Shown piece by piece: positions 1-64,000 of a stretch of DNA of 64,000 bases. The stretch spans positions 62,001 through 126,000 of the forward strand of contig CAMAVM010000003.1 in NCBI GenBank assembly GCA_945861705.1, written 5' to 3'. The notes beneath the pieces were generated by a model that saw only the letters and a list, made by a program, of their open reading frames with translations, had not been told where the DNA came from and did no database searches. The position numbers and the translations under genes were made by a program. Each line of letters opens with the position of its first letter. Positions within the stretch are counted from its first letter, which is position 1. Origin of the DNA: Methylomagnum ishizawai (GTDB lineage Bacteria > Pseudomonadota > Gammaproteobacteria > Methylococcales > Methylomonadaceae).

Positions 1-309
1 TGTTATTATCATGAAGCAACAAATACGAATTGCCTCACTCACCCCGCAGTCAAAGACGAAGATCGAACACCAGGCAATCTTGTTGAACGTGGTGAATTCT
101 CAAGATTTGATTTTCATGAGGCGTGTTGGAATTATATTCATTCGAACCTAAATGAATCCCTTAGTAGCAATAATCCTCTCATCGTCGCTCTTGCTGTACT
201 GAATGGCAAAGTTGGGAAACAAAAATTGAACAAAATGCTGGCTGGTGATTTGCACCCATTGCCAAAAAAACTAATTGAAATTCGGATAGATGCAGAAAAG
301 ATTGATTAG
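1..309 (+). CDS. C-terminal part of an unidentified protein (cut by window edge)
   Basis: An open frame runs from the first base to a TAG stop at 307-309, giving 102 residues with no start in the window. The visible part is hydrophilic, has no membrane segment, and contains a Leu/Lys-rich stretch near its end (LNKMLAGDLHPLPKKL). The tail reads like an intact soluble protein rather than a decayed one. I do not recognise the family and assign no function. It is followed by about 95 bases without a gene before the LysR-type regulator. Confidence 0.6.
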   Translation, partial: CYYHEATNTNCLTHPAVKDEDRTPGNLVERGEFSRFDFHEACWNYIHSNLNESLSSNNPLIVALAVLNGKVGKQKLNKMLAGDLHPLPKKLIEIRIDAEKID

Positions 310-403
310 GATTATGTGGTGTTTGGTAGGTTCTTAGCCAAGTCGAACCCAGTTTGCTTTCCGTAAAATCGCTTACTTCTAACTAAAATTAAGCAATTCT
401 CTG

Positions 404-1330
404 ATGTCCAATCTAAGAACCTTCGATTTGAACCTGCTGGTGGCATTTGACGTGCTGATGCGGGAATTGAACGTGACCCGCGCTGCGGAACAGATGTTCG
501 TCACGCAATCGGCGATGAGCCATATCCTGCATCGGTTGCGGCAACAACTGGATGATCCGTTGCTGGTGAAAACCCCGACTGGCATGAAGCCGACAGAACG
601 GGCGCTGGCTTTGATTGAGCCAGTCAGGGCATTATTGACAGAGATGGAGCAACTCATTCAGCCGCCTTTGGAATTTGAAGCCAGCACCAGCCAGCGGCGT
701 TTTGTCTTAGCTGCCACTGATTATCTGGAATTCTTGCTAATACCCGCATTGACGGGGGCTATCGACCAGATCGCGCCCAGCATTGATCTTCATGTCAAGC
801 GCACCGAAGCCGCATTTCCGGTCACGCAATTGGAAAACGGTAGCCTTGATGTCGTATTGGGTTTCGGGTCGGTTTTGAATCCTCCCACCCATTTGCGCTG
901 CCAAACCTTATTTGATGACGAAATGGTGTGTGTCGTCAGGCAAAATCATCCCCTCATTCGCACCGCACCCTCACTGGAAGACTACATCGCCGTCCCGCAC
1001 ATGCTGATCTCCTGGAAAGGCACTCCGGCGGGGATCATCGACCAACACTTGCAGGAGATGGGGCTGGAGCGGCGGATCAAGCTGATCGTCCCCAACTTCC
1101 TGTCCGCACCGTTGATCGTCGCCCAAACGGATATGGTTTTGTCCTTGCCATATAAACTGGCTAAACGGTTTACGAAATTCGTGCCGCTGGAAATATTTCC
1201 CGTACCTATCCAACTTCCGGCTTACGATTTGGTCATGATCTGGCATCCTTTACATGACAAAGACCCCGCCCATCAGTGGCTACGAGATAAAATTGTGGCG
1301 ATAGGGCAAGATATTGATGGCATTTATTGA
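404..1330 (+). CDS. LysR-family transcriptional regulator (NodD-like branch)
   Basis: This 308-residue protein has the standard LysR layout: an N-terminal winged helix-turn-helix (about residues 5-65, with the pattern FDLNLLVAFDVLMRE and SAMSHILHRLR) followed by a periplasmic-binding-protein-like effector domain (about 90-300). The recognition-helix region resembles the NodD/NahR-type subgroup. Its target is not evident. LysR regulators often act on a divergent neighbour, but the upstream neighbour here lies on the same strand and the downstream gene is convergent. The stop codon abuts a palindromic repeat. The family call is secure; ligand and regulon are unknown. Confidence 0.88.
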   Translation: MSNLRTFDLNLLVAFDVLMRELNVTRAAEQMFVTQSAMSHILHRLRQQLDDPLLVKTPTGMKPTERALALIEPVRALLTEMEQLIQPPLEFEASTSQRRFVLAATDYLEFLLIPALTGAIDQIAPSIDLHVKRTEAAFPVTQLENGSLDVVLGFGSVLNPPTHLRCQTLFDDEMVCVVRQNHPLIRTAPSLEDYIAVPHMLISWKGTPAGIIDQHLQEMGLERRIKLIVPNFLSAPLIVAQTDMVLSLPYKLAKRFTKFVPLEIFPVPIQLPAYDLVMIWHPLHDKDPAHQWLRDKIVAIGQDIDGIY

Positions 1331-1456
1331 TTCGACCTTTTAATGTTTAAACCGTTCGTACTGAGCTTGTCGAAGCACATACGCCTTTCGACTGGCTTTT
1401 ATGCCCTTTGGGTACAAGGCGAACGGGAGTTAAGACTTGGCAAGGCCGAATCTATA
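1325..1456 (+). repeat. MITE-like palindromic repeat, copy 1
   Basis: This is the first of two related elements; the other is at 34814-34928. Both begin TTCG(A/G)CCTTTT and end AAGGCCGAA, so they have terminal inverted repeats. Inside these lie a CCGTTCG/CGAACGG inverted pair and the motif TGAGCTTGTCGAAGCAC. The copy overlaps the stop codon of the LysR gene and fills the gap to the convergent gene. It is about 17 bp longer than copy 2 because of extra sequence in the middle. No transposase is encoded. Confidence 0.75.
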
Positions 1457-1463
1457 AGGTTTG

Positions 1464-2555
1464 TTAACGCCCAGTCAACCCCGCCGCCAAGGCTTTTACC
1501 TGTATCAAATAAAACGGCGGCTTTGCTTTCAACACCCCACCATTCAGCGTAGCTGACTGGTGCAGCCGGTTGACCACAGCATACAACTGTCCAGCAGCAC
1601 CAAAACAAAATGAATCCACCCAAGACAAATCAGTGCTTTGCACTAATCGCTTATATTTTCTATCTGCTGAAATAACGCCAATCGCGTTTTCTGCCAATTC
1701 GCCCAGATAGATATTGTTATCCTTGTCGATAGTTATGCCATCTGAAATCGGCTTATCACTGTAGCGTTCAACACGGCTTGCCAAAGCCTTGGCATTCAGT
1801 TTTTCGTCTGTCAGATCGTCCGCTTTTATCCGGTAAAGGCTGAGTCCGTGCATAGGGCCGAAGTAAACCCATTCATTATTCAAGTCTTCGGTAATCGGGT
1901 TGACCCCTATATGTGGGCGAATCAGTTTCCCAGATTTATCTTTAACCTGAACTGGAACCTTATCAATCACCAAATCGACATTTTCAGGTATAACACTGGC
2001 ATGTCCTTCCAGAATACGTCGCGCCTTTCCTGTAGCGAGATTAACGACAATCAAAGCTGCATTTGTGCCACCTGCCGGATCGCTGATGAAAATATAGTTG
2101 TGGCGGGTATCGACCGCAAAATCATTGACAAACGCATCCTTGGGCGCAATAGGTGTAGGCAACAATATGACCTGATGCAGCTTATTCGCCTTGGTATCCC
2201 ATCCCACCAGCTTTGGCATTACCCCGCTACGCATCCCGTTATCCAGCATCCAGACGATGCCATTGGCAGACCTTATGCCCAGCACAGAATCGAGTTTCAA
2301 AGCCGCTTTGGAGTCCACATCCGCTAATTCCTTATTCGGAAACGGCACCAACACCTTATCCTTATACTCAACCACGGTGTATTTCGGTTGGTAAAACTGG
2401 TGCAAACTCATGATGATCCGCCCGTTATCGGTAACGGTAACATTTCCAGGTCCATTATCGAGATTGGCTACGATGTCGAAGTTTACTTCTGCATACGCCG
2501 TAATATTCACTGAAAACAGCAAAAAAACGGCTGTAAATTTTGCCAGGACTTTCAT
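1464..2555 (-). CDS. Secreted major royal jelly protein (MRJP/yellow) family protein
   Basis: The protein has an N-terminal signal peptide (cleavage near the AYA-E motif) and a six-bladed propeller-type sequence. The conserved stretches include NDFAVDTRHNYIFISDPAGG and SDGITIDKDNNIYLGE, typical of bacterial MRJP-family proteins. I chose the ATG at 2555 rather than the upstream frame opening at 2582 because GGGGAG sits 8 bases before it and the signal peptide then starts correctly. Length is 363 residues. Bacterial members are thought to be periplasmic lactonase-like or binding propellers, but no substrate is established. The gene converges on the LysR gene across the repeat. Confidence 0.8.
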   Translation of the reverse strand: MKVLAKFTAVFLLFSVNITAYAEVNFDIVANLDNGPGNVTVTDNGRIIMSLHQFYQPKYTVVEYKDKVLVPFPNKELADVDSKAALKLDSVLGIRSANGIVWMLDNGMRSGVMPKLVGWDTKANKLHQVILLPTPIAPKDAFVNDFAVDTRHNYIFISDPAGGTNAALIVVNLATGKARRILEGHASVIPENVDLVIDKVPVQVKDKSGKLIRPHIGVNPITEDLNNEWVYFGPMHGLSLYRIKADDLTDEKLNAKALASRVERYSDKPISDGITIDKDNNIYLGELAENAIGVISADRKYKRLVQSTDLSWVDSFCFGAAGQLYAVVNRLHQSATLNGGVLKAKPPFYLIQVKALAAGLTGR

Positions 2556-2797
2556 AAATGACTCCCCGTTAAAACGATTCATTGAAAACTTTACCCCATC
2601 GAATCAGCACTGTTAAATGATCTTTATTCATGGCGGTATTTATGAATTTTGTGAGGTGGATATGTCAAGTTCACAAATACATTCGGCTGTCCAGCGCGTA
2701 CAACTTGCGATAATTAAGCGAAACACGGGATTATGCTAATATGTGGTTTTCGTTCACTTCACATTCATCTTGGTCGGTGTAGCCTTAATCCAAAATC

Positions 2798-4741
2798 ATG
2801 ACTTTCAAAACCATGCCTACAAAACTGATACCCCTGATTTCTACCGCGCTGTTTTATCTGGTGTTCAATTTGATAGGCGCGTTGAAATTTGATGTGATGA
2901 TAAAAGCCCAGGCTATAACGATTGGTTTTATAAGCAATATTGTGCTGGATTTTATTGTTAATTTAGCGGTCGCTTATGTATTGTTTGCGTTATCAAGGCG
3001 GGTATCAATATTTTTGGTGCTACAAGCGCTGATTATGGGGGTGTTGTACATCGGCAATGCCATCAAAATTTCGTTTTTTGGTGGCCCCATCATGCCAGAC
3101 GATGTGTTTGCCCTGCGTTCGATGTTGTTAATCTTGGAAGGCTGGCAATTTTTTGCGGCGGCCTTAACGGTTGCGGGTATCGCAAGTCTTTTGCTGTTCA
3201 ATTTCACGATGCGGCACTGGAGTGCGTATTTGGCGATGCTGGCGGCGATTATGTTGGGCTTAACGGTCGTGTACAAACCGGCAATGCTGGTTGAACCGCT
3301 GGACAAGTACACCGGCAGTTCAGTTTGGGATCAACGCTCAAATTATTTATGGCATGGCGGGATGCTGTATAGCTTACAAGAGGGTTCGCGTCATTTTTTG
3401 ATGGCGGAAGCCCCACCGGATGTCGATAATGCCCAGCAATCGGCAGAGCGTTTAATCGCCACTCAGCCTGCACAACCGAAGGTAGGAGATAAAGCCTTCA
3501 CGCCGCGTAATATCCATATCATATTATTGGAATCGTTCTGGGATCCAAATCGCCTGAAAAAAGCTGGCTACAATAAAAACCCCTTAGCGCCAGAATTCCG
3601 TAAATTATGGAAAAGCGTGGATTATTCAACTGCCATGCCGCCTGTATTTGGTGGATATACGGCAAACTCCGAATTTGAGATATTGTGCGGGTTTCCGGTG
3701 GTCAGAAACAGCGTCAAATTTGAACGCCAGTTGTTAAATTCCACGCCCTGTTTGCCGCATATTCTGGCTGATAAGGGCTATCGCACGGTTGTTTCGCATC
3801 CCAATGTGCCGGTATTTTGGAATCGGGTTAACGCCTATCGCTATATTGGCTTTCAAACTTACTGGTCAATTAAAGATTTTGTGCAAGACGATATGAACAA
3901 GGAATTCATGTCCGATGCCACTTTATATCGTCAGGTAATAGAAAAAATCACCCCGTCGTTGGAAAAGAAAGAACCCGTTCTGGATTACATCGTCACCATC
4001 TTCGGTCATTGGAATTACCCGCTGAGCGCGTCAAGACCGAGCAAAATCACTTCGCGTTCTAAAGTGGAGGAGGTCTCTACTTACGCCAATATTGCCTATT
4101 ATAAGTCACTGGAATTAATGGGTTTTATCAATGAAATGCGTAAGAAAGACCCAGACGGTATTATCGTGGCATTCGGCGATCATTTGCCATTTATGGGCGG
4201 CAATTACGCCGGTTATGTCGATTCCGGTGTGCTTGCCGCACATAACACCGAATTTACCCCGGAGATGCTCAAGTTTTACGTGACCACACCCATGATTATT
4301 ATCGACGGCAAAAACGGGCCGGTGAAATTTGGCAGCCTTCCACTTTATCAAGTGCCGAAATTGCTGCTGGATTTATTGAACCACGAGGAACCCACCATTC
4401 TCAATTACGCCCATCCCTTGCCGGATATGCGTATCCGGCCTTTGCCCGGCTTGCATTTTAATGTGCTGAAAAATGGCAAAATTGATGTCTGCAAAGAACC
4501 GCCCTTTACGGAATCTTGTCAAAAGTCTACGAGTTGGCTGGATGATGTGATTACGGTGAGCAACGATTTGTTTATTGGACAGCAATTTACGCGAATTAAA
4601 CATCCGGTCGCTAAGGACTTGAATAATGTCGCCTTGCCAGACCAACCTACAGCTTCGGACGTAATAACTGAAACGACAGAGAATAAATATAAGAAAGATG
4701 AAAAGGATATACAAAAACCAAATGCCAAAACTAAGCATTGA
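2798..4741 (+). CDS. Membrane-anchored alkaline-phosphatase-superfamily enzyme, LtaS/MdoB-like
   Basis: Of 647 residues, roughly the first 160 hold about five hydrophobic segments. The rest is a periplasmic sulfatase/phosphoglycerol-transferase fold. Visible motifs are LLESFWDP (first metal site), GGYTANSEFE (carrying the probable Thr nucleophile) and FGDHLPFMGG (metal-binding Asp-His). Family members transfer phosphoglycerol or phosphoethanolamine to envelope glycans or lipids; the exact acceptor cannot be read from sequence. The C-terminal ~50 residues are Lys/Thr-rich and probably disordered. The gene is followed 28 bases later by a secreted protein, suggesting co-transcription. Confidence 0.8.
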   Translation: MTFKTMPTKLIPLISTALFYLVFNLIGALKFDVMIKAQAITIGFISNIVLDFIVNLAVAYVLFALSRRVSIFLVLQALIMGVLYIGNAIKISFFGGPIMPDDVFALRSMLLILEGWQFFAAALTVAGIASLLLFNFTMRHWSAYLAMLAAIMLGLTVVYKPAMLVEPLDKYTGSSVWDQRSNYLWHGGMLYSLQEGSRHFLMAEAPPDVDNAQQSAERLIATQPAQPKVGDKAFTPRNIHIILLESFWDPNRLKKAGYNKNPLAPEFRKLWKSVDYSTAMPPVFGGYTANSEFEILCGFPVVRNSVKFERQLLNSTPCLPHILADKGYRTVVSHPNVPVFWNRVNAYRYIGFQTYWSIKDFVQDDMNKEFMSDATLYRQVIEKITPSLEKKEPVLDYIVTIFGHWNYPLSASRPSKITSRSKVEEVSTYANIAYYKSLELMGFINEMRKKDPDGIIVAFGDHLPFMGGNYAGYVDSGVLAAHNTEFTPEMLKFYVTTPMIIIDGKNGPVKFGSLPLYQVPKLLLDLLNHEEPTILNYAHPLPDMRIRPLPGLHFNVLKNGKIDVCKEPPFTESCQKSTSWLDDVITVSNDLFIGQQFTRIKHPVAKDLNNVALPDQPTASDVITETTENKYKKDEKDIQKPNAKTKH

Positions 4742-4768
4742 TTAGGTATCAAATTGAGGAGCAACAAC

Positions 4769-5869
4769 ATGGTTAATTTTTTTAAGTTATTGGCGATAAG
4801 CGTTTTTATAGCCTTTGCAAAAACAGGGGTGGCTGACCCTTATAACATTCCTATCCAACTGGATTACGGCTTAATCAAGAAAGCGGTGGTCAGCCAGCTA
4901 TTTAAAGGCGAGAACGGTGCGGCGGACGTTTGGAATGACAAGCACAAATGCAGTTTTCTCAGGCTGTATAACCCCAGAATTTCCGGTGAAAACGGGCAAT
5001 TCAAGCTGCTGAATGACGTGCAAGCACAATTTGGTAAGGCTTTTAGTGGACAATGTATTCCTTTTATTGCCTGGGATGGTGCGCTGGAAACCCTTCAAAA
5101 GCCCACAATCAGTGCAGATCAGTCCGTCCTGAGCTTACCCGTCACGAAAGCCAATGCGTATGATAAGCAAGGCCGCCAATTGGAAATCGGTCAATTGCAA
5201 GACTTGATAAGAAAAGTCGCCGAACCCAAATTGGCGCAAGTTAAAGTCGATTTGAATGAATCCCGTGGTGATATAGAGCGCACTTTGACGGGCTTTCTGC
5301 CCAAGGAAAATGCGGGTGAAATCAAACAAATACTGTCCACCTTAAAATTTGGTGGCGCAGAAGCCAATGATGACGGCATCAAAGTTAATCTGGCTTTTGA
5401 TGCGCCCTTAAAGAAAGTCGCGCCAAAACCCGAAGCACCTTTTACTGAAGCTGAACAGAAACAGTGGCAAGCAAGCTGGCAGGAATGGGATGGTTTTTTA
5501 AGCAAAGCCATCAACCAAGCATCAAGTGAAACGCAATCGCCAGAACTGCGTGATACCTTGACGGAAATCTTGTTGGAATCACGCAGTGCATTTCAAGCCG
5601 GATTGAAGGCGCAAAGCCCAGAAAGCGGCGATCCTGTACGGGTATTTTTTACCCAAACTTGGCAAAAACTGTCGCCGCACCTGCGTACTTTGGCAAAACA
5701 ACTGCCGGAAGTCGAAGCGTTGCGTTATCTGACGTTTATTGCCGCCACTGATGTGATGTACGAGCTGGAAAACATCGGCGCACCCTTTGGGCTGGAAATG
5801 TCGTCGGATGGTTTGCGGCGCTTGGCGCGGATGTTGATGGCTAGCAAACAACAGGCTGAGGCGAAATAA
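4769..5869 (+). CDS. Exported protein of unknown function
   Basis: This 366-residue protein has an N-terminal signal peptide (cleaved near VADP) and a mostly helical, charged body without membrane segments. The ATG at 4769 is preferred over the TTG at 4754 because GAGGAG lies 7 bases upstream of it. I do not recognise a named family. Its position directly after the LtaS/MdoB-like gene and before a DUF4124-like protein suggests an envelope-related set, but that is inference from order and export signals only. Confidence 0.7.
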   Translation: MVNFFKLLAISVFIAFAKTGVADPYNIPIQLDYGLIKKAVVSQLFKGENGAADVWNDKHKCSFLRLYNPRISGENGQFKLLNDVQAQFGKAFSGQCIPFIAWDGALETLQKPTISADQSVLSLPVTKANAYDKQGRQLEIGQLQDLIRKVAEPKLAQVKVDLNESRGDIERTLTGFLPKENAGEIKQILSTLKFGGAEANDDGIKVNLAFDAPLKKVAPKPEAPFTEAEQKQWQASWQEWDGFLSKAINQASSETQSPELRDTLTEILLESRSAFQAGLKAQSPESGDPVRVFFTQTWQKLSPHLRTLAKQLPEVEALRYLTFIAATDVMYELENIGAPFGLEMSSDGLRRLARMLMASKQQAEAK

Positions 5870-5919
5870 CCGAAAATATTTTGTCTATCTTTCGCTATGA
5901 AAAGATGAGGAATTCAATC

Positions 5920-6510
5920 ATGAAATACCCGAATTATATTTTAATAGCATTGTCGGTGTTGTCTTTATCAGCCAATGCCGAAGTCTTTAAATGCAAGAAT
6001 GTGGTCGGAAAAATTGTCTACCAATCCCAGCCTTGTGCATCAGGTGCGACAACGCAAGGTGTCATCAAAGTGAAAGAAATAACACCCGAACAAGCAGAGC
6101 TTGCAAGAGCAAAATTAGAAGCCTGGAAGCAGCAGCAAGCTATTGATGATACCGTAAAGCAGGAAGTCGTGAAACAACGGCAAGCAGCGTTAGAAAGACA
6201 AGAAAGCCTCGAATTGCAAAGACGTAGTGTAATCGCACAAGAGCAACAAGCGAATTCAGAACAACAGCGTCAAAATCAAGGCAGCGGGATTTACAATCAA
6301 CCCTATGGTTATAATGGGCGATATTGGAACAATCAGTATTATCCGCCGGGTACATGGAATCCAAATATGCCACACCCACAGCGTAATGCTCCGTGGACTG
6401 ATACCCCAGCCGGTCAAGCACCTGTAACAACGAGACCACCAGCAGGACAAGCACCTGCACCCATGTATCCGCAGCCCGGCCAAGCTCCGATTCGTATGAT
6501 TCCTCACTAA
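5920..6510 (+). CDS. Secreted DUF4124-type protein with Gln/Pro-rich tail
   Basis: The 196-residue product starts at the ATG at 5920 (GAGGAA 6 bases upstream) with a signal peptide ending at ANA-E. Residues about 19-45 match the DUF4124 pattern EVFKCKN-G-IVYQSQPC, with the two cysteines that usually mark this domain. A coiled-coil, Gln-rich segment (about 60-110) follows, then a tail with three GQAP repeats and many Pro, Tyr and Asn residues, likely disordered. No enzymatic role is known for the domain. Confidence 0.75.
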   Translation: MKYPNYILIALSVLSLSANAEVFKCKNVVGKIVYQSQPCASGATTQGVIKVKEITPEQAELARAKLEAWKQQQAIDDTVKQEVVKQRQAALERQESLELQRRSVIAQEQQANSEQQRQNQGSGIYNQPYGYNGRYWNNQYYPPGTWNPNMPHPQRNAPWTDTPAGQAPVTTRPPAGQAPAPMYPQPGQAPIRMIPH

Positions 6511-6531
6511 AGCCCTAATGAATGTAGGGCT
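6511..6531 (+). terminator. Short hairpin after the DUF4124 gene
   Basis: AGCCCTA and TAGGGCT form a perfect 7-bp stem around a 7-base loop starting one base after the stop codon at 6510. No uridine run follows, so if it terminates transcription it is not a classical intrinsic terminator. It may only protect the 3' end. Confidence 0.4.
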
Positions 6532-6591
6532 TGAGTGCTTAAATTTACCTACCTTTCATGTGGTGACATGAAACAACATCGACAACTCACA

Positions 6592-8235
6592 ATGACCAAC
6601 GCAAGCCCAGGATTTTTGTCCAAAGAACGCATCATCGCAGGGTCCGGTTTCAATCGTTGGCTCGTGCCACCCGCCGCACTCGCCATTCATCTGTGCATCG
6701 GTATGGCGTATGGCTTTTCGGTATTCTGGCTGCCGTTATCAAAAGCGATAGGTATCAAAGAATCAATCGTTTGTGGTTCTGAAATTGGCTTCTTGCAGGA
6801 ATTGACCGTCACCCATTGCGATTGGAAAATTTCTACCTTGGGCTGGATGTATACGCTGTTCTTTGTCTTTCTGGGTTCGTCGGCTGCATTATGGGGTGGC
6901 TGGCTGGAACATGTCGGCCCACGTAAAGCGGCGGTTGTCAGCACTTTTTGCTGGTGCGGTGGTATGTTATTTTCTGCAATGGGCATTTATTACCACCAGT
7001 TTTGGATGATGTTATTGGGTTCTGGCGTTATTGGCGGCATCGGTTTGGGTTTGGGTTATATTTCGCCTGTATCTACTTTAATCAAATGGTTTCCAGACCG
7101 CCGAGGCATGGCGACGGGCATGGCGATCATGGGTTTTGGCGGTGGTGCGATGATAGGCTCGCCCTTGGCAGCAGAACTGATTAAGCATTTTGCGACTGAG
7201 TCGGATGTCGGCGTTATGCCCACGCTTATTGTGATGGCATCGGTTTATTTTGTGTTTATGATGGCAGGAGCATTAGGTTATCGCGTACCTGCATCCGATT
7301 GGAAACCCGCTAATTGGCAGCCGCCAGAATCCACAAAAACCAACAAGATGATTACCCAAAGGCACGTACACGTAAAAAAAGTATTCAAGATTAAGCAATT
7401 TTGGCTGTTATGGGGCGTGTTGTGCATGAACGTGAGTGCAGGTATCGGCATCATCGGCATGTCGTCGCCCATGTTACAGGAGGTATTTGGCGGTCAACTG
7501 ATCGGTGTTAATAAGCTTTATGCGGCCTTGGATAAAGACCAATTGGCAGCGATTGCTGCGGTTGCCGCCGGATTTACGGCGTTATTGAGCTTATTCAATA
7601 TCGGTGGACGATTTTTCTGGGCAAGTCTTTCAGATAAATTAGGTCGCAAAACCACCTACTTGGTGTTCTTTTTGCTAGGTAGCTTGTTGTACCTCAGCAT
7701 TCCTGAAAGTGCTGAAACCGGAAATATTCTGCTGTTTGTCGGCGCATTCTGCATCATCTTGAGTATGTACGGCGGCGGTTTTTCCACCGTACCGGCTTAT
7801 CTGGCGGACTTGTTTGGTACGCAAATGGTCGGTGCAATTCACGGGCGTTTATTGACTGCTTGGGCAACGGCAGGAATTCTAGGGCCAGTTATCGTCAATT
7901 ACATGCGCGAATACCAACTTGCTCTAGGTATCCCGCGTGAGCAGGTGTATAACCAAACCATGTTGATCCTGGCTGGAATGTTGATAATTGGTTTGCTGTG
8001 CAATCTACTGATTCGACCTGTGGCAGATAAATGGTTTATGACCGAAAGTGAATTGGCGGAAGAAAAACGGCTCGCGCATGAAACAGTGCATCTCAGCAAT
8101 ACAGAAAATGAAATCAGTGCCGAAAAAGCAACAGGGTTTATCTGGGTGTTATTGGCGTGGCTTGCTGTTTTGTTGCCGTTAGGATGGGGGATTTATAAGA
8201 CCTTGCTTAACGTGAGCAAGTTTTTTTCAGAATGA
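6592..8235 (+). CDS. MFS transporter, OFA (oxalate/formate antiporter-like) family
   Basis: The protein is a 12-helix major facilitator. It carries the MFS loop motif DKLGRKT between the central helices and the N-terminal run AIHLCIGMAYGFSVFWLPL typical of OFA-family carriers. A large loop (about residues 55-75) contains two cysteines. The ATG at 6592 gives the usual family N-terminus; 6568 and the GTG at 6535 are in-frame alternatives, and none has a strong ribosome-binding site. OFA members exchange small carboxylates, and a role in formate or organic acid exchange would suit a C1 metaboliser, but the substrate is not determinable here. Confidence 0.85.
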   Translation: MTNASPGFLSKERIIAGSGFNRWLVPPAALAIHLCIGMAYGFSVFWLPLSKAIGIKESIVCGSEIGFLQELTVTHCDWKISTLGWMYTLFFVFLGSSAALWGGWLEHVGPRKAAVVSTFCWCGGMLFSAMGIYYHQFWMMLLGSGVIGGIGLGLGYISPVSTLIKWFPDRRGMATGMAIMGFGGGAMIGSPLAAELIKHFATESDVGVMPTLIVMASVYFVFMMAGALGYRVPASDWKPANWQPPESTKTNKMITQRHVHVKKVFKIKQFWLLWGVLCMNVSAGIGIIGMSSPMLQEVFGGQLIGVNKLYAALDKDQLAAIAAVAAGFTALLSLFNIGGRFFWASLSDKLGRKTTYLVFFLLGSLLYLSIPESAETGNILLFVGAFCIILSMYGGGFSTVPAYLADLFGTQMVGAIHGRLLTAWATAGILGPVIVNYMREYQLALGIPREQVYNQTMLILAGMLIIGLLCNLLIRPVADKWFMTESELAEEKRLAHETVHLSNTENEISAEKATGFIWVLLAWLAVLLPLGWGIYKTLLNVSKFFSE

Positions 8236-8270
8236 GGAATATTGGTTCTGCTATTTTCCAGTTGTATAAA

Positions 8271-9044
8271 TCAATCAAAAATCGCAGAATCCAGATTTTT
8301 GCTGGCATCCAAGCCTTTCAGCAGGGATTTATCTTTAACGCCGGAAAACCGTGTTCCTGCCAAATTGCTGCCCGTAAAATCGACATCGGTCAGATTGCAG
8401 CCAGATAAATCTGCACCCGATAAGTCTGCATTTGAAAAATCGGATCCTGAGAGATCGGCACTAAATAGAATGGTATTGCGTAATATGCTGTTGTTCAGAT
8501 TGGCATGGCGTAGCAATGCCCGATTCAGATTGGCATTGGTTAAATTTGCACCGCTCAAATCGACATTATTTAGGCTAACCCGCATCAAGCCCATCGGTTG
8601 GTTTTTCATATCGACACCCCAATTCGCATCGCTAAGATTGGCATGACTCAGGTTGGAGCGATCCAGGTTGGCAATAAAACGGCTGTGGCTAAGATTAGCG
8701 TTGCTGAGGTTCGCGCCGATCATGCTAACCCCAAAAATGCTGGTGTTGGACAAGTTTGCGCCGGACAGGTTGATTTTGGTCATCACCGTCAAATCAAGCA
8801 CCAAGCCGGATAAATTGCTTTTGCTCAAGTTTGACCTACGCAGATCAGAACCCCATAAATCAGCGTGGGTAAAGTCGAGTCCTGACAAATCCAGATCGGT
8901 TAAATCTTTGCGACGCAGGTCGGCAACCTGGTTGCTGCTAGCCCTAGCAAGAATAGCTTCAACAGAAGCACGGTTAAGATCCGCCGCACTGCTGGAAATG
9001 CACCATAATAAGGCTAAACTACTCAAAAAATAGTGAATTTTCAT
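8271..9044 (-). CDS. Secreted pentapeptide-repeat protein
   Basis: After a signal peptide (cleavage near SSAAD), almost all of this 257-residue protein is built from A(D/N)LSx-type pentapeptide repeats (NLSGANLSNTS, NADLSGADLSG and similar), expected to fold as a right-handed quadrilateral beta-helix. The ATG at 9044 has AAGGTG 9 bases upstream, better than the GTG at 9056. Most bacterial pentapeptide proteins are cytosolic; an exported one probably has a structural or binding role in the periplasm or cell surface. The gene converges on the MFS gene with a 35-base gap. Confidence 0.85.
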   Translation of the reverse strand: MKIHYFLSSLALLWCISSSAADLNRASVEAILARASSNQVADLRRKDLTDLDLSGLDFTHADLWGSDLRRSNLSKSNLSGLVLDLTVMTKINLSGANLSNTSIFGVSMIGANLSNANLSHSRFIANLDRSNLSHANLSDANWGVDMKNQPMGLMRVSLNNVDLSGANLTNANLNRALLRHANLNNSILRNTILFSADLSGSDFSNADLSGADLSGCNLTDVDFTGSNLAGTRFSGVKDKSLLKGLDASKNLDSAIFD

Positions 9045-9328
9045 AACTGTATGCACCTTATGTTTTGTGATCAGATCTTTATTTCAGGGTTTTCTTATGG
9101 GTAAGCAGACGAGATGGGTTAATTTTATCCTATATGGTGAGGCTAGTTTGAGAACAATATCGGATGATCAGTTTTGTAATAGATTAGTAAAACCCTTAAG
9201 GCTGTTTTTTCTCACAATACGCATGACTAACATCATTAAACAGACTTTCTTTTTTGCTAACTGGTTTACAATGTCCACGTTGATTAATTGTTAAAATAAC
9301 CCATTTCCTTCAGCCTTTCGTTAAAGTA

Positions 9329-12271
9329 ATGTCTTATTTAATTGCAATCCTACTGGTGATTCTTTCACAATCCGCCGTTCATGCAAATGAATTTAAAGAA
9401 GTACTTCCTGTGCAGAATCATGCTTCCGAATCAATTTTGCAATTAACATCGAATGAAAAAAAATGGTTAACCGAGCATAAAACCATACGTGTTGCCTATG
9501 ATGGTAGCTTACCACCTTATAGCTTTGTGAATGACCAAGGTAAAATCGACGGAATTGCCGTTGAAATAATGGCGATTTTGAGCGAACGGCTGGGCATTAA
9601 TTTTACGATCTACCCCGATTCTAATTGGAGCAGTTTGTACAAAGCGGCGGCTAGACGAAAAGCGGACATGGTTGCCACGATGGTTAACCGACCTGATCGA
9701 GCCGAATGGTTCAGTTTTACTCAACCCTACCTGACTAAATCCTTAGTCATCGTGACCAAGCAAGGCAGTAACACAATCAATAATCGCAACGATCTTAGCG
9801 ATAAAAAAATTGCGGTGGTCAAGGGCTATCAATATGGGGAACAAATCACTAACGAATTCCCCACTGCCAAACGCGTTAAAGTCAAAACCATGTTGGATAG
9901 CCTAACAGAAGTGGATAAGGGGCAGGTTGATGCCACTGTCATTTTTTTGGGTACGGCGAATTATCTGCAAGCCAAGCATCAACTCAATAATCTGAGAATC
10001 GCCGCATTTTATGACCGTAACAGTGCGAATGAAAGCATTGCTGTACGTAAGGATTGGCCGTTATTGGTTGGGATTTTACAGAAAGGTCTGGATTCTCTCA
10101 CTGAAGATGAGGTTCAAAAAGTATTTGCCAAGTGGGTTGTCGGGGGCGGAATACCTTCAACTGAAGAAGTACCTAAACCAGCACAAGTACAAACGCAACC
10201 GGAAACACCACCCATCGAGCCTGTTGCTACACCAGTAACCAAGCCTCCTGTTGTTGAAATTGAGCAACAACCCGCGACTTTCAGTCTTCCAAAAGCGCTG
10301 GCTGAACCCACGGCAGAAACCCTGGAAATCGGCAAAATGCTGGTCATTTCCCTGCTAGTATTAGCACTTTTCTTAATATGGTTGTTCTTCATACGAAAAC
10401 AAAAAATGCTGCATTTGAAAGCGAAGAATGAAATGATGAATTCGGTCAGAAATTTGCAATCGACGCATAATGATGTTATGCATTTGACGATAGCACCGCC
10501 TATCGAAATAAATCTCGAAGAGTTCAAAGATGATTTTAAATCCGAAGTGCAAGTACCAGAGCTACCAGAACAATCAAGCAACGAATACATTTACTATCAA
10601 CACGATAGTGAAGGGAAGTTCAGCTATGTCAGCCCCTCTGTCACTAGCTTGCTGGGCTATTCCGAGGTCGATTTTATGGCAAATTACCGGCGTTATTTGA
10701 CCGATAATCCCGTCAATCGCCACATAGATGATTATATTGATGCCTGTATACAAGGTCAGCCTAATAAACCCTATGAGATAGAAATTTATGATGCAGGGCA
10801 GGGCACACACTGGTTAGAAGTCACGGATACGCCCGTGTACGATGGGCAAGGACATTGCACTGGTGTTGAAGGTGTCATGCACGATATTACTGAGCAAAGG
10901 CTTTTTGACAAGGTGGTCGATCCGGAAACGCTCGAAACCCAAAGCCCTCCTCCTCAGTCATTACTGGAACACCTTAAACTAGCCATTAAAACAGCGAACA
11001 AAAATCATAGATCTTTTGCCCTGATTTACTTAGAAATCGCGCGACTAAGATTGCTAGATGGCAGTTCGATCAGTTTGCCTCAAGATGACATACTCAATGA
11101 GGCCAGCAAACGGTTGTACGCCACTTTGCGCGAAACCGATATTGTGGTTCAGATTGACGCTGAACGGTTTGCGCTGGTATTACCTGAAACCGATGCCAAT
11201 ATGATTATGCTGATTATTGAAAAAATCAGAAAAATTCTACAAGTTCCCTACCTTGTGGGGATGCGGTCTATGGTGCTTGATGCGAATTTAGGTAGTGCCG
11301 TGTACCCTGGTGAACATAATGATCCTGCGGCTTTATTCAATGAAGCGCAACAGTTGTTTACTGCTGATATACCTACAAACGAAATAGCTGTTGCTACGGA
11401 AGACCAGCTAAAAGAGGAGGAAAGCTTACAGTTACAGCAAGATCTAGTTGCAGTACTTGATGAATGCAAAGTTTCGTTACGAGCGACGAGTCCCCATAAT
11501 ATCAAGGTCTTGAACCGACATAGCCAATTTTCGATTTACTATCAAAGCCGTCACGACTTAAGCGATTACAATATTGCAGGCTTCGAGGCATTGATTCGAT
11601 GGCAACATCCACAATTGAACCAGTTGTTACCAATTAATTTTTTATATCTGATAGAAGATATTGGCTTACTTGATGTATTGACGTATTGGATTATCCAACA
11701 AGTTAGTTTTCAAGCGGTGGCTTGGGAAAAGCAAGGGATACGCCCCAAACAAATGATTGTTAACCTAGGTGAGCTGTCAACGAAACAGGCAGTTGAGGTC
11801 AGCAAAATTATTGCCATTATCAATGAAGCAGGTGCTAACCCTGAATGGCTAGTGCTTTCGATAGCAGAAAGTGAGATCGCTAAAAATCCGGATTTGGTTA
11901 TTCCAATAATTAAGCAGTTAGTAGCGGCAGGGCTGGGGGTAGCTATAGATAATTTCGGTTCTGACAGTTCTGTACTTAGCCTGTTAAAGGCCATACCTGC
12001 ACAAATCATAGAGTTTGATCCGGCTTTCATCCGCGCCCTCCCTAATAATACCGAGGATGCTGAAATTGTTACTTTTAGTATTGCCATGTTGCATGATCTG
12101 GGTAAGACGGTAATTGCGAAGGAAGTCGAAACGGAACAACAACTGGAATTTCTTAAAGCAAGTGGATGTGATGTGATTCAAGGACACTTATTAAGCAGAC
12201 CTATGCCAGCAAAAGAAGCAAAAGAACTCATTGAGAATTTACCCGACTTTGCGTGGTATTTACGGCAATAG
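9329..12271 (+). CDS. Membrane sensor: SBP_bac_3 - TM - PAS - degenerate GGDEF - degenerate EAL
   Basis: Domain order in 980 residues is: signal peptide (1-19), a periplasmic solute-binding domain of family 3 (about 50-275), a Pro/Thr-rich linker, one transmembrane helix (about 343-361), PAS (about 430-530), GGDEF-like (about 550-700) and EAL (about 735-970). The GGDEF signature is replaced by IDAERF. The EAL glutamate is present (FEALIRW), but the metal-binding DD pair reads DN (AIDNFG) and the catalytic Lys of the K-x-D motif is Glu (IIEFD). Both c-di-GMP catalytic activities are therefore probably lost. It may bind c-di-GMP or act by protein contact in response to a periplasmic amino-acid-like ligand. 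Confidence 0.85.
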   Translation: MSYLIAILLVILSQSAVHANEFKEVLPVQNHASESILQLTSNEKKWLTEHKTIRVAYDGSLPPYSFVNDQGKIDGIAVEIMAILSERLGINFTIYPDSNWSSLYKAAARRKADMVATMVNRPDRAEWFSFTQPYLTKSLVIVTKQGSNTINNRNDLSDKKIAVVKGYQYGEQITNEFPTAKRVKVKTMLDSLTEVDKGQVDATVIFLGTANYLQAKHQLNNLRIAAFYDRNSANESIAVRKDWPLLVGILQKGLDSLTEDEVQKVFAKWVVGGGIPSTEEVPKPAQVQTQPETPPIEPVATPVTKPPVVEIEQQPATFSLPKALAEPTAETLEIGKMLVISLLVLALFLIWLFFIRKQKMLHLKAKNEMMNSVRNLQSTHNDVMHLTIAPPIEINLEEFKDDFKSEVQVPELPEQSSNEYIYYQHDSEGKFSYVSPSVTSLLGYSEVDFMANYRRYLTDNPVNRHIDDYIDACIQGQPNKPYEIEIYDAGQGTHWLEVTDTPVYDGQGHCTGVEGVMHDITEQRLFDKVVDPETLETQSPPPQSLLEHLKLAIKTANKNHRSFALIYLEIARLRLLDGSSISLPQDDILNEASKRLYATLRETDIVVQIDAERFALVLPETDANMIMLIIEKIRKILQVPYLVGMRSMVLDANLGSAVYPGEHNDPAALFNEAQQLFTADIPTNEIAVATEDQLKEEESLQLQQDLVAVLDECKVSLRATSPHNIKVLNRHSQFSIYYQSRHDLSDYNIAGFEALIRWQHPQLNQLLPINFLYLIEDIGLLDVLTYWIIQQVSFQAVAWEKQGIRPKQMIVNLGELSTKQAVEVSKIIAIINEAGANPEWLVLSIAESEIAKNPDLVIPIIKQLVAAGLGVAIDNFGSDSSVLSLLKAIPAQIIEFDPAFIRALPNNTEDAEIVTFSIAMLHDLGKTVIAKEVETEQQLEFLKASGCDVIQGHLLSRPMPAKEAKELIENLPDFAWYLRQ

Positions 12272-12353
12272 TGATTGATTTTGGCGTAAATCTGCGATTT
12301 ATCAGGTCATTGTAAATAACGCGGATTACCTGATTTATGTTCAATGTCTTGAA

Positions 12354-13352
12354 ATGAAAGCCTTGTACAAAAAGCTCTTTTTCCTCCTGTTGTTCTGCAT
12401 CCTCACTGCTTGCATGCCCATGATTGAGCCACCTGGCATAAACAAAAATACCGTGCATCTTAGCGATAATCTGTATAGCACTGAGGATGGCGCGAGTCTG
12501 CCGCTACGCCAGTGGCTACCCAACACAGAACTCAAGGCAGTGCTGATTGCGTTGCATGGGTTTAACGACTACAGTAATTTCTTCGATAGTCCAGGTGCTT
12601 ATTTCAGTAATCAAGGCATTGCCTGTTTTGCTTATGATCAGCGCGGTTTTGGGGCAGCACCTAAACGTGGTTCATGGGCGGGAATATCGGCATATACCAA
12701 TGATTTGCGTGGATTAATCCGATTAATAAAACAGCGTTACCCTCGTCAGCCACTATATTTACTAGGCGAAAGCATGGGTGGTGCTGTCATTATTGCCGCG
12801 ATGGGTGAAGCTAATATGCCTGAAGTCGATGGAACCATTCTTGTTGCCCCTGCGTTGTGGGCGAGGCAAACTATGCCTTGGTATCAAACCAGCTTATTAT
12901 GGGCTTTAGCCCACACCTTCCCTCGCTTAGCCTTATCTGGCGATGGTGTGAGGGTGCAAGCGTCAGACAATATCGAAATGCTCAGGGCGTTGGGTAGAGA
13001 TCCTATGATAATCAAGAAAACCAGGGTAGAGACCATCTACGGACTGACTAATCTTATGGACGCAGCGTTTAAGGGCGCTCATCAGCTAAATGGTAATTCC
13101 TTGATTCTCTATGGCGAGAATGACGAGATTATTCCCAAAAAACCGACCTATGATTTTTTGCAACGCTTTCTTAGTAATAACGGAGACAGGAAAACCGTCG
13201 CATTTTATCAACAAGGCTATCACATGCTGTTGCGTGACTTACAAGCACCTATTCCCCTGAAAGATATACTGGCATGGATCAATCTGACTACTCATCAATT
13301 ACCTTCTGGTGCTGACCATAGAGCAAGGGAAGTATTGAAACTATTGCCCTGA
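12354..13352 (+). CDS. Lipoprotein alpha/beta hydrolase (monoacylglycerol-lipase-like)
   Basis: The 332-residue protein begins with a lipoprotein signal peptide ending in the lipobox LTAC (Cys20). The body is an alpha/beta hydrolase: oxyanion motif ALHGFND, nucleophile elbow GESMGG (about residue 140), acid in the YGENDEI stretch and His in GYHML. The pattern matches the monoglyceride lipase/lysophospholipase group. It probably hydrolyses acyl glycerols or lysophospholipids at the envelope. The two residues after the lipobox Cys are Met-Pro, not Asp, so outer-membrane sorting is likely. It lies 82 bases after the sensor gene and may be co-transcribed. Confidence 0.85.
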   Translation: MKALYKKLFFLLLFCILTACMPMIEPPGINKNTVHLSDNLYSTEDGASLPLRQWLPNTELKAVLIALHGFNDYSNFFDSPGAYFSNQGIACFAYDQRGFGAAPKRGSWAGISAYTNDLRGLIRLIKQRYPRQPLYLLGESMGGAVIIAAMGEANMPEVDGTILVAPALWARQTMPWYQTSLLWALAHTFPRLALSGDGVRVQASDNIEMLRALGRDPMIIKKTRVETIYGLTNLMDAAFKGAHQLNGNSLILYGENDEIIPKKPTYDFLQRFLSNNGDRKTVAFYQQGYHMLLRDLQAPIPLKDILAWINLTTHQLPSGADHRAREVLKLLP

Positions 13353-13383
13353 AACCCCTGCAAAGGCTATTTTTAGGTAATGG

Positions 13384-14115
13384 TTAAAACTTTGGCTCAC
13401 CCAAGTTCGACATTTGCCGGAGTATCCAGTGCTGTCGTCTTAAAAGATAAGCAGAAGGTTTTGCGGCTCGTAACAATAATGGATTTGGCAGTGTTGCCGC
13501 TAAAAGTGCAGCCTGAGAGCGACTGATGCTACTTGCCGGAATGCCAAAATAACGCTGACTTGCTGCTTCTATACCAAATAGATGATCGCCGAATTCGGCT
13601 ATGTTGAGGTAGACTTCCAGTATGCGTTCTTTACTCCACAACGCTTCGATAAGTAAGGTAAACCAGGCTTCTATACCCTTGCGTACAAAGCTTTTGGAGG
13701 GCGTTAAGAATAAATTCTTGGCGACTTGTTGGGATATAGTGCTGGCACCTCTTAATTTTCCGCCATCCACGTACACATCAATTGATGACTGGATGGAGTC
13801 CAAATCAAAGCCTGAATGCTCAGGAAAACGCTGATCTTCCGATGCCATAACGGCACTAGCGGCATTTGGCGAAATTTTATGTGCATTCACCCAGTGGTAG
13901 CGAATGGCTTTGTAAGTGCCGTTATCGATAAGATCTTCGTAATGACGATACAGCATAAAAGCTGATGTAGGTGGCGGTAACCAGCGTAGCAGCGTACACA
14001 GTCCGATAGACAACACCAAGAAAGAAATGAGTAAAGTACCTAGAAATTTTCGCAATTTAGCAAAAAATGATGAACGCCTGGATTTTTTAGGGTGTGTTTG
14101 AATGGTTATCGCCAA
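13384..14115 (-). CDS. mtgA: Monofunctional biosynthetic peptidoglycan transglycosylase
   Basis: The 243-residue protein has one N-terminal membrane helix (about 22-45) and a GT51 glycosyltransferase domain. The signature ASEDQRFPEHSGFDLDSIQ carries the catalytic Glu, and STISQQVAKNLFL and WSKERILEVYLNIAEFG follow, all diagnostic of MtgA. It polymerises lipid II glycan strands at the cytoplasmic membrane. The most likely start is the TTG at 14115, since there is no ATG before the catalytic domain; no good ribosome-binding site is visible. The length is normal for the family. Confidence 0.92.
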   Translation of the reverse strand: MAITIQTHPKKSRRSSFFAKLRKFLGTLLISFLVLSIGLCTLLRWLPPPTSAFMLYRHYEDLIDNGTYKAIRYHWVNAHKISPNAASAVMASEDQRFPEHSGFDLDSIQSSIDVYVDGGKLRGASTISQQVAKNLFLTPSKSFVRKGIEAWFTLLIEALWSKERILEVYLNIAEFGDHLFGIEAASQRYFGIPASSISRSQAALLAATLPNPLLLRAAKPSAYLLRRQHWILRQMSNLGEPKF

Positions 14116-14316
14116 GCTAATTCACAAAAAAGCATGAATGTTTACTTTTTAGGTAGTTACTTGATTTGTAACAAGCAGTTCTCGGTATCTGATTGCTACG
14201 ATGTTAAATTGAATAAGCTTAATAACAGCTAGCGGATGCCGCTTAGATTATCAACAGTACAGTGAAACCTGGATATTGAGACAGAAAGCGACACCGCTTA
14301 GGCTGTAATTAACGCT

Positions 14317-14775
14317 TTAATCGAGCTCAGTTTTTTCTACATTGCCCTTTTTATCGATCAGTACATTCCAGCCTTTACCCGCAGTTTCAAGAGCCACATC
14401 GTATTCTTCACCAGCACCGTTAGGATTAACGATTAGCACGGCTTGTTTTATTTTATAATCGTTAAAAGCGGCTTTTAATTTATCTTTGCTGTCAGAGAAC
14501 ATCATATCGTCGGCGGCGATAAGCAGCCCAGAAACAAAGAAATGACCATCAGGTCTGAAGTAATCGACGAATCTTTCTTCGCCTTCCTTATAAGAGATTT
14601 TCAGCAAATCTTGAGAAAAATGAATTTTTTTCTCTACTGTAAAATCCAATGCGTTGCCGTGTTTTTTATAAATTTGATCTATGATTGCAGGCGATATGCC
14701 TTCTTTCCCGATAACTTCAGCATTTACAGTAATGCTTAGAAAAATCAAACACAGACTTAATAATAACTTGTGCAT
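14317..14775 (-). CDS. Small secreted protein of unknown function
   Basis: The 152-residue protein has a clear signal peptide (cleavage at VNA-E near residue 20) and a soluble alpha/beta-looking body with no cysteine in the mature part. A conserved-looking C-terminal segment (GEEYDVALETAGKGWNVLIDKKG) resembles the second half of a small PepSY-like or lipocalin-like fold, but I cannot name a family. It stands alone between mtgA and a 337-base gap. Confidence 0.65.
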   Translation of the reverse strand: MHKLLLSLCLIFLSITVNAEVIGKEGISPAIIDQIYKKHGNALDFTVEKKIHFSQDLLKISYKEGEERFVDYFRPDGHFFVSGLLIAADDMMFSDSKDKLKAAFNDYKIKQAVLIVNPNGAGEEYDVALETAGKGWNVLIDKKGNVEKTELD

Positions 14776-15112
14776 TTTATGTACCTATAGTGTGGTTTTT
14801 GGTAATTCGGTAGCGCGTCGCTCTGCATTATAACCTTATAAGCCCTGTATCTGTGTCGCTAAAACAATGTAACTACCGGAAATGATAATTGTGTCGTTAG
14901 CAAAATAGTGTGGTCGAATAAGGTTACAACCTAATAAAAACAGCAAGTTTGTATTGAGTACACAAGTGCCTCATTCAGCTTAAGCCTACTATTTTCAAGG
15001 ATGCTGATGATCGCAGCTACTATATAATCCCCGATAATGGATAAAAAGCAATAGTACTCCAAGCGTAGCCACTTTTGGTGGGTAGTTGGGTAATGGCTAA
15101 ACAGAAATTTTA
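14776..15112. other. Intergenic region without recognised gene
   Basis: This AT-rich gap separates divergent genes (secreted protein on minus, GIY-YIG protein on plus). A short open frame on the minus strand (14931-15131) has no ribosome-binding site, no recognisable domain and overlaps the GIY-YIG start, so I do not call it. I see no tRNA, repeat or strong hairpin here. Promoters for both flanking genes presumably lie in it. Confidence 0.5.
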
Positions 15113-15409
15113 GTGAGCGTAGCGTTGACATCAGCTTTTAGCAATTGGACGGTGTACATCATTCTGTGTAGCGATAACTCGCTGTACACAGGCATAACCA
15201 ACAATCTCCCCAGACGATTTAGTCAGCATTGCGGAACAAAAGGTGCAAAATATTTCCGTGGTCGGCAGCCCGTAAAAGTGGTTTATGCCGAAAATTCAGA
15301 TAATCGTAGTACAGCAAGCAAACGGGAATTTGCCATTAAACAACTTAGTCATGCCGAAAAAGTGTTATTGATTCAGTCGGTCATAAACAACATCGAAAGT
15401 GTTTTGTAA
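15113..15409 (+). CDS. GIY-YIG nuclease-superfamily protein (UPF0213/YhbQ-like)
   Basis: The 98-residue protein is a single GIY-YIG domain: VYIILCSDNSLYTGITNNLPRRFSQH holds the two tyrosine motifs and the conserved Arg, and a conserved Glu follows in ASKREFAIK. The size and sequence fit the YhbQ/UPF0213 family of small DNA-acting proteins. Start is the GTG at 15113; a TTG at 15125 is possible, and neither has a convincing ribosome-binding site. It is a stand-alone gene, not intron- or phage-associated here. Confidence 0.85.
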   Translation: MSVALTSAFSNWTVYIILCSDNSLYTGITNNLPRRFSQHCGTKGAKYFRGRQPVKVVYAENSDNRSTASKREFAIKQLSHAEKVLLIQSVINNIESVL

Positions 15410-15556
15410 GTCAAGAAACCTCCACAAAGTCAATAAGCCCTAGTTAACAACAAGCCACATTAACAATAAAGACGCTTTTCTTAGGTACTTGAAAGCAACC
15501 TCATATATAATGTTGTAGAAAATTAACAATCTGTCGCTTTATTGCATTTCAACAAC

Positions 15557-15790
15557 ATGCCGAAAAAGAAAGCTTCGCCATCATTCGAGGACACACTTGC
15601 CGAATTGGAACAATTGGTCAATCGGCTTGAACGTGGCGACATTTCTTTGGAAGATTCCTTACAGTGTTTTGAGCGCGGAGTAAACCTTACTCGTTCGTGC
15701 CAAAAAGCCCTGCAAGAGGCTGAACAAAAAGTTCAGATTTTGATCGACAAAAACGGCAGCCAAGCACTGGAGTCCTTCGCTGATGAGTAA
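15557..15790 (+). CDS. xseB: Exodeoxyribonuclease VII small subunit
   Basis: The 77-residue product shows the XseB signature FEDTLAELEQLVNRLERGDISLEDSL and a helical hairpin. It is the small regulatory subunit that assembles on XseA to form exonuclease VII; xseA is not in the window. The ATG at 15557 gives the normal length; the TTG at 15542 does not look used. It overlaps ispA by 8 bases, the classical xseB-ispA-dxs order of gammaproteobacteria. Confidence 0.93.
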   Translation: MPKKKASPSFEDTLAELEQLVNRLERGDISLEDSLQCFERGVNLTRSCQKALQEAEQKVQILIDKNGSQALESFADE

Positions 15791-16679
15791 TGCGTTAAAA
15801 GAATATCTCTCGTTCTGCCAACATCGGGTTGAACAAGCGTTGGAAATAAGACTTCCTAGCGAAAACATACTGCCGCAAAAACTGCATCGTGCCATGCGAT
15901 ATTGCGTATTGGATGGCGGAAAGCGTATGCGCCCTATGCTGACATACTGCACCAGTAAGACGTTAGGCATGAATCCTGATGCAGTTGATGGCATCGCTTG
16001 TGCTGTTGAGTTCATCCATGTGTATTCATTAATCCACGATGACCTTCCAGCAATGGATGACGATGATCTCAGGCGAGGTAAACCGACCTGTCACATCGCG
16101 TTTGATGAAGCAACTGCCATTTTGACAGGCGATGCTTTGCAAGCAATGGCTTTTGAGATTTTGGCTCATGATGTCAGTATTTCAGCTTCTGCGGAAAATC
16201 GTCTAAAAATGATTACTACCTTAGCCAAAGCCAGCGGTTCTCAAGGGATGGTTGGTGGACAGGCAATTGATTTGGAGTCTGTTGGCACACGGTTAAATCT
16301 ACCTGAACTGGAAAATATGCACATCCATAAAACGGGGGCATTGATTCGAGCAAGCGTGACGATGGCAACGCTTGCAAAAGCCGATATTAACCCGATCACA
16401 GCAACAAAATTGGATCATTACGCTAAGTGTATCGGTCTGTCTTTCCAGGTTAAAGATGACATTTTGGACGAAGAAAGTGACACCGCGACCTTGGGTAAAA
16501 CTCAAGGTAAAGATAAAGAAAATGATAAACCGACTTACCCAGCCCTATTAGGTATGGTAGGAGCCAAGCAAAAAGCACAAGAGCTGCATGAAAAAGCAAT
16601 CGACAGTTTAAGCGTGTTCGGTGCGGAAGCGGATTTACTGCGTGACTTATCGCTTTATATTATTCAACGTGACCATTGA
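15783..16679 (+). CDS. ispA: Farnesyl diphosphate synthase (geranyltranstransferase)
   Basis: The 298-residue protein is a short-chain trans-isoprenyl diphosphate synthase. It has the first Asp-rich motif DDLPAMDDDDLRRG and the second DDILDEESD, plus the conserved GGKRMRP and GQAIDL regions. It condenses IPP with DMAPP and GPP to give farnesyl-PP in the cytosol. Here it supplies the squalene synthase encoded about 6 kb downstream as well as ubiquinone and undecaprenyl-PP synthesis. Start overlaps the xseB 3' end, indicating translational coupling. Confidence 0.95.
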   Translation: MSNALKEYLSFCQHRVEQALEIRLPSENILPQKLHRAMRYCVLDGGKRMRPMLTYCTSKTLGMNPDAVDGIACAVEFIHVYSLIHDDLPAMDDDDLRRGKPTCHIAFDEATAILTGDALQAMAFEILAHDVSISASAENRLKMITTLAKASGSQGMVGGQAIDLESVGTRLNLPELENMHIHKTGALIRASVTMATLAKADINPITATKLDHYAKCIGLSFQVKDDILDEESDTATLGKTQGKDKENDKPTYPALLGMVGAKQKAQELHEKAIDSLSVFGAEADLLRDLSLYIIQRDH

Positions 16680-16734
16680 TTTGAGTTAATGTCGATGTCG
16701 CTTATTGAGCTTTCACCTTATTTGAGAAAATCTT

Positions 16735-18717
16735 ATGAAACAATCACCTAAACGTAGAGAAACGGATACTGTTGTGGCCGCTGAAGTGATTGCCAAAATA
16801 AAGATCCCGACGTTAAAGACAATACCTCTGCAAGAAATGGGTACCATCATGAATGGCTCTGAAAGTTTTCCACTATTAAATGCCATCACCTATCCGTCCG
16901 ACGTAAAAAAACTCAAAAAGACCAAACTAAAAGCCCTATCCAAAGAGTTACGTGAATTCCTGACGCAATCGGTAAGCGTCTCCGGCGGCCACTTTTCGGC
17001 GGGCCTTGGCACGGTCGAGCTGACCGTCGCCCTGCACTACGTGTTCGACACCCCCAACGACCAACTCGTTTGGGATGTCGGCCACCAGGCCTACCCGCAC
17101 AAGATATTGACTGGGCGCAAAGACAAAATGACCACCATCCGTACCCGTGATGGTGTCTGTGCCTTTCCTAATCGTGCCGAGAGCGAATACGACGCGTTTG
17201 GCGTAGGTCACTCCAGCACCTCCATCAGTGCCGCGTTGGGTATGGCGATAGCCTCACAGATCAAGGGTGAACACAAACACAGCGTCGCCATCATCGGTGA
17301 CGGCAGCATCACCGGCGGCATGGCGTTTGAGGCCATGAACCATGCTGGGGCAATAGATGCCAACCTCTTGGTCATCCTCAACGACAACGACATGTCCATC
17401 TCCCCCAACGTCGGCGCGATGAACAACTACTTAACTAAAATATTATCGAGCAGGCTGTACTCCTCCGTCCGCCAAGAAAGCAAAAAGGTATTAAGCAAAA
17501 TGCCCACCGTCTGGGAACTGGCACGGCGTACCGAAGAACACATGAAAGGCATGATCGTCCCCGGCACCTTATTTGAAGAACTCGGTTTTAACTACATAGG
17601 CCCCATTGATGGCCATGATGTCGATATGCTGGTGGAAACCCTGGAAAGCCTGAAACACATTAATGGCCCACGGTTCCTGCACATCGTCACCAAAAAAGGC
17701 AAAGGCTATGCCCCCGCCGAAAACGACCCCCTGGCTTATCATGGCGTACCCGCCTTCGACCCCACTCAAGACCGCCTGCCCAAAGGCAAACCTTCGCCGC
17801 ACCCGACTTATACCGAAGTATTCGGCAACTGGCTGTGCGACATGGCAGCGCAAGACGAACGGTTGCTTGGCATCACCCCCGCCATGCGCGAAGGCTCAGG
17901 GCTGGTCAAATTCTCCGAACAATACCCCAAACGCTACTTCGACGTGGCGATAGCCGAACAACACGCCGTCACCCTGGCAGCAGGCCAAGCCTGCCAAGGT
18001 GCCAAACCCGTCGTCGCCATCTACTCCACCTTCCTGCAACGCGGCTACGACCAGCTTATCCACGATGTCGCCATCCAAAACCTTGATGTCCTATTCGCCT
18101 TAGATAGGGCAGGGCTGGTCGGCCCCGACGGCCCCACCCACGCTGGCAGTTTTGATTACAGCTATCTAGCTTGCATCCCTAATATGCTAATAATGGCGCC
18201 TGCTGACGAGGACGAATGCCGGAAGATGCTCACCACCGGCTTTAACCACCCAGGTCCCGCATCCGTGCGCTACCCACGCGGCAAAGGTCCTGGCACAACC
18301 GTACAACAAGAACTCACCAACCTACCCATCGGCAAAGGCGAAATCAGGCAACAAGGCGAAAAGATCGCCATACTTGCCTGGGGCAGCATGGTAGCACCTG
18401 CACTCGAAGCCGGAACACAGCTCAACGCCACTGTCATCAACATGCGCTTTATCAAGCCATTAGATGAAGCACTTATCCTGCAACTGGCGAAAGACCACGA
18501 CATTATCGTCACTATCGAAGAAAACGTCATCTCAGGCGGTGCCGGTAGCGCCGTCAACAACCTCCTGCACAAGCACAAAATACTCAAGCACACCCTCAAC
18601 ATCGGACTACCTGATGCCTTTATCGAACAAGGTACACGGGAGGAACTGCTAAGCCTTTGTGGGCTGGATGGACAGGGGGTTTTGAAACAAATTCAGGGGT
18701 TTATAGGTAATTCTTGA
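16735..18717 (+). CDS. dxs: 1-deoxy-D-xylulose-5-phosphate synthase, copy 1
   Basis: The thiamine-diphosphate enzyme makes DXP from pyruvate and glyceraldehyde-3-phosphate, the first MEP-pathway step. Visible features are [23 protein letters not shown], the ThDP motif [15 protein letters not shown], the catalytic region [17 protein letters not shown] and the C-terminal transketolase domain. From the ATG at 16735 it has 660 residues, with an N-terminal extension of about 38 residues absent from the second copy. The ATG at 16849 aligns with the start of copy 2 and may be the true start. Part of the xseB-ispA-dxs run. It is a mosaic with the copy at 32461-34320, sharing long blocks of identical nucleotides. 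Confidence 0.93.
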
Positions 18718-18758
18718 TAGGTTGCTTAATTTATTAGCTACATCTGTAATTTTAACTA

Positions 18759-19274
18759 ATGGACAGACTAAGAAGTAAGATCCGCGACATCCCTGATTTC
18801 CCAAAACCAGGGATTATCTTTAAAGACATCACCCCGCTGGTAAAAGACCCATCTGCGTTAAGGTTGTCTGTCCATCAGTTGCTACAGCCATTTTTGGGTA
18901 GGGAAATCACCGCCGTCGCTGGTATGGAAGCGCGTGGGTTTATTTTTGGGTCACTGGTTGCGTGGGAGCTTGGCTTGCCTTTTGTGCCTTTGCGGAAACC
19001 AGGAAAACTGCCTTACGATGTCCAAAGTGTCGCTTATGACCTAGAATACGGCTCGGCATCGCTAGAGGTACACATCGACGCTTTTGATGTGAATGATAGG
19101 GTATTATTGATTGACGATTTACTTGCGACAGGTGGTACGGCGAAAGCGAGTTGTGAATTGGTCGAAAAGACAGGTGCAACAGTCGAAGCTTGTGCTTTTG
19201 TCGTGGAGTTGGATTTTCTAAAGGGCAGGGATAAGCTAAGTGCTTACGAAATCCATAGTTTGATACACTTTTAG
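18759..19274 (+). CDS. apt: Adenine phosphoribosyltransferase
   Basis: The 171-residue protein shows the Apt pattern: IRDIPDFPKPGIIFKDITPL at the N-terminus, the MEARGFIFG loop and the PRPP-binding motif VLLIDDLLATGGTAKA (about residues 113-128). It converts adenine and PRPP to AMP in the cytosol. Length is typical. It follows dxs by 41 bases on the same strand and converges with mlaA across 15 bases. Confidence 0.94.
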   Translation: MDRLRSKIRDIPDFPKPGIIFKDITPLVKDPSALRLSVHQLLQPFLGREITAVAGMEARGFIFGSLVAWELGLPFVPLRKPGKLPYDVQSVAYDLEYGSASLEVHIDAFDVNDRVLLIDDLLATGGTAKASCELVEKTGATVEACAFVVELDFLKGRDKLSAYEIHSLIHF

Positions 19275-19289
19275 AAGCAAAGAAGTAAT

Positions 19290-20294
19290 TTATTTTTTTA
19301 CAGGATTGGTCGTTTTATTTTTTACTGCGCCTACATTTTTGATTGTATCGCCAGTTGATTTGTTTTCCACATTAGAGGTATCTGGCGGAAGAATTTGCAA
19401 CTTATTTGTATTCGATGGTACGGTGGTCGGAGTGTTCTTTGGTGTGGCAATATTGGTGTTAGAAGATAAAGGTTCTTTTATTCCGCTAGCAGTGTTGGTA
19501 TTTGTATTCGCCTTTTTATCAATACTTTGGTCGTCACTTAGTAACTCAGCATCAATATTATCCAAATCTGACGATGCGTCGGTTTTGCCGTCAGTAGCTA
19601 AATGGGTGCGCCATTGTAAAAACGATTCTCTTGTAAAAACGTAGGGGTCTAGCGAAGCCTCATCAATAAATTGTAACGCGCCTTCTGCATTGGCTCTGGT
19701 ATTAATCAATGAGATCACCTGTATAGGTACGCCTATGTAGGTAGCAGGGTTTGCAGCCGCATCAAATACCGCGCCTGGAACACCACGGGTAGTGATCGGT
19801 CCCAACAGGGGTAATACTAAGTAGGAGCCTTGAGGAACACCCCAGACGGCAAGGGTTTGCTCGAAATCTTCGTCATTCTGCTCAAGACCAACTGTTTTCG
19901 CAATATCAAACAGTCCGCCCAAACCAAGAGTTGAATTCATTATAAAGCGTCCAGTATCGCGGCCACTTTGTTCAAACTTTGCTTGTAATACGTCGTTAAG
20001 TACAACGTTAATATTTTTCAGGTTGTTGAAAAAATTCGATACACCTGTTTCCATAAAGTCAGGCGTTATAGTTTTGTAGGCATCTGCAATAGGTTTTGCG
20101 ACATAGCCATCTACACTGTCATTGAAGCCGTATACTTTCCTGTTAAAATTTTCGTAAGGGTCAGCTTTATTGGTAGCTTCTGGTGATCCAGAAGAGCTTT
20201 TAGTTGTTGCACAGCCACTAATAAGCCCCAGCATTAAGCATAATAAAAAAATTTTAGCCGAGTTGGTTTGTAAATTATTATGAACGCTGCGCAT
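19290..20294 (-). CDS. mlaA: MlaA/VacJ-family lipoprotein with long disordered tail
   Basis: The protein begins with a lipoprotein signal peptide (LISGC) and a standard VacJ/MlaA domain: PYENFNRKVYGFNDSVDGYVAKPIAD, then LGGLFDIA and YLVLPLLGP. MlaA sits in the outer membrane and extracts mislocalised phospholipids. The last ~95 residues are an Asn/Thr/Ser/Lys-rich, low-complexity extension that most MlaA proteins lack. Start is the ATG at 20294; the TTG at 20300 is less likely. With hpnM (MlaC-like) and hpnH it forms a minus-strand cluster, suggesting a role in hopanoid or phospholipid transport. Confidence 0.88.
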   Translation of the reverse strand: MRSVHNNLQTNSAKIFLLCLMLGLISGCATTKSSSGSPEATNKADPYENFNRKVYGFNDSVDGYVAKPIADAYKTITPDFMETGVSNFFNNLKNINVVLNDVLQAKFEQSGRDTGRFIMNSTLGLGGLFDIAKTVGLEQNDEDFEQTLAVWGVPQGSYLVLPLLGPITTRGVPGAVFDAAANPATYIGVPIQVISLINTRANAEGALQFIDEASLDPYVFTRESFLQWRTHLATDGKTDASSDLDNIDAELLSDDQSIDKKANTNTNTASGIKEPLSSNTNIATPKNTPTTVPSNTNKLQILPPDTSNVENKSTGDTIKNVGAVKNKTTNPVKK

Positions 20295-20322
20295 GTACAA
20301 AAAACCTTAATATTTAATCTTT

Positions 20323-20940
20323 TTACTGTTTGGAATAGTTATCAATTTTCTCGTTGATTTTGGCTATTAAAGCATCAAATCCTTCGCGCTGCAAAATGCT
20401 CGTGTACTCCGATCTTTTCAAAGCCAGATCACTAACACCGTTGGCGATAATATTAATAATCCGCCAGCTATTACCATTTTCTTTCAGCATATAGTCGAAT
20501 TTGACCGGTTTATCATCAGGAATCGTCAAGTGGGTATGTATGACTAGCCCGCCACGTGTGGTTTCTTCCTCGTTATCGAAGGTGAAAGATTCCCCAGAGT
20601 AGTCTTTAAAATTATGGGCATAAGAAGCGATACTCAAGCGGCTAAACACATCAACGAGTTGTTGTTGCTGAGGTTCAGTCAATTTTTCCCATTCTTTACC
20701 GACCACAATGCGGGCAATTTTTGGCAAGTCGTGACTGTTGGTGACTGAGTCTTTCAGCCTGTCGTAGCGTCCTGAATAACCTAATTTTTTACCATTTTTC
20801 ATGACATCTATCAGTTCTTCCTGAAATTTATCAACGATTTTCCCTGCCGTTGATTTGCTTTGCTCTGCTGCATAGGCAGGATTTATTCCCGCCATGCACA
20901 GACAAGCTAAAATGACCAGATGTAGGATTTTTTTGCCCAT
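20323..20940 (-). CDS. hpnM: MlaC/Ttg2D-type periplasmic protein, HpnM family
   Basis: The 205-residue protein has a signal peptide (cleaved at AYA-A) and an MlaC-like lipid-binding domain (SGRYDRLKDSV, WEKLTEPQQQQLVDVFSRLSI, GGLVIHTHLTIP). HpnM is the hopanoid-cluster member of this family and is expected to shuttle lipid through the periplasm. The ATG at 20940 has GAGG upstream and begins the signal peptide; the frame opens earlier at 21045 but overlaps the end of hpnH. It sits between hpnH and mlaA, with gaps of 49 and 28 bases, on one transcript. Confidence 0.88.
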   Translation of the reverse strand: MGKKILHLVILACLCMAGINPAYAAEQSKSTAGKIVDKFQEELIDVMKNGKKLGYSGRYDRLKDSVTNSHDLPKIARIVVGKEWEKLTEPQQQQLVDVFSRLSIASYAHNFKDYSGESFTFDNEEETTRGGLVIHTHLTIPDDKPVKFDYMLKENGNSWRIINIIANGVSDLALKRSEYTSILQREGFDALIAKINEKIDNYSKQ

Positions 20941-20989
20941 CGACTTAGACCTCGTGATTTCAGTGTTTACTGTGTTGGCGAAAACGGTG

Positions 20990-22090
20990 TTATTCAACGT
21001 GGATTGGAATGCCCGACAGGGTTGGTCGCGTTTTGGCTTGAACATATTGAGGTACGGGTTCTGGTACCATATCGCCCTCAGTTTTTGGGCCTCTAATTGC
21101 AGTCAGCAAACCTTTTAATGGGTGTTTCAACATGTCTTCAACGGCAGTTGCCTCATAACCACAATGCGCCATGCAGCTAGCACATTTTGGATTGTTACTG
21201 GTGCCATATTTTTCCCAGGCAGTCGTATCGATAAGTTCTTGAAAACTTGCAGCATAACCTTCGTCAGATAACAAATAGCAAGGTTTTTGCCAGCCGAATA
21301 CGTTACGGGTAGGGTTGCCCCAAGGTGTGCAGTCGTAACTTTGATTACCCGCCAAAAAATCAAGGTATAAAGAGGAGTGGTTGAGCTTCCAGTTGCGGTT
21401 TTTACCAATCTTAAAGATGCCTCGGAATAATTCCTTAATATCAGTACCTTTAATGAAAACATCCTGCTGTGGCGCATGTTCATAGCTAAAGCCAGGCGCG
21501 ATGGTTACGCCTTCTACACCCAATTCCATACAATAATCCAGGAATTCTGCCACTTCATGGTCTTTTTCGCCTTGGAACAGGGTACAGTTGACGGTGACTC
21601 TAAAGCCTTTTGCCAGTGCTAATTTAATGGCTTCGACCGCTCTATCAAATACACCATCTTGACAGACAGAGGTGTCGTGTCTTTCTTGCATTCCATCCAG
21701 GTGGATCGAGAAAGTCAAATAAGGCGATGGTGTGTAATCGTCTATCCTTTTCTTAAGGAGTAGCGCATTGGTGCATAGATAGACATATTTTTTGCGTGCT
21801 ATTATGCCAGCTATAATTTGCGGCATTTCTTTGTGGATTAAAGGTTCGCCGCCTGGAATTGATACCATCGGTGCGCCGCATTCATCGACTGCTTGCATAC
21901 ATTCATCGAAAGACAAGCGTTTGTCGAGGATTTCATCGGGGTAGTCAATCTTACCACAACCTGCACAGGCTAGATTGCACCGAAACAAAGGTTCGAGCAT
22001 GAGAACCAGAGGATATTTTTTAACACCCTTCAGTTTTTGCTTTATTAGGTAACTGGCTACAGTTAGCTGTTGACGTAAAGGAACTCCCAT
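20990..22090 (-). CDS. hpnH: Adenosyl-hopene transferase (radical SAM)
   Basis: The 366-residue radical-SAM enzyme carries the cluster motif CNLACAGC (about residues 38-45), the GGEPL motif and an additional Cys-rich C-terminal region (CASCMAHCGYEA). The N-terminal MGVPLRQQLTVASYLIKQKL is the HpnH signature. HpnH adds the 5'-deoxyadenosyl group to hopene (diploptene), the first step of extended bacteriohopanepolyol formation. The start has GGAG 8 bases upstream. It is divergent from the squalene synthase operon across 469 bases. Confidence 0.95.
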   Translation of the reverse strand: MGVPLRQQLTVASYLIKQKLKGVKKYPLVLMLEPLFRCNLACAGCGKIDYPDEILDKRLSFDECMQAVDECGAPMVSIPGGEPLIHKEMPQIIAGIIARKKYVYLCTNALLLKKRIDDYTPSPYLTFSIHLDGMQERHDTSVCQDGVFDRAVEAIKLALAKGFRVTVNCTLFQGEKDHEVAEFLDYCMELGVEGVTIAPGFSYEHAPQQDVFIKGTDIKELFRGIFKIGKNRNWKLNHSSLYLDFLAGNQSYDCTPWGNPTRNVFGWQKPCYLLSDEGYAASFQELIDTTAWEKYGTSNNPKCASCMAHCGYEATAVEDMLKHPLKGLLTAIRGPKTEGDMVPEPVPQYVQAKTRPTLSGIPIHVE

Positions 22091-22559
22091 ACATGTATCT
22101 CCAAAATGTTCAAAATTACGAAATCTTGCAATGACCGGACTTTTTGTGGCACGGAACGTTGCAGGAAAAATGTTAGCTGTCGTTCAAAAGCAACAATCTG
22201 ACTAAAGCGTAAAAACTTAGTTCAAGGTGTTAGTCGTTTTGGCTGTAAAACAAACCAATCATGCAACCAAAATTACCTCAAGAAATGTTGTCGAATACAC
22301 TGTTTATATGAGACTTTTTTTCAGTAAGCCATGAATCAGCAAGTCAATACATTCTTTGCCATCAGTGCATTCGCAAAGCGGTTGAAAAATGATCGCGACA
22401 GCGGTGTTTGCGATTATCAGCTATTAATGGGTTAATTATACCACACTTTAATAGCAATATTGGCAACAAAACAACATTATTTTGCAAATTACCAACAAAC
22501 AAGCTACTATGAGACATTCTTGGTAAACACCTAAGCTCATAGCAGCAAGACAAAACTTC
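22091..22559. other. Divergent promoter region between hpnH and squalene synthase
   Basis: This AT-rich 469-base gap must hold the promoters of both hopanoid transcripts. I see no gene. A near sigma-54 motif, TGGCAC-N6-TTGCA, occurs around 22148-22164, but the spacer is one base too long (GG to GC separated by 11), so it is probably not functional. No clear hairpin or repeat is present. Confidence 0.45.
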
Positions 22560-23660
22560 ATGCGCGGAACTCAATTATCTCTGGAAAATAAGCTGTCGCT
22601 GGGAGCCATGACTGATGATGATTTTCAGATGGCGTTGCTAGAGGGCGTGTCTAGGACGTTTGCGCTGACGATTCCGCAGTTGCCGGAAAGCCTTTGCTGG
22701 GCAGTGGCTAATGCCTATTTGCTGTGTCGCATTGTCGATACGATAGAAGATGAAGTATCGCTTACGCCGGAGCAAAAAAAACATTTTTGCCACGGCTTTA
22801 TTGCTGTCGTCAAAACGGGCAATGCTTCCGAAGCGTTTGCCACGGAACTTGCGCCGTTGTTGTCCAGCAACACTCTTCCGGCTGAACACGTTTTAATTCA
22901 TGTCATTCCCAGAGTAATCCGCATCACGCACCAGTTTGATAAGCAACAGATAGCCGCATTATCTACCTGCGTGGAAGTGATGGCGGAAGGTATGCCTATC
23001 TTCCAGGACGATAACATGCACGGTGGCTTACCCACGTTAACTGACATGGATCGTTATTGTTACTATGTGGCGGGTTGTGTGGGTGAGATGTTGACCAAGC
23101 TGTTTTGTCATTACTCACCGCAAATTGCAAAACACCATGATGAAATGCTGACCTTAGCAGTCTCATTTGGTCAGGGCTTACAAATGACCAATATATTGAA
23201 GGATATTTGGGATGATGCCGAGCGCGGTGTGTGCTGGTTACCGCAAGATATTTTTTTAGAAACGGGTTTCGATTTAAAAAGCCTGAGTTCAAAGACTAAT
23301 GACGCTAATTTCAAGAAGGGGTTGGAGCATTTAATCAGCATTGCCCATAACCATCTGCACAACGCTTTAAAATTTACCCAGTTAATTCCCAGTCATGAAA
23401 CAGGCATAAGAAATTTCTGCCTGTGGGCGTTAGGTATGGCGGTATTGACCTTAAAAAAGATCAAACAGAATTTAGGGTTTACTCGCTCAGATGAAGTCAA
23501 AATCACCCGAAATAGCGTTAAATCGACGATTTTAGCGACTAAATTGATAGGTCGAAGCAACTATTTTCTCGACCTTCTGTTCAATGTAAGCAGTCAAGGC
23601 ATGCACGACCCTAACTGGACTTACTCGCCAAATATTACTAAAGCACCGTTAGATATTTAG
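22560..23660 (+). CDS. Squalene synthase (farnesyl-diphosphate farnesyltransferase), eukaryote-like type
   Basis: The 366-residue protein shows VSRTFALTIPQLPE, the first Asp-rich motif (RIVDTIEDE), a central YCYYVAGCVGEM and the second motif NILKDIWDDAERG. This is the single-enzyme squalene synthase type, resembling the eukaryotic enzyme and the one reported from Methylococcus, rather than the two-component HpnC/HpnD route. It joins two farnesyl-PP molecules to squalene with NADPH. It is the first gene of the operon that continues with squalene-hopene cyclase 10 bases later. Confidence 0.92.
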   Translation: MRGTQLSLENKLSLGAMTDDDFQMALLEGVSRTFALTIPQLPESLCWAVANAYLLCRIVDTIEDEVSLTPEQKKHFCHGFIAVVKTGNASEAFATELAPLLSSNTLPAEHVLIHVIPRVIRITHQFDKQQIAALSTCVEVMAEGMPIFQDDNMHGGLPTLTDMDRYCYYVAGCVGEMLTKLFCHYSPQIAKHHDEMLTLAVSFGQGLQMTNILKDIWDDAERGVCWLPQDIFLETGFDLKSLSSKTNDANFKKGLEHLISIAHNHLHNALKFTQLIPSHETGIRNFCLWALGMAVLTLKKIKQNLGFTRSDEVKITRNSVKSTILATKLIGRSNYFLDLLFNVSSQGMHDPNWTYSPNITKAPLDI

Positions 23661-23670
23661 AGGATTAATA

Positions 23671-25623
23671 ATGTTTACCGACGCAAACTCAACGACACAA
23701 GCGCAGAGTACCCAAAGCACCGCTACGCCGATTGTTTTCAAAGATGACCAGCTCAATTTAGCCATAAAACGGGCGCAGGAGAAACTCTTGAGCCTTCAGG
23801 ATAAAAAAGGCTATTGGGTATTCGATCTGGAAGCAGATTGCTCCATTCCGTCCGAATACATCATGATGATGCACTATTTGGGTGACATCGACGAGCCGTT
23901 GCAAGCCAAAATCGCCAATTTTTTGCGTTCCAAACAAGCTGAGGATGGCAGCTATCCGCTCTTTACCCACGGCCCAGGCGACATCAGTTGCAGCGTCAAA
24001 GTGTATTACGCCTTAAAAATGGTGGGAGATTCTATTGATACCCCCCACATGGTTCGATTAAGAACCTACATTCTAGGTCAAGGCGGTGCTGCAAAAGCCA
24101 ATGTTTTCACTCGCATTGCCTTAGCCATCTTCAAACAATTGCCTTGGCGGGGTGTGCCGTTTATTCCGCCCGAAATCATGCTGTTTCCCAAATGGTTTCC
24201 GTTTCATCTGGACAAGGTTTCATACTGGTCTAGGACTGTTATGGTGCCGTTATTTGTTTTATGCACTTTAAAAGCGATTGCAAAAAATCCAAATAAGGTC
24301 GATATTTTGGAGCTTTTTGTTACCCATCCCGACTTAGAACAACATTATTTTCCTGAGCGGACTTTTTTAAATAAAGTTTTTCTAGGGTTAGATAAGTTTG
24401 GTCGATGGGCTGAACCTTTTATCCCTAAAAAAATTCATGACCATGCTATCGAAAAAGCCAAAGATTGGACTATCGAACGCTTGAATGGCGAAAATGGCTT
24501 GGGTTGTATTTTCCCTGCGATGGTTCATTCTTATGAAATGCTATTGTTATTGGGCTTTCCAAAAGATCATGAATACGTTGTAACCGCCCGTAAGGCGATA
24601 GATAAGTTACTGGTTATTAGTGAAAATGAAGCTTTTTGCCAACCTTGTGTTTCGCCAGTTTGGGACACCGCACTGACCGCACTGGCTTTGCAAGAATCCG
24701 ATAAGCTGGGTAATGCAAAAAGCTTAACCAGAGCCTACGACTGGCTTAAAAGCGTACAGTTATCCGATGAACCTGGCGATTGGCGTGTTTCCAAACCGGA
24801 TTTGGCAGGCGGCGGCTGGGCATTCCAATATGCTAATCCGCATTATCCTGATGTCGATGACACCGCTGTGGTTGGCTTTGCTATGGCAGACTCAAACTTG
24901 CCTGATCTCGATGAATCCATTCACAGGGCAACGCGCTGGATAGAAGGGATGCAGTCCAAAAACGGCGGTTACGGCGCATTTGATGTCGATAACACCTGTT
25001 ATTATTTGAATGAAATTCCCTTTGCCGACCACGGCGCATTACTTGACCCTCCCACAGCGGATGTCAGCGCACGTTGTGCGATGCTGATGGCAAAAGCAGG
25101 AAAAGACCAAGGGCAATATCAACTCGCCTTAGAACGCACCATCAACTATTTGCGTAAAGAGCAGGAAGCGGATGGTTCATGGTTTGGCCGTTGGGGAACT
25201 AATTATATCTACGGCACATGGTCAGTATTGCTAGGCTTGGAACAAACTAGGGTGCCAAAAAATGACCCTATGTATTTGAATGCCGTTAGCTATTTAAAAG
25301 GCAAACAACGCCAAGATGGCGGCTGGGGCGAAGATAACTACAGCTTTCACGATGTCAGTTACAGCGGCAAATACCATTTCAGCACCGCTTTCCAAACGGC
25401 TTGGGCGGTTTTGGGTTTGATGGCGGCTGGCGAGGCGCGTAGCCCAGAAGTCAAAAAAGGCATTGATTTCATTTTACGCAAGCAACAAGCAGACGGCGTT
25501 TGGAATGACCCTTGTTTTACTGCCCCTGGGTTTCCTAGGGTGTTTTATTTGAAATACCACGGCTATGACAAGTTTTTCCCGCTCTGGACACTCGCCAGAT
25601 ACCGCAACGAACTTAAGCAGTGA
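23671..25623 (+). CDS. shc: Squalene-hopene cyclase
   Basis: The 650-residue protein is full length for the family. It contains the catalytic DVDDTA motif (about residues 394-399) that protonates squalene, several QW repeats (for example QEADGSWFGRWG and KQRQDGGWGEDNYS) and the C-terminal DGVWNDPCFTAPGFPRVFYLKYHGY. It is a monotopic inner-membrane enzyme making hopene/diplopterol. The stop overlaps the GTG start of hpnG, so the two are translationally coupled. Confidence 0.96.
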   Translation: MFTDANSTTQAQSTQSTATPIVFKDDQLNLAIKRAQEKLLSLQDKKGYWVFDLEADCSIPSEYIMMMHYLGDIDEPLQAKIANFLRSKQAEDGSYPLFTHGPGDISCSVKVYYALKMVGDSIDTPHMVRLRTYILGQGGAAKANVFTRIALAIFKQLPWRGVPFIPPEIMLFPKWFPFHLDKVSYWSRTVMVPLFVLCTLKAIAKNPNKVDILELFVTHPDLEQHYFPERTFLNKVFLGLDKFGRWAEPFIPKKIHDHAIEKAKDWTIERLNGENGLGCIFPAMVHSYEMLLLLGFPKDHEYVVTARKAIDKLLVISENEAFCQPCVSPVWDTALTALALQESDKLGNAKSLTRAYDWLKSVQLSDEPGDWRVSKPDLAGGGWAFQYANPHYPDVDDTAVVGFAMADSNLPDLDESIHRATRWIEGMQSKNGGYGAFDVDNTCYYLNEIPFADHGALLDPPTADVSARCAMLMAKAGKDQGQYQLALERTINYLRKEQEADGSWFGRWGTNYIYGTWSVLLGLEQTRVPKNDPMYLNAVSYLKGKQRQDGGWGEDNYSFHDVSYSGKYHFSTAFQTAWAVLGLMAAGEARSPEVKKGIDFILRKQQADGVWNDPCFTAPGFPRVFYLKYHGYDKFFPLWTLARYRNELKQ

Positions 25624-26336
25624 TTACAGGGATTGTTGTTGCCTTACCTGAAGAACTTAACACCCTCACATCAAATAGACTTGAGAAAGGGCAGGTCGGG
25701 CATCTTGCCGTAAAAATACGGGTGGTCTGTTCGGGTGCAGGCCCTGAGAATGCGCGTACTGCATCTGAATTATTGATTACACAAGGTGTAAATCAGCTTA
25801 TTAGCTGGGGTTGTGCGGCAGCTTTGGATGCTTCATTTAGGCCTGGGGATTTGGTATTGGCTAATAGTTGCGTAGATGCCGGTCATGTGATGTTTGATCT
25901 CAACAACGAAGATTGGCTGGTTCATGCAAAATCCTGCCTTGCCGAATACTTGACCGTGCGTACCTACACGGGCAAGCTGGCGGAAAGCAAAAGCATTGTC
26001 GCATCTAGCCATGATAAGGCACAGCTTGCACAGGCGACTGGCGCGATAGCATTGGATATGGAAAGCGTTGCTATTGCTAGGGTGGCGCAAAGCCACGGCT
26101 TGTCGTTCCTATCCATACGGGCAATTGCCGATCCACTCACGATGGATTTGCCCAAAGCCGTCAGCCATGCACTAAACGATCAAGGTGATGTCGTGCTAGG
26201 TAAACTATTAACTTATCTATTGCGCCATCCAGCCGAATTACCGGGCTTGGTCAGGCTGGGCTTATATTTTCATGCCGCGAAAAAAACCTTAAAGCAAATT
26301 GCCAAACAGCTAGATGTTGTAACAACGCTCCCTTAA
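25620..26336 (+). CDS. hpnG: Hopanoid-associated nucleoside phosphorylase HpnG
   Basis: The 238-residue protein has the purine/uridine phosphorylase-like fold with VALPEELNTL, the phosphate/ribose region CSGAGPENA and ALDMESVAIA. In hopanoid clusters HpnG releases adenine from adenosyl-hopane (made by HpnH), giving ribosyl-hopane. The GTG start overlaps the shc stop (GTGA arrangement). Context and sequence agree, and hpnH is present 3.5 kb upstream. Confidence 0.92.
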   Translation: MITGIVVALPEELNTLTSNRLEKGQVGHLAVKIRVVCSGAGPENARTASELLITQGVNQLISWGCAAALDASFRPGDLVLANSCVDAGHVMFDLNNEDWLVHAKSCLAEYLTVRTYTGKLAESKSIVASSHDKAQLAQATGAIALDMESVAIARVAQSHGLSFLSIRAIADPLTMDLPKAVSHALNDQGDVVLGKLLTYLLRHPAELPGLVRLGLYFHAAKKTLKQIAKQLDVVTTLP

Positions 26337-26370
26337 AGCACACACAAATCCAACCCAACAATAACTACGC

Positions 26371-28989
26371 ATGACCAAGCAACACACTACATTCGTTGAC
26401 ACAATTCTGCACTGGTGCGAGCAACAAATCATCCGTTTTCCATGGACGTTGTTAGTGGTGTCTTTTTTGCTGTGTGGTGGTGTTTCTTACCATGTTTACA
26501 ACCATCTTGGCATTAACACCAATACAGCTGAAATGCTTGACCCCAACCTACCGTTTCAGCAAAATCAGCGGCGGATTGACAAGGCTTTTCCGCAAGATGC
26601 GGCAACTTTAATATTGATCGTGGAAGCAAGATCTCCCGAAGAAACCACGTTAGCCGCCAATAAGCTGCAAGACAAACTAAGCGTACAGACAGACCACTTT
26701 GACTCGGTTTATATCCCAACTGATAATGCTTTTTTCAGGCAACAGGCCTTGCTGTATCTGGAACCAACCGACCTAGATGCGCTGGCTAAAAAACTGACCG
26801 ACGCGCAACCGTTTATCGGGCATCTGGCGCAAAACTATCATCTGGATGGTTTGTTTGAAATCATCAGCCTTGCCTTAAACAAGCGTGATGAAAACCTGCC
26901 GATGGACTTGAATCCTTTGCTGGTTGCGATTGATGACAACATCAACCATCAGCTTACGGGCAAACCACAACACTTATCCTGGCAGAACTTATTGGCAGAA
27001 GACCAACTCAATACCGATGCCAATCGCACTCTGGTTATTGCCAAACCGAAACTGAATTTCAGCGAAATGCTGCCTGCGGATGTCGCACAAACTTCTGCGC
27101 GGGAAGCGGTACGCGCCATTATGACCGAAAACCCATCCGTTAAAATCCGCATCACGGGCGAAACCGCCCTGGAACATGAAGAACTGGAAAGCGTCACTAA
27201 AGGTGCTCAACTCGCAGGTATAGTCTCATTGGTTTTAGTATTTGTCGTGCAATGGATAGGTTTGCGTTCTCTGAAATTATTGAGCATTACTTACATCGTG
27301 CTGTTGATGGGCTTAATAATGACTGCCGGATTTGCTGCCATCACCGTCGGTCATTTGAACGTCATTTCTATCGCTTTTGCGACTTTATACATCGGTTTGG
27401 GAGTGGATTATGCTGTACATATCTGCCTCTATTACCGAGAGCGCAGGGTGCGCGGTTACACGAACCACCAAGCCATCCATCACAGCATGAAGGGCGTAGG
27501 TTCATCTTTGTTTTTATGCGCCTTGACCACAGCACTGGGATTTTTGTCGTTTATCCCTACGGCATACGCAGGGGTATCCGAGTTAGGTATTATTTCCGGG
27601 GGTGGCATTTTCATCGGGCTGATTATCTCAGTAACGGTATTGCCGGCCTTGTTTTGCGTGCTGCCCGTTAATAGCCCTAAGCCAATACATTCCGCGTTTG
27701 CGCCGAAGTTTCTTGTGACCTTCCCGTTTCGTTATTCAACCGCTATCCGTATTGTCTCTATCCTATTGGGGATTGGTGCTTGCGTGGTGTTGACCAAACT
27801 GTCCTTTGATTCCAATCCGGTTAATTTGCGCGATCCCAACAGCGAATCGGTATCCTCCTTTAAAGAATTGCTAAAATCCAAAAATGATTCGCCGTTTGCC
27901 TTAATAACATTGGCAAACAACCTGGATGAAGCCAAAACGATTGCTGCCAAAATGGGGCAATTACCGACGGTACACGAAACTATTACACTTGCTGATTTTG
28001 TAGCGAAAGATCAGGACGAAAAACTCACAACGATTGAAGACCTGAGCCTGATTTTGGGCAACCAGTTGGAAAACTTTGGCAAAACCTTGCCGGAAAACAG
28101 CAATCAGAAAGCGGCACTCGTCAAATTCAATGAGGAACTGAAAAAAGCCATTGCCGAAAACTCACCCAATGCACCACAAGCTACTTTACAGCAACTGCAA
28201 CAACGTTTAGAAGCCTTTATCAAACAAGCTGAAAGTTCTGCCAACCCTTCGGCGAGTTATAGCCTAATTGAAAGCAACATATTGGGATTATTGCCATACA
28301 CGCTTGACCGACTGAAAACCAGCCTGACCGCGACCGAATTCGGTTTTGACGATATACCGGATTACATCCGTTCACATTGGCTCAGCACAAACGGGCTTTA
28401 CAAAATACTTATTACGCCCAAACAAGATCTCAACGACCCTGAAAACCAGCGTCTATTTGTCGCTGATGCCCAAAAGGTTGATAACAAAGTTTCCGGCTTG
28501 CCCGTTGCAAATATGGCCAGCGGCGATGCGGTGGTTAAAGCCTTCGTCCAGGCTTTTGGAAGTGCTTTTATTGCGATTGTTTTGGTACTGCTGGTGATTT
28601 ATAGAAGTTTCAAACAGACTGCGTTAGTCATCCTGCCCTTGGTACTTGCCGCATTGCTGACTGGTGCGACGAATGTGTTGCTTAACAACCCGTTCAATTT
28701 CGCTAATATCATTGCCCTACCATTGCTGCTAGGGCTAGGGATTGATAGTAGCATCCTGATTATGCACCGACTGCATTTTAACCTGCAAGAAAACGAGAAC
28801 CTACTGCAAAGCAGCACCACGCGCGGCATTATTTTCAGTTCGATAACAACTTTATGCAGTTTTTCGAGTCTTTCGTTCACTGCCCATCAAGGCATGTCTA
28901 GCATGGGCTTATTGTTGTCTATCGGCCTGTTTTTTACAGTGGTTTGTTCGCTAATTGTATTGCCTGCCTTTAGTGGGAAACGGGTTTAA
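26371..28989 (+). CDS. hpnN: Hopanoid transporter of the RND/MMPL superfamily
   Basis: The 872-residue protein has two copies of the RND half-transporter unit: a first helix near residue 25, a periplasmic domain, helices around 275-440, then a second periplasmic domain and helices around 735-870. Motifs such as GLGVDYAVHICLYYRER and LGLGIDSSILIMHRL sit in the fourth helix of each half. HpnN moves hopanoids from the inner to the outer membrane. It is the fourth gene of the plus-strand hopanoid operon, 34 bases after hpnG. Confidence 0.93.
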   Translation: MTKQHTTFVDTILHWCEQQIIRFPWTLLVVSFLLCGGVSYHVYNHLGINTNTAEMLDPNLPFQQNQRRIDKAFPQDAATLILIVEARSPEETTLAANKLQDKLSVQTDHFDSVYIPTDNAFFRQQALLYLEPTDLDALAKKLTDAQPFIGHLAQNYHLDGLFEIISLALNKRDENLPMDLNPLLVAIDDNINHQLTGKPQHLSWQNLLAEDQLNTDANRTLVIAKPKLNFSEMLPADVAQTSAREAVRAIMTENPSVKIRITGETALEHEELESVTKGAQLAGIVSLVLVFVVQWIGLRSLKLLSITYIVLLMGLIMTAGFAAITVGHLNVISIAFATLYIGLGVDYAVHICLYYRERRVRGYTNHQAIHHSMKGVGSSLFLCALTTALGFLSFIPTAYAGVSELGIISGGGIFIGLIISVTVLPALFCVLPVNSPKPIHSAFAPKFLVTFPFRYSTAIRIVSILLGIGACVVLTKLSFDSNPVNLRDPNSESVSSFKELLKSKNDSPFALITLANNLDEAKTIAAKMGQLPTVHETITLADFVAKDQDEKLTTIEDLSLILGNQLENFGKTLPENSNQKAALVKFNEELKKAIAENSPNAPQATLQQLQQRLEAFIKQAESSANPSASYSLIESNILGLLPYTLDRLKTSLTATEFGFDDIPDYIRSHWLSTNGLYKILITPKQDLNDPENQRLFVADAQKVDNKVSGLPVANMASGDAVVKAFVQAFGSAFIAIVLVLLVIYRSFKQTALVILPLVLAALLTGATNVLLNNPFNFANIIALPLLLGLGIDSSILIMHRLHFNLQENENLLQSSTTRGIIFSSITTLCSFSSLSFTAHQGMSSMGLLLSIGLFFTVVCSLIVLPAFSGKRV

Positions 28990-29034
28990 TTTTTATACAG
29001 ACGATTTTTACTGACTCAAGTTTTGAGGTAACCA

Positions 29035-30423
29035 ATGGCTATCAGCATCGCCGAACTTTTTACGAAATATAACCCAGACAAATTCGACCTGTACGAACAC
29101 CATCTGAATAATCAAATGGTCAGGGTATTGAAGACCATCGGTTATGACCGCCATTACAAGAGTGCGGTCGGGCAATATCTTTATGACCAGGATGGTACTG
29201 AGTATTTGGATTTACTCAGCGGTTTTGGCGTTTTTGCACTCGGACGTAACCATCCTACGGTTGTCAACGCCTTGAAAGAAACCTTGTCGCTGGATTTGCC
29301 CAATCTGGTGCAACTGGATGTGTCGGTACTCAGCGGCTTGCTAGCACAAGAATTGTTGAAGACCACGCCTGATAACATCACCAAAATGTTCTTCTGTAAT
29401 TCGGGTACAGAAGCTGTAGAAGCTGCCATCAAATTCGCTCGTTACACAACCAAACGCGAAAAAATCGTATTCTGCGATCACGGTTATCACGGATTGACGA
29501 TGGGCGCTTTATCATTAAATGGGGAAACCATCTTTCGTGAAGGCTTCGGCCCATTGCTTCCAGGCTGTAGTTCGGTGCCATTTAATGATCTTGCCGCATT
29601 GGAACAGGCATTAAGCAATAAAGATGTCGCGGCCTTCATTGTTGAACCTATACAAGGCAAAGGCGTTAACTTACCTGATGATAATTACTTACCTGAAGTC
29701 GAACGGCTGTGTAAAAAATACGGCACGTTGCTCGTTGCCGATGAAGTGCAAACCGGATTAGGCCGTACCGGCAAATTTTGGGCTATCGACCATTGGGGCA
29801 TCAAGCCGGACATGGTCTGTATGGCGAAAGCCTTATCAGGTGGATTTGTGCCAGTCGGCGCTGTCGCCATGACCCAAAAAATCATGGACACCGTTTATAA
29901 CCGCATGGACAGGGCGGTGGTGCATGGTTCGACTTTTGCCAAAAACAATCTGGCAATGGCGGCGGGACTGGCAACCTTGCATGTAATGGAAGAGGAAAAA
30001 CTGGTCGAAAATAGTGCTGTTATAGGAACAGACATCATCACAGCGCTGAATGCCCTATCCAGCCAATATGAGTTCCTGAAAGAAGCCAGAGGTAAAGGCA
30101 TGATGATTGCGATTGAGTTCCAATCGCCCAAAAGCCTCAAATTGAAAGCCGCCTGGGCAATGTTGGAAGCCGCAAATAAAGGCTTGTTCTGCCAAATGAT
30201 TACCATCCCTTTATTTAAAGAACACCACATACTGACCCAAGTAGCAGGTCATGGCATGAATGTGGTCAAGCTGCTGCCACCGTTAATGCTTAACCAAAAA
30301 GACCGTGACCACATTGTCGGTTCATTTGATAAGGTGATTGCAGAAACCCACCAAATCCCCGGCTCCATCTGGGATTTAGGTAAAAACCTCGCTGGTCATG
30401 CTTTGAAAGGGAAAAGCAAGTAA
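29035..30423 (+). CDS. hpnO: Class III aminotransferase for amino-hopanoids (HpnO)
   Basis: The 462-residue PLP enzyme carries NSGTEAVEAAIKFAR, CDHGYHG, VADEVQTGLGRTG and the PLP lysine in MAKALSGGF (about Lys265). In hopanoid operons this gene makes aminobacteriohopanetriol by transamination of the side chain, a reaction expected in methanotrophs rich in amino-hopanoids. Ornithine-oxo-acid-type transaminases are close relatives, so the assignment leans on context. A GAGG ribosome-binding site precedes the ATG. The next gene starts one base after the stop. Confidence 0.88.
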   Translation: MAISIAELFTKYNPDKFDLYEHHLNNQMVRVLKTIGYDRHYKSAVGQYLYDQDGTEYLDLLSGFGVFALGRNHPTVVNALKETLSLDLPNLVQLDVSVLSGLLAQELLKTTPDNITKMFFCNSGTEAVEAAIKFARYTTKREKIVFCDHGYHGLTMGALSLNGETIFREGFGPLLPGCSSVPFNDLAALEQALSNKDVAAFIVEPIQGKGVNLPDDNYLPEVERLCKKYGTLLVADEVQTGLGRTGKFWAIDHWGIKPDMVCMAKALSGGFVPVGAVAMTQKIMDTVYNRMDRAVVHGSTFAKNNLAMAAGLATLHVMEEEKLVENSAVIGTDIITALNALSSQYEFLKEARGKGMMIAIEFQSPKSLKLKAAWAMLEAANKGLFCQMITIPLFKEHHILTQVAGHGMNVVKLLPPLMLNQKDRDHIVGSFDKVIAETHQIPGSIWDLGKNLAGHALKGKSK

Positions 30424-30424
30424 C

Positions 30425-30781
30425 ATGAAACAGTTGCTGCAAATCAATTTATTGCTCCTGACTTTAGGTTCTGTCGGTAACTTGTATGCCCATGCGGTTG
30501 TCACCGACCATTCATTAAAAATAGAACAGCCTAAAGCCAACCAGGCTAAAAAAGTGGAACTGACGTTTAACTCAAAAATCGAGCTAGGCTTATCACAGGT
30601 CTATTTGGTCAGTAAAGGCGACAAGCACATCTTATTAACTATTAGCAAAGGCGTTAAGCAAGGCAATGTTGTGGTGGACGTACCACCTTTATCTCTGGGT
30701 GAGTACGCCCTTAGGTACAAAATATTTGCAGCCGACGGTCATTTGACCGAAGACCTTATCCATTTTTCCGTAACTCCATAG
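30425..30781 (+). CDS. copC: CopC-family periplasmic copper-binding protein
   Basis: The 118-residue protein has a signal peptide ending at LYA, so the mature chain begins with His-Ala, the N-terminal copper ligand of CopC. The C-terminal half has the conserved LGEYALRYKIFAADGHLTED, providing the Asp-His ligands of the Cu(II) site. It binds copper in the periplasm and probably hands it to CopD, encoded next. The ATG lies one base after the hpnO stop, so it is part of the hopanoid operon, an unusual location. Confidence 0.87.
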   Translation: MKQLLQINLLLLTLGSVGNLYAHAVVTDHSLKIEQPKANQAKKVELTFNSKIELGLSQVYLVSKGDKHILLTISKGVKQGNVVVDVPPLSLGEYALRYKIFAADGHLTEDLIHFSVTP

Positions 30782-30797
30782 GCGTAGTTTTTTTATT

Positions 30798-32459
30798 ATG
30801 GCGGGTATTGCTGATTTTCTTGATTCCTTGATCGGTGGTTTTGACCTGATTTGTTTTTGTTTGGCAATCGGTGGCCTGTTTTGGGGGGCATTTATTTTGC
30901 GCCCGTGGCATCAGCAGAATGGATACAACGCCGAGTTGCTGAAAAGTACCATTACCCTGATCTACAAAGGCGGTTTTTTGCTGGCAGCCGCACAGCTCTT
31001 CAAGATTATCCTTAAAATATGGCTCATGACAGCCTTGCTGAATAAATGGCCGTTTCCAGAGTTTGCCGAAACCACTCAGTTTATCGGCGGTATAGTGCGG
31101 ACTTTGTTGACATTAGTGTTGGCGGGATACTGCTACCACTCCCTTCGTAATAACCTCAATTCCAAGCAGCATTGGCTTACTGCCAATTTGGTTGCCTTGC
31201 CCATGATTATATCTGGTGCGTGGTTAGTTCATGGTGCTGGTCGATTCGAAAATCAATTGTTTCTGATGTCGCTAACTGTGCTGCATCAAGTGGCAGCAGC
31301 CATCTGGATTGGCAGCGTATTCCAACTCGTCAACCTATGGTTTTTACGTTACCGCCAAAAAGTACCAGATACGCTGTGGCCGCAGTTATTAAACAAGTTT
31401 TCGCCGTATGGCATTGCGTCTGTTTTCGCTATTCTGCTATCTGGATTACCTATTGCCCTGCAATACATAGATACCTGGAACGGACTGATTGGCACGGGCT
31501 ACGGCAACCTGTTAACCGTGAAAGTCGTCTTGCTTAGTATTGCCTTGGGTTACGCTTGGTTAAACCGTGCAGCAGTTTTAAGTTATGGCTCTACCGGAAA
31601 CGGGTATGCCTTAACCAAGCGCGTACCTTACTACATCGAAGCAGAAACCTTTGTTTTGATTACCTTATTATTCACTGCCGCCAGCCTTGCATCGCAACCG
31701 CCAGCAATAGACATACCCAGTTTGACAGCCCGTTGGCAAGAAGTGTTAAGCACATTTACACCGCAAATCCCTTTGACTGATTCCCCAACCCACACGGCTT
31801 TGATTGCAGGAGAAGCAGGTAGGGTTGCCATAGTAGGGAAAGTGCCGTCCGTTGCAGCGACAGAATGGTCTAACTACAACCATAATATTTCCGGTATTTT
31901 CCTGACCGTGATGACCTTCTTCGCCATGCTTTCTTATGTACGGCATTTGCCAGCATTGCAAACAGCAAGGAATTTACTGACTTTTACTCAATACTGGCCT
32001 ATCGGCTTTGTGGGATTAGGTATCTTCCTATTTTTTCGCAGTGATGCCGAAACTTGGCCTCTCGGCCCTATCGGGTTTTGGGAAAGCACGTTCAATAACG
32101 GTGAGGTGCTGCAACATCGGATTGCTACCTTATTGGTGTTTACTCTGGGTGTTATTGAATTGATCGCCCGTTTCAGCCGGAATCCTCGTCCAGGTTTGGT
32201 TTTCGCTTTTCCGATACTGTCTGCCTTTGGCGGACTGATGCTACTCACCCATTCGCACATCGGTTTTGAACCCAAAAGTGCCTTTCTTATCCAGGTTGGG
32301 CACACTACGATGGGCGTATTTTCATTGATTCTGGCTTGCGGTCGATGGTTGGAATTAAAATTGGACAGACCAGGCAAAGACATTGCAGGATTTGTTTCTG
32401 TTGCTGCGCTGTTTATTATTGGCCTTATCCTGATGTTCTACCGTGAGCCACTTTACTGA
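30798..32459 (+). CDS. copD: CopD-family copper-transport membrane protein
   Basis: The 553-residue protein has about twelve to fourteen hydrophobic segments. Its first half matches the CopD core ([55 protein letters not shown]). The second half is a further membrane region with histidines ([20 protein letters not shown]) common in larger CopD proteins. It is expected to import copper into the cytosol with CopC. Copper supply matters to particulate methane monooxygenase users. The TGA stop is followed after one base by the dxs2 ATG. Confidence 0.85.
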
Positions 32460-32460
32460 A

Positions 32461-34320
32461 ATGAATACATCAACCAAACCTTCACTATTAAGCGCCATCG
32501 ACTATCCTTCGGATATCAGAAAGCTAAAAAAATCACAACTTAAAGCCCTAGCGAAGGAGTTACGTGAATTCCTGACCCAAACGGTCAGCGTCTCCGGCGG
32601 CCACTTTTCGGCGGGCCTTGGCACGGTCGAGCTGACCGTCGCCCTGCACTACGTGTTCGACACCCCGGGCGACCAGCTGGTCTGGGATGTCGGCCACCAG
32701 GCCTACCCGCACAAGATATTGACGGGGCGCAAGGACAGGATGACCACGATCCGCACCCGCGACGGCGTGTGCGCCTTCCCAAACCGGTCTGAAAGCGAAT
32801 ACGATGCCTTCGGCGTGGGGCATTCCAGCACGTCCATCAGTGCCGCACTGGGAATGGCGATAGCGTCTGAACTCAAGGGTGAGCACAAGCACATGGTCGC
32901 CATCATCGGCGACGGCAGCATCACCGGCGGCATGGCGTTTGAGGCCATGAACCATGCCGGCGCAATTGATGCCAACTTGTTGGTCATTTTGAATGACAAC
33001 GACATGTCGATATCGCCCAATGTCGGCGCGATGAACAATTACCTGACCAAGATCCTGTCCAGCAGGCTGTATTCTTCCGTCCGCGAGGAAAGCAAGAAAG
33101 CCCTGAGCAAGATGCCCAGCGTCTGGGAACTTGCCCGTCGCACTGAAGAGCACATGAAGGGCATGATTGTCCCTGGCACGCTGTTTGAGGAACTGGGCTT
33201 CAACTACATCGGCCCCATTGATGGCCATGATGTCGATATGCTGGTGGAAACCCTGGAAAGCCTGAAGCACATCAATGGCCCGCGGTTCTTGCACATCGTC
33301 ACCAAAAAAGGCAAAGGCTATGCCCCCGCCGAAAACGACCCCCTGGCGTATCATGGCGTCCCGGCCTTCGACCCGACCCAAGACAGCCTGCCCAAAGGCA
33401 AGCCTTCGCCGCACCCCACTTATACCGAGGTGTTCGGCAATTGGTTGTGCGACATGGCAAAGCAGGATGAGCGCCTGTTGGGCATCACCCCTGCCATGCG
33501 CGAAGGTTCAGGCTTGGTCAAGTTCTCAGAGCAATACCCTAAACGCTACTTTGATGTCGCCATCGCCGAGCAACATGCCGTCACCTTGGCGGCGGGGCAA
33601 GCCTGCCAGGGCGCAAAGCCCGTGGTGGCGATCTATTCCACGTTCCTGCAACGCGGTTATGACCAATTGATACACGATGTCGCCATCCAGGGCCTGGATG
33701 TCCTGTTTGCATTGGACAGGGCTGGCCTGGTCGGGCCTGACGGCCCCACCCACGCCGGCAGTTTCGACCACAGCTACCTGGGCTGCATCCCGAACATGGT
33801 CGTCATGGCACCAGCGGATGAAAACGAATGCCGACAGATGCTCACCACGGGCTTCCTGCACGAAGGCCCGGCCTCGGTCAGGTACCCACGGGGCAAGGGC
33901 CCAGGCGTTGCCGTACAAGCAGAACTCACCACATTGCCCATCGGCAAAGGCGAAATAAAGCACCAGGGTGAAAAAATCGCCATCCTGGCCTGGGGCAGCA
34001 TGGTCGCCCCGGCGCTCGAAGCAGGAAAGCAACTCAATGCCACTGTCGCCAACATGCGCTTTGTAAAGCCGATTGACGAGGAACTGATCTTACAACTGGC
34101 AAAAGACCACGAGATAATCGTGACGCTAGAAGAGAACGTCATCTCCGGCGGCGCGGGCAGTGCGGTCAACAGCTTCCTGCACAGCAAGAAGATCCTCAGG
34201 CACACCCTCAACATCGGACTACCTGATGCCTTTATCGAACAAGGTACACGGGAGGAACTACTAAGCCTTTGTGGGTTGGACAAGGGCGGGATTATTAAGC
34301 AAATTCAGGCTTTTTTGTAA
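32461..34320 (+). CDS. dxs: 1-deoxy-D-xylulose-5-phosphate synthase, copy 2
   Basis: This is a second complete DXS (619 residues from the ATG at 32461), with the same ThDP, catalytic and transketolase motifs as copy 1 and very few amino-acid differences over the core. It ends the hopanoid operon, only one base after copD, so extra MEP-pathway entry is co-expressed with squalene and hopene synthesis. Compared with flanking genes it is richer in G and C. Blocks of 80, about 56 and 59 bases are identical to copy 1, while intervening blocks differ at many synonymous sites, a pattern of gene conversion. A GTG start at 32443 inside copD is an alternative. Confidence 0.93.
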
Positions 34321-34352
34321 CCGAATTGGATTATTCGCTAGGATTGTAGTCT

Positions 34353-34736
34353 ATGGATGCGGCCATTCTTACGTTCAACGGGAAAGCAGAATATTACACG
34401 GACGAATTGTGCTATATCAATGAGCTTTCCAATTCGCCAAATGACCCTGATGTTTCTATTGCCCACGCCAGAGTCCAAGCGGGTATAACGACAAGATTGC
34501 ATCGATTGCGAGGTATAACCGAACGCTATGTGATTCTTGAAGGGCAAGGGCTTGTCGAAGTTGGCGAACTCGCACCACAGGTGATCAAGTGCGGTGATGT
34601 GATTCTGATACCTCCAGAATGTAAGCAACGCATTACAAACATTGGTACTGGCGACCTTGTTTTTCTGGCAATCTGTTCACCTCAATTCCAACAAAACGCT
34701 TATGAAGACATCGAAGACGAAGTGAACGTCAAGTAA
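34353..34736 (+). CDS. Single-domain cupin protein
   Basis: The 127-residue protein has a small beta-barrel cupin pattern: an HxH-poor first motif (TTRLHRLRGITERYVILEGQG) and a second motif with the GDVILIPP turn. Only one His is visible in the first motif, so metal binding is doubtful. Such proteins are often mannose-6-phosphate isomerase-like or sugar/organic-acid binding; no substrate can be given. It follows dxs2 by 32 bases on the same strand and may be read through. Confidence 0.78.
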   Translation: MDAAILTFNGKAEYYTDELCYINELSNSPNDPDVSIAHARVQAGITTRLHRLRGITERYVILEGQGLVEVGELAPQVIKCGDVILIPPECKQRITNIGTGDLVFLAICSPQFQQNAYEDIEDEVNVK

Positions 34737-34813
34737 CCCATAAAATATTTTGGGATTTCCTGTTCAATTGAGTTTACCATTCCAAAAGATTGCTTTTATA
34801 GCAAGTGCCACAT

Positions 34814-34928
34814 TATGGATTCGGCCTTTTGATATTTAAACCGTTCGTGCTGAGCTTGTCGAAGCACTCGCGCCTTTCGACAGACTCAAGGCGAACGGGA
34901 GTTAAGACTTCACAAGGCCGAACCTATA
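34814..34928 (+). repeat. MITE-like palindromic repeat, copy 2
   Basis: This element is related to the one at 1325-1456. Its ends form an inverted repeat (TATGGATTCGGCC against GGCCGAACCTATA, 11 of 13 pairs), with an internal CCGTTCG/CGAACGG pair and the shared core TGAGCTTGTCGAAGCAC. It fills most of the gap between the cupin gene and gloB. No coding capacity; presumably mobilised in trans. Confidence 0.75.
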
Positions 34929-34974
34929 GATTGATTGGCTAAATGGCAAACCAAAAATAGGGTGGTATTGCGCA

Positions 34975-35742
34975 ATGTTAGAAATCGTTACCTTACCCGT
35001 ACTGACCGATAATTACATTTACCTTATCCATGATCCTGTTTCACTAGAAACAGCGGTAATAGACCCCGCACTTGCCCAACCTGTTTTAGATGTCTTGCAA
35101 GAAAAGGGTTGGCAACTAACTTATATTTTTAACACCCATCACCACTCAGACCATATAGGTGGCAATCTCCGGATCAAGCAACAAACAGGCTGTAAAATCA
35201 TAGCAGCACAAGCCGATAGTGCCAGGATTCCCAGCATTGATGTCGGTGTCAATGAGGGTGATGTCATCCTATTAGGGCAACATAAAGCCACGGTTATTGC
35301 CACGCCCGGACATACTAGTGCGCATATTGTTTACCATTTTGTAGAAGATAATATCCTGATTTGCGGGGATACTTTGTTTGTGATGGGGTGCGGGCGTTTG
35401 TTTGAAGGCACTGCCGAGCAGCTATGGCATTCCCTGCAAAAGTTGAAAGCCCTGCCGAAAGCAACTAAGGTTTACTGCACCCATGAATACACCCAGATTA
35501 ATGGTCGGTTTGCCTTGACAGTAGAGCCGCAAAATCTCGAATTACAGCAGCGGATGACTCAAATTAACCTCCTTCGCAGTAAAAATCAGCCAACCATACC
35601 CACGACCATTGCCGAGGAACTGGCAACCAACCCATTCTTCAGGGAAGACAGCGAGAATTTGCAAAAGACAATTGCTATGATTAACCGAAAACCAGTGGAT
35701 GTTTTTGCTAAGATTAGGCTATTAAAAGATCATTATTCATAA
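34975..35742 (+). CDS. gloB: Hydroxyacylglutathione hydrolase (glyoxalase II)
   Basis: The 255-residue metallo-beta-lactamase-fold protein has THHHSDHIGGN (binuclear metal site), TPGHTSAHIVY, the GDTLFVMGCGRLFEG metal bridge and the C-terminal CTHEYTQINGRFA signature of glyoxalase II. It hydrolyses S-D-lactoylglutathione to D-lactate and glutathione in the cytosol. The length matches the family. A perfect intrinsic terminator lies 48 bases after the stop. Confidence 0.94.
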   Translation: MLEIVTLPVLTDNYIYLIHDPVSLETAVIDPALAQPVLDVLQEKGWQLTYIFNTHHHSDHIGGNLRIKQQTGCKIIAAQADSARIPSIDVGVNEGDVILLGQHKATVIATPGHTSAHIVYHFVEDNILICGDTLFVMGCGRLFEGTAEQLWHSLQKLKALPKATKVYCTHEYTQINGRFALTVEPQNLELQQRMTQINLLRSKNQPTIPTTIAEELATNPFFREDSENLQKTIAMINRKPVDVFAKIRLLKDHYS

Positions 35743-35790
35743 AAATCATACTTACAGAGACCTTTGCACGGACAGCAGAAACTCCGGCTG

Positions 35791-35813
35791 ATCGGTCAAA
35801 AACCGATTTTTTT
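35791..35813 (+). terminator. Intrinsic terminator after gloB
   Basis: ATCGGT and ACCGAT form a perfect 6-bp stem closed by a CAAAA loop and followed directly by a run of seven T. It lies 48 bases after the gloB stop and is the cleanest terminator in this part of the window. Confidence 0.75.
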
Positions 35814-35929
35814 GAATAGGCATTGGCCTTAATGGGCAATATTCGGCAGAAACCCGTAACGTGCGCTAGTGTAGGATGCGGTGAGGCACGAACCGCATCG
35901 TTCGCGTTGTCCGGGCAAACCCCCGCCAA

Positions 35930-36020
35930 GTTACATAATGCTTCGGATTATGCGAACAAACAAAGTGGGTTCGCCTTCCGCTTCGCCCCTTTTGTTCGCA
36001 TAATTTGCACTATATAAAAT
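35930..36020. repeat. Inverted pair of XerC-arm/dif-like motifs around a 30-base loop
   Basis: A perfect 14-bp inverted repeat (ATTATGCGAACAAA at 35947-35960 and TTTGTTCGCATAAT at 35991-36004) contains GTTCGCATAA, identical to a common form of the XerC arm of gammaproteobacterial dif. The right copy continues with a 6-base centre and CTATATAAAAT, matching 8 of 11 positions of the XerD arm TTATGTTAAAT. The left copy, read in reverse, has a partial XerD arm but a 9-base centre. This may be a remnant of an element integrated by Xer recombination, or simply a large hairpin. Confidence 0.4.
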
Positions 36021-36540
36021 GTCACTTGTTTTGCTGGGGTGCACCTCGTTTTAAATCTAAGGGATCAGGATAACTGAGCGTCTGCTTCGTAGGATTTAAT
36101 AATTGTATGTCCAATTACAGCTCAGGCTCGATAGCGCCTGTTCACTAATTTTCAGTGCTAATTGAGAAAACACTGGACTACAAATCAGAATTTGTCCATT
36201 TATATTAAAATATAATGGACACAAGAGTAAATCCTAAGTTATTGAAATTGTAATAAAATAACGAGTCCATTTTTTAAAAACTTTTCCATACCATATTCGA
36301 ATTAAGGAGTCCGCCAGAATTTGATTCTAAAAGTCCGCTTTCAGGAAAATTACAATATAGTACTAATCGTCGGGTAAGGGTCGGACTGTCCCTTCGGTAA
36401 AGGCCAAAAAATGAGATTGATGAATGGCGGGTATGGAGAAATAACATTGAAACATTAATGGGTTATATACCGAGAGGATCATCCTATAGAACCCAAAATA
36501 ATTTTTGTGCAAAAGCGAGTGATAGTTTAGTATCACGCTT
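36021..36540. other. AT-rich non-coding region with two palindromes upstream of the antitoxin
   Basis: No gene is supported in this 520-base stretch. It holds an interrupted palindrome at 36194-36220 (GTCCATTTATATT against AATATAATGGAC) and, immediately before the antitoxin ATG, GTGATA-GTTTAG-TATCAC at 36519-36536, placed as expected for an autoregulatory toxin-antitoxin operator. The rest looks like decayed accessory sequence. Confidence 0.45.
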
Positions 36541-36795
36541 ATGAAAACAGAACTTGTTACCACCTTAAAGTGCCAGACCACCAAAATCCTTGCCGAGCTG
36601 CATGAATCTAAAGAGCCTGTGCTAATCACCGAACACGGCCAGCCGTCGGCATACCTCATTGATGTTGATGATTACGAGCTTATGCAATCCAGGATGGGCA
36701 TCCTTGAAGGCATAGCCAGGGGCGAAAAGGCAATTTTTGAAAATCGTACCTATAGCCAAGCGGAAGCCATGGAAAAAATGGCTCACATAATCTAG
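36541..36795 (+). CDS. Phd/YefM-family antitoxin, probably with altered C-terminus
   Basis: The 84-residue product has the Phd/YefM DNA-binding fold pattern: an N-terminal strand, ILAELHESKEPVLITEHGQPSAYLIDVDDYE, then a toxin-neutralising helix. Its last residues (EKMAHII) come from what should be the start of the toxin. A run of six A at 36772-36777 appears to hold one extra base: with five, the frame would end EKWLT-stop and overlap a separate toxin ATG in the usual way. The N-terminal, DNA-binding part is probably intact. Confidence 0.75.
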   Translation: MKTELVTTLKCQTTKILAELHESKEPVLITEHGQPSAYLIDVDDYELMQSRMGILEGIARGEKAIFENRTYSQAEAMEKMAHII

Positions 36796-36942
36796 ACAGA
36801 ACCCGCTCTTTTTGACTTAAATGAAATTGCTGAATACATAGCGTTCGATAAGGTCGAGGCTGCTCGTCGCTAGGTCGATCAAGTTTTCAAAAGTGCGGGA
36901 CAACTTGAACGGTTCTCTGAATTAGGGCGAAAACCGCCAGAA
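36778..36942 (+). pseudogene. ParE/RelE-family toxin remnant
   Basis: Read from the ATG at 36778, the frame gives MAHII-stop-TEPALFDLNEIAEYIAFDKVEAARR-stop-VDQVF, then GQLERFSELGRKPPE, a clear ParE/RelE toxin pattern (WTEPAL, EAARRL and GRKPPE are family landmarks). Two TAG codons replace the expected Trp and Leu codons by single-base changes. The 3' end is missing, replaced without a gap by an amidohydrolase fragment. The toxin is dead. Confidence 0.8.
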
Positions 36943-37254
36943 TCGGACTGCCCGATGGCGGCTGCGGAACCATTGCTGTTGGTTTGGGTGGCCGTTAACC
37001 GCATTAGCAGCGATGGTGATGTGCTGTGCCCTGAAGAGCGCGTTTCCCTGCATCAAGCCTTGCGCTCCATTACGATTGACGCGGCTTTCATCTTGGGAGT
37101 CGAGTCAGAAAGTGGCAGCATAGTATCCGGCAAGACCGCCGACTTCACGGTGCTGGAGCAAGATCCTTACGAGGTTGCACCGGAGAAAATCAAGGATATT
37201 CCGATTTGGGGTACCGTCTTCGAGGGTCAACCATTCCCGCTCAAATCGATCTGA
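36943..37254 (+). pseudogene. C-terminal fragment of an amidohydrolase (YtcJ-like)
   Basis: The open frame continues from the broken toxin into SDCPMAAAEPLLLVWVAVNR, ERVSLHQALRSITIDAAF and SGSIVSGKTADFTVLEQDP, then IWGTVFEGQPF, which is the C-terminal end of an amidohydrolase family 3 protein. The catalytic N-terminal three quarters is absent. It was probably joined to the toxin by a deletion; both fragments happen to share one frame. An ATG at 36955 exists but the product would lack any active site. Confidence 0.75.
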
Positions 37255-37410
37255 TTGGCTATCGATGACAATTGCATAGAATACGGATGACATTGACACA
37301 TCGGACTTAAACGATTTTATTTCTTTTATCCGCGCTTATCAGTCAAATCCGTGTCATCCGTGTTCTATTAGCCTAATAGCTGAATAGTTACAAAAACGAG
37401 GACATCAAAT

Positions 37411-38145
37411 ATGAAACCTAATCGAATGCTTATCAATATTTTTACAATCGCGTTAGCGGCTTTTGCTTTGACTGCCATCGCACAGGAAGGAATAAGCCCT
37501 GTGCCTGCCCCACAACTTCCTCAAAATGCGTTGACAACGATGACACTGGGAAAGATGTTCACCTACTTTATGGTGATGCTTGGGCCGATTAAGCTACTTG
37601 GTCCTTTTGTAAAAATTTCGCGCGGGATGGACGCTCCAGCATCCCGAATGCTTGCCGTAAAGGGTTTTGGGATAGCTTGTCTTGCTGGCGTAATAGCCGC
37701 CGTTTTAGGCAAGAATATCCTGGCAAATTGGGGCGTGTCGCTGCCTGCCTTACTGCTTGCCGCCGGGTTGGTTTTGCTGCTCGTCGCATTGAAATCCGTC
37801 CTATCACAATATGAACAACCGTCCGCCCCAACGACAGAAACGCAACCTCCAGCTAGATTCCTTGCCTTATCGCCATTAGCATTTCCAAATATCATCACGC
37901 CCTACGGCATTGCTGCGTTGATTTTGTTGGATGCTGCTACCCCACCTGAGCAAACCCTCTCCATATTGGGTGTGTTTTTGGCAGTGATGGTTTTGAACCT
38001 GATAGCCATGTTTTTTGCCAAGCCCATCATTAAATATTGTGCTGACATACTAACTATTTTAGGTGCAGTGTTGGGCGTACTCCAAGTAGCTTTAGCCATT
38101 CAGATGCTATTGTTGGCGTTCCGTATGTTGGGGATTGTTCCATAG
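37411..38145 (+). CDS. MarC-family integral membrane protein
   Basis: The 244-residue protein has a hydrophobic N-terminal segment, possibly a signal peptide, then six membrane helices with the MarC landmarks MLGPIKLLGPFV (helix 1) and LSPLAFPNIITPYGIAALILL (helix 4). MarC proteins are membrane proteins of unresolved function, once linked to multiple antibiotic resistance without firm support. The long gap to the pseudogene fragment and the opposite orientation of ureG leave it alone in its own transcript. Confidence 0.85.
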   Translation: MKPNRMLINIFTIALAAFALTAIAQEGISPVPAPQLPQNALTTMTLGKMFTYFMVMLGPIKLLGPFVKISRGMDAPASRMLAVKGFGIACLAGVIAAVLGKNILANWGVSLPALLLAAGLVLLLVALKSVLSQYEQPSAPTTETQPPARFLALSPLAFPNIITPYGIAALILLDAATPPEQTLSILGVFLAVMVLNLIAMFFAKPIIKYCADILTILGAVLGVLQVALAIQMLLLAFRMLGIVP

Positions 38146-38323
38146 CTTATCCGCTAGTAGCGGTCAAATAGGATTTCATGGTGGGTGGATTTAGTGCTGC
38201 GTTATTGCGCTTATTGATTTCAGCCGTTCTATTGGTACGGTAAATTTAGATTTAAGGATAAGATAATTGCATTAAGTTGGTGCAGGCTGGTACTGATTTG
38301 GACGTATCTGTATCGATTTTAAT

Positions 38324-38935
38324 TTAACCCAACATACCCTGCTCAACAATAAAATCACTAATGTCCTTAAGGCCAACACCTGTTTTAAGGTTAGAGAACA
38401 CGAACGGCCGCTTGCCGCGCATTTTTTTGGCATCTCGATCCATAACTTCTAACGAGGCACCGACATAAGGCGCAAGGTCGATTTTGTTGATGACCAACAG
38501 GTCGGAACGGGTAATGCCGGGGCCGCCCTTGCGGGGGATTTTGTCGCCTGCCGATACGTCGATGACGTAAATGGTCAGGTCGGCGAGTTCTGGGCTGAAG
38601 GTGGCACTGAGGTTATCGCCACCGCTTTCGACCATGATAAAGTCCAGGTCTTCAAAGCGCTGGCTTAACTCATCGACTGCCGCAAGATTCATGGACGCAT
38701 CTTCCCGGATGGCGGTGTGCGGGCAACCGCCGGTTTCCACGCCTAGAATGCGTTCTTCCGGCAGGGCTTGGCTGCGGATTAAAAACTGTTGGTCTTCGCG
38801 GGTGTAGATGTCGTTGGTGACGACCGCGATTTCAAAATCACCACGCATCTGCTTGCATAAGGCATCCACCAATGCGGTTTTTCCCGAACCCACTGGGCCG
38901 CCGATGCCGACCCGTAATATGTGTTTGTTATTCAT
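38324..38935 (-). CDS. ureG: Urease accessory GTPase UreG
   Basis: The 203-residue SIMIBI GTPase has P-loop GPVGSGKT, the metal-binding Cys-Pro-His motif in [15 protein letters not shown], the [15 protein letters not shown] region and the guanine-specificity motif NKID. It delivers nickel and powers its insertion into urease with UreD, UreE and UreF. The ATG at 38935 is chosen because GAGGG precedes it; the frame opens earlier at 38977 within ureF. It is the last gene of the urea operon. Confidence 0.96.
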
Positions 38936-38942
38936 CTTACCC

Positions 38943-39617
38943 TCACGAACGAAATAATCTTGAATATTGCATTTCATGCCGACTGCTGGCTAAGGCCAAA
39001 CCAAATGCGCTGCCACCGATTTCGGCATCTGTAAGCTGTAAAGCCTTATCAACCAAACCCGGTATTTTTGCGGCTAAATCCATTAATACGCGTTGCCCAG
39101 CCACTTGCCCCAATGGCACTAATTTGACGGCACATAAGACCTGGTTTTCCAGCCAACTCCATAAATAACCCAACATGGCTTGATGCTTAGAAACCCCCCA
39201 CATTACTGCTGCGTAACTGAATATCGTGGCAAGCGTGGTTTCTGGCTTACGTATCCAGGCCTGCATTGTTGGCAATTCCATCTCAGTAAGCAACCGCGCC
39301 AAGGCTTGTCCGGTTTGCCGATCTTCCGCCCTGAGTTCGGCGGTTTCTCGGCAGGCGATTAACGTCCTGCTCCAATAGAAGACACTCTCTTCATTATGGT
39401 TATTCCATGCCACATAGAGCCTTGCCAATATTGGCAAATCGATACACGTTAAGCAACTTTCCATAATGCCACTGATCCATTCCTCTGCTTCGGATGAAGT
39501 GCGTATCCAGCCATCATCGACTGCGCGTTCCATGCCCTGGGAATAACTGTACATCCCGATGGGCAAGCCCGGACTGACCAATTGCAGCAAGCGCATCAAC
39601 GCCAAATCAGTGGCCAT
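38943..39617 (-). CDS. ureF: Urease accessory protein UreF
   Basis: The 224-residue all-helical protein has the UreF landmarks [24 protein letters not shown] and the C-terminal [13 protein letters not shown]. UreF bridges UreD and UreG in the activation complex. The start at 39617 overlaps the end of ureE by 11 bases, indicating coupling. Confidence 0.94.
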
Positions 39618-40038
39618 GACCGTGATAAGCCCCTTGCTCCGGCTCAAAGGGCAGTGATTCATGGGTCACGGTTAATCCAAGTCCAGCCAGCATTTGGTCC
39701 AGGACGTGATCGGTCAAAAACCGTAGCTCGCCGGGTAGAATTTGTAAGGCAATATGACGATTACCCAGGTGGTAACAAGCGCGGGCAAATTGCAATGGAT
39801 TATCGGTGCGGACTACAGACAATAACTCTGCTGCCGCATTCACCCGAACGCGATAATCATCATGACCCTTCAACACCAAGCCGTGACTTAACATTTGACC
39901 GCGTGGCAAAAAGATTCCAATCTTGGCACCACTATCGGTCTGGCTTAAGAGGCGGCTTTTTTGGCGGGTTTCATACGGCAAAGTCACCACATCATCAGTG
40001 CTTGCCGAGTCAGCCGTTAATTCAGTTAATTTCAACAT
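39607..40038 (-). CDS. ureE: Urease accessory nickel chaperone UreE
   Basis: The 143-residue protein has the N-terminal UreE beta domain (KIGIFLPRGQMLSHGLVL) and the nickel-binding C-terminal domain with CYHLGNRHIALQI. It ends in a short His-rich tail (HGHGH), likely a secondary nickel store. Start ATG at 40038 lies 2 bases after the ureC stop. Confidence 0.93.
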   Translation of the reverse strand: MLKLTELTADSASTDDVVTLPYETRQKSRLLSQTDSGAKIGIFLPRGQMLSHGLVLKGHDDYRVRVNAAAELLSVVRTDNPLQFARACYHLGNRHIALQILPGELRFLTDHVLDQMLAGLGLTVTHESLPFEPEQGAYHGHGH

Positions 40039-40040
40039 AA

Positions 40041-41822
40041 TCAAAATAAAAAATAGCGTTGGGCGAACGGTAATAGTGTCGCTGGTTCGCAGGTTAAAAG
40101 CTGGCCATCAGCACGAACTTGATAGGTTTGTGGATCAACTTCAATGTTCGGTTGGTAGTTATTGTGGATTAAATCTTTCTTGCCGATGGTGCGAGTGCCT
40201 TTTACTACGCCTATTTGTTTATTGAGTTTTAACGTTTTTGCAACGTCTGACTCGACAGCAACCCTGGGCAAAAAGAATAGTGATGTTGCCGATGCAGCCC
40301 TGCCAAACCCTCCAAACATCTGCCGATAATGCACCGGTTGCGGGGTAGGAATAGACGCATTCGGATCACCCATGGGGGCAGCGGCAATAAAGCCGCCTTT
40401 TAAAATAAGGCTAGGCTTGGTGGCAAAAAAAGCTGGATGCCACAGCACCAAATCTGCCAGTTTACCCGCTTCAATCGAACCCACTTCATGGGCAATCCCA
40501 TGCGTAATGGCGGGATTAATGGTGTATTTGGCGATATAGCGTTTGATGCGGAAATTGTCATTTTGATGCCCCTCACCCCCAGCCCCTCTCGGCAACTGTT
40601 CCCGACGTTGCCCTACCTCCTGCATCCTTGCAGTCGTCCCAGAGGGCGAGGGGGGCGATAGGTGCCCACGCTGCATTTTCATCTTATGCGCGGTTTGCCA
40701 GGTGCGGATAACGACTTCGCCTACCCGCCCCATTGCTTGGGAATCCGAAGAAATCATCGAGAATGCACCCAAGTCGTGCAGTATGTCTTCGGCAGCGATG
40801 GTCTCGCGGCGAATGCGTGATTCAGCGAAGGCAACATCTTCGGCAATACCGGGGTCAAGGTGATGGCAGACCATCAGCATATCCAGATGTTCGTCTACCG
40901 TATTGACTGTATAAGGCCGAGTGGGATTGGTGGAAGAGGGCAGCACATTGGGTTCGCCACACGCTTTAATAATATCTGGGGCATGACCGCCACCCGCGCC
41001 TTCGGTATGATAGGTGTGGATGGTACGGCCTTTGAAGGCGGCGAACGTGTCTTCGACAAAACCGGATTCGTTTAAGGTGTCGGTATGGATGGCGACTTGT
41101 ATATCATACTGTTCTGCCACATACAGGCAACAATCAATGGCTGCTGGCGTAGTCCCCCAATCTTCATGCAATTTCAGTCCCATTGCGCCAGCGCAGACTT
41201 GTTCTTCCAAGGCAGAGGGCAGGCTGGCGTTGCCTTTGCCCAGCAAACCGAAATTCATCGGGAAGTCATCCAAGGCCATCAGCATGTGACGGATATTCCA
41301 AGGCCCAGGCGTACAGGTCGTCGCATTCGTGCCCGTAGCGGGCCCTGTGCCGCCTCCGATCATGGTCGTCACGCCCGACATCAAGGCTTCTTCGATTTGT
41401 TGGGGGCAAATAAAATGGATATGCGCGTCGATGCCGCCCGCCGTCAATATCTGGCCTTCACCTGCAATTATTTCCGTGCCGGGGCCGATGACAATATCAA
41501 CGCCAGCTTGAGTGTCGGGATTGCCGGCCTTGCCAATTCCGGCAATACGTCCGTTTTTGATACCAACATCGGCTTTGATTATGCCCCAGTAATCGACGAT
41601 AAGTGCATTGGTGATAACTAAATCCACTGCTGTGAGGGAATCAAGCTGGCTTTGCCCCATGCCGTCGCGGATGACTTTACCGCCACCGAATTTGACTTCG
41701 TCACCGTAAACGGTGCGGTCTGCTTCAACTTCAAGAAACAGGCCGCTATCACCCAGACGTACCTTATCGCCTGTCGTAGGGCCGAACATATCGGCGTAAG
41801 CTTGCCTGCTAATTCGGCTCAT
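40041..41822 (-). CDS. ureC: Urease alpha subunit, with in-frame repeat insertion
   Basis: The 593-residue catalytic subunit has the nickel ligands in [14 protein letters not shown], the carbamylated Lys in GLKLHEDWG, the His in AIHTDTLNE and [15 protein letters not shown], and the flap motif MVCHHLD. It hydrolyses urea to ammonia and carbamate. Length exceeds the usual ~567 by about 26 residues. All the excess lies between QRG and NDNFRIKRY, where 34 residues replace about 8; the DNA there is palindromic. The insertion falls in a surface loop after the flap, so activity may be retained. ureC overlaps ureB by 4 bases. Confidence 0.95.
40568..40658 (-). repeat. Palindromic repeat inserted in frame inside ureC
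   Basis: C-rich and G-rich ends (CCCCTCACCCCCAGCCCC... against ...AGAGGGCGAGGGGG) flank two perfect small hairpins, GGCAAC/GTTGCC and CTGCA/TGCAG. Such sequences are widespread intergenic repeats in bacterial genomes. Here the element keeps the ureC frame and encodes about 26 additional residues rich in Pro, Gly, Arg and Gln. Confidence 0.75.
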
Positions 41823-42136
41823 CTATCTAACTCCAATGCACCCATCACAGCTTGGCGAAACCCGTAAATCCGACGTAATCCAGCGAATGCCACCAATTGC
41901 ACTTCACGCTGTTGACCCGGCTCAAAGCGCACCGCTGTTCCCGCCGGAATATCCAAGCGAAAGCCACGGCTTGCTGCTCGATCAAAATGCAAGGCTGGAT
42001 TGGTTTCAAAAAAATGATAATGCGATCCGACTTGGATAGGCCGGTCTCCGCTGTTGGCTACCAGTACATTAATTACCTCGCGTCCCACATTCAACTCTAG
42101 CTCGCCGTCAGCGGTAATGATTTCGCCTGGAATCAT
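41819..42136 (-). CDS. ureB: Urease beta subunit
   Basis: The 105-residue protein matches UreB throughout ([49 protein letters not shown]). It is a structural subunit that packs against UreC. The start is 10 bases after ureA, and the end overlaps ureC in the ATGA arrangement. Confidence 0.96.
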
Positions 42137-42146
42137 GGTGTTATTC

Positions 42147-42449
42147 CTATTCGATGGGGTTATGGACAGTCACCAGCTTGGTGCCGTCAGGGAAGGTGGC
42201 TTCAACCTGCACATCTGGCAGCATTTCCGCCACACCTTCCATGACATCATTCCGGAATAATAAGGTGCGGCCAAATTCCATTAACTCAGCAACCGTGCGG
42301 CCGTCGCGCGCACCTTCCATGATAGCTGCACTGATATAAGCTACGGCTTCTGGATAATTCAGTTTCAGCCCCCTGGCTTTGCGCCGTTCGGCTAACAGAC
42401 CAGCGGTGAATATCAGCAATTTGTCTTTTTCACGGGGGGTTAATTGCAT
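42147..42449 (-). CDS. ureA: Urease gamma subunit
   Basis: The 100-residue protein is a normal-length UreA ([37 protein letters not shown] and the C-terminal [14 protein letters not shown]). It heads the structural gene trio ureABC. Upstream, between it and ureD, lies a 260-base hairpin-rich repeat, so ureA may have its own promoter or depend on read-through across strong secondary structure. Confidence 0.96.
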
Positions 42450-42474
42450 TGTTTCGAACCTATTTAAAATATTT

Positions 42475-42735
42475 TATGTCGCGGAGGTAGAGTTGAACTC
42501 CCGTATGCCGCGCCGAGCACTGTCGTTTTTGTCGGGAATAGCCCGAAGGGGCGCGGCAGGGAAGCCGCGCTTTGCCAGAGGGACAGGAAGTCCCTTCTGG
42601 CAAACCCCGACAAAAACGACGGAGCGCAGGAAGCAAGCGGCATCTGGGTCGCCTTTCTTTTGGATACTTTTCTTTGGCGAAGCAAAGAAAAGTATCTCGC
42701 CTGCCAGTGCGAGAACTGGTTTCTAAATAAACGTC
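42475..42735. repeat. Composite element of nested hairpins between ureD and ureA
   Basis: The 345-base gap contains at least four inverted repeats: an outer perfect 15-bp pair (42522-42536 with 42606-42620), inside it GCGCGGC/GCCGCGC (42551-42570) and a 14-bp pair with one bulge (42571-42604), and downstream a perfect 14-bp pair (42663-42676 with 42683-42696). The nested order predicts a branched cruciform or RNA. No protein is encoded; short open frames across it on both strands are by-products of the symmetry. Confidence 0.75.
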
Positions 42736-42794
42736 GCGCTAGCGACACATTAGAAATTAGATGCCACATGAAAATGACGATTCATATTAGTTAC

Positions 42795-43634
42795 TTAAGT
42801 CGCCCATATTCGCGGCGAACAAGCCTTACGTTGCACTGTATCAGGCCTTACTATCGCCCAAACCTGTTCAAAAAAACTTCGCAACTGGTCACTCCTAATG
42901 TCCAACGCGCGACAAATTAGCAGGTTATCAATGCGCGTAACGCCACGGCCTTTGGTATCGCCAATTAAATCTTGCACCGCCGCAAAACTTTCCGCACTGG
43001 CTGGCGTGGCAAATAAAGTCCCACATGACGAATTTCCTTGCAATCCCCACCGCCCGCTAAATGCCTTGGCATCGAGATAGAGGCGCTCCAATAGCATGGG
43101 GCGATCTTCGCAATAAATCTGCCAACTCAAATCTGCCAAGCCATAATTAAAATTCTCGGCACAGGCAGGTCTGCCCATAGACAGGATTTCCCAACCGACA
43201 AAACGGGCATCGGCGGCAAGATTAACCTTAACCGAAGACTTCAACTGCGCACCTTCGTAAATGATAGTTTCTTGCGGCAACCATTCTAAAGCTGCACTTT
43301 CTCCAACAGTGATCCCTACATTCTGTTTGGCTTGCGCCCCAGAGCTACGATAAAATTTTCCCGCTGCGGGCGTGGTAATCAGGGCATGGCTGTGGGCTGC
43401 GGCATTAGCGCAAATTGTCAGTTGGTCGCCACCAACTATGCCGCCAGGCGGATGCAGGATATACACGTGGCATACGCCGCCTTCAGGATAAAATGGCCGC
43501 TGTACGGTTAATGGCCCGACATGGTCACGCTTAACCAGTGCAGTCTTATCTGTCGTAGCAGCAAAGGTTAAATTTAATGCAGCCCGCCAACCGTTTGGCT
43601 CAACCTTAACCGATTCCTGGCAATTCGATACCAT
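42795..43634 (-). CDS. ureD: Urease accessory protein UreD/UreH
   Basis: The 279-residue protein matches UreD (GPLTVQRPFYPEGGVCHVYILHPPGGIVGGDQL, TTPAAGKFYRS, LPQETIIYEGA). It is the scaffold that binds apo-urease and receives the UreF-UreG complex. It starts one base within the end of the hupE/ureJ gene and lies ahead of ureABC, a common arrangement. Confidence 0.95.
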   Translation of the reverse strand: MVSNCQESVKVEPNGWRAALNLTFAATTDKTALVKRDHVGPLTVQRPFYPEGGVCHVYILHPPGGIVGGDQLTICANAAAHSHALITTPAAGKFYRSSGAQAKQNVGITVGESAALEWLPQETIIYEGAQLKSSVKVNLAADARFVGWEILSMGRPACAENFNYGLADLSWQIYCEDRPMLLERLYLDAKAFSGRWGLQGNSSCGTLFATPASAESFAAVQDLIGDTKGRGVTRIDNLLICRALDIRSDQLRSFFEQVWAIVRPDTVQRKACSPRIWAT

Positions 43635-44218
43635 TAGTTTGCCAGCGATAGCACGGCGACTGTGCTGGAAACTAAGCCAAAACTCAGCCTAAAAACATAA
43701 GCCCGCATTACATCTAGTAAACTAACGGCTATACCAAGGCTAATCAAAATGGTGGTGGCTACCAAAAAGCCCGACACATAATTAAGATGTCCTATACCTA
43801 TTTCGGTTTCCGCAGCATGGACATAACCATGACTCAAGGCAAACACCGCCACCAATCCCATCGCCCAATAGCCAGAGAAAGACCAGTTACACCATATAAT
43901 CAAGCCAACGGCCAGCACCGACAAAGAGACCCATAGCTCGGCGTAGTGCATCGGAAACCCGACGAAGTGTAGTCCTGCACCTGTCGCCATCAGGACTAAG
44001 AATATGACAGGTAGCTGCCAAAGCATTTTGCCCGACTGCACACTCGCCCATAAGCCAATGGCGAACATCACTAGCAGATGATCTAGTCCTTGGAAAGGAT
44101 GGACAAAACCCGCCATAAAGCCATGTGTGATGCCAATGCCAGTATGCGCCCATGCGGGCGTTACAAAACCCAACAACATAACAAATAAAACCACAACTTT
44201 ATTACCATACGTTTTCAT
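43634..44218 (-). CDS. ureJ: HupE/UreJ-family membrane protein
   Basis: The 194-residue protein has a signal sequence (ending at AWA) and about six membrane helices. The HupE/UreJ signature is GIGITHGFMAGFVHPFQGLDHLLVMFAIGLWA, with His-x5-His-Pro and Asp-His as likely metal ligands. It is probably a secondary nickel permease serving urease. GAGAGG precedes the ATG at 44218. Located between the urea transporter and urease genes. Confidence 0.88.
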   Translation of the reverse strand: MKTYGNKVVVLFVMLLGFVTPAWAHTGIGITHGFMAGFVHPFQGLDHLLVMFAIGLWASVQSGKMLWQLPVIFLVLMATGAGLHFVGFPMHYAELWVSLSVLAVGLIIWCNWSFSGYWAMGLVAVFALSHGYVHAAETEIGIGHLNYVSGFLVATTILISLGIAVSLLDVMRAYVFRLSFGLVSSTVAVLSLAN

Positions 44219-44228
44219 AAACACCTCT

Positions 44229-45011
44229 CTATACAGTCAAATATCGCTTAACCATGTCTTCATTCAATTCCGCCATGTTTCCGGTAGCGACCCCGCGCCC
44301 CCTATCCATAATGTAAAACTGGTCGGCCACTTTTCGCGCGAAAGGCAGTTTTTGTTCCACCAACAATATCGTCACGCCCAGTTCATTCTTGATTTTGACG
44401 ATGCCTTCACGAATTTCATCTTTCGCTTCATCTCCGACCTTGAGCAACTGGGTCGGCAAGCCTTTGGTGCGGTTGAGTCGAATAATCACATCGCCGATCT
44501 CGCTGACGATATTGGGTTGGATGCCTTCGGTCGGTTCATCCAGTATCAGCAACTTTGGATTCAGCACCAACGCCCTGCCGATAGCTAATTGTTGTTGCTG
44601 ACCGCCGGACAAGTCGCCGCCCCGCCGTTTTAACATTTGTTTCAAGACCGGAAAAATTTCATAAATATGTTCTGGGACTGCTTTAATGCCTTGTTTACGC
44701 ACGGCACGTAAGCCGATTTTCAGGTTTTCTTCCACGGTCAATAAGGGAAATATCTCCCGCCCTTGCGGCACGTAGCCAATGCCCAATTCAGCGCGTAATT
44801 CCGGTTTGGCAAGATTCAATACTGCGCCGTTGTAGTTGATGTTGCCATCACGCACAGCAATCAGCCCCATGATGCACTTCAATAAGGTGGTTTTACCGAC
44901 CCCATTTCGTCCCATTAAGCAAACACAAGAGCCAGCGGGAATGTCAAAATTGACATCCCATAAGGTGTGGCTACCACCATAAAATTGATTTAACCCTGCT
45001 ATATTTAGCAT
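44229..45011 (-). CDS. urtE: Urea ABC transporter ATPase UrtE, with internal insertion
   Basis: This LivF-type ATPase has Walker A GRNGVGKTT, signature LSGGQQQQLAIGRAL and Walker B LLILDEPTEGIQPNIV, the last being a UrtE hallmark. At 260 residues it is about 29 longer than usual; the excess (NRTKGLPTQLLKVGDEAKDE and following) sits between the Walker B helix and the switch His strand. The insertion looks like an amphipathic helix and its DNA is not palindromic. The start ATG overlaps the urtD stop by one base. Confidence 0.93.
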   Translation of the reverse strand: MLNIAGLNQFYGGSHTLWDVNFDIPAGSCVCLMGRNGVGKTTLLKCIMGLIAVRDGNINYNGAVLNLAKPELRAELGIGYVPQGREIFPLLTVEENLKIGLRAVRKQGIKAVPEHIYEIFPVLKQMLKRRGGDLSGGQQQQLAIGRALVLNPKLLILDEPTEGIQPNIVSEIGDVIIRLNRTKGLPTQLLKVGDEAKDEIREGIVKIKNELGVTILLVEQKLPFARKVADQFYIMDRGRGVATGNMAELNEDMVKRYLTV

Positions 45012-45799
45012 CAATCCCCCAGATAGACTTGGATGACACGCGGATCGTTCTGCACTTCATCCATTGTGCCTTCGGTCAGCACCGAACCTTCATGCAACAC
45101 CGTCACCCGATGCTGTGCAATCGAGCGTACGAACTCCATATCATGTTCAACGACAATAATTGAGCACTCACTCTGCAATGACAATAACAACTGCGCGGTA
45201 CGCTCGACTTCCTGATGGGTCATTCCAGCCACTGGCTCATCTACCAGCATTACCTTAGGTTCCTGCATCAGTAACATACCGATTTCCAACCATTGCTTCT
45301 GTCCGTGCGACAAGATACCAGCCAAATGTGACCGATGCTCGGTAAGCCCGATAGTTTCCAGCACCTGCTCGATCCGATCACGTTGCGTCTCGTTCAATTT
45401 TGCAAATAAGGTTGTCCATACGCCTTTATTGGTCGCCAAGGCCAGTTCCAAGTTCTCGAATACAGTCAGGGTTTCAAAGACACTGGGCTTTTGGAATTTA
45501 CGGCAAATCCCCGCTTTGGAAATGGCGGGTTCATCCATTTGCAACAGGTCTATGGTCTGCCCAAAAAATACCGAGCCGCTGTCAGGGTGGGTTTTTCCAG
45601 TAATCACATCCATCAAGGTGGTTTTGCCTGCGCCATTCGGGCCAATCAAACACCTTAATTCACCGGCATCAATGTACATGGATAAGTTATTTAAAGCCTT
45701 GAAACCATCAAAGCTCACGCTGACGGCTTCCAGGTACAAGATCGGCCCGTGGCTGGTATCCAATTCCCCTGTTTTGGGTTTGTGCGCTAATTCGGTCAT
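45011..45799 (-). CDS. urtD: Urea ABC transporter ATPase UrtD
   Basis: The 262-residue LivG-type ATPase has Walker A GPNGAGKTT, the UrtD-typical GKTHPDSGSVFFGQTIDL, signature LSHGQKQWLEIGMLL and Walker B VMLVDEPVAGMTHQE. It pairs with UrtE to power urea import. Its ATG overlaps the urtC stop by 4 bases. Confidence 0.94.
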   Translation of the reverse strand: MTELAHKPKTGELDTSHGPILYLEAVSVSFDGFKALNNLSMYIDAGELRCLIGPNGAGKTTLMDVITGKTHPDSGSVFFGQTIDLLQMDEPAISKAGICRKFQKPSVFETLTVFENLELALATNKGVWTTLFAKLNETQRDRIEQVLETIGLTEHRSHLAGILSHGQKQWLEIGMLLMQEPKVMLVDEPVAGMTHQEVERTAQLLLSLQSECSIIVVEHDMEFVRSIAQHRVTVLHEGSVLTEGTMDEVQNDPRVIQVYLGD

Positions 45800-46887
45800 G
45801 ACTTTTGTGCCTGAAAATGACGTTGCCAGAAACCCACCAATCCATCAGGTAAAAATACAGTTACCAGAATAAATGCAGCGCCCAAGAAAAATAACCAGAT
45901 TTCCGGTGCCCAACCCGTCAACAAGGTTTTGGCGTAATTCACTAAGACCGCACCAACAATTGCGCCATATAGAGTCCCGCGACCACCGATAGCGACCCAG
46001 ATCACGATTTCCAATGAGTTTATGGGCGAAAATTCACTGGGGTTGATGATGCCGACTTGCGGCACATACAACGCCCCGGCGATGCCAGCAAGCATGGCGG
46101 AAAAAACAAAAATCCACAACTTGAAGTGTTCTACGCGATAGCCTAAAAATCGTACACGGCTTTCCTGGTCGCGCACTGCCGTCACCACTCGGCCTAATTT
46201 ACTTGACATGATCCAACGGCTAACCACAAAAGCCAGGATGAGCATAAAGCCGGAAATCAATAGCAGGCTTGCCCTGACGGCTTCGGACTGGATGTTAAAG
46301 CCCAGAATATCCTTAAAATCCGTTAAGCCGTTATTGCCGCCAAAACCCATTTCATTGCGGAAAAATGCCAGCAACAGGGCATAAGTCAACGCTTGGGTAA
46401 TGATGGACAAATACACGCCCGTCACCCGTGAGCGGAAGGCCAGCCAACCGAACACAAACGCCAACAGCCCTGGCACTAACATGACCATCAATGCCGCAAA
46501 CCAGAATTGTTCGAAGCCGTACCAATACCAGGGCAATTCCTGCCAATTCAGGAAGACCATAAAGTCGGGCAAAAGCGGATTGCCGTAGACGCTGCGGTTA
46601 CCGATCTGACGCATCAAATACATGCCCATCGCATAGCCGCCCAAAGCAAAAAATGCGCCTTGCCCTAAAGCCAGGATACCGCAATAACCCCAAACCAAAT
46701 CCAGCGATAATCCAAGTAAGGCAAAGCACAGGTATTTGCCCATGATCGAAACGCTGTAGGCCGAAAAATGCAGTGCTGATTCGACAGGGAAAATGAAATT
46801 GAACAATGGGACAAGCACTGAAAGTAGGGCGATGCTGCCCAATAACCAGCTTGCTGTTTTATCTTTCTTATACAAACTCGATAGCAT
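45796..46887 (-). CDS. urtC: Urea ABC transporter permease UrtC
   Basis: The 363-residue LivM-type permease has about ten membrane helices. Landmarks are LGLSLDLVWGYCGILALGQGAFFALGGYAMGMYLM and the cytoplasmic EAA-like loop (VTAVRDQESRVRFLGYRVEHFKL). It forms the channel with UrtB. The start is 3 bases from the urtB stop. Confidence 0.94.
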   Translation of the reverse strand: MLSSLYKKDKTASWLLGSIALLSVLVPLFNFIFPVESALHFSAYSVSIMGKYLCFALLGLSLDLVWGYCGILALGQGAFFALGGYAMGMYLMRQIGNRSVYGNPLLPDFMVFLNWQELPWYWYGFEQFWFAALMVMLVPGLLAFVFGWLAFRSRVTGVYLSIITQALTYALLLAFFRNEMGFGGNNGLTDFKDILGFNIQSEAVRASLLLISGFMLILAFVVSRWIMSSKLGRVVTAVRDQESRVRFLGYRVEHFKLWIFVFSAMLAGIAGALYVPQVGIINPSEFSPINSLEIVIWVAIGGRGTLYGAIVGAVLVNYAKTLLTGWAPEIWLFFLGAAFILVTVFLPDGLVGFWQRHFQAQKS

Positions 46888-46890
46888 GGT

Positions 46891-48558
46891 TTAGTTCTCC
46901 GCTGCGCGGCCTTTTTGCGGGAACAATCCGCGCGGGCGCTTTTGGATAAACAAGATGATGAACACCAAAACGAGTATCTTAGCGAGGACGGCACCCGCCA
47001 CAGGTTCGAGCAGCTTATTGGCTATCCCCAAGGTAAAACCTGCCACCAGCGTACCCCAAAGATTGCCTACCCCACCGAACACCACCACCATGAAAGAATC
47101 GACGATATAGGACTGTCCCAAATTCGGGCCGACATTGGTAATCTGGCTCAAGGCCACGCCAGCTACACCAGCGATGCCAGAACCCAAGCCAAAGGTTAAG
47201 GCATCAACCCGCGCAGTAGGGACACCCATTGCTTTTGCCATATTGCGATTTTGGGCAACCGCGCGGACTTCCAGCCCTAAACGGGTAGATTTAAGGATTT
47301 GCAGCAATAAGGCGAACACCATCAAGCAAAACACCAAGATGTACAAGCGATTCCAGGTTAGCGAGAGAAAATCGTTGATTTGCAAAGTGCCGCTCATCCA
47401 TTCCGGTGCGGCGACACTGCGGTTCAAAGGTGAAAAAATTGACCGCACCGTTTGCTGTAAAAACAAGCTGACCCCAAAGGTTGCCAGCAAAGTTTCCAGA
47501 GGACGACCATAAAGGAATCGGATAATACCGCGCTCAATCGCAATACCTACCAAAGCGGAAATCATAAACGCAGCGGGAATAGACAATATCAATGACCACC
47601 CCAGGGAATTCGGCATAAGCTGCTGCATGACGTAGGTGGTGTATGCACCCAGCATCATCAATTCGCCATGTGCCATATTGATAACACCCATGACCCCAAA
47701 GGTAATCGCCAAGCCTATAGCAGCCAAGACCAACACAGCGCCCAGGCTTAAACCGAAAAATAAGGTTTCAACGCCAGCATAGAGTTTCAATCGGGAATTA
47801 ATCGTAACTAAGGCCGCTTTGGCCTGATTGCGAACATCCGTATCCGCTTCCACATAATTGCCATCGGCATCTTTCTCGACCAGCGCATTCAAGCGATTCA
47901 CTACGTCTTGCGTAGCATGGTTTTTGAGCAGATCTATCGCGCTTAACCGTGCGGTCTTGTCCGTGCTGTTTAAGTCTTCCAAGCCAAGAACCCGTTTAAT
48001 TTCATCTTGAACGCTTGAGTCCGGTTCAATGGTTAGGCGGTCACGCAATAAGCCTAGCCCTTCTTCATCTATCGCTTTGGCGATGGCATGGACGGCAGCT
48101 ATCCTTACCTTGGCATCGTTGGCCTTAAGTTCCAGGCGACCGATGGTTTTCCGCAACGACGTTCTAAGGCTGTTATTGACCGTGATCTTTTGCGTGGCAT
48201 CACGGTCAACCCTACCTAAATCTTGTCCGGTTTTAGCATCATTGACCTGATAACCCGTGCCGTTGTCTGTACCGATAACCAGTTTGCCGTCGTTCTTTAG
48301 CTTTAACAAATGCCCATCCAATAAGGCTTGCAAAATGACAATCGCCTTGGGTTCTTGCACGGCAGCCAGTTGCTCGACCGCCGCACTGCGTTCCTGCATG
48401 GATGCGGCAGTAAGCTTCGTCAATGCTTCATTAAAGACATCAATCTGCACTGTTTCTTCACCAAGCGTAAAACTTGGCATTAGCAGCATTAACAGTGCCA
48501 TTGAAAGGAAGCAGCGTTTGAAAAAAAAAGTTTTCATTCTATGTGTTATGGATTGCAT
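46891..48558 (-). CDS. urtB: Urea ABC transporter permease UrtB
   Basis: The protein has a signal sequence, a periplasmic helical domain (to about residue 270, HEAT-like and typical of UrtB) and a LivH-type permease domain. Landmarks of the last are GVMGVINMAHGELMMLGAYTTYVMQ, VRAVAQNRNMAKAMGVPTARVDALTFGLGSG and VFGGVGNLWGTLVAG. I place the start at the ATG at 48558; the ATG at 48537 is equally plausible. Upstream sequence is a hairpin-rich repeat, so the ribosome-binding site may be partly provided by it. Confidence 0.92.
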   Translation of the reverse strand: MQSITHRMKTFFFKRCFLSMALLMLLMPSFTLGEETVQIDVFNEALTKLTAASMQERSAAVEQLAAVQEPKAIVILQALLDGHLLKLKNDGKLVIGTDNGTGYQVNDAKTGQDLGRVDRDATQKITVNNSLRTSLRKTIGRLELKANDAKVRIAAVHAIAKAIDEEGLGLLRDRLTIEPDSSVQDEIKRVLGLEDLNSTDKTARLSAIDLLKNHATQDVVNRLNALVEKDADGNYVEADTDVRNQAKAALVTINSRLKLYAGVETLFFGLSLGAVLVLAAIGLAITFGVMGVINMAHGELMMLGAYTTYVMQQLMPNSLGWSLILSIPAAFMISALVGIAIERGIIRFLYGRPLETLLATFGVSLFLQQTVRSIFSPLNRSVAAPEWMSGTLQINDFLSLTWNRLYILVFCLMVFALLLQILKSTRLGLEVRAVAQNRNMAKAMGVPTARVDALTFGLGSGIAGVAGVALSQITNVGPNLGQSYIVDSFMVVVFGGVGNLWGTLVAGFTLGIANKLLEPVAGAVLAKILVLVFIILFIQKRPRGLFPQKGRAAEN

Positions 48559-48560
48559 TT

Positions 48561-48658
48561 TTCCCACGCTCCGGCGTGGGAATGCTGTTTGTGACGCTCC
48601 AGCGTCCAGCAACACTAGAACGTTGCTGGATGAGTTCCCACGTCGGAACGTGGGAACT
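48561..48658. repeat. Four tandem hairpins (REP-like) between the cupin gene and urtB
   Basis: Four perfect stems lie head to tail: TTCCCACGC/GCGTGGGAA, GACGCT/AGCGTC, CCAGCAAC/GTTGCTGG and GTTCCCACGT/ACGTGGGAAC. The first and fourth stems share the same core, so the array is roughly symmetric. It is transcribed inside the urea operon and could stabilise or partly terminate the upstream message, lowering urtB-ure expression relative to urtA. Confidence 0.75.
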
Positions 48659-48703
48659 ATTTATTAGGTAGACTCGGCTTACTAAGCGCATCCGAATTCG
48701 TTC

Positions 48704-49060
48704 TTATTGTTCTGCCAAAGCGTATCCCGCACCACCAGGGGCAACCACCGAGACAAATATAAAAGGTGAGTTGCCGACTGTCCTTGCACCATGCACTTGG
48801 TTGGGTTTCGCCACAGCAATATCGTTAGTTTTAATACGGCTGACTATTCCGTCGCCTTGAAAATAGTCAGCCGTACCGGATAATACTGTCCAAGTGTCTT
48901 GCCCATGCGGATGGACATGGGCGGCAATCTCTTGCCCTGGATTGACATACCAAACGACAATCACGGACTCTGGTGTTTCGAGTACCACTGAGCGTATAGG
49001 CAGGCCTTCCGAGGGCTGGATAAAGTCTGCAACTCGGAATAATCTTGTTTCGGATGCCAC
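48704..49060 (-). CDS. Small cupin protein within the urea operon
   Basis: The 118-residue single-domain cupin has HVHPHGQDTWTVLSGTADYFQGDG (three His and a Glu/Gln-type first motif) and PNQVHGARTVGNS (second motif His), so metal binding is plausible. It lies between urtA and urtB on the same strand, 51 bases after urtA. Cupins are not standard members of urt operons; a role in binding a urea-derived or amide metabolite, or nickel, would be guesswork. Confidence 0.8.
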   Translation of the reverse strand: MASETRLFRVADFIQPSEGLPIRSVVLETPESVIVVWYVNPGQEIAAHVHPHGQDTWTVLSGTADYFQGDGIVSRIKTNDIAVAKPNQVHGARTVGNSPFIFVSVVAPGGAGYALAEQ

Positions 49061-49111
49061 AAACTTTTTATTACCTTATCCGTTAAGAAAACCTGCCTGC
49101 CCAAACCAGGA

Positions 49112-50413
49112 TTACTTATAGTTTTGCCCAGAACACTTTTTGGTTTTGGTGTTGTAATTACCGCAACTAATCGGTGCTGTCCAATCGGCAATAATAGGCT
49201 TGCTTTCGGGTAAGAAATCCGACCACGCGTCGCCATCGACGACCTTATTGGTTTGCCACACGGTAGCAAATTGGCCGTCATCCTGGATTTCACCGATTAA
49301 CACGGGTTTGCTGATATGGTGGTTGGGCAACATTTTGGCCGTGCCGCCGGTCAGGTTAGGAAATTCCACGCCGATAATGGCATCTTGCACCTTGGCGGGG
49401 TCAGTAGAACCTGCTTTTTCAACGGCTTTTACCCACATGTTGAAGCCGATGTAGTGCGCTTCCATCGGGTCGTTAGTCACCCGCTTTGGATTCTTGATGT
49501 AATCCTGCCATTGCTTGATAAACGCGGCATTTTTGGTGGTGTCGACGCTCATGAAATAGTTCCATGCGGCAAGATGCCCGACCAGCGGCTTGGTGTCTAT
49601 GCCGGACAATTCTTCTTCGCCAACCGAAAACGCAACAACCGGAATGTCTTCCGCTTTAATGCCCTGGTTGCCCAGTTCTTTGTAGAAAGGCACGTTGGCA
49701 TCGCCATTGATCGTCGAAACCACCGCCGTTTTCTTGCCCGCCGACCCGAACTTCTTGATGTCGGCAACTATGCTTTGCCAATCGGAATGACCAAACGGCG
49801 TGTAGTTAATCATGATGTCTTTTTTAGCCACGCCTTTTGCCTTAAGGTAAGCCTCAAGGATTTTGTTGGTCGTGCGGGGGTACACGTAATCGGTTCCCGC
49901 CAACACCCAGCGTTTCACTTTCAGGTCGTTCATCAAATAATCGACCGCAGGAATCGCTTGCTGGTTCGGCGCAGCTCCGGTGTAGAAGACGTTTTTAGAC
50001 GATTCTTCGCCTTCGTATTGCACGGGGTAAAACAAGACCCCGTTCAATTCTTCAATAACAGGCAAGACCGATTTACGCGACACCGATGTCCAGCAACCGA
50101 AAATGGCCGCCACCTTGTCTTTGGTCAATAATTCACGGGCTTTTTCGGCAAACAACGGCCAGTTGGAAGCGGGATCAACCACAACAGCCTCCAGCTTTTT
50201 GCCTAGCAAACCGCCTTTCTTGTTTTGCTCGTCGATTAACATCAGCATGGTGTCTTTCAGTGTGGTTTCGCTAATCGCCATCGTGCCGGATAAGGAATGT
50301 AATACGCCGACTTTGATGGTGTCTTCGGCTTGGGCATAACCTGCGCCCAAGCTTAGTGCGGCAACTGTCATAGCAGCCGCTAAGTTACGCAATTTTTGTG
50401 AAAACTTCTTCAT
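49112..50413 (-). CDS. urtA: Urea ABC transporter substrate-binding protein
   Basis: The 433-residue protein has a signal peptide ending at AQA-E, then the UrtA fold: IKVGVLHSLSGTMAISE, EAVVVDPASNWPLFAEKARELL, FGCWTSVSRKSVLPV and NGVLFYPVQYEGEESSKN, a diagnostic set. It binds urea in the periplasm. The ATG at 50413 has AGGA about 10 bases upstream; the frame opens earlier inside the porin gene. First transporter gene after the porin, 28 bases downstream. Confidence 0.95.
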   Translation of the reverse strand: MKKFSQKLRNLAAAMTVAALSLGAGYAQAEDTIKVGVLHSLSGTMAISETTLKDTMLMLIDEQNKKGGLLGKKLEAVVVDPASNWPLFAEKARELLTKDKVAAIFGCWTSVSRKSVLPVIEELNGVLFYPVQYEGEESSKNVFYTGAAPNQQAIPAVDYLMNDLKVKRWVLAGTDYVYPRTTNKILEAYLKAKGVAKKDIMINYTPFGHSDWQSIVADIKKFGSAGKKTAVVSTINGDANVPFYKELGNQGIKAEDIPVVAFSVGEEELSGIDTKPLVGHLAAWNYFMSVDTTKNAAFIKQWQDYIKNPKRVTNDPMEAHYIGFNMWVKAVEKAGSTDPAKVQDAIIGVEFPNLTGGTAKMLPNHHISKPVLIGEIQDDGQFATVWQTNKVVDGDAWSDFLPESKPIIADWTAPISCGNYNTKTKKCSGQNYK

Positions 50414-50441
50414 AACAGTAGTCCTGATTAAATGGTGGAAA

Positions 50442-51677
50442 TTAGATTTGTAATTGGAACCCGAGTTTGATGGCATTAATGCTGTCGCCGGAGGCGGTCG
50501 AGCTATAATCCAAGCCTTTCGTGAGCAAGTCGCCATACGTCCAGCTTAACGATACCCGTGCGTTATGAGCATCGATGACATAGTTAACACCGCCCTCGTA
50601 TGCATCACGATCAGAACTGGTGCTGGGCATCACACTGGTGTAACGGAAATACGGTTGAAACTGTCCGATCCAGACTTTATCGGGGATTAAGTACATGCCG
50701 CTTACGTCATAAGCATTGCCTTCAAACATGGTAAAGCCACCGCCGGCATCGCGTGAAGCCTGGCTGTAACCATTGCCAATGCCATAGTTTTTGTATTCGC
50801 CATTGAAGGTAATCACACCGTTGTTGGGCAGCACTTTTTCCAGCAAAATATCTGCTGTTGTTCCACGGAATGTGCCAGGATCATCCGATGTACCAGCGCC
50901 GTCTTCCTGATATTGGTTAGTAACCCCGACCGTCAGAATATCGCCGCCTTTACCGTAGTATGTGCCGGAGGTGTAGTAGCCTGGATTTTTCTCGACATCC
51001 CAGAAATTATAGGCAACACGTTGGGCATAAAGGATATTGTCGTCCACGTTTGCGCCGCCCCGTAAGCCACGGAAAAATCCGGCTGCGTATTGCAAACGTC
51101 CACCAAAAGCTGCCCCCCAGAAAGTCGCGCCGTCATCACGGCCAAAAGAACCCGCCGACGTGCCATCGGATTTGATGGTCAGGTTGAAGTCTGCCGGTTC
51201 AAAGGGAGTACCCGATGCAAAGACGTTGTAAATCGGGCTGTAGAATGGCCCGTTCATTTCCCTACGTTCAGCTGGCACCAACATCCGACCTATCCAAAGG
51301 TTGATGTACGGGTTGTATTCAAACTTGCCGATAGCATCCAAAATCCGCATTTCGCCGCCGTTGCCACAAGTCTGGCAATCGGTATTGAATTCGAGCTTGA
51401 TGTATTCATGGATTTGCGCGTTCAAATATAAGCGGATGTTATCCAGCGCAAAATCATTGCTCCATTGGCTATTGCCGGGCGTACCTGCTGAATCTTCTGC
51501 TGCGGTAAAGCTGGTGCGTAAACCCGCACCTACGCTAACCCATTTCGTGTCATCAATTTTGAAGGTAGCACCCGCCTGGGTTGCAGGTGAATGCATCGCC
51601 GCCAACATCAATAAAGTCATAGCTGGGAGTAGCGGCTTGCTTCTTATCCCAGCCCTTATTTGTTTCGTAATTCCCAT
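50442..51677 (-). CDS. Outer-membrane porin heading the urea operon
   Basis: The 411-residue protein has a signal peptide (cleaved at TQA-G) and the alternating aromatic/polar pattern of a beta-barrel, ending in a hydrophobic strand (INAIKLGFQLQI). It carries a CQTCG pair, unusual for porins. AGGGGA precedes the ATG at 51677. Gene order (porin-urtA) suggests an outer-membrane channel for urea or short amides; specificity is inferred only from context. Confidence 0.85.
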   Translation of the reverse strand: MGITKQIRAGIRSKPLLPAMTLLMLAAMHSPATQAGATFKIDDTKWVSVGAGLRTSFTAAEDSAGTPGNSQWSNDFALDNIRLYLNAQIHEYIKLEFNTDCQTCGNGGEMRILDAIGKFEYNPYINLWIGRMLVPAERREMNGPFYSPIYNVFASGTPFEPADFNLTIKSDGTSAGSFGRDDGATFWGAAFGGRLQYAAGFFRGLRGGANVDDNILYAQRVAYNFWDVEKNPGYYTSGTYYGKGGDILTVGVTNQYQEDGAGTSDDPGTFRGTTADILLEKVLPNNGVITFNGEYKNYGIGNGYSQASRDAGGGFTMFEGNAYDVSGMYLIPDKVWIGQFQPYFRYTSVMPSTSSDRDAYEGGVNYVIDAHNARVSLSWTYGDLLTKGLDYSSTASGDSINAIKLGFQLQI

Positions 51678-51786
51678 GACAGATCCCCTAAGTTTGAAAT
51701 GTGATTTGTTTACGCATCTGGCAAGTCCAAATGCAGCCAATAGTTCAGGCTGGGAGGGATTATTTGATTTAGGGGGAATTTGTACA

Positions 51787-51820
51787 ATACGTCATCTGAC
51801 TCATCAGTTAAATGACGTAT
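51787..51820. promoter_or_regulatory. Palindromic candidate operator upstream of the urea operon
   Basis: ATACGTCAT and ATGACGTAT form a perfect 9-bp inverted repeat with a 16-base centre that itself contains CTGA/TCAG. It lies 110 bases upstream of the porin start and 59 bases upstream of the divergent lipoprotein gene, where a regulator could control both. No sigma-54 element with correct spacing was found for the porin promoter. Confidence 0.45.
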
Positions 51821-51878
51821 ATCCAATTGTCTGGCTCTGGCATACTGTTATACAACTCAACCAACCGTATGAAATTTT

Positions 51879-52655
51879 ATGAAACAGCCATTAAGCCGGG
51901 TTACCGAATGTGTTTACTTATTTGCGTTGTGCGGCTTGATTGGCTGTACACCAGACGTGGTAAAAAAACAGCAACCGTTTGATTTCAATCATCCTGGGCA
52001 AATTGAATTGCAGCTAGAAGGTATTGATTCTTCCGTATCATCAGCCGACATAGGTCAGCAAGTCGTCAATAATCTTGCCGAGTGGGGGTATCCGATTGGG
52101 GCAAAAGACAACCAACCGTTCAGCCATGTTTTGAAAGCGACCGTTGGCAAGATAGAACATGCCAACACGCCTACTGGCTTTTCGTTTTCAGCAGGCAACT
52201 CAGATCCGAGGGCTATAGATTTCCAAAAAGCCGATGTCCTGCCCATTCGTTGCGAGCTGTCTACCATTGATCACCCTGAGCAATCCGGAGAACTCAATAT
52301 GGACTTGATGGCGAGCGAAGCGGACAAACTGGCACTGGTATCCGGCAAATTGGCTGACCACATCAGCACGGTCTGTTTCAATTTGCTGCGCGAACTGAAA
52401 TGGCCTGAGCCACATAAAACCAATGGGCAAAACAGCGTTGCACCCAGTTGGATGCCGGAAATCCGCATTGAAACCAAAGAAGCCCCAACCAATCCCGGCA
52501 CTAAATCTGCACCTTCTGATCCTGCTGATAAGGCGGAAGTGGAGGTCGAAGAATCAGCCAATGAAGAACCAGCCAATAAGAATGCCAGGAAGCAAATCGT
52601 CATCCATAACCAAGGTTCGCCCGTGATTTTCCAGTTTGGGCATGAACGGAAATAG
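51879..52655 (+). CDS. Lipoprotein of unknown function
   Basis: The 258-residue protein has a lipoprotein signal peptide with lipobox LIGC (Cys23) and a soluble domain (about 40-185) containing a DPRAIDFQKADVLPIRCEL stretch. A Pro/Glu/Ala/Asn-rich linker (about 205-240) precedes a short C-terminal strand. I do not recognise the family. It is divergent from the urea operon and is followed by a short hairpin 35 bases after its stop. Confidence 0.7.
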   Translation: MKQPLSRVTECVYLFALCGLIGCTPDVVKKQQPFDFNHPGQIELQLEGIDSSVSSADIGQQVVNNLAEWGYPIGAKDNQPFSHVLKATVGKIEHANTPTGFSFSAGNSDPRAIDFQKADVLPIRCELSTIDHPEQSGELNMDLMASEADKLALVSGKLADHISTVCFNLLRELKWPEPHKTNGQNSVAPSWMPEIRIETKEAPTNPGTKSAPSDPADKAEVEVEESANEEPANKNARKQIVIHNQGSPVIFQFGHERK

Positions 52656-52689
52656 TGGTAAGCGCCAACCCTACATAAGTAAATTGAAT

Positions 52690-52712
52690 AGACGCACCGA
52701 TTATGTGCGTCT
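52690..52712 (+). terminator. Hairpin after the lipoprotein gene
   Basis: AGACGCAC and GTGCGTCT form a perfect 8-bp stem around a 7-base loop, followed by a mixed G/T stretch (GTTGTTGATTT) rather than a pure T run. It is a plausible, moderately efficient terminator for the lipoprotein transcript. Confidence 0.5.
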
Positions 52713-52867
52713 GTTGTTGATTTCGCACCAGAAACGGCTGTGATTTGGATGATCACATCTCTTATGCGCAATAATGGTTTTCCGAAATTGGTGCATAAGG
52801 TAACTAACCCTTATATTTCATAAGGATTAATCACCCAGATAACGGGCAGGATAAAAATTTTATTAAA

Positions 52868-52884
52868 TTGGCACGTATCATGCT
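52868..52884 (+). promoter_or_regulatory. Sigma-54 (RpoN) promoter upstream of the ATP-grasp operon
   Basis: TTGGCACG-N4-ATGCT matches the -24/-12 consensus (TTGGCACG-N4-TTGCW) at all but one position, with the GG and GC pairs separated by exactly 10 bases (52870-52871 and 52882-52883). Transcription would begin near 52895. An enhancer-binding activator such as NtrC would be required. A hairpin terminator follows at 52936-52974, 61 bases before the next gene. Confidence 0.65.
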
Positions 52885-52894
52885 TTATTTTAAT

Positions 52895-52974
52895 GAAGTT
52901 AATAAAGTTGTCCTCATCGTGTGTTGTACCTTCTCAAGGCACTGTTCTTGTCAAAGAATGAGTGCCTTTTTTTT
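52895..52974 (+). ncRNA. Candidate RpoN-dependent small RNA or attenuated leader
   Basis: The region between the predicted sigma-54 start (near 52895) and the end of a strong terminator is about 80 nt long and has no open frame with a ribosome-binding site. Its 3' half is a stable hairpin. Size, promoter type and terminator are all compatible with a nitrogen-regulated small RNA, but the same layout would serve as a leader with regulated read-through into the downstream operon. No known RNA family is recognised. Confidence 0.4.
52936..52974 (+). terminator. Strong intrinsic terminator ahead of the ATP-grasp operon
   Basis: AAGGCACT/AGTGCCTT (8 bp) is extended inward by TTCTT/AAGAA around a short GTCA-type loop with one bulged G, and is followed by eight T. 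An outer GTGTTG/CAACAC pair can further close the structure. It faces plus and lies well past the lipoprotein gene, directly before the ATP-grasp gene. Confidence 0.75.
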
Positions 52975-53035
52975 GCAACACTGAAGGGAAAATAAACCGT
53001 CCTTATTTCTTCGCATCTATAAGAGGGTACGCACT

Positions 53036-54484
53036 ATGGCCTCACTATGGGATCACTACACGGTCACTGATGCTTACGATGAAATGCGTGGCTCTGCAAA
53101 CCAGGCCAGGCCATCTAGCCATCGCTTGAGCAATTATTTGGATAGCCTTGACCATGAGACATTGGATGTCCGAAGGACTGCGGCTGATATAGCAATCATG
53201 GAAATGGGCATCACCTTTACGGTCTACAGCGACGAAGGCAATATCGACAGGGCATGGCCGTTCGACATTATTCCCCGCATTATCGAAAACAAAGAATGGC
53301 GGCGCGTGGAAGTCGGCCTGGAACAACGGCTTAAAGCCTTAAATTGTTTTATCAACGACACTTATAACGAACAATCGTTTATCAAGGAGGGCTTGATACC
53401 GGAACATATCATTGCCAGTTCAGCCAATTTCCTCAAGGAATGCGTTGGGATGCAGCCCAAGTTCGGGGTATGGGCAAATATTTGTGGCAGTGATTTGGTC
53501 AGGGATAAGGACGGCACTTTTTATGTGCTGGAAGATAATTTGCGCGTCCCGTCCGGCGTGTCGTACATGATCGAAAACCGGGTGATTACCAAAAAGGTAT
53601 TCCCGGAATTATTGCAAGACTTGGATGTGCAACCCGTTGACGATTATCCGGCGCATTTACTTGAAATGCTGGTGTCCATAGCATCCGTGGATGTCAAAAA
53701 TCCACGGATTGCGGTTCTAACCCCGGGGATTTACAACTCGGCGTATTTCGAACATGCTTTTTTGGCGCAACAAATTGGTGCGGAGTTGGTCGAAGGTGCC
53801 GATCTAATCGTGCAAGAAGACGACTGCGTTTATATGCGCACCATCAACGGATTGGAAAAAGTGGATGTCATTTATCGGCGTATCGACGATCAGTTCCTTG
53901 ATCCTGATGTATTCCGTAAAGATTCCATGTTGGGCGTACGGGGTCTGATAAGGGCTTGGAAGGCTGGCAATGTCGCATTGGCGAATGCACCGGGTAGTGG
54001 AGTTGCCGATGATAAGGTGGTCTATTCCTACGTACCGCAAATGATCCGTTATTACCTCAATGAAGAACCCATCCTGCCGAATGTGCCGACTTATTTATGC
54101 AGCGACCCTGGGCAGCTTTCTTATGTGTTGGCACACCTTGAGGAACTGGTGGTAAAACCCGCTAATGAATCAGGCGGTTATGGGATGCTGGTGGGTCCAC
54201 ACGCCACGAAGGGACAAGTCGAAGAATTTCGTAAAATTATCAAGGCACAACCGCGCAACTACATCGCTCAACCCACATTGGCGCTGTCAACCTGCCCGAC
54301 CTTATGTGACAATCAACTGGAGCCGCGTCATGTCGATTTGCGCCCTTTTGTCCTGCAAGGGGAAAACAGTTTTGTGACGGCTGGCGGATTGACCCGCGTC
54401 GCCCTAAAAAAGGGTTCCCTGGTCGTCAATTCTTCGCAAGGTGGCGGCAGCAAAGACACCTGGATTATCAACACGGGCAAGTAA
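53036..54484 (+). CDS. Circularly permuted ATP-grasp (type 2) protein
   Basis: The 482-residue protein matches the COG2308-type circularly permuted ATP-grasp family. It contains YVLEDNLRVPSGVSYMIENR, RIAVLTPGIYNSAYFEHAFLA, ANAPGSGVADDKVVYSYVP and the C-terminal LRPFVLQGENSFVTAGGLTRVA. These are predicted to form amide or peptide bonds using ATP (amidoligases); the natural substrate is unknown. It is the first gene of a three-gene unit with alpha-E and a metallopeptidase, preceded by a sigma-54 promoter and a terminator hairpin. Confidence 0.9.
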   Translation: MASLWDHYTVTDAYDEMRGSANQARPSSHRLSNYLDSLDHETLDVRRTAADIAIMEMGITFTVYSDEGNIDRAWPFDIIPRIIENKEWRRVEVGLEQRLKALNCFINDTYNEQSFIKEGLIPEHIIASSANFLKECVGMQPKFGVWANICGSDLVRDKDGTFYVLEDNLRVPSGVSYMIENRVITKKVFPELLQDLDVQPVDDYPAHLLEMLVSIASVDVKNPRIAVLTPGIYNSAYFEHAFLAQQIGAELVEGADLIVQEDDCVYMRTINGLEKVDVIYRRIDDQFLDPDVFRKDSMLGVRGLIRAWKAGNVALANAPGSGVADDKVVYSYVPQMIRYYLNEEPILPNVPTYLCSDPGQLSYVLAHLEELVVKPANESGGYGMLVGPHATKGQVEEFRKIIKAQPRNYIAQPTLALSTCPTLCDNQLEPRHVDLRPFVLQGENSFVTAGGLTRVALKKGSLVVNSSQGGGSKDTWIINTGK

Positions 54485-54486
54485 AT

Positions 54487-55419
54487 ATGTTATCCCGATC
54501 TGCTGAACGCTTATATTGGCTGGCGCGGTACCTAGAACGGACTGAAAATACGGCTCGGTTACTGAGCGTGTACATGAACCTCATGTTCGATATGCCGATG
54601 GACGTAGAAGTGACTTGGCGCAATCTGCTGACAATATTTGGTGCGGAGGAAGAATTCTTTCAGCTTTACGATGTACCTAACGAACAAAACACGATGCGCT
54701 TCCTGCTGACCGACATTGCCAACCCGGGTTCCTTGTTCTCATCGTTGAATTCTGCCCGGGAAGATATACGGACATCCCGCGAGCTCATGCCTGACGAGGC
54801 TTGGCAGCAGGTCAATGAAATGTATTTGTTCGCGAAGAATAATGTGGAGACTGCCACCAATCGCCGGGGCAGGGTGTTGATATTGAACGAAATTATGCGG
54901 GGTTGCCAATGTTTCACGGGTTTTTTGTCGGGTGCTATGAGCCACAATGATGCACTCCAGTTTATCCGCTTAGGGCGAAATATTGAACGGGCTGACATGA
55001 CGACGCGTATACTCGATATTGCCTCAATCATTTTGGCCGATGACCGTAGCGACAAATTGCGCCAACACGAAAATGCCTTGTGGATGCATGTCTTGAAATC
55101 CTTAAGTGCCTTGTTGATGTACCGCAAACATCGGCGGCATCGGATCAATAGCGGTGACGTGCTGGATTACTTGCTCAAGGATCAAGACTTCCCGCGCTCG
55201 GTTATTCATTGTGTCAATGAAGTCGAAACCTGCATTAAACGCCTTCAGAAGTCGGAAGGATTAAACGATAACCTGAACACATTGGCATCTTCCTTAATGG
55301 CTACTGACATCCATCGCATCACTCCGGCGCAACTGCACAAACTACTGGATGACATCCAGGTCAAGTTAGGCATTACCCATAACCAGGTCGCGTCAACCTG
55401 GTTTTTAGCGGCTAATTAA
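54487..55419 (+). CDS. Alpha-E domain protein
   Basis: The 310-residue, almost entirely helical protein begins MLSRSAERLYWLARYLERTENTARLL, the signature of the alpha-E (COG2307, DUF403) family, and keeps the LGRNIERADMTTRILDIAS core. It is the standard partner of the circularly permuted ATP-grasp protein and probably binds the substrate peptide or stabilises the ligase. Start is 2 bases after the upstream stop, indicating coupled translation. Confidence 0.9.
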   Translation: MLSRSAERLYWLARYLERTENTARLLSVYMNLMFDMPMDVEVTWRNLLTIFGAEEEFFQLYDVPNEQNTMRFLLTDIANPGSLFSSLNSAREDIRTSRELMPDEAWQQVNEMYLFAKNNVETATNRRGRVLILNEIMRGCQCFTGFLSGAMSHNDALQFIRLGRNIERADMTTRILDIASIILADDRSDKLRQHENALWMHVLKSLSALLMYRKHRRHRINSGDVLDYLLKDQDFPRSVIHCVNEVETCIKRLQKSEGLNDNLNTLASSLMATDIHRITPAQLHKLLDDIQVKLGITHNQVASTWFLAAN

Positions 55420-55428
55420 GTCTAGGGC

Positions 55429-56493
55429 ATGATAAGGTTTTATTGCCAATGCGGGACTGAGATTTTCTTTGAAAACAGCCATTGTGCTGTGTGTGGCAAG
55501 GTTTTGGGATTCGACCCGAAACGACAAAATTTGTTGGCGTTGCAAGCCCATGAAGACAATATCTGGTTCTCTGTCACCACAAGCAGGCGTTATAGGCTTT
55601 GCTCACTGAGGCAGGATTTGGGTTGTAACTGGTTAATTCCAGTCCAGCAAAGTGACAGCCAATGCTTGTCCTGCCACCTGACACGCACCATTCCCACCCT
55701 GACCTTGCAACGTAACCACACGCGCTGGCAAAGCTTGGAACAGACCAAAAGAAGGGCTTTGTATACCATCCTGCGGTTGGGTTTAGCGTTTAACAGTTCT
55801 ACCAATAGCTCCAGTTGTTCGGTTACTACGCCGCTTCCACCCCTTATTTTCGACTTCCTCGAAGACCAGCAGTCGAATTCGGAGGTAGGCCTGGATTTTG
55901 TTTATAGCGGCCACAGCAATGGCGTAATTACCATCAATGCGGCGGAAGCTGACGATAGCTTTCGTGCCGCCAACCGCGAACTCATGAATGAAATCTATCG
56001 AACCTTACTGGGGCATTTTAGGCATGAATTGGGGCATTATTATGGCCTGTTGCTTAAAAATGATGACAGAACATTCAACGAGTATCAGCAACTATTTGGG
56101 GATGAAAACCAAGATTACAAAGCTGCACTTGAACATTACTATGCCGAAGGAGCCAGGGACGATTGGCGGGAAAGTTTTATCAGTGCCTATGCTTCCGCCC
56201 ATCCCCAGGAAGACTGGGCGGAAACCTGGGCGCACTACTTGCATATCAGCGACACCTTAGAAACTGCCCAGGCTTATCAGGTCATGAGTTGCAATCCAGT
56301 CGGCTTTGCATTTGAAAGGGAATTGTCCGAGTGGGCTAATCTGTCGGTAATACTGAACGCCTTGAACCGTAGCATGGGTGTTGACGATGCCTATCCTTTC
56401 GTCATTACGCCAATCATTGGGCAAAAGCTGAATTTTATAGACCGTCTCGTAAAGGCTTGGCAAGTGAACGGTCATAATGCGGCAAGGCAATAA
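55429..56493 (+). CDS. Putative zinc-binding metallopeptidase with zinc ribbon
   Basis: The 354-residue protein has an N-terminal zinc ribbon (CQCG near the start and CAVCG) plus a second Cys pair (CLSCHL, about residues 80-85). The catalytic helix is GHFRHELGHYYG, an HExxH motif, with downstream PQEDWAETWAHYLHI supplying the third ligand. It matches the bacterial zinc-binding metallopeptidase family often found with ATP-grasp/alpha-E genes. Its last 59 bases overlap the 3' end of the convergent Anbu gene. No signal peptide, so it acts in the cytosol. Confidence 0.85.
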   Translation: MIRFYCQCGTEIFFENSHCAVCGKVLGFDPKRQNLLALQAHEDNIWFSVTTSRRYRLCSLRQDLGCNWLIPVQQSDSQCLSCHLTRTIPTLTLQRNHTRWQSLEQTKRRALYTILRLGLAFNSSTNSSSCSVTTPLPPLIFDFLEDQQSNSEVGLDFVYSGHSNGVITINAAEADDSFRAANRELMNEIYRTLLGHFRHELGHYYGLLLKNDDRTFNEYQQLFGDENQDYKAALEHYYAEGARDDWRESFISAYASAHPQEDWAETWAHYLHISDTLETAQAYQVMSCNPVGFAFERELSEWANLSVILNALNRSMGVDDAYPFVITPIIGQKLNFIDRLVKAWQVNGHNAARQ

Positions 56494-57190
56494 AGGCGTT
56501 ACGCAATTCCTCGTGCCAACGGCGTTTCAGTAATAACAGGTACTCGTCGTCAGCGTCAAAGCAATAGTATTCTTCAAAGCAGAAACTGTCCTTGCGGTAA
56601 ACCAGGAGTTCTACTGGCGATCCGACGCTGGCATTGCTGCGTATCGTAGAATCCATTGAAATCAGGCTACACAGACCCGCTTCATCGAGCGGTGTGGACA
56701 TTTTTACGAACCGATCCAGAATCGGCTTGCCGTATTTGCTTTCGCCGATCTGGAGGTAGGGAGTTTGCCTGGACGTGGTGATGCTGTTGCCTTCAGCGTA
56801 AATCAGGTAAGCGCCTGGAGGCTCTGCGCCGACCTGTCCGGCGATAATAAAGGTCGCGGTCGCATTAAAACTGGATTGCCCACCTTCTTCAGTATGCCGT
56901 TTTTGTTTCTCGATGCTGACCCGCCCCAGATAATCGGCGGCTTCAGACAAATACTGCATGGAATTGAGATTGACCAAGGCGTTTTCGCGCTTATCGCGCC
57001 GCAACTGCTCAACTACGGCTTGCGTCGTAGCCAAATTGCCAGCGCTCAACAAGATCAGTTTACGATCTTCCAAGGTAGCAAAAACGTGCATTTTGCTGTA
57101 GATGCTGACATTGTCGATTCCCGCATTCGTGCGGGAGTCAGAAGTCAACACCAAACCTTCATCGACCGAAACCGCGATGCAATAGGTCAT
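56435..57190 (-). CDS. Anbu: proteasome-like (HslV-related) N-terminal nucleophile peptidase
   Basis: The 251-residue protein starts MTYCIAVSVDEGLVLTSDSRTNAGIDN, so removal of Met exposes the catalytic Thr. Asp and Ser/Arg residues of the proteasome-beta fold follow in SDSR and SAGNLATTQAV, and IIAGQVGAEPPGAYLIYAEGN matches Anbu. Anbu is an ancestral-type proteasome subunit normally encoded with ATP-grasp, alpha-E and transglutaminase genes; no transglutaminase is seen here. GGAG precedes the start. It lies 169 bases downstream of the response regulator on the same strand. Confidence 0.92.
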   Translation of the reverse strand: MTYCIAVSVDEGLVLTSDSRTNAGIDNVSIYSKMHVFATLEDRKLILLSAGNLATTQAVVEQLRRDKRENALVNLNSMQYLSEAADYLGRVSIEKQKRHTEEGGQSSFNATATFIIAGQVGAEPPGAYLIYAEGNSITTSRQTPYLQIGESKYGKPILDRFVKMSTPLDEAGLCSLISMDSTIRSNASVGSPVELLVYRKDSFCFEEYYCFDADDEYLLLLKRRWHEELRNAFIALPHYDRSLAKPLRDGL

Positions 57191-57359
57191 GTCCGTTTAA
57201 TCTCCAAAATATATATAGCAAGGAATTAGTCTACCCTAAATCGGCTATTTTTGCCCGTCATCACAAAAGATAAATTGAGATTTTTAAGGATGGTGAACAC
57301 GGTGTTATTACGTCCCTTCTATGCTCTTTTTGTAACATTAGTATAAGCTGGATTTCTCG

Positions 57360-58334
57360 CTATTCTGTTTGCATGGTCTCCGACACTGCGCTTAAATTGC
57401 TAGTCCGTTGTAAAGCGACAGACACGGCAGCAGCACGGGTGACAACACCCAGCTTTTCAAAAATGTGTTCCAGGTGCTTATTGACGGTACGTGAGCTTCC
57501 TCCCAAAATAAGTCCTACTTCCTTATTGGTTTTGCCCCTGGAAATCCACATGAGAATTTCTGCTTCCCGCGAGGTTAGTCCCAAAGAATTTTTGACTGCA
57601 TCGAGATTCCAATTCCCCGAACGCTTCTCCAGCAGTAGCAAATATTCTTGAAGATCATGGCAAGGTGTTAACTTTAAGGAGAAGTGAATTCCACCCCTAG
57701 TGCTTTCAAAAGCAACATGTTCGGCATTTTCTGATTTAGTTAGTTGTGATTTAACCCATTCAAATAGGGGTGTTGGCAGCGGTGAGCCGATTTTTATATT
57801 TTCTGGTAACATCGGCAATTGCAGGAATTCACACAGCCAGCGCGATCCGGCAAGAGGTAGCCACGTAATGCTACCACCCGCATTAATAGCCAACGCCGAA
57901 AACAAGCCATTGTTCAACGCATTTTCAACGCGCTGGATAGTCCGTGCTTGTTTTAGCTGGGCTTCAACCCGCGCTAGCACTTCGGGTGGACGAATGGGTT
58001 TGACCAGATAATCCACCGCACCTTCACCAAAACCGCGCAACAAATCATCCAATTCACTCAGTGCAGTCATGAATAGCACAGGGATTGCGGCAGTTTTGGG
58101 ATCAGATTTAAGACGATTGCACGTTTCATAACCGTCGATACCCGGCATCATCACATCCAGCAAAATAATATCCGGTTTTAAGTACGCAATCTGTTCCAAT
58201 GCCGATAAGCCATCAGTTGCGACCAAAACCCGATAACCGGATTCTGCAAGCGTATCCGACAATAAGGCCAAATTTTCCGGCGTGTCATCGACGATCATTA
58301 CAGTGTCTTTTTTGGTGGTGAATTCATTGGTCAT
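57360..58334 (-). CDS. Response regulator with LuxR-type output domain
   Basis: The 324-residue protein has a receiver domain (about 10-130; phospho-acceptor Asp in LLDVMMPGIDGYE, then MTALSE and KPI). A middle region (about 135-245) follows, of no recognised family, and then a LuxR/NarL helix-turn-helix (about 255-315; LTSREAEILMWISRGKTNKEVGLILGGSSRTVNKHLEHIFEKLGV). It overlaps the end of the hybrid kinase gene by 11 bases, so it is its cognate partner. The likely targets are the neighbouring urea or Anbu genes, which is inference. Confidence 0.9.
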   Translation of the reverse strand: MTNEFTTKKDTVMIVDDTPENLALLSDTLAESGYRVLVATDGLSALEQIAYLKPDIILLDVMMPGIDGYETCNRLKSDPKTAAIPVLFMTALSELDDLLRGFGEGAVDYLVKPIRPPEVLARVEAQLKQARTIQRVENALNNGLFSALAINAGGSITWLPLAGSRWLCEFLQLPMLPENIKIGSPLPTPLFEWVKSQLTKSENAEHVAFESTRGGIHFSLKLTPCHDLQEYLLLLEKRSGNWNLDAVKNSLGLTSREAEILMWISRGKTNKEVGLILGGSSRTVNKHLEHIFEKLGVVTRAAAVSVALQRTSNLSAVSETMQTE

Positions 58335-61300
58335 GGCTGTCTGCTTTCTCAGGGGTCAGATTGATGAGCGTTTTGAGTTCGGCAAGGCGGAATTCGTTGC
58401 TTAGCGATAACAGGCGTTGATAGTAATCCTCATGCTCTGGACGGGTTTGGCTTATTTCAGACAAATATTGATTAAGCCCAAAGAGATCACCAATACGGAC
58501 ATGGGCGATAATGGTTTCCATAATGTCCGAAGGCGGTAGGTTTTCAGACCCTGAAGGCAGCCATTTATCTTGTATGGTTTTAACGTCGCCTTGATAATTC
58601 CAATTAAGCCCAAGATGCAGCTTGAGCTTATAAAGTAGTTCCTGTACCTGCAAAGGTTTTGCCAGAAAATCGTTGCAACCCGCATTGATGGCATTCACAC
58701 GGTCGGAAGGATAGGCGTTTGAGGTCAATACTATAATAGGTAGTAGATAGCTGCTTTGTCTTAATTTTTCAGCGGTTTCAAGGCCATTCATGTCGGGCAT
58801 GGACAGGTCAAGCAAAACAATATCAGGGGGACTTTCCTGGACAATACGGAGACAGGCTTTGCCAGAATCGGCCTCAAACAGGGAAAACCCTAAGGGTTCT
58901 AAAATATCGGTAATCATCTGGCGATGTTCTGGCTGGTCATCCACCACCAGGACTTTCTTTACGCTTTCCTGATAGCCGATAATTTGTTGTTCACCCGGTT
59001 TTTCTTTATCGCCGCCCAAATTGGCAAGATAAAGGCGCACGGTAAATATGGTACCTTGGTTTAGGATACTGTCAACAATCAATTCGCCACCCATGATTTC
59101 AGTCAGGACTTTGCTGATGGTCAACCCTAAGCCACTGCCAGGAATCATATTTTCCTGAGCTAACTGAGCGAAGGGTTGGAAAATATTTTGTAGCTGTTCC
59201 TGATCTATACCTGCACCAGTATCAATGATTTGAAATGTAGTTACGCCACAACTGTAGCCAACCCTGAATATCACTTCGCCTTGCTTAGTGAATTTGATGG
59301 CATTGCCCAGCAAATTAATCAAAATCTGTCCCACCCGTTTTTCATCCCCGCGCACCCGTTGCGGCAGCGTGTTCATAATCTGGCAGCTAAAGACCAAGCC
59401 TTTGTCTTCAGCCTGGGGCTTGAAAATGCTAAGCAAGTGTTCGATAAAATTGGGGAAATCGATAATGTCTTTATTCAGTTCAAACTTACAGGCTTCAATC
59501 CGGGCGATATCGAGAATATCTTCAATCAATGAAGATAAATGCTCACCGCTGCGTTTTAAGATTGCTACCGCTTGCCTTCGATGGGCAGGGATGGACGGGT
59601 CTTTATGCAGGATGTAGGCATAGCCAATGATGCTATTTAATGGCGTGCGTATCTCATGGCTCATATTGCTAAGGAAGCGGCTTTTTGCGGAGTTTGCCTT
59701 GTCTGCCGCTTTGGTGGCTTCCTGCAATTTGGCATCGGTTTTTTTGTGTTCGGCGATCTCCATCAAGAGTCGCTGGGTTTGTTTGGCTGTTTCATCCTGA
59801 GCAACCCGTCGGCTTTCGTCATTCAATATCAACCACCATGTACACAGACCGATAAACACCAGCATTGATGAATAAACTTTGACAAAATTACTGAGTAATA
59901 GGTTGAATGATTGCAGATATTGTTGTGCGCCCAATAAATCTTGGTAATAAATAATGCCAATGAAAACACTGGTTAAGATAGTAAGGAAGGTGAATAACAA
60001 GCTAAACCGTATCAACCGCAATCTGGACAACAACGTAAGGCTATTGGGCAAGCACGATTTAGCTAGGCTTTCCAGGTAATCGTCCAACCGGAAGCCTGGT
60101 TTGCAGGCATCCATGCAGCTTGAATCCAGAGTGCAGCAAAGCGAGCAGATACTGCCTTCATAAAAAGGACAATACGCTGTATCTTCCCGCTCGAAATGGT
60201 TGCCGCAGATGGTGCATTGGCTAAGTTTGTCTTGATTTTTATGCGAATGGTAACGGGTCAGATAGCGCTTTCGCCCATACAGCTTTGCGATACAAGGCAC
60301 CAACAGGAACGCCAAACCCAAAGCAATGAATGCAGAAAACGCCTGGGCATAATTGCCAAATAAACCCAAATAAGCCAAGATTGAAATAACTGATGCAAAC
60401 AACGTCGAGAGCGTACCGACCGGATTCAGGTCAGGCAAATACGCACGTTTGAACTCGACGGTTTTGGGGCTGAGACCCAAGGGCTTGTTAATCAATAAAT
60501 CAGCAGCGACTGCGCTGATCCAGGCGATTGATATGTTTGAAAATAACCCTAAGACTTTTTCCAGTGCGCTAAAGACACCAAATTCCATTAGCAATAAGGC
60601 TATAGAAACATTGAAAAATAGCCAGATAACCCGTCCGGGATGACTGTGGGTCAAGCGTGAAAAAAAATTAGACCATGCCAAAGAACCCGCATAAGCATTG
60701 GTGACGTTAATTTTGATTTGTGAAATGATGACGAATAAAGTCGTCACCGCCAACGCCGTTCGGCTGTTTTCAAACAAGCTGCTGTATGCAATCAGGTACA
60801 TTTGCGTCGGCTCATGGGCATGGGCAGGCGCAATGCCGTGACGGATAGCAAGATGGGCAAGCAATGCGCCGCCGATCTGCCTTAACATGCCGAATACAAT
60901 CCAGCCAGGCCCAGCAGCCAACGTTGCTGCCCACCAACGGAATCGGTTTTGTTGGGTAAGTTCTGGCATGAACCGGAGAAAATCCACCTGCTCCCCAATC
61001 TGGGCCACCATCGAAAACGCGATGGTGGTTGCGCTGCCAAATAACAACCAGTTAAAGCCTTGGCCGCTTTCGGCAATCCAGAAATAGGTCTGCAACGTCA
61101 TGATGGCTTCGGGTTCGCGCACAAATACAGCAACGTAAGGCGTTACCAATAACAACAGCCACAGCGGCTGAGTCCACAATTGCAATCGACTGATCGTCGT
61201 AATGCCAAACGTAACCAACGGAATGACAGTGACAGCACTGACAATATGCGCTAACGCAATAGGAATATGGAAATACATCTCGATAGCCAATGACATGATG

Positions 61301-61638
61301 GAGGCTTCGAGCGCAAACAAGGTAAACGTAAAGAAAGCGTATATCAGCGAAGTGACTGTCGAACCGATATAGCCAAACCCGGCACTGCGGGTCAGCAGGT
61401 CAATATCAATGTTGTAGCGGGCGGCGTAATAACTGATCGGAAAGCTGGTGATGAAAATGATGATGCCAACCGCAATAATCGCCCAAACCGCGTTGGTGAA
61501 ACCATAATTAATCGACAAAAACCCGCCTATCGCCTCCAATACCAGGAATGAAGTCGAGCCGAAAGCCGTGTTTGCAACCTGAAATTCCGACCATTTACGG
61601 AAGGTTCTGGGCGCAAACCGCAACGCGTAATCCTCCAT
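58324..61638 (-). CDS. Hybrid histidine kinase fused to an NCS1-type transporter domain
   Basis: The 1104-residue protein joins an NCS1 (cytosine/purine/allantoin permease-like) domain of about twelve helices (1-460), a Cys-rich zinc-binding segment with repeated C-x2-C pairs (about 470-515), two more helices, a coiled coil, HisKA (NMSHEIRTPLNSIIGY), HATPase (GSGLGLTISK) and a receiver (DIVLLDLSMPDMNG). It probably senses a nucleobase- or urea-like compound at the membrane. The ATG at 61638 is the first available, but coding similarity (NIRRDYNAWVADET) continues upstream to about 61701, where no standard start exists. A sigma-54 promoter lies just beyond. Confidence 0.9.
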   Translation of the reverse strand: MEDYALRFAPRTFRKWSEFQVANTAFGSTSFLVLEAIGGFLSINYGFTNAVWAIIAVGIIIFITSFPISYYAARYNIDIDLLTRSAGFGYIGSTVTSLIYAFFTFTLFALEASIMSLAIEMYFHIPIALAHIVSAVTVIPLVTFGITTISRLQLWTQPLWLLLLVTPYVAVFVREPEAIMTLQTYFWIAESGQGFNWLLFGSATTIAFSMVAQIGEQVDFLRFMPELTQQNRFRWWAATLAAGPGWIVFGMLRQIGGALLAHLAIRHGIAPAHAHEPTQMYLIAYSSLFENSRTALAVTTLFVIISQIKINVTNAYAGSLAWSNFFSRLTHSHPGRVIWLFFNVSIALLLMEFGVFSALEKVLGLFSNISIAWISAVAADLLINKPLGLSPKTVEFKRAYLPDLNPVGTLSTLFASVISILAYLGLFGNYAQAFSAFIALGLAFLLVPCIAKLYGRKRYLTRYHSHKNQDKLSQCTICGNHFEREDTAYCPFYEGSICSLCCTLDSSCMDACKPGFRLDDYLESLAKSCLPNSLTLLSRLRLIRFSLLFTFLTILTSVFIGIIYYQDLLGAQQYLQSFNLLLSNFVKVYSSMLVFIGLCTWWLILNDESRRVAQDETAKQTQRLLMEIAEHKKTDAKLQEATKAADKANSAKSRFLSNMSHEIRTPLNSIIGYAYILHKDPSIPAHRRQAVAILKRSGEHLSSLIEDILDIARIEACKFELNKDIIDFPNFIEHLLSIFKPQAEDKGLVFSCQIMNTLPQRVRGDEKRVGQILINLLGNAIKFTKQGEVIFRVGYSCGVTTFQIIDTGAGIDQEQLQNIFQPFAQLAQENMIPGSGLGLTISKVLTEIMGGELIVDSILNQGTIFTVRLYLANLGGDKEKPGEQQIIGYQESVKKVLVVDDQPEHRQMITDILEPLGFSLFEADSGKACLRIVQESPPDIVLLDLSMPDMNGLETAEKLRQSSYLLPIIVLTSNAYPSDRVNAINAGCNDFLAKPLQVQELLYKLKLHLGLNWNYQGDVKTIQDKWLPSGSENLPPSDIMETIIAHVRIGDLFGLNQYLSEISQTRPEHEDYYQRLLSLSNEFRLAELKTLINLTPEKADSHDQ

Positions 61639-61741
61639 GGTCTCATCTGCGACCCAGGCGTTATAGTCACGGCGGATATTGGAGATATTTTGATGGATTA
61701 TTGCTTCCCTAAACAGCCTAGTTAGTAACTGTTACAAAAAA

Positions 61742-61757
61742 AGCAATAAATATGCCA
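61742..61757 (-). promoter_or_regulatory. Sigma-54 (RpoN) promoter of the sensor kinase operon
   Basis: On the minus strand TGGCAT-N5-TTGCT fits the -24/-12 consensus, with GG and GC separated by exactly 10 bases (61756-61755 and 61744-61743) and a T-rich stretch after the -12 element. The start point would be near 61731, about 20 bases before an AGGGAA ribosome-binding-like sequence at 61710-61705. This suits RpoN/NtrC control of the kinase, regulator and perhaps Anbu. Confidence 0.65.
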
Positions 61758-61929
61758 GACACGCAGCTAGGTAATCGCCAGGAATACCGCTTTATTTGCC
61801 ATCCCCGAAAGGTTAGTAATTCCAAAATGGTGCATCCATGAACCATTATTGTGCATAACTGTATAAGTGAAGTGCTAGAACAGTTAGTCTTTGCAACATG
61901 AAGCCAATAGCAAAATGGCGCGAGCCTTT

Positions 61930-62853
61930 TCAGCCCACCAAATCAGGGAGCAACGAAACAATCGCGCTTTTGATGGCTGTTGCCGCATTCTGAAGGTTGC
62001 CCTGTTCTTCACCATTCATTTCAGGGTGTAAATGGCGAAGGATACCGTTTCGTCCCACCACAACCGGGATGCTGAAACAGTTGTCCTTAACGCCCATCCA
62101 TTCGTTGAATCGAGTAGATAAGGGCATAGTGCAGTTTTGGTCAAACACAATGGCTTCAATAACCATGCAGGTTGCGGTTGCAATCGCATGGTCGGTGTAA
62201 CCTTTGAGACGAAAGACTTCAAATCCTGCTTCGATCACCTGATTGAAAAGTTCCCGATGGCGAGGGGTATCGCGGATACGCTCACCACCCGCTTCGGCGC
62301 TGCTTAGGATGGGAAATTGGTTCGGGCCGTGTTCGCCTAGTATATAAGTACGAAGGTCATCGGGGTGGATATGCAATTCCTGTGAAAGCAAGGTGCGGAA
62401 ACGGGCGGAATCAACCAATGTCCCGACACCCATCACCCGATTGTGTAGGAAACCCGACAATTTTGTTGCCGCATAAGTCATCACATCCACCGGATTAGTG
62501 ACAATAATAAAGATGGCATTTGGATTATTGGCTGCGAGTGTGGGAATCAATTCCCTGAACATAGCGGCGTTATTTTCACCCAGTTGCATCCGGGAAGTGA
62601 TGATTTCACCTTCAACCGCAACAGATGCTGTAATAATAATGATGTCCGCGCCCGTGACTTGACTATTGCTGCACGCTTCTATGTGCATTGGCCGCGAGCA
62701 AAACGCCAAGGTGTGCTGCAAGTCAAGCGCATCGCCTTTTGCTTTTTCAGGGTTGCGCCCCGCGATCACCAGATGGTCACAAAATTGCTTGAGAACCAAG
62801 GCATAAGCAATGTTGATTCCGACACGTCCAGTTCCAATGATGGCGATTTTCAT
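61930..62853 (-). CDS. Lactate/malate dehydrogenase family protein
   Basis: The 307-residue NAD-dependent 2-hydroxyacid dehydrogenase has the Rossmann motif IIGTGRVGINIAYAL, VTNPVDVMTY, the substrate-binding VDSARFRTLLS and the catalytic His in LGEHGPNQFP. The specificity loop (ITASVAVEGEIITSRMQ) is two residues longer than usual and has neither the Gln of lactate nor the Arg of malate dehydrogenases at a clear position, so the substrate is uncertain. AAGG precedes the start. It stands alone, transcribed toward the kinase promoter. Confidence 0.85.
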   Translation of the reverse strand: MKIAIIGTGRVGINIAYALVLKQFCDHLVIAGRNPEKAKGDALDLQHTLAFCSRPMHIEACSNSQVTGADIIIITASVAVEGEIITSRMQLGENNAAMFRELIPTLAANNPNAIFIIVTNPVDVMTYAATKLSGFLHNRVMGVGTLVDSARFRTLLSQELHIHPDDLRTYILGEHGPNQFPILSSAEAGGERIRDTPRHRELFNQVIEAGFEVFRLKGYTDHAIATATCMVIEAIVFDQNCTMPLSTRFNEWMGVKDNCFSIPVVVGRNGILRHLHPEMNGEEQGNLQNAATAIKSAIVSLLPDLVG

Positions 62854-63006
62854 GGCTACCTTAGCTTACGTTTGGTTATAGGTATTTCAAGACCTGTGCA
62901 TTCATTAATGGGATCTTTATTTTGATCGCCCAATTAAAAGCACAACCTCGTAGGTCTAAACGCCGTCTATTCACCATTTAATCCGGCATGATAACTATGC
63001 GGTTTG

Positions 63007-63168
63007 TCAATACTCGTCATTTGTTGCGGAAGACGGATAATTGTCCGTCGAGCAAAGTGATTGCTGGTTTGGGTCACTGAATTGTGAACAAGGGTTAGAT
63101 GAAACAATTTCAATTTCCAACATCATAAACATCAGAATCACTAGGGTTAAAAAACCAAATGCCTGCAT
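63007..63168 (-). CDS. Probable small exported or membrane peptide (53 residues)
   Basis: An ATG at 63168 is preceded by an unusually strong ribosome-binding site (GAGAGGA, 7-base spacer). The frame gives a hydrophobic N-terminal segment (MQAFGFLTLVILMFMMLEIEIV) of signal-anchor length, then a short Ser/Asn/Asp-rich tail with two Cys, ending at TGA 63007. I know no family. The ribosome-binding site and the membrane-segment layout make it more than a chance frame. Confidence 0.5.
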   Translation of the reverse strand: MQAFGFLTLVILMFMMLEIEIVSSNPCSQFSDPNQQSLCSTDNYPSSATNDEY

Positions 63169-63182
63169 GGTTGCATCCTCTC

Positions 63183-63560
63183 GGTTAACGGTTTAGCCAA
63201 TGCATGGGTTTAATGAGGGCTGCCCCACATCCTAAACGCAGCCAACCCATACATTTAAGAAATAAGCATTATTTATGCCAGCCATTAAAGCCTTAATTCA
63301 TCAGCATTTTGGCAAGTGGTCACGGTAACCTGACTAATACCGTCAACTTGAGTGTCAATTATTTGTAAGTGCCTATACCCGCTTGGTATTAATGTAGGCT
63401 ATGTCACCGTTAAATATGGAATTTTTTATCTGCTTCTCCAGTCGAACGCTGTGGTTTCAATAACTAAATATAAGCCAATCTGACTTTTACACACATTGTC
63501 ACGGTCACCGATAAGCTATTGCGTTCTGCCAGAATGGTCTAGCATGAGCCATAATTCATC
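63183..63560. other. Non-coding region with repeated GTCACGGT motifs
   Basis: No gene is seen. GTCACGGTAACC (63321-63332) and GTCACGGTCACC (63498-63509) are near-identical imperfect palindromes about 177 bases apart, with a third, inverted half-copy (GTCACCGT, 63403-63410) between them. They could be binding sites for one regulator governing the small minus-strand ORF and the plus-strand ORF near cas1. Confidence 0.35.
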
Positions 63561-63575
63561 TGATGAGGAATATTT

Positions 63576-63719
63576 ATGTTAAGTTTAACTTTCCAAGACG
63601 GCTTAGATAAGGTTCGCAACCAATTACCGTCGGTTATTGCTGATTTCAGCATAAATTCAGAAAATCACCGTGCAATGGTTTTGAAGTGGCAAGAATACGC
63701 TGATAGCCGTTTACTTTAA
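63576..63719 (+). CDS. Possible small ORF upstream of cas1 (47 residues)
   Basis: The ATG at 63576 has GAGGAA 6 bases upstream and opens a 47-residue frame ending at TAA 63719. The product is soluble and helix-prone (DGLDKVRNQLPSVIADF, MVLKWQEYADSRLL). I recognise no family. It lies 67 bases before cas1 on the same strand and could be the first gene of that transcript. Confidence 0.45.
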   Translation: MLSLTFQDGLDKVRNQLPSVIADFSINSENHRAMVLKWQEYADSRLL

Positions 63720-63786
63720 GTCGAAGGCAAACGGTTTATCAAATGAGTAAACACACAAATTGCCCACGCTATCCAAAAGGCTAATT

Positions 63787-64000
63787 ATGGACGTATTGAC
63801 AGACCTCAAAGCTATCCTGCATTCCAAACGGGCGAATATTTACTACCTGGAAAAATGCCGCGTCATGCAAAAAGACGGGCGGGTTTTATATTTGAGCGAA
63901 GCCAAAGACGAAAACCAATACTGGAATATCCCCATCGCCAACACCACCGTCATCCTGCTCGGCACAGGCACATCCATCACCCAGGCAGCGGTCAGGATGC
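63787..64000 (+). CDS. cas1: Cas1 endonuclease, type I-F (N-terminal part, cut by window edge)
   Basis: The first 71 residues read MDVLTDLKAILHSKRANIYY, then LEKCRV, GRVLYLSE, YWNIPIANTTVILLGTGTSI and TQAAVRM, which is the N-terminal domain of the I-F (Ypest) Cas1. Cas1 integrates new spacers, in this subtype with a Cas2-Cas3 fusion. AAGG precedes the ATG. The catalytic domain, cas2/3, the csy genes and any array lie beyond the window; no CRISPR repeats are visible upstream. Confidence 0.93.
   Translation, partial: MDVLTDLKAILHSKRANIYYLEKCRVMQKDGRVLYLSEAKDENQYWNIPIANTTVILLGTGTSITQAAVRM

Follow-up and report, generated by a model that had tools for sequence, protein, structure and literature searches.

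Features of the Locus

The DNA analyzed here, referred to below as the window, is a stretch of 64,000 nucleotides from a genome that we place in Methyloglobulus (Methylococcales). At positions 52868-52884 of its plus strand lies a sigma-54 -24/-12 element, TTGGCACGTATCATGCT, in which the GG (52870-52871) and the GC (52882-52883) show the GG-N10-GC arrangement. It is followed by a putative small RNA (sRNA) gene of about 80 nt (52895-52974, plus strand), delimited with the covariance models R1-R3 and by the difference in identity between core and flanks; the 5' end near 52895 is a prediction from the -12 element, and the 3' end is the T run. The gene comprises a near-invariant single-stranded core, TCCTCATCGTGTGTTGTACCTT (52911-52932, plus strand), presumed to be the mRNA-pairing region and read in the window as the CUC-rich UCCUCAUCGUGUGUUGUACCUU, and an intrinsic terminator (52936-52974, plus strand), recognized by its fold and covariation and consisting of a 14-pair stem-loop, AAGGCACTGTTCTTGTCAAAGAATGAGTGCCTT (52936-52968), and eight T ending at 52974. 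The terminator ends 61 nt before the ATG (53036) of an operon on the plus strand, which starts with a gene for a circularly permuted ATP-grasp protein (53036-54484; Pfam CP_ATPgrasp_2, E 8e-166) and continues with an Alpha-E gene (54487-55419; Pfam Alpha-E, E 9e-84) and a zinc-ribbon, putative metallopeptidase gene (55429-56493; Pfam Peptidase_Mx, E 5e-87). A gene for a proteasome-fold (Anbu-like) protein is convergent to them (56435-57190, minus strand; Pfam Proteasome, E 6e-4, narrowly missing the cut-off). The initial annotation, which had reported the GG-N10-GC element, the hairpin with eight T and the ATP-grasp gene 61 bases on, was exact to the base.

The fold predicted for positions 52895-52975 has an energy of -20 kcal/mol (z -3.1), and none of 200 shuffled sequences was equally stable. 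The hairpin at 52936-52968 was not listed by a simple terminator scan of the window, probably owing to its length and bulge, and a search of Rfam 15 with an E limit of 1 returned nothing for positions 50000-56000. The sigma-54 element taken alone is not a proof of a promoter, because the strict pattern TGGCAY-N6-TGC occurs 71 times in the 4.07 million positions of the window's genome; strong evidence for a real promoter comes from comparison, the element being conserved ahead of this RNA in many genomes. Further upstream, an inverted repeat, AATAGACGCACCGATTATGTGCGTCTGTT (52687-52715), is located 3' of a lipoprotein-like gene, with a similar one in another genome, G001 (locus L019); it could be the terminator of the lipoprotein-like gene or another NtrC-like palindrome (GCACC...TGTGC).

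Conservation and Distribution of the RNA

When 61 related genomes were searched at the DNA level, six congeners and genome G034 gave matches to the RNA stretch, G001 and G034 two apiece. Methyloglobulus, including M. morosus KoM1, was also among the DNA pattern matches obtained across the whole collection; those in Vogesella, Dyella, Pseudomonas and other unrelated bacteria were judged from the expected number to be due to chance. No copy of the RNA was found in the Methyloglobulus genome G003 (87% complete), and in G004 the -24 box is degenerate. The promoter, the near-invariant core (UCUC[A/C]UCGUGUGUUGUACCUU) and the terminator are common to the extracted and oriented copies. Among ten close copies, identity reaches 93% in the core, 77% in the promoter and 71% in the terminator arm, as against 27-30% in the 60 nt on each side and 27% in the sequence 3' of the terminator; conservation is thus maximal in the unpaired core and ends past the terminator. 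In the terminator stem, 10 of the 13-14 pairs are changed on both sides, and the covariation score exceeds those of all 500 shuffles in both alignments, these alignments having been fitted to the structure, which favours covariation.

The covariance model R1, built from the 70-nt RNA segment with the promoter left out, gave 52 matches in 237 genomes of the family. The pattern TGGCAY-N6-TGC was present at most 60 nt upstream in 33 of the 42 matches that had not been used for training (chance about 0.001 per 60-nt interval), in 19 of 40 inspected matches of a second set, outside the first training set, and in 20 of 23 new places inspected later. As the promoter was never part of the models, its presence is independent evidence that weak matches are real. 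The models R2 and R3 added a second form of the RNA, CCUGUGUUUGGUACCUU, with a terminator such as GGCGUUCUAUUUUCUCGGAUAGAACGCC. The strictest search (E up to 1e-4) placed the RNA in 93 of 311 Methylococcales genomes from 16 genera, with one to three copies each, a count in which only part of the matches was inspected and a few of the weakest (for example, the promoter-less L023 and L095) are probably false. Across the class, R2 yielded low-scoring matches in about 30 of 274 genomes; outside Methylococcales its matches were low-scoring only, and all four inspected were without the promoter. As far as comparison of sequences goes, the conservation of the RNA, of its promoter and of its terminator, as well as their spread, is established; the covariance search in relatives proposed in the initial annotation found the RNA, the -24/-12 element and the hairpin to be conserved.

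Some copies of the sRNA gene are in tandem; in genus g15 (L351, L352, L353) two of them follow each other at a few hundred bases, each with its own sigma-54 element. The promoter-less loci L023, L047, L052 and similar ones were dropped from the family. Most of the 21 promoter-less matches of the second set correspond to one other terminator-bearing element, which is a different thing: it reads GCGTTATATTCTTCCTAA...AAGGCGGTT..AACCGCCTTTTTTTT, is conserved and lacks a sigma-54 element (L116 at G000:C1:159095-159148, L104-L106, L108, L111, L114, L117, L119, L120, L123, L128). In many of the loci a conserved TGCGACAATATGCCACATT-like stretch is found about 90 nt 5' of this element, which is possibly another sRNA of these methanotrophs.

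Putative Activator Sites

An unbiased count over the sequences preceding 42 copies of the sRNA gene ranked GCACCA/TGGTGC, which we take to be the NtrC half-site, first among the hexamers (9.9-fold enriched). The half-site GCACCA occurs in 23 of the 42, the window included, and many of the sites lie at about -121 to -124 and at -80 from the -24 element. In the window, hexamer enrichment points to a probable NtrC-type enhancer site with a GCACCA half-site at 52725-52741 (-144 relative to the -24 element) and, together with recurrence in relatives, to two more, TGCGCAATAATGGT and TTGGTGCA, at 52765-52795, the second of them at -80 (strand unassigned in all cases). By a stricter test, the scores of full palindromes upstream were barely above those of shuffled sequences, hence the sites are only partly conserved. 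There are no GCACCA sites upstream of some copies (M. morosus, G002), which could reflect variation in the activator or degenerate sites. Judged from these motifs, NtrC is the likely activator of the sRNA gene. The claim of the initial annotation that a sigma-54-dependent small RNA of about 80 nt is made under nitrogen stress gains strong comparative support from the conserved RNA and promoter, the NtrC-type sites, the covarying terminator and the free-standing copies described below. The ATP-grasp leaders of other genera at L280, L281, L284, L295, and L300 carry GCACCA between a sigma-54-like element and the start codon, that is, 3' of the promoter, which is an unusual place for NtrC-type sites.

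Candidate Targets and Function of the Core

The core is pyrimidine-rich and largely unpaired, and Hfq is encoded in the window's genome (PF17209, 103 bits). Target prediction over 2.03 Mb of this genome gave the core no advantage over shuffled cores in either duplex energy or seed score. Exact complements to 11-mers of the core revealed no convincing shared target in eight Methyloglobulus genomes; a single gene was matched in two genomes, deep within the coding region. The start site of a pmoC-like gene was rejected as a target: its 12-pair run is kept in one congener, G006, and is broken in G001 and G005. This gene (G000:C3:58659-59429, L255), whose start region could pair with the core, is located just outside the window.

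The outcome of target prediction would agree with an RNA that encodes a very short peptide or titrates a protein instead of pairing with mRNA, and for titration there is a precedent in CrcZ-type RNAs, which act by titrating Hfq/Crc. Direct inspection, however, revealed no ATG-led frame in the window RNA, and the core proved to be one copy of a mixed sequence, not a repeated protein-binding motif, so that we consider this explanation unlikely and retain pairing of the core with mRNAs as the presumed mode of action.

Relationship to the Downstream Operon

Free-standing copies of the sRNA gene adjoin rmuC-like, hemL-like and deaminase-like genes; in genus g13 the neighbours vary and are often convergent (rmuC-like, hemL-like). 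Of the two copies in G001, the first occupies a place syntenic with the window, flanked by the same lipoprotein-like gene and response regulator, without the ATP-grasp operon, and the second stands before an ATP-grasp operon. The varying neighbours and the operon-less copy of G001 indicate that the RNA is encoded by a free-standing gene, and the many free-standing copies argue that it acts in trans as an sRNA and is not in the first place an attenuator.

As to the operon, its sampled counterparts in other genera showed no sRNA and carry a sigma-54-like element located 51-152 nt upstream of the matched start. By contrast, no sigma-54 element other than that of the sRNA precedes the ATP-grasp/Alpha-E operon in Methyloglobulus, G008 and G034. 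In the sRNA-linked leaders 21-61 nt separate the last T run from the ATG, and in the eight such leaders no sigma-54 element of the TGGCA form was found after the terminator; G034 has there one bare GG-N10-GC without the rest of the consensus. In G217 (g24) the sRNA gene may be followed by a separate sigma-54-like element and then by the ATP-grasp gene.

The sole sigma-54 element and the short distance to the ATG would also suit a cis-acting leader, in which an attenuator with regulated read-through sets the expression of the ATP-grasp operon and the short RNA is a by-product. Nevertheless, many members of the family have no downstream ATP-grasp gene or have convergent genes, G001 possessing one of each kind, and conservation culminates in the unpaired core and is absent past the terminator. 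A GCAACAC after the T run of the window, which could pair with GUGUUGU before the hairpin in the manner of such a switch, is missing in most relatives, and no shared antiterminator partner strand was seen in them downstream of the terminator. All this makes regulated attenuation quite improbable. Hardly credible is a constitutive terminator that limits leakage from the operon's own sigma-54 promoter, with a functionless short transcript: other ATP-grasp operons of the family do have sigma-54-like elements at a similar distance, without a terminator, but the 22-nt core hardly varies from genus to genus, with flanks at the random level, and is conserved in free-standing copies without the operon.

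The initial annotation had offered, as another option, a leader whose read-through sets the expression of the operon. In the sense of an attenuator switch this does not agree with the 27% identity past the terminator and the lack of a shared antiterminator; a weaker form of it is likely in Methyloglobulus, considering the sole sigma-54 element. We infer from the arrangement of these leaders that the operon lost its own sigma-54 promoter and that read-through has taken its place; the sRNA promoter is the one from which transcription probably reaches the operon in Methyloglobulus and two relatives.

Proposed Mechanism

We find it highly likely that positions 52868-52974 represent an sRNA gene under a sigma-54 promoter of its own, with NtrC as the probable activator and with leakage through the terminator as the probable source of operon transcription in Methyloglobulus and two relatives. 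Sequence data suggest that this is very probably an undescribed gene for a regulatory RNA of about 80 bases, induced by nitrogen shortage in methane-eating bacteria. The mechanism could be as follows. Upon nitrogen scarcity, NtrC would activate the sigma-54 promoter of the sRNA gene. Transcription would stop at the strong intrinsic terminator and leave an RNA of about 80 nt whose U-rich tail is suited to Hfq. The exposed, near-invariant CUC-rich segment of this RNA would probably pair with the translation starts of several mRNAs, lowering their translation. In Methyloglobulus and the two relatives, leakage through the sRNA terminator would in addition transcribe the ATP-grasp/Alpha-E operon from the shared promoter. 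With moderate confidence we further suppose that this methanotroph family uses the undescribed multi-copy sRNA family as its nitrogen-stress RNA and that in one lineage the sRNA gene now serves the ATP-grasp/Alpha-E operon, which would have lost a sigma-54 promoter of its own; one promoter would then provide both the regulatory RNA and, by leakage through the terminator, the mRNA of a nitrogen-starvation operon.

Comparison with Known Systems

Among the described sRNAs, MmgR (alpha-r8; Rfam RF00519, suhB), known from Sinorhizobium and other alphaproteobacteria, comes closest. It resembles the methanotroph RNA in size (77-80 nt) and in the intrinsic terminator, and its NtrC-activated, nitrogen-responsive expression resembles the putative NtrC control proposed here. 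MmgR has an anti-Shine-Dalgarno-like C-rich segment, to which the pyrimidine-rich, largely unpaired core is comparable, and is Hfq-dependent (PMC7143759). It also has a 5' hairpin, which is not apparent in the methanotroph RNA. With the RF00519 model, the best inspected copy scored 31.3 bits against a gathering cut-off of 41, and none of the 237 genomes passed; most sub-threshold matches were elsewhere in the genomes, not at the sRNA copies. Because of these sub-threshold scores the RNA was not filed in RF00519. By analogy, it may work like MmgR.

The Qrr sRNAs of Vibrio are driven by sigma-54 with LuxO and occur in several copies per genome with a near-invariant core. Several sigma-54-driven copies and such a core are shared by the methanotroph RNA, but its sites are of the NtrC type instead of LuxO sites, no link to quorum sensing was seen, and there was no Rfam match in the searched stretch of the window. 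NrsZ, CrcZ/CrcY and other sRNAs of Pseudomonas and Azotobacter are RpoN-dependent, free-standing and tied to nitrogen or carbon status. They have in common with the methanotroph RNA an RpoN-type promoter and a free-standing gene; they belong to a different bacterial order, the methanotroph RNA has no repeated CA motifs, and the searched stretch of the window gave no Rfam hit with an E value of up to 1. GlnZ of Enterobacteriaceae is reported to be a nitrogen-limitation sRNA released from the 3' end of the glnA mRNA (PMC9731577) and shares with the methanotroph RNA the putative link to a nitrogen-regulated transcript; it derives from a 3' UTR, whereas the methanotroph RNA is encoded 5' of an operon, between a promoter and a terminator of its own. 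Searches of the open-access literature turned up no account of an sRNA under nitrogen control in gammaproteobacterial methanotrophs, although methane oxidation in nature can be limited by the supply of nitrogen. The conserved multi-copy candidate, with its clear promoter and core, offers a single gene for deletion or overexpression, and the shared-promoter arrangement makes it possible to examine how a single promoter comes to control both an sRNA gene and an operon.

The downstream genes resemble an Anbu locus in the clear ATP-grasp and Alpha-E genes, the match of the Anbu-like gene being the sub-threshold one given above. They differ from it in that the Anbu set includes a transglutaminase gene, whereas in the window the third gene is a peptidase gene and the Anbu-like gene is convergent. 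Anbu is upregulated under nitrogen limitation in Pseudomonas putida (PMC5666114), and its high expression under nitrogen starvation has been reported (PMC6376114). By this analogy, a nitrogen-regulated sRNA before an Anbu-like operon would fit. Close to the sRNA gene, positions 46891-50536 of the minus strand carry urea ABC transporter-like genes (urtB-like by sequence; urtA-like, Pfam Peripla_BP_5), which would represent another nitrogen-scavenging function.
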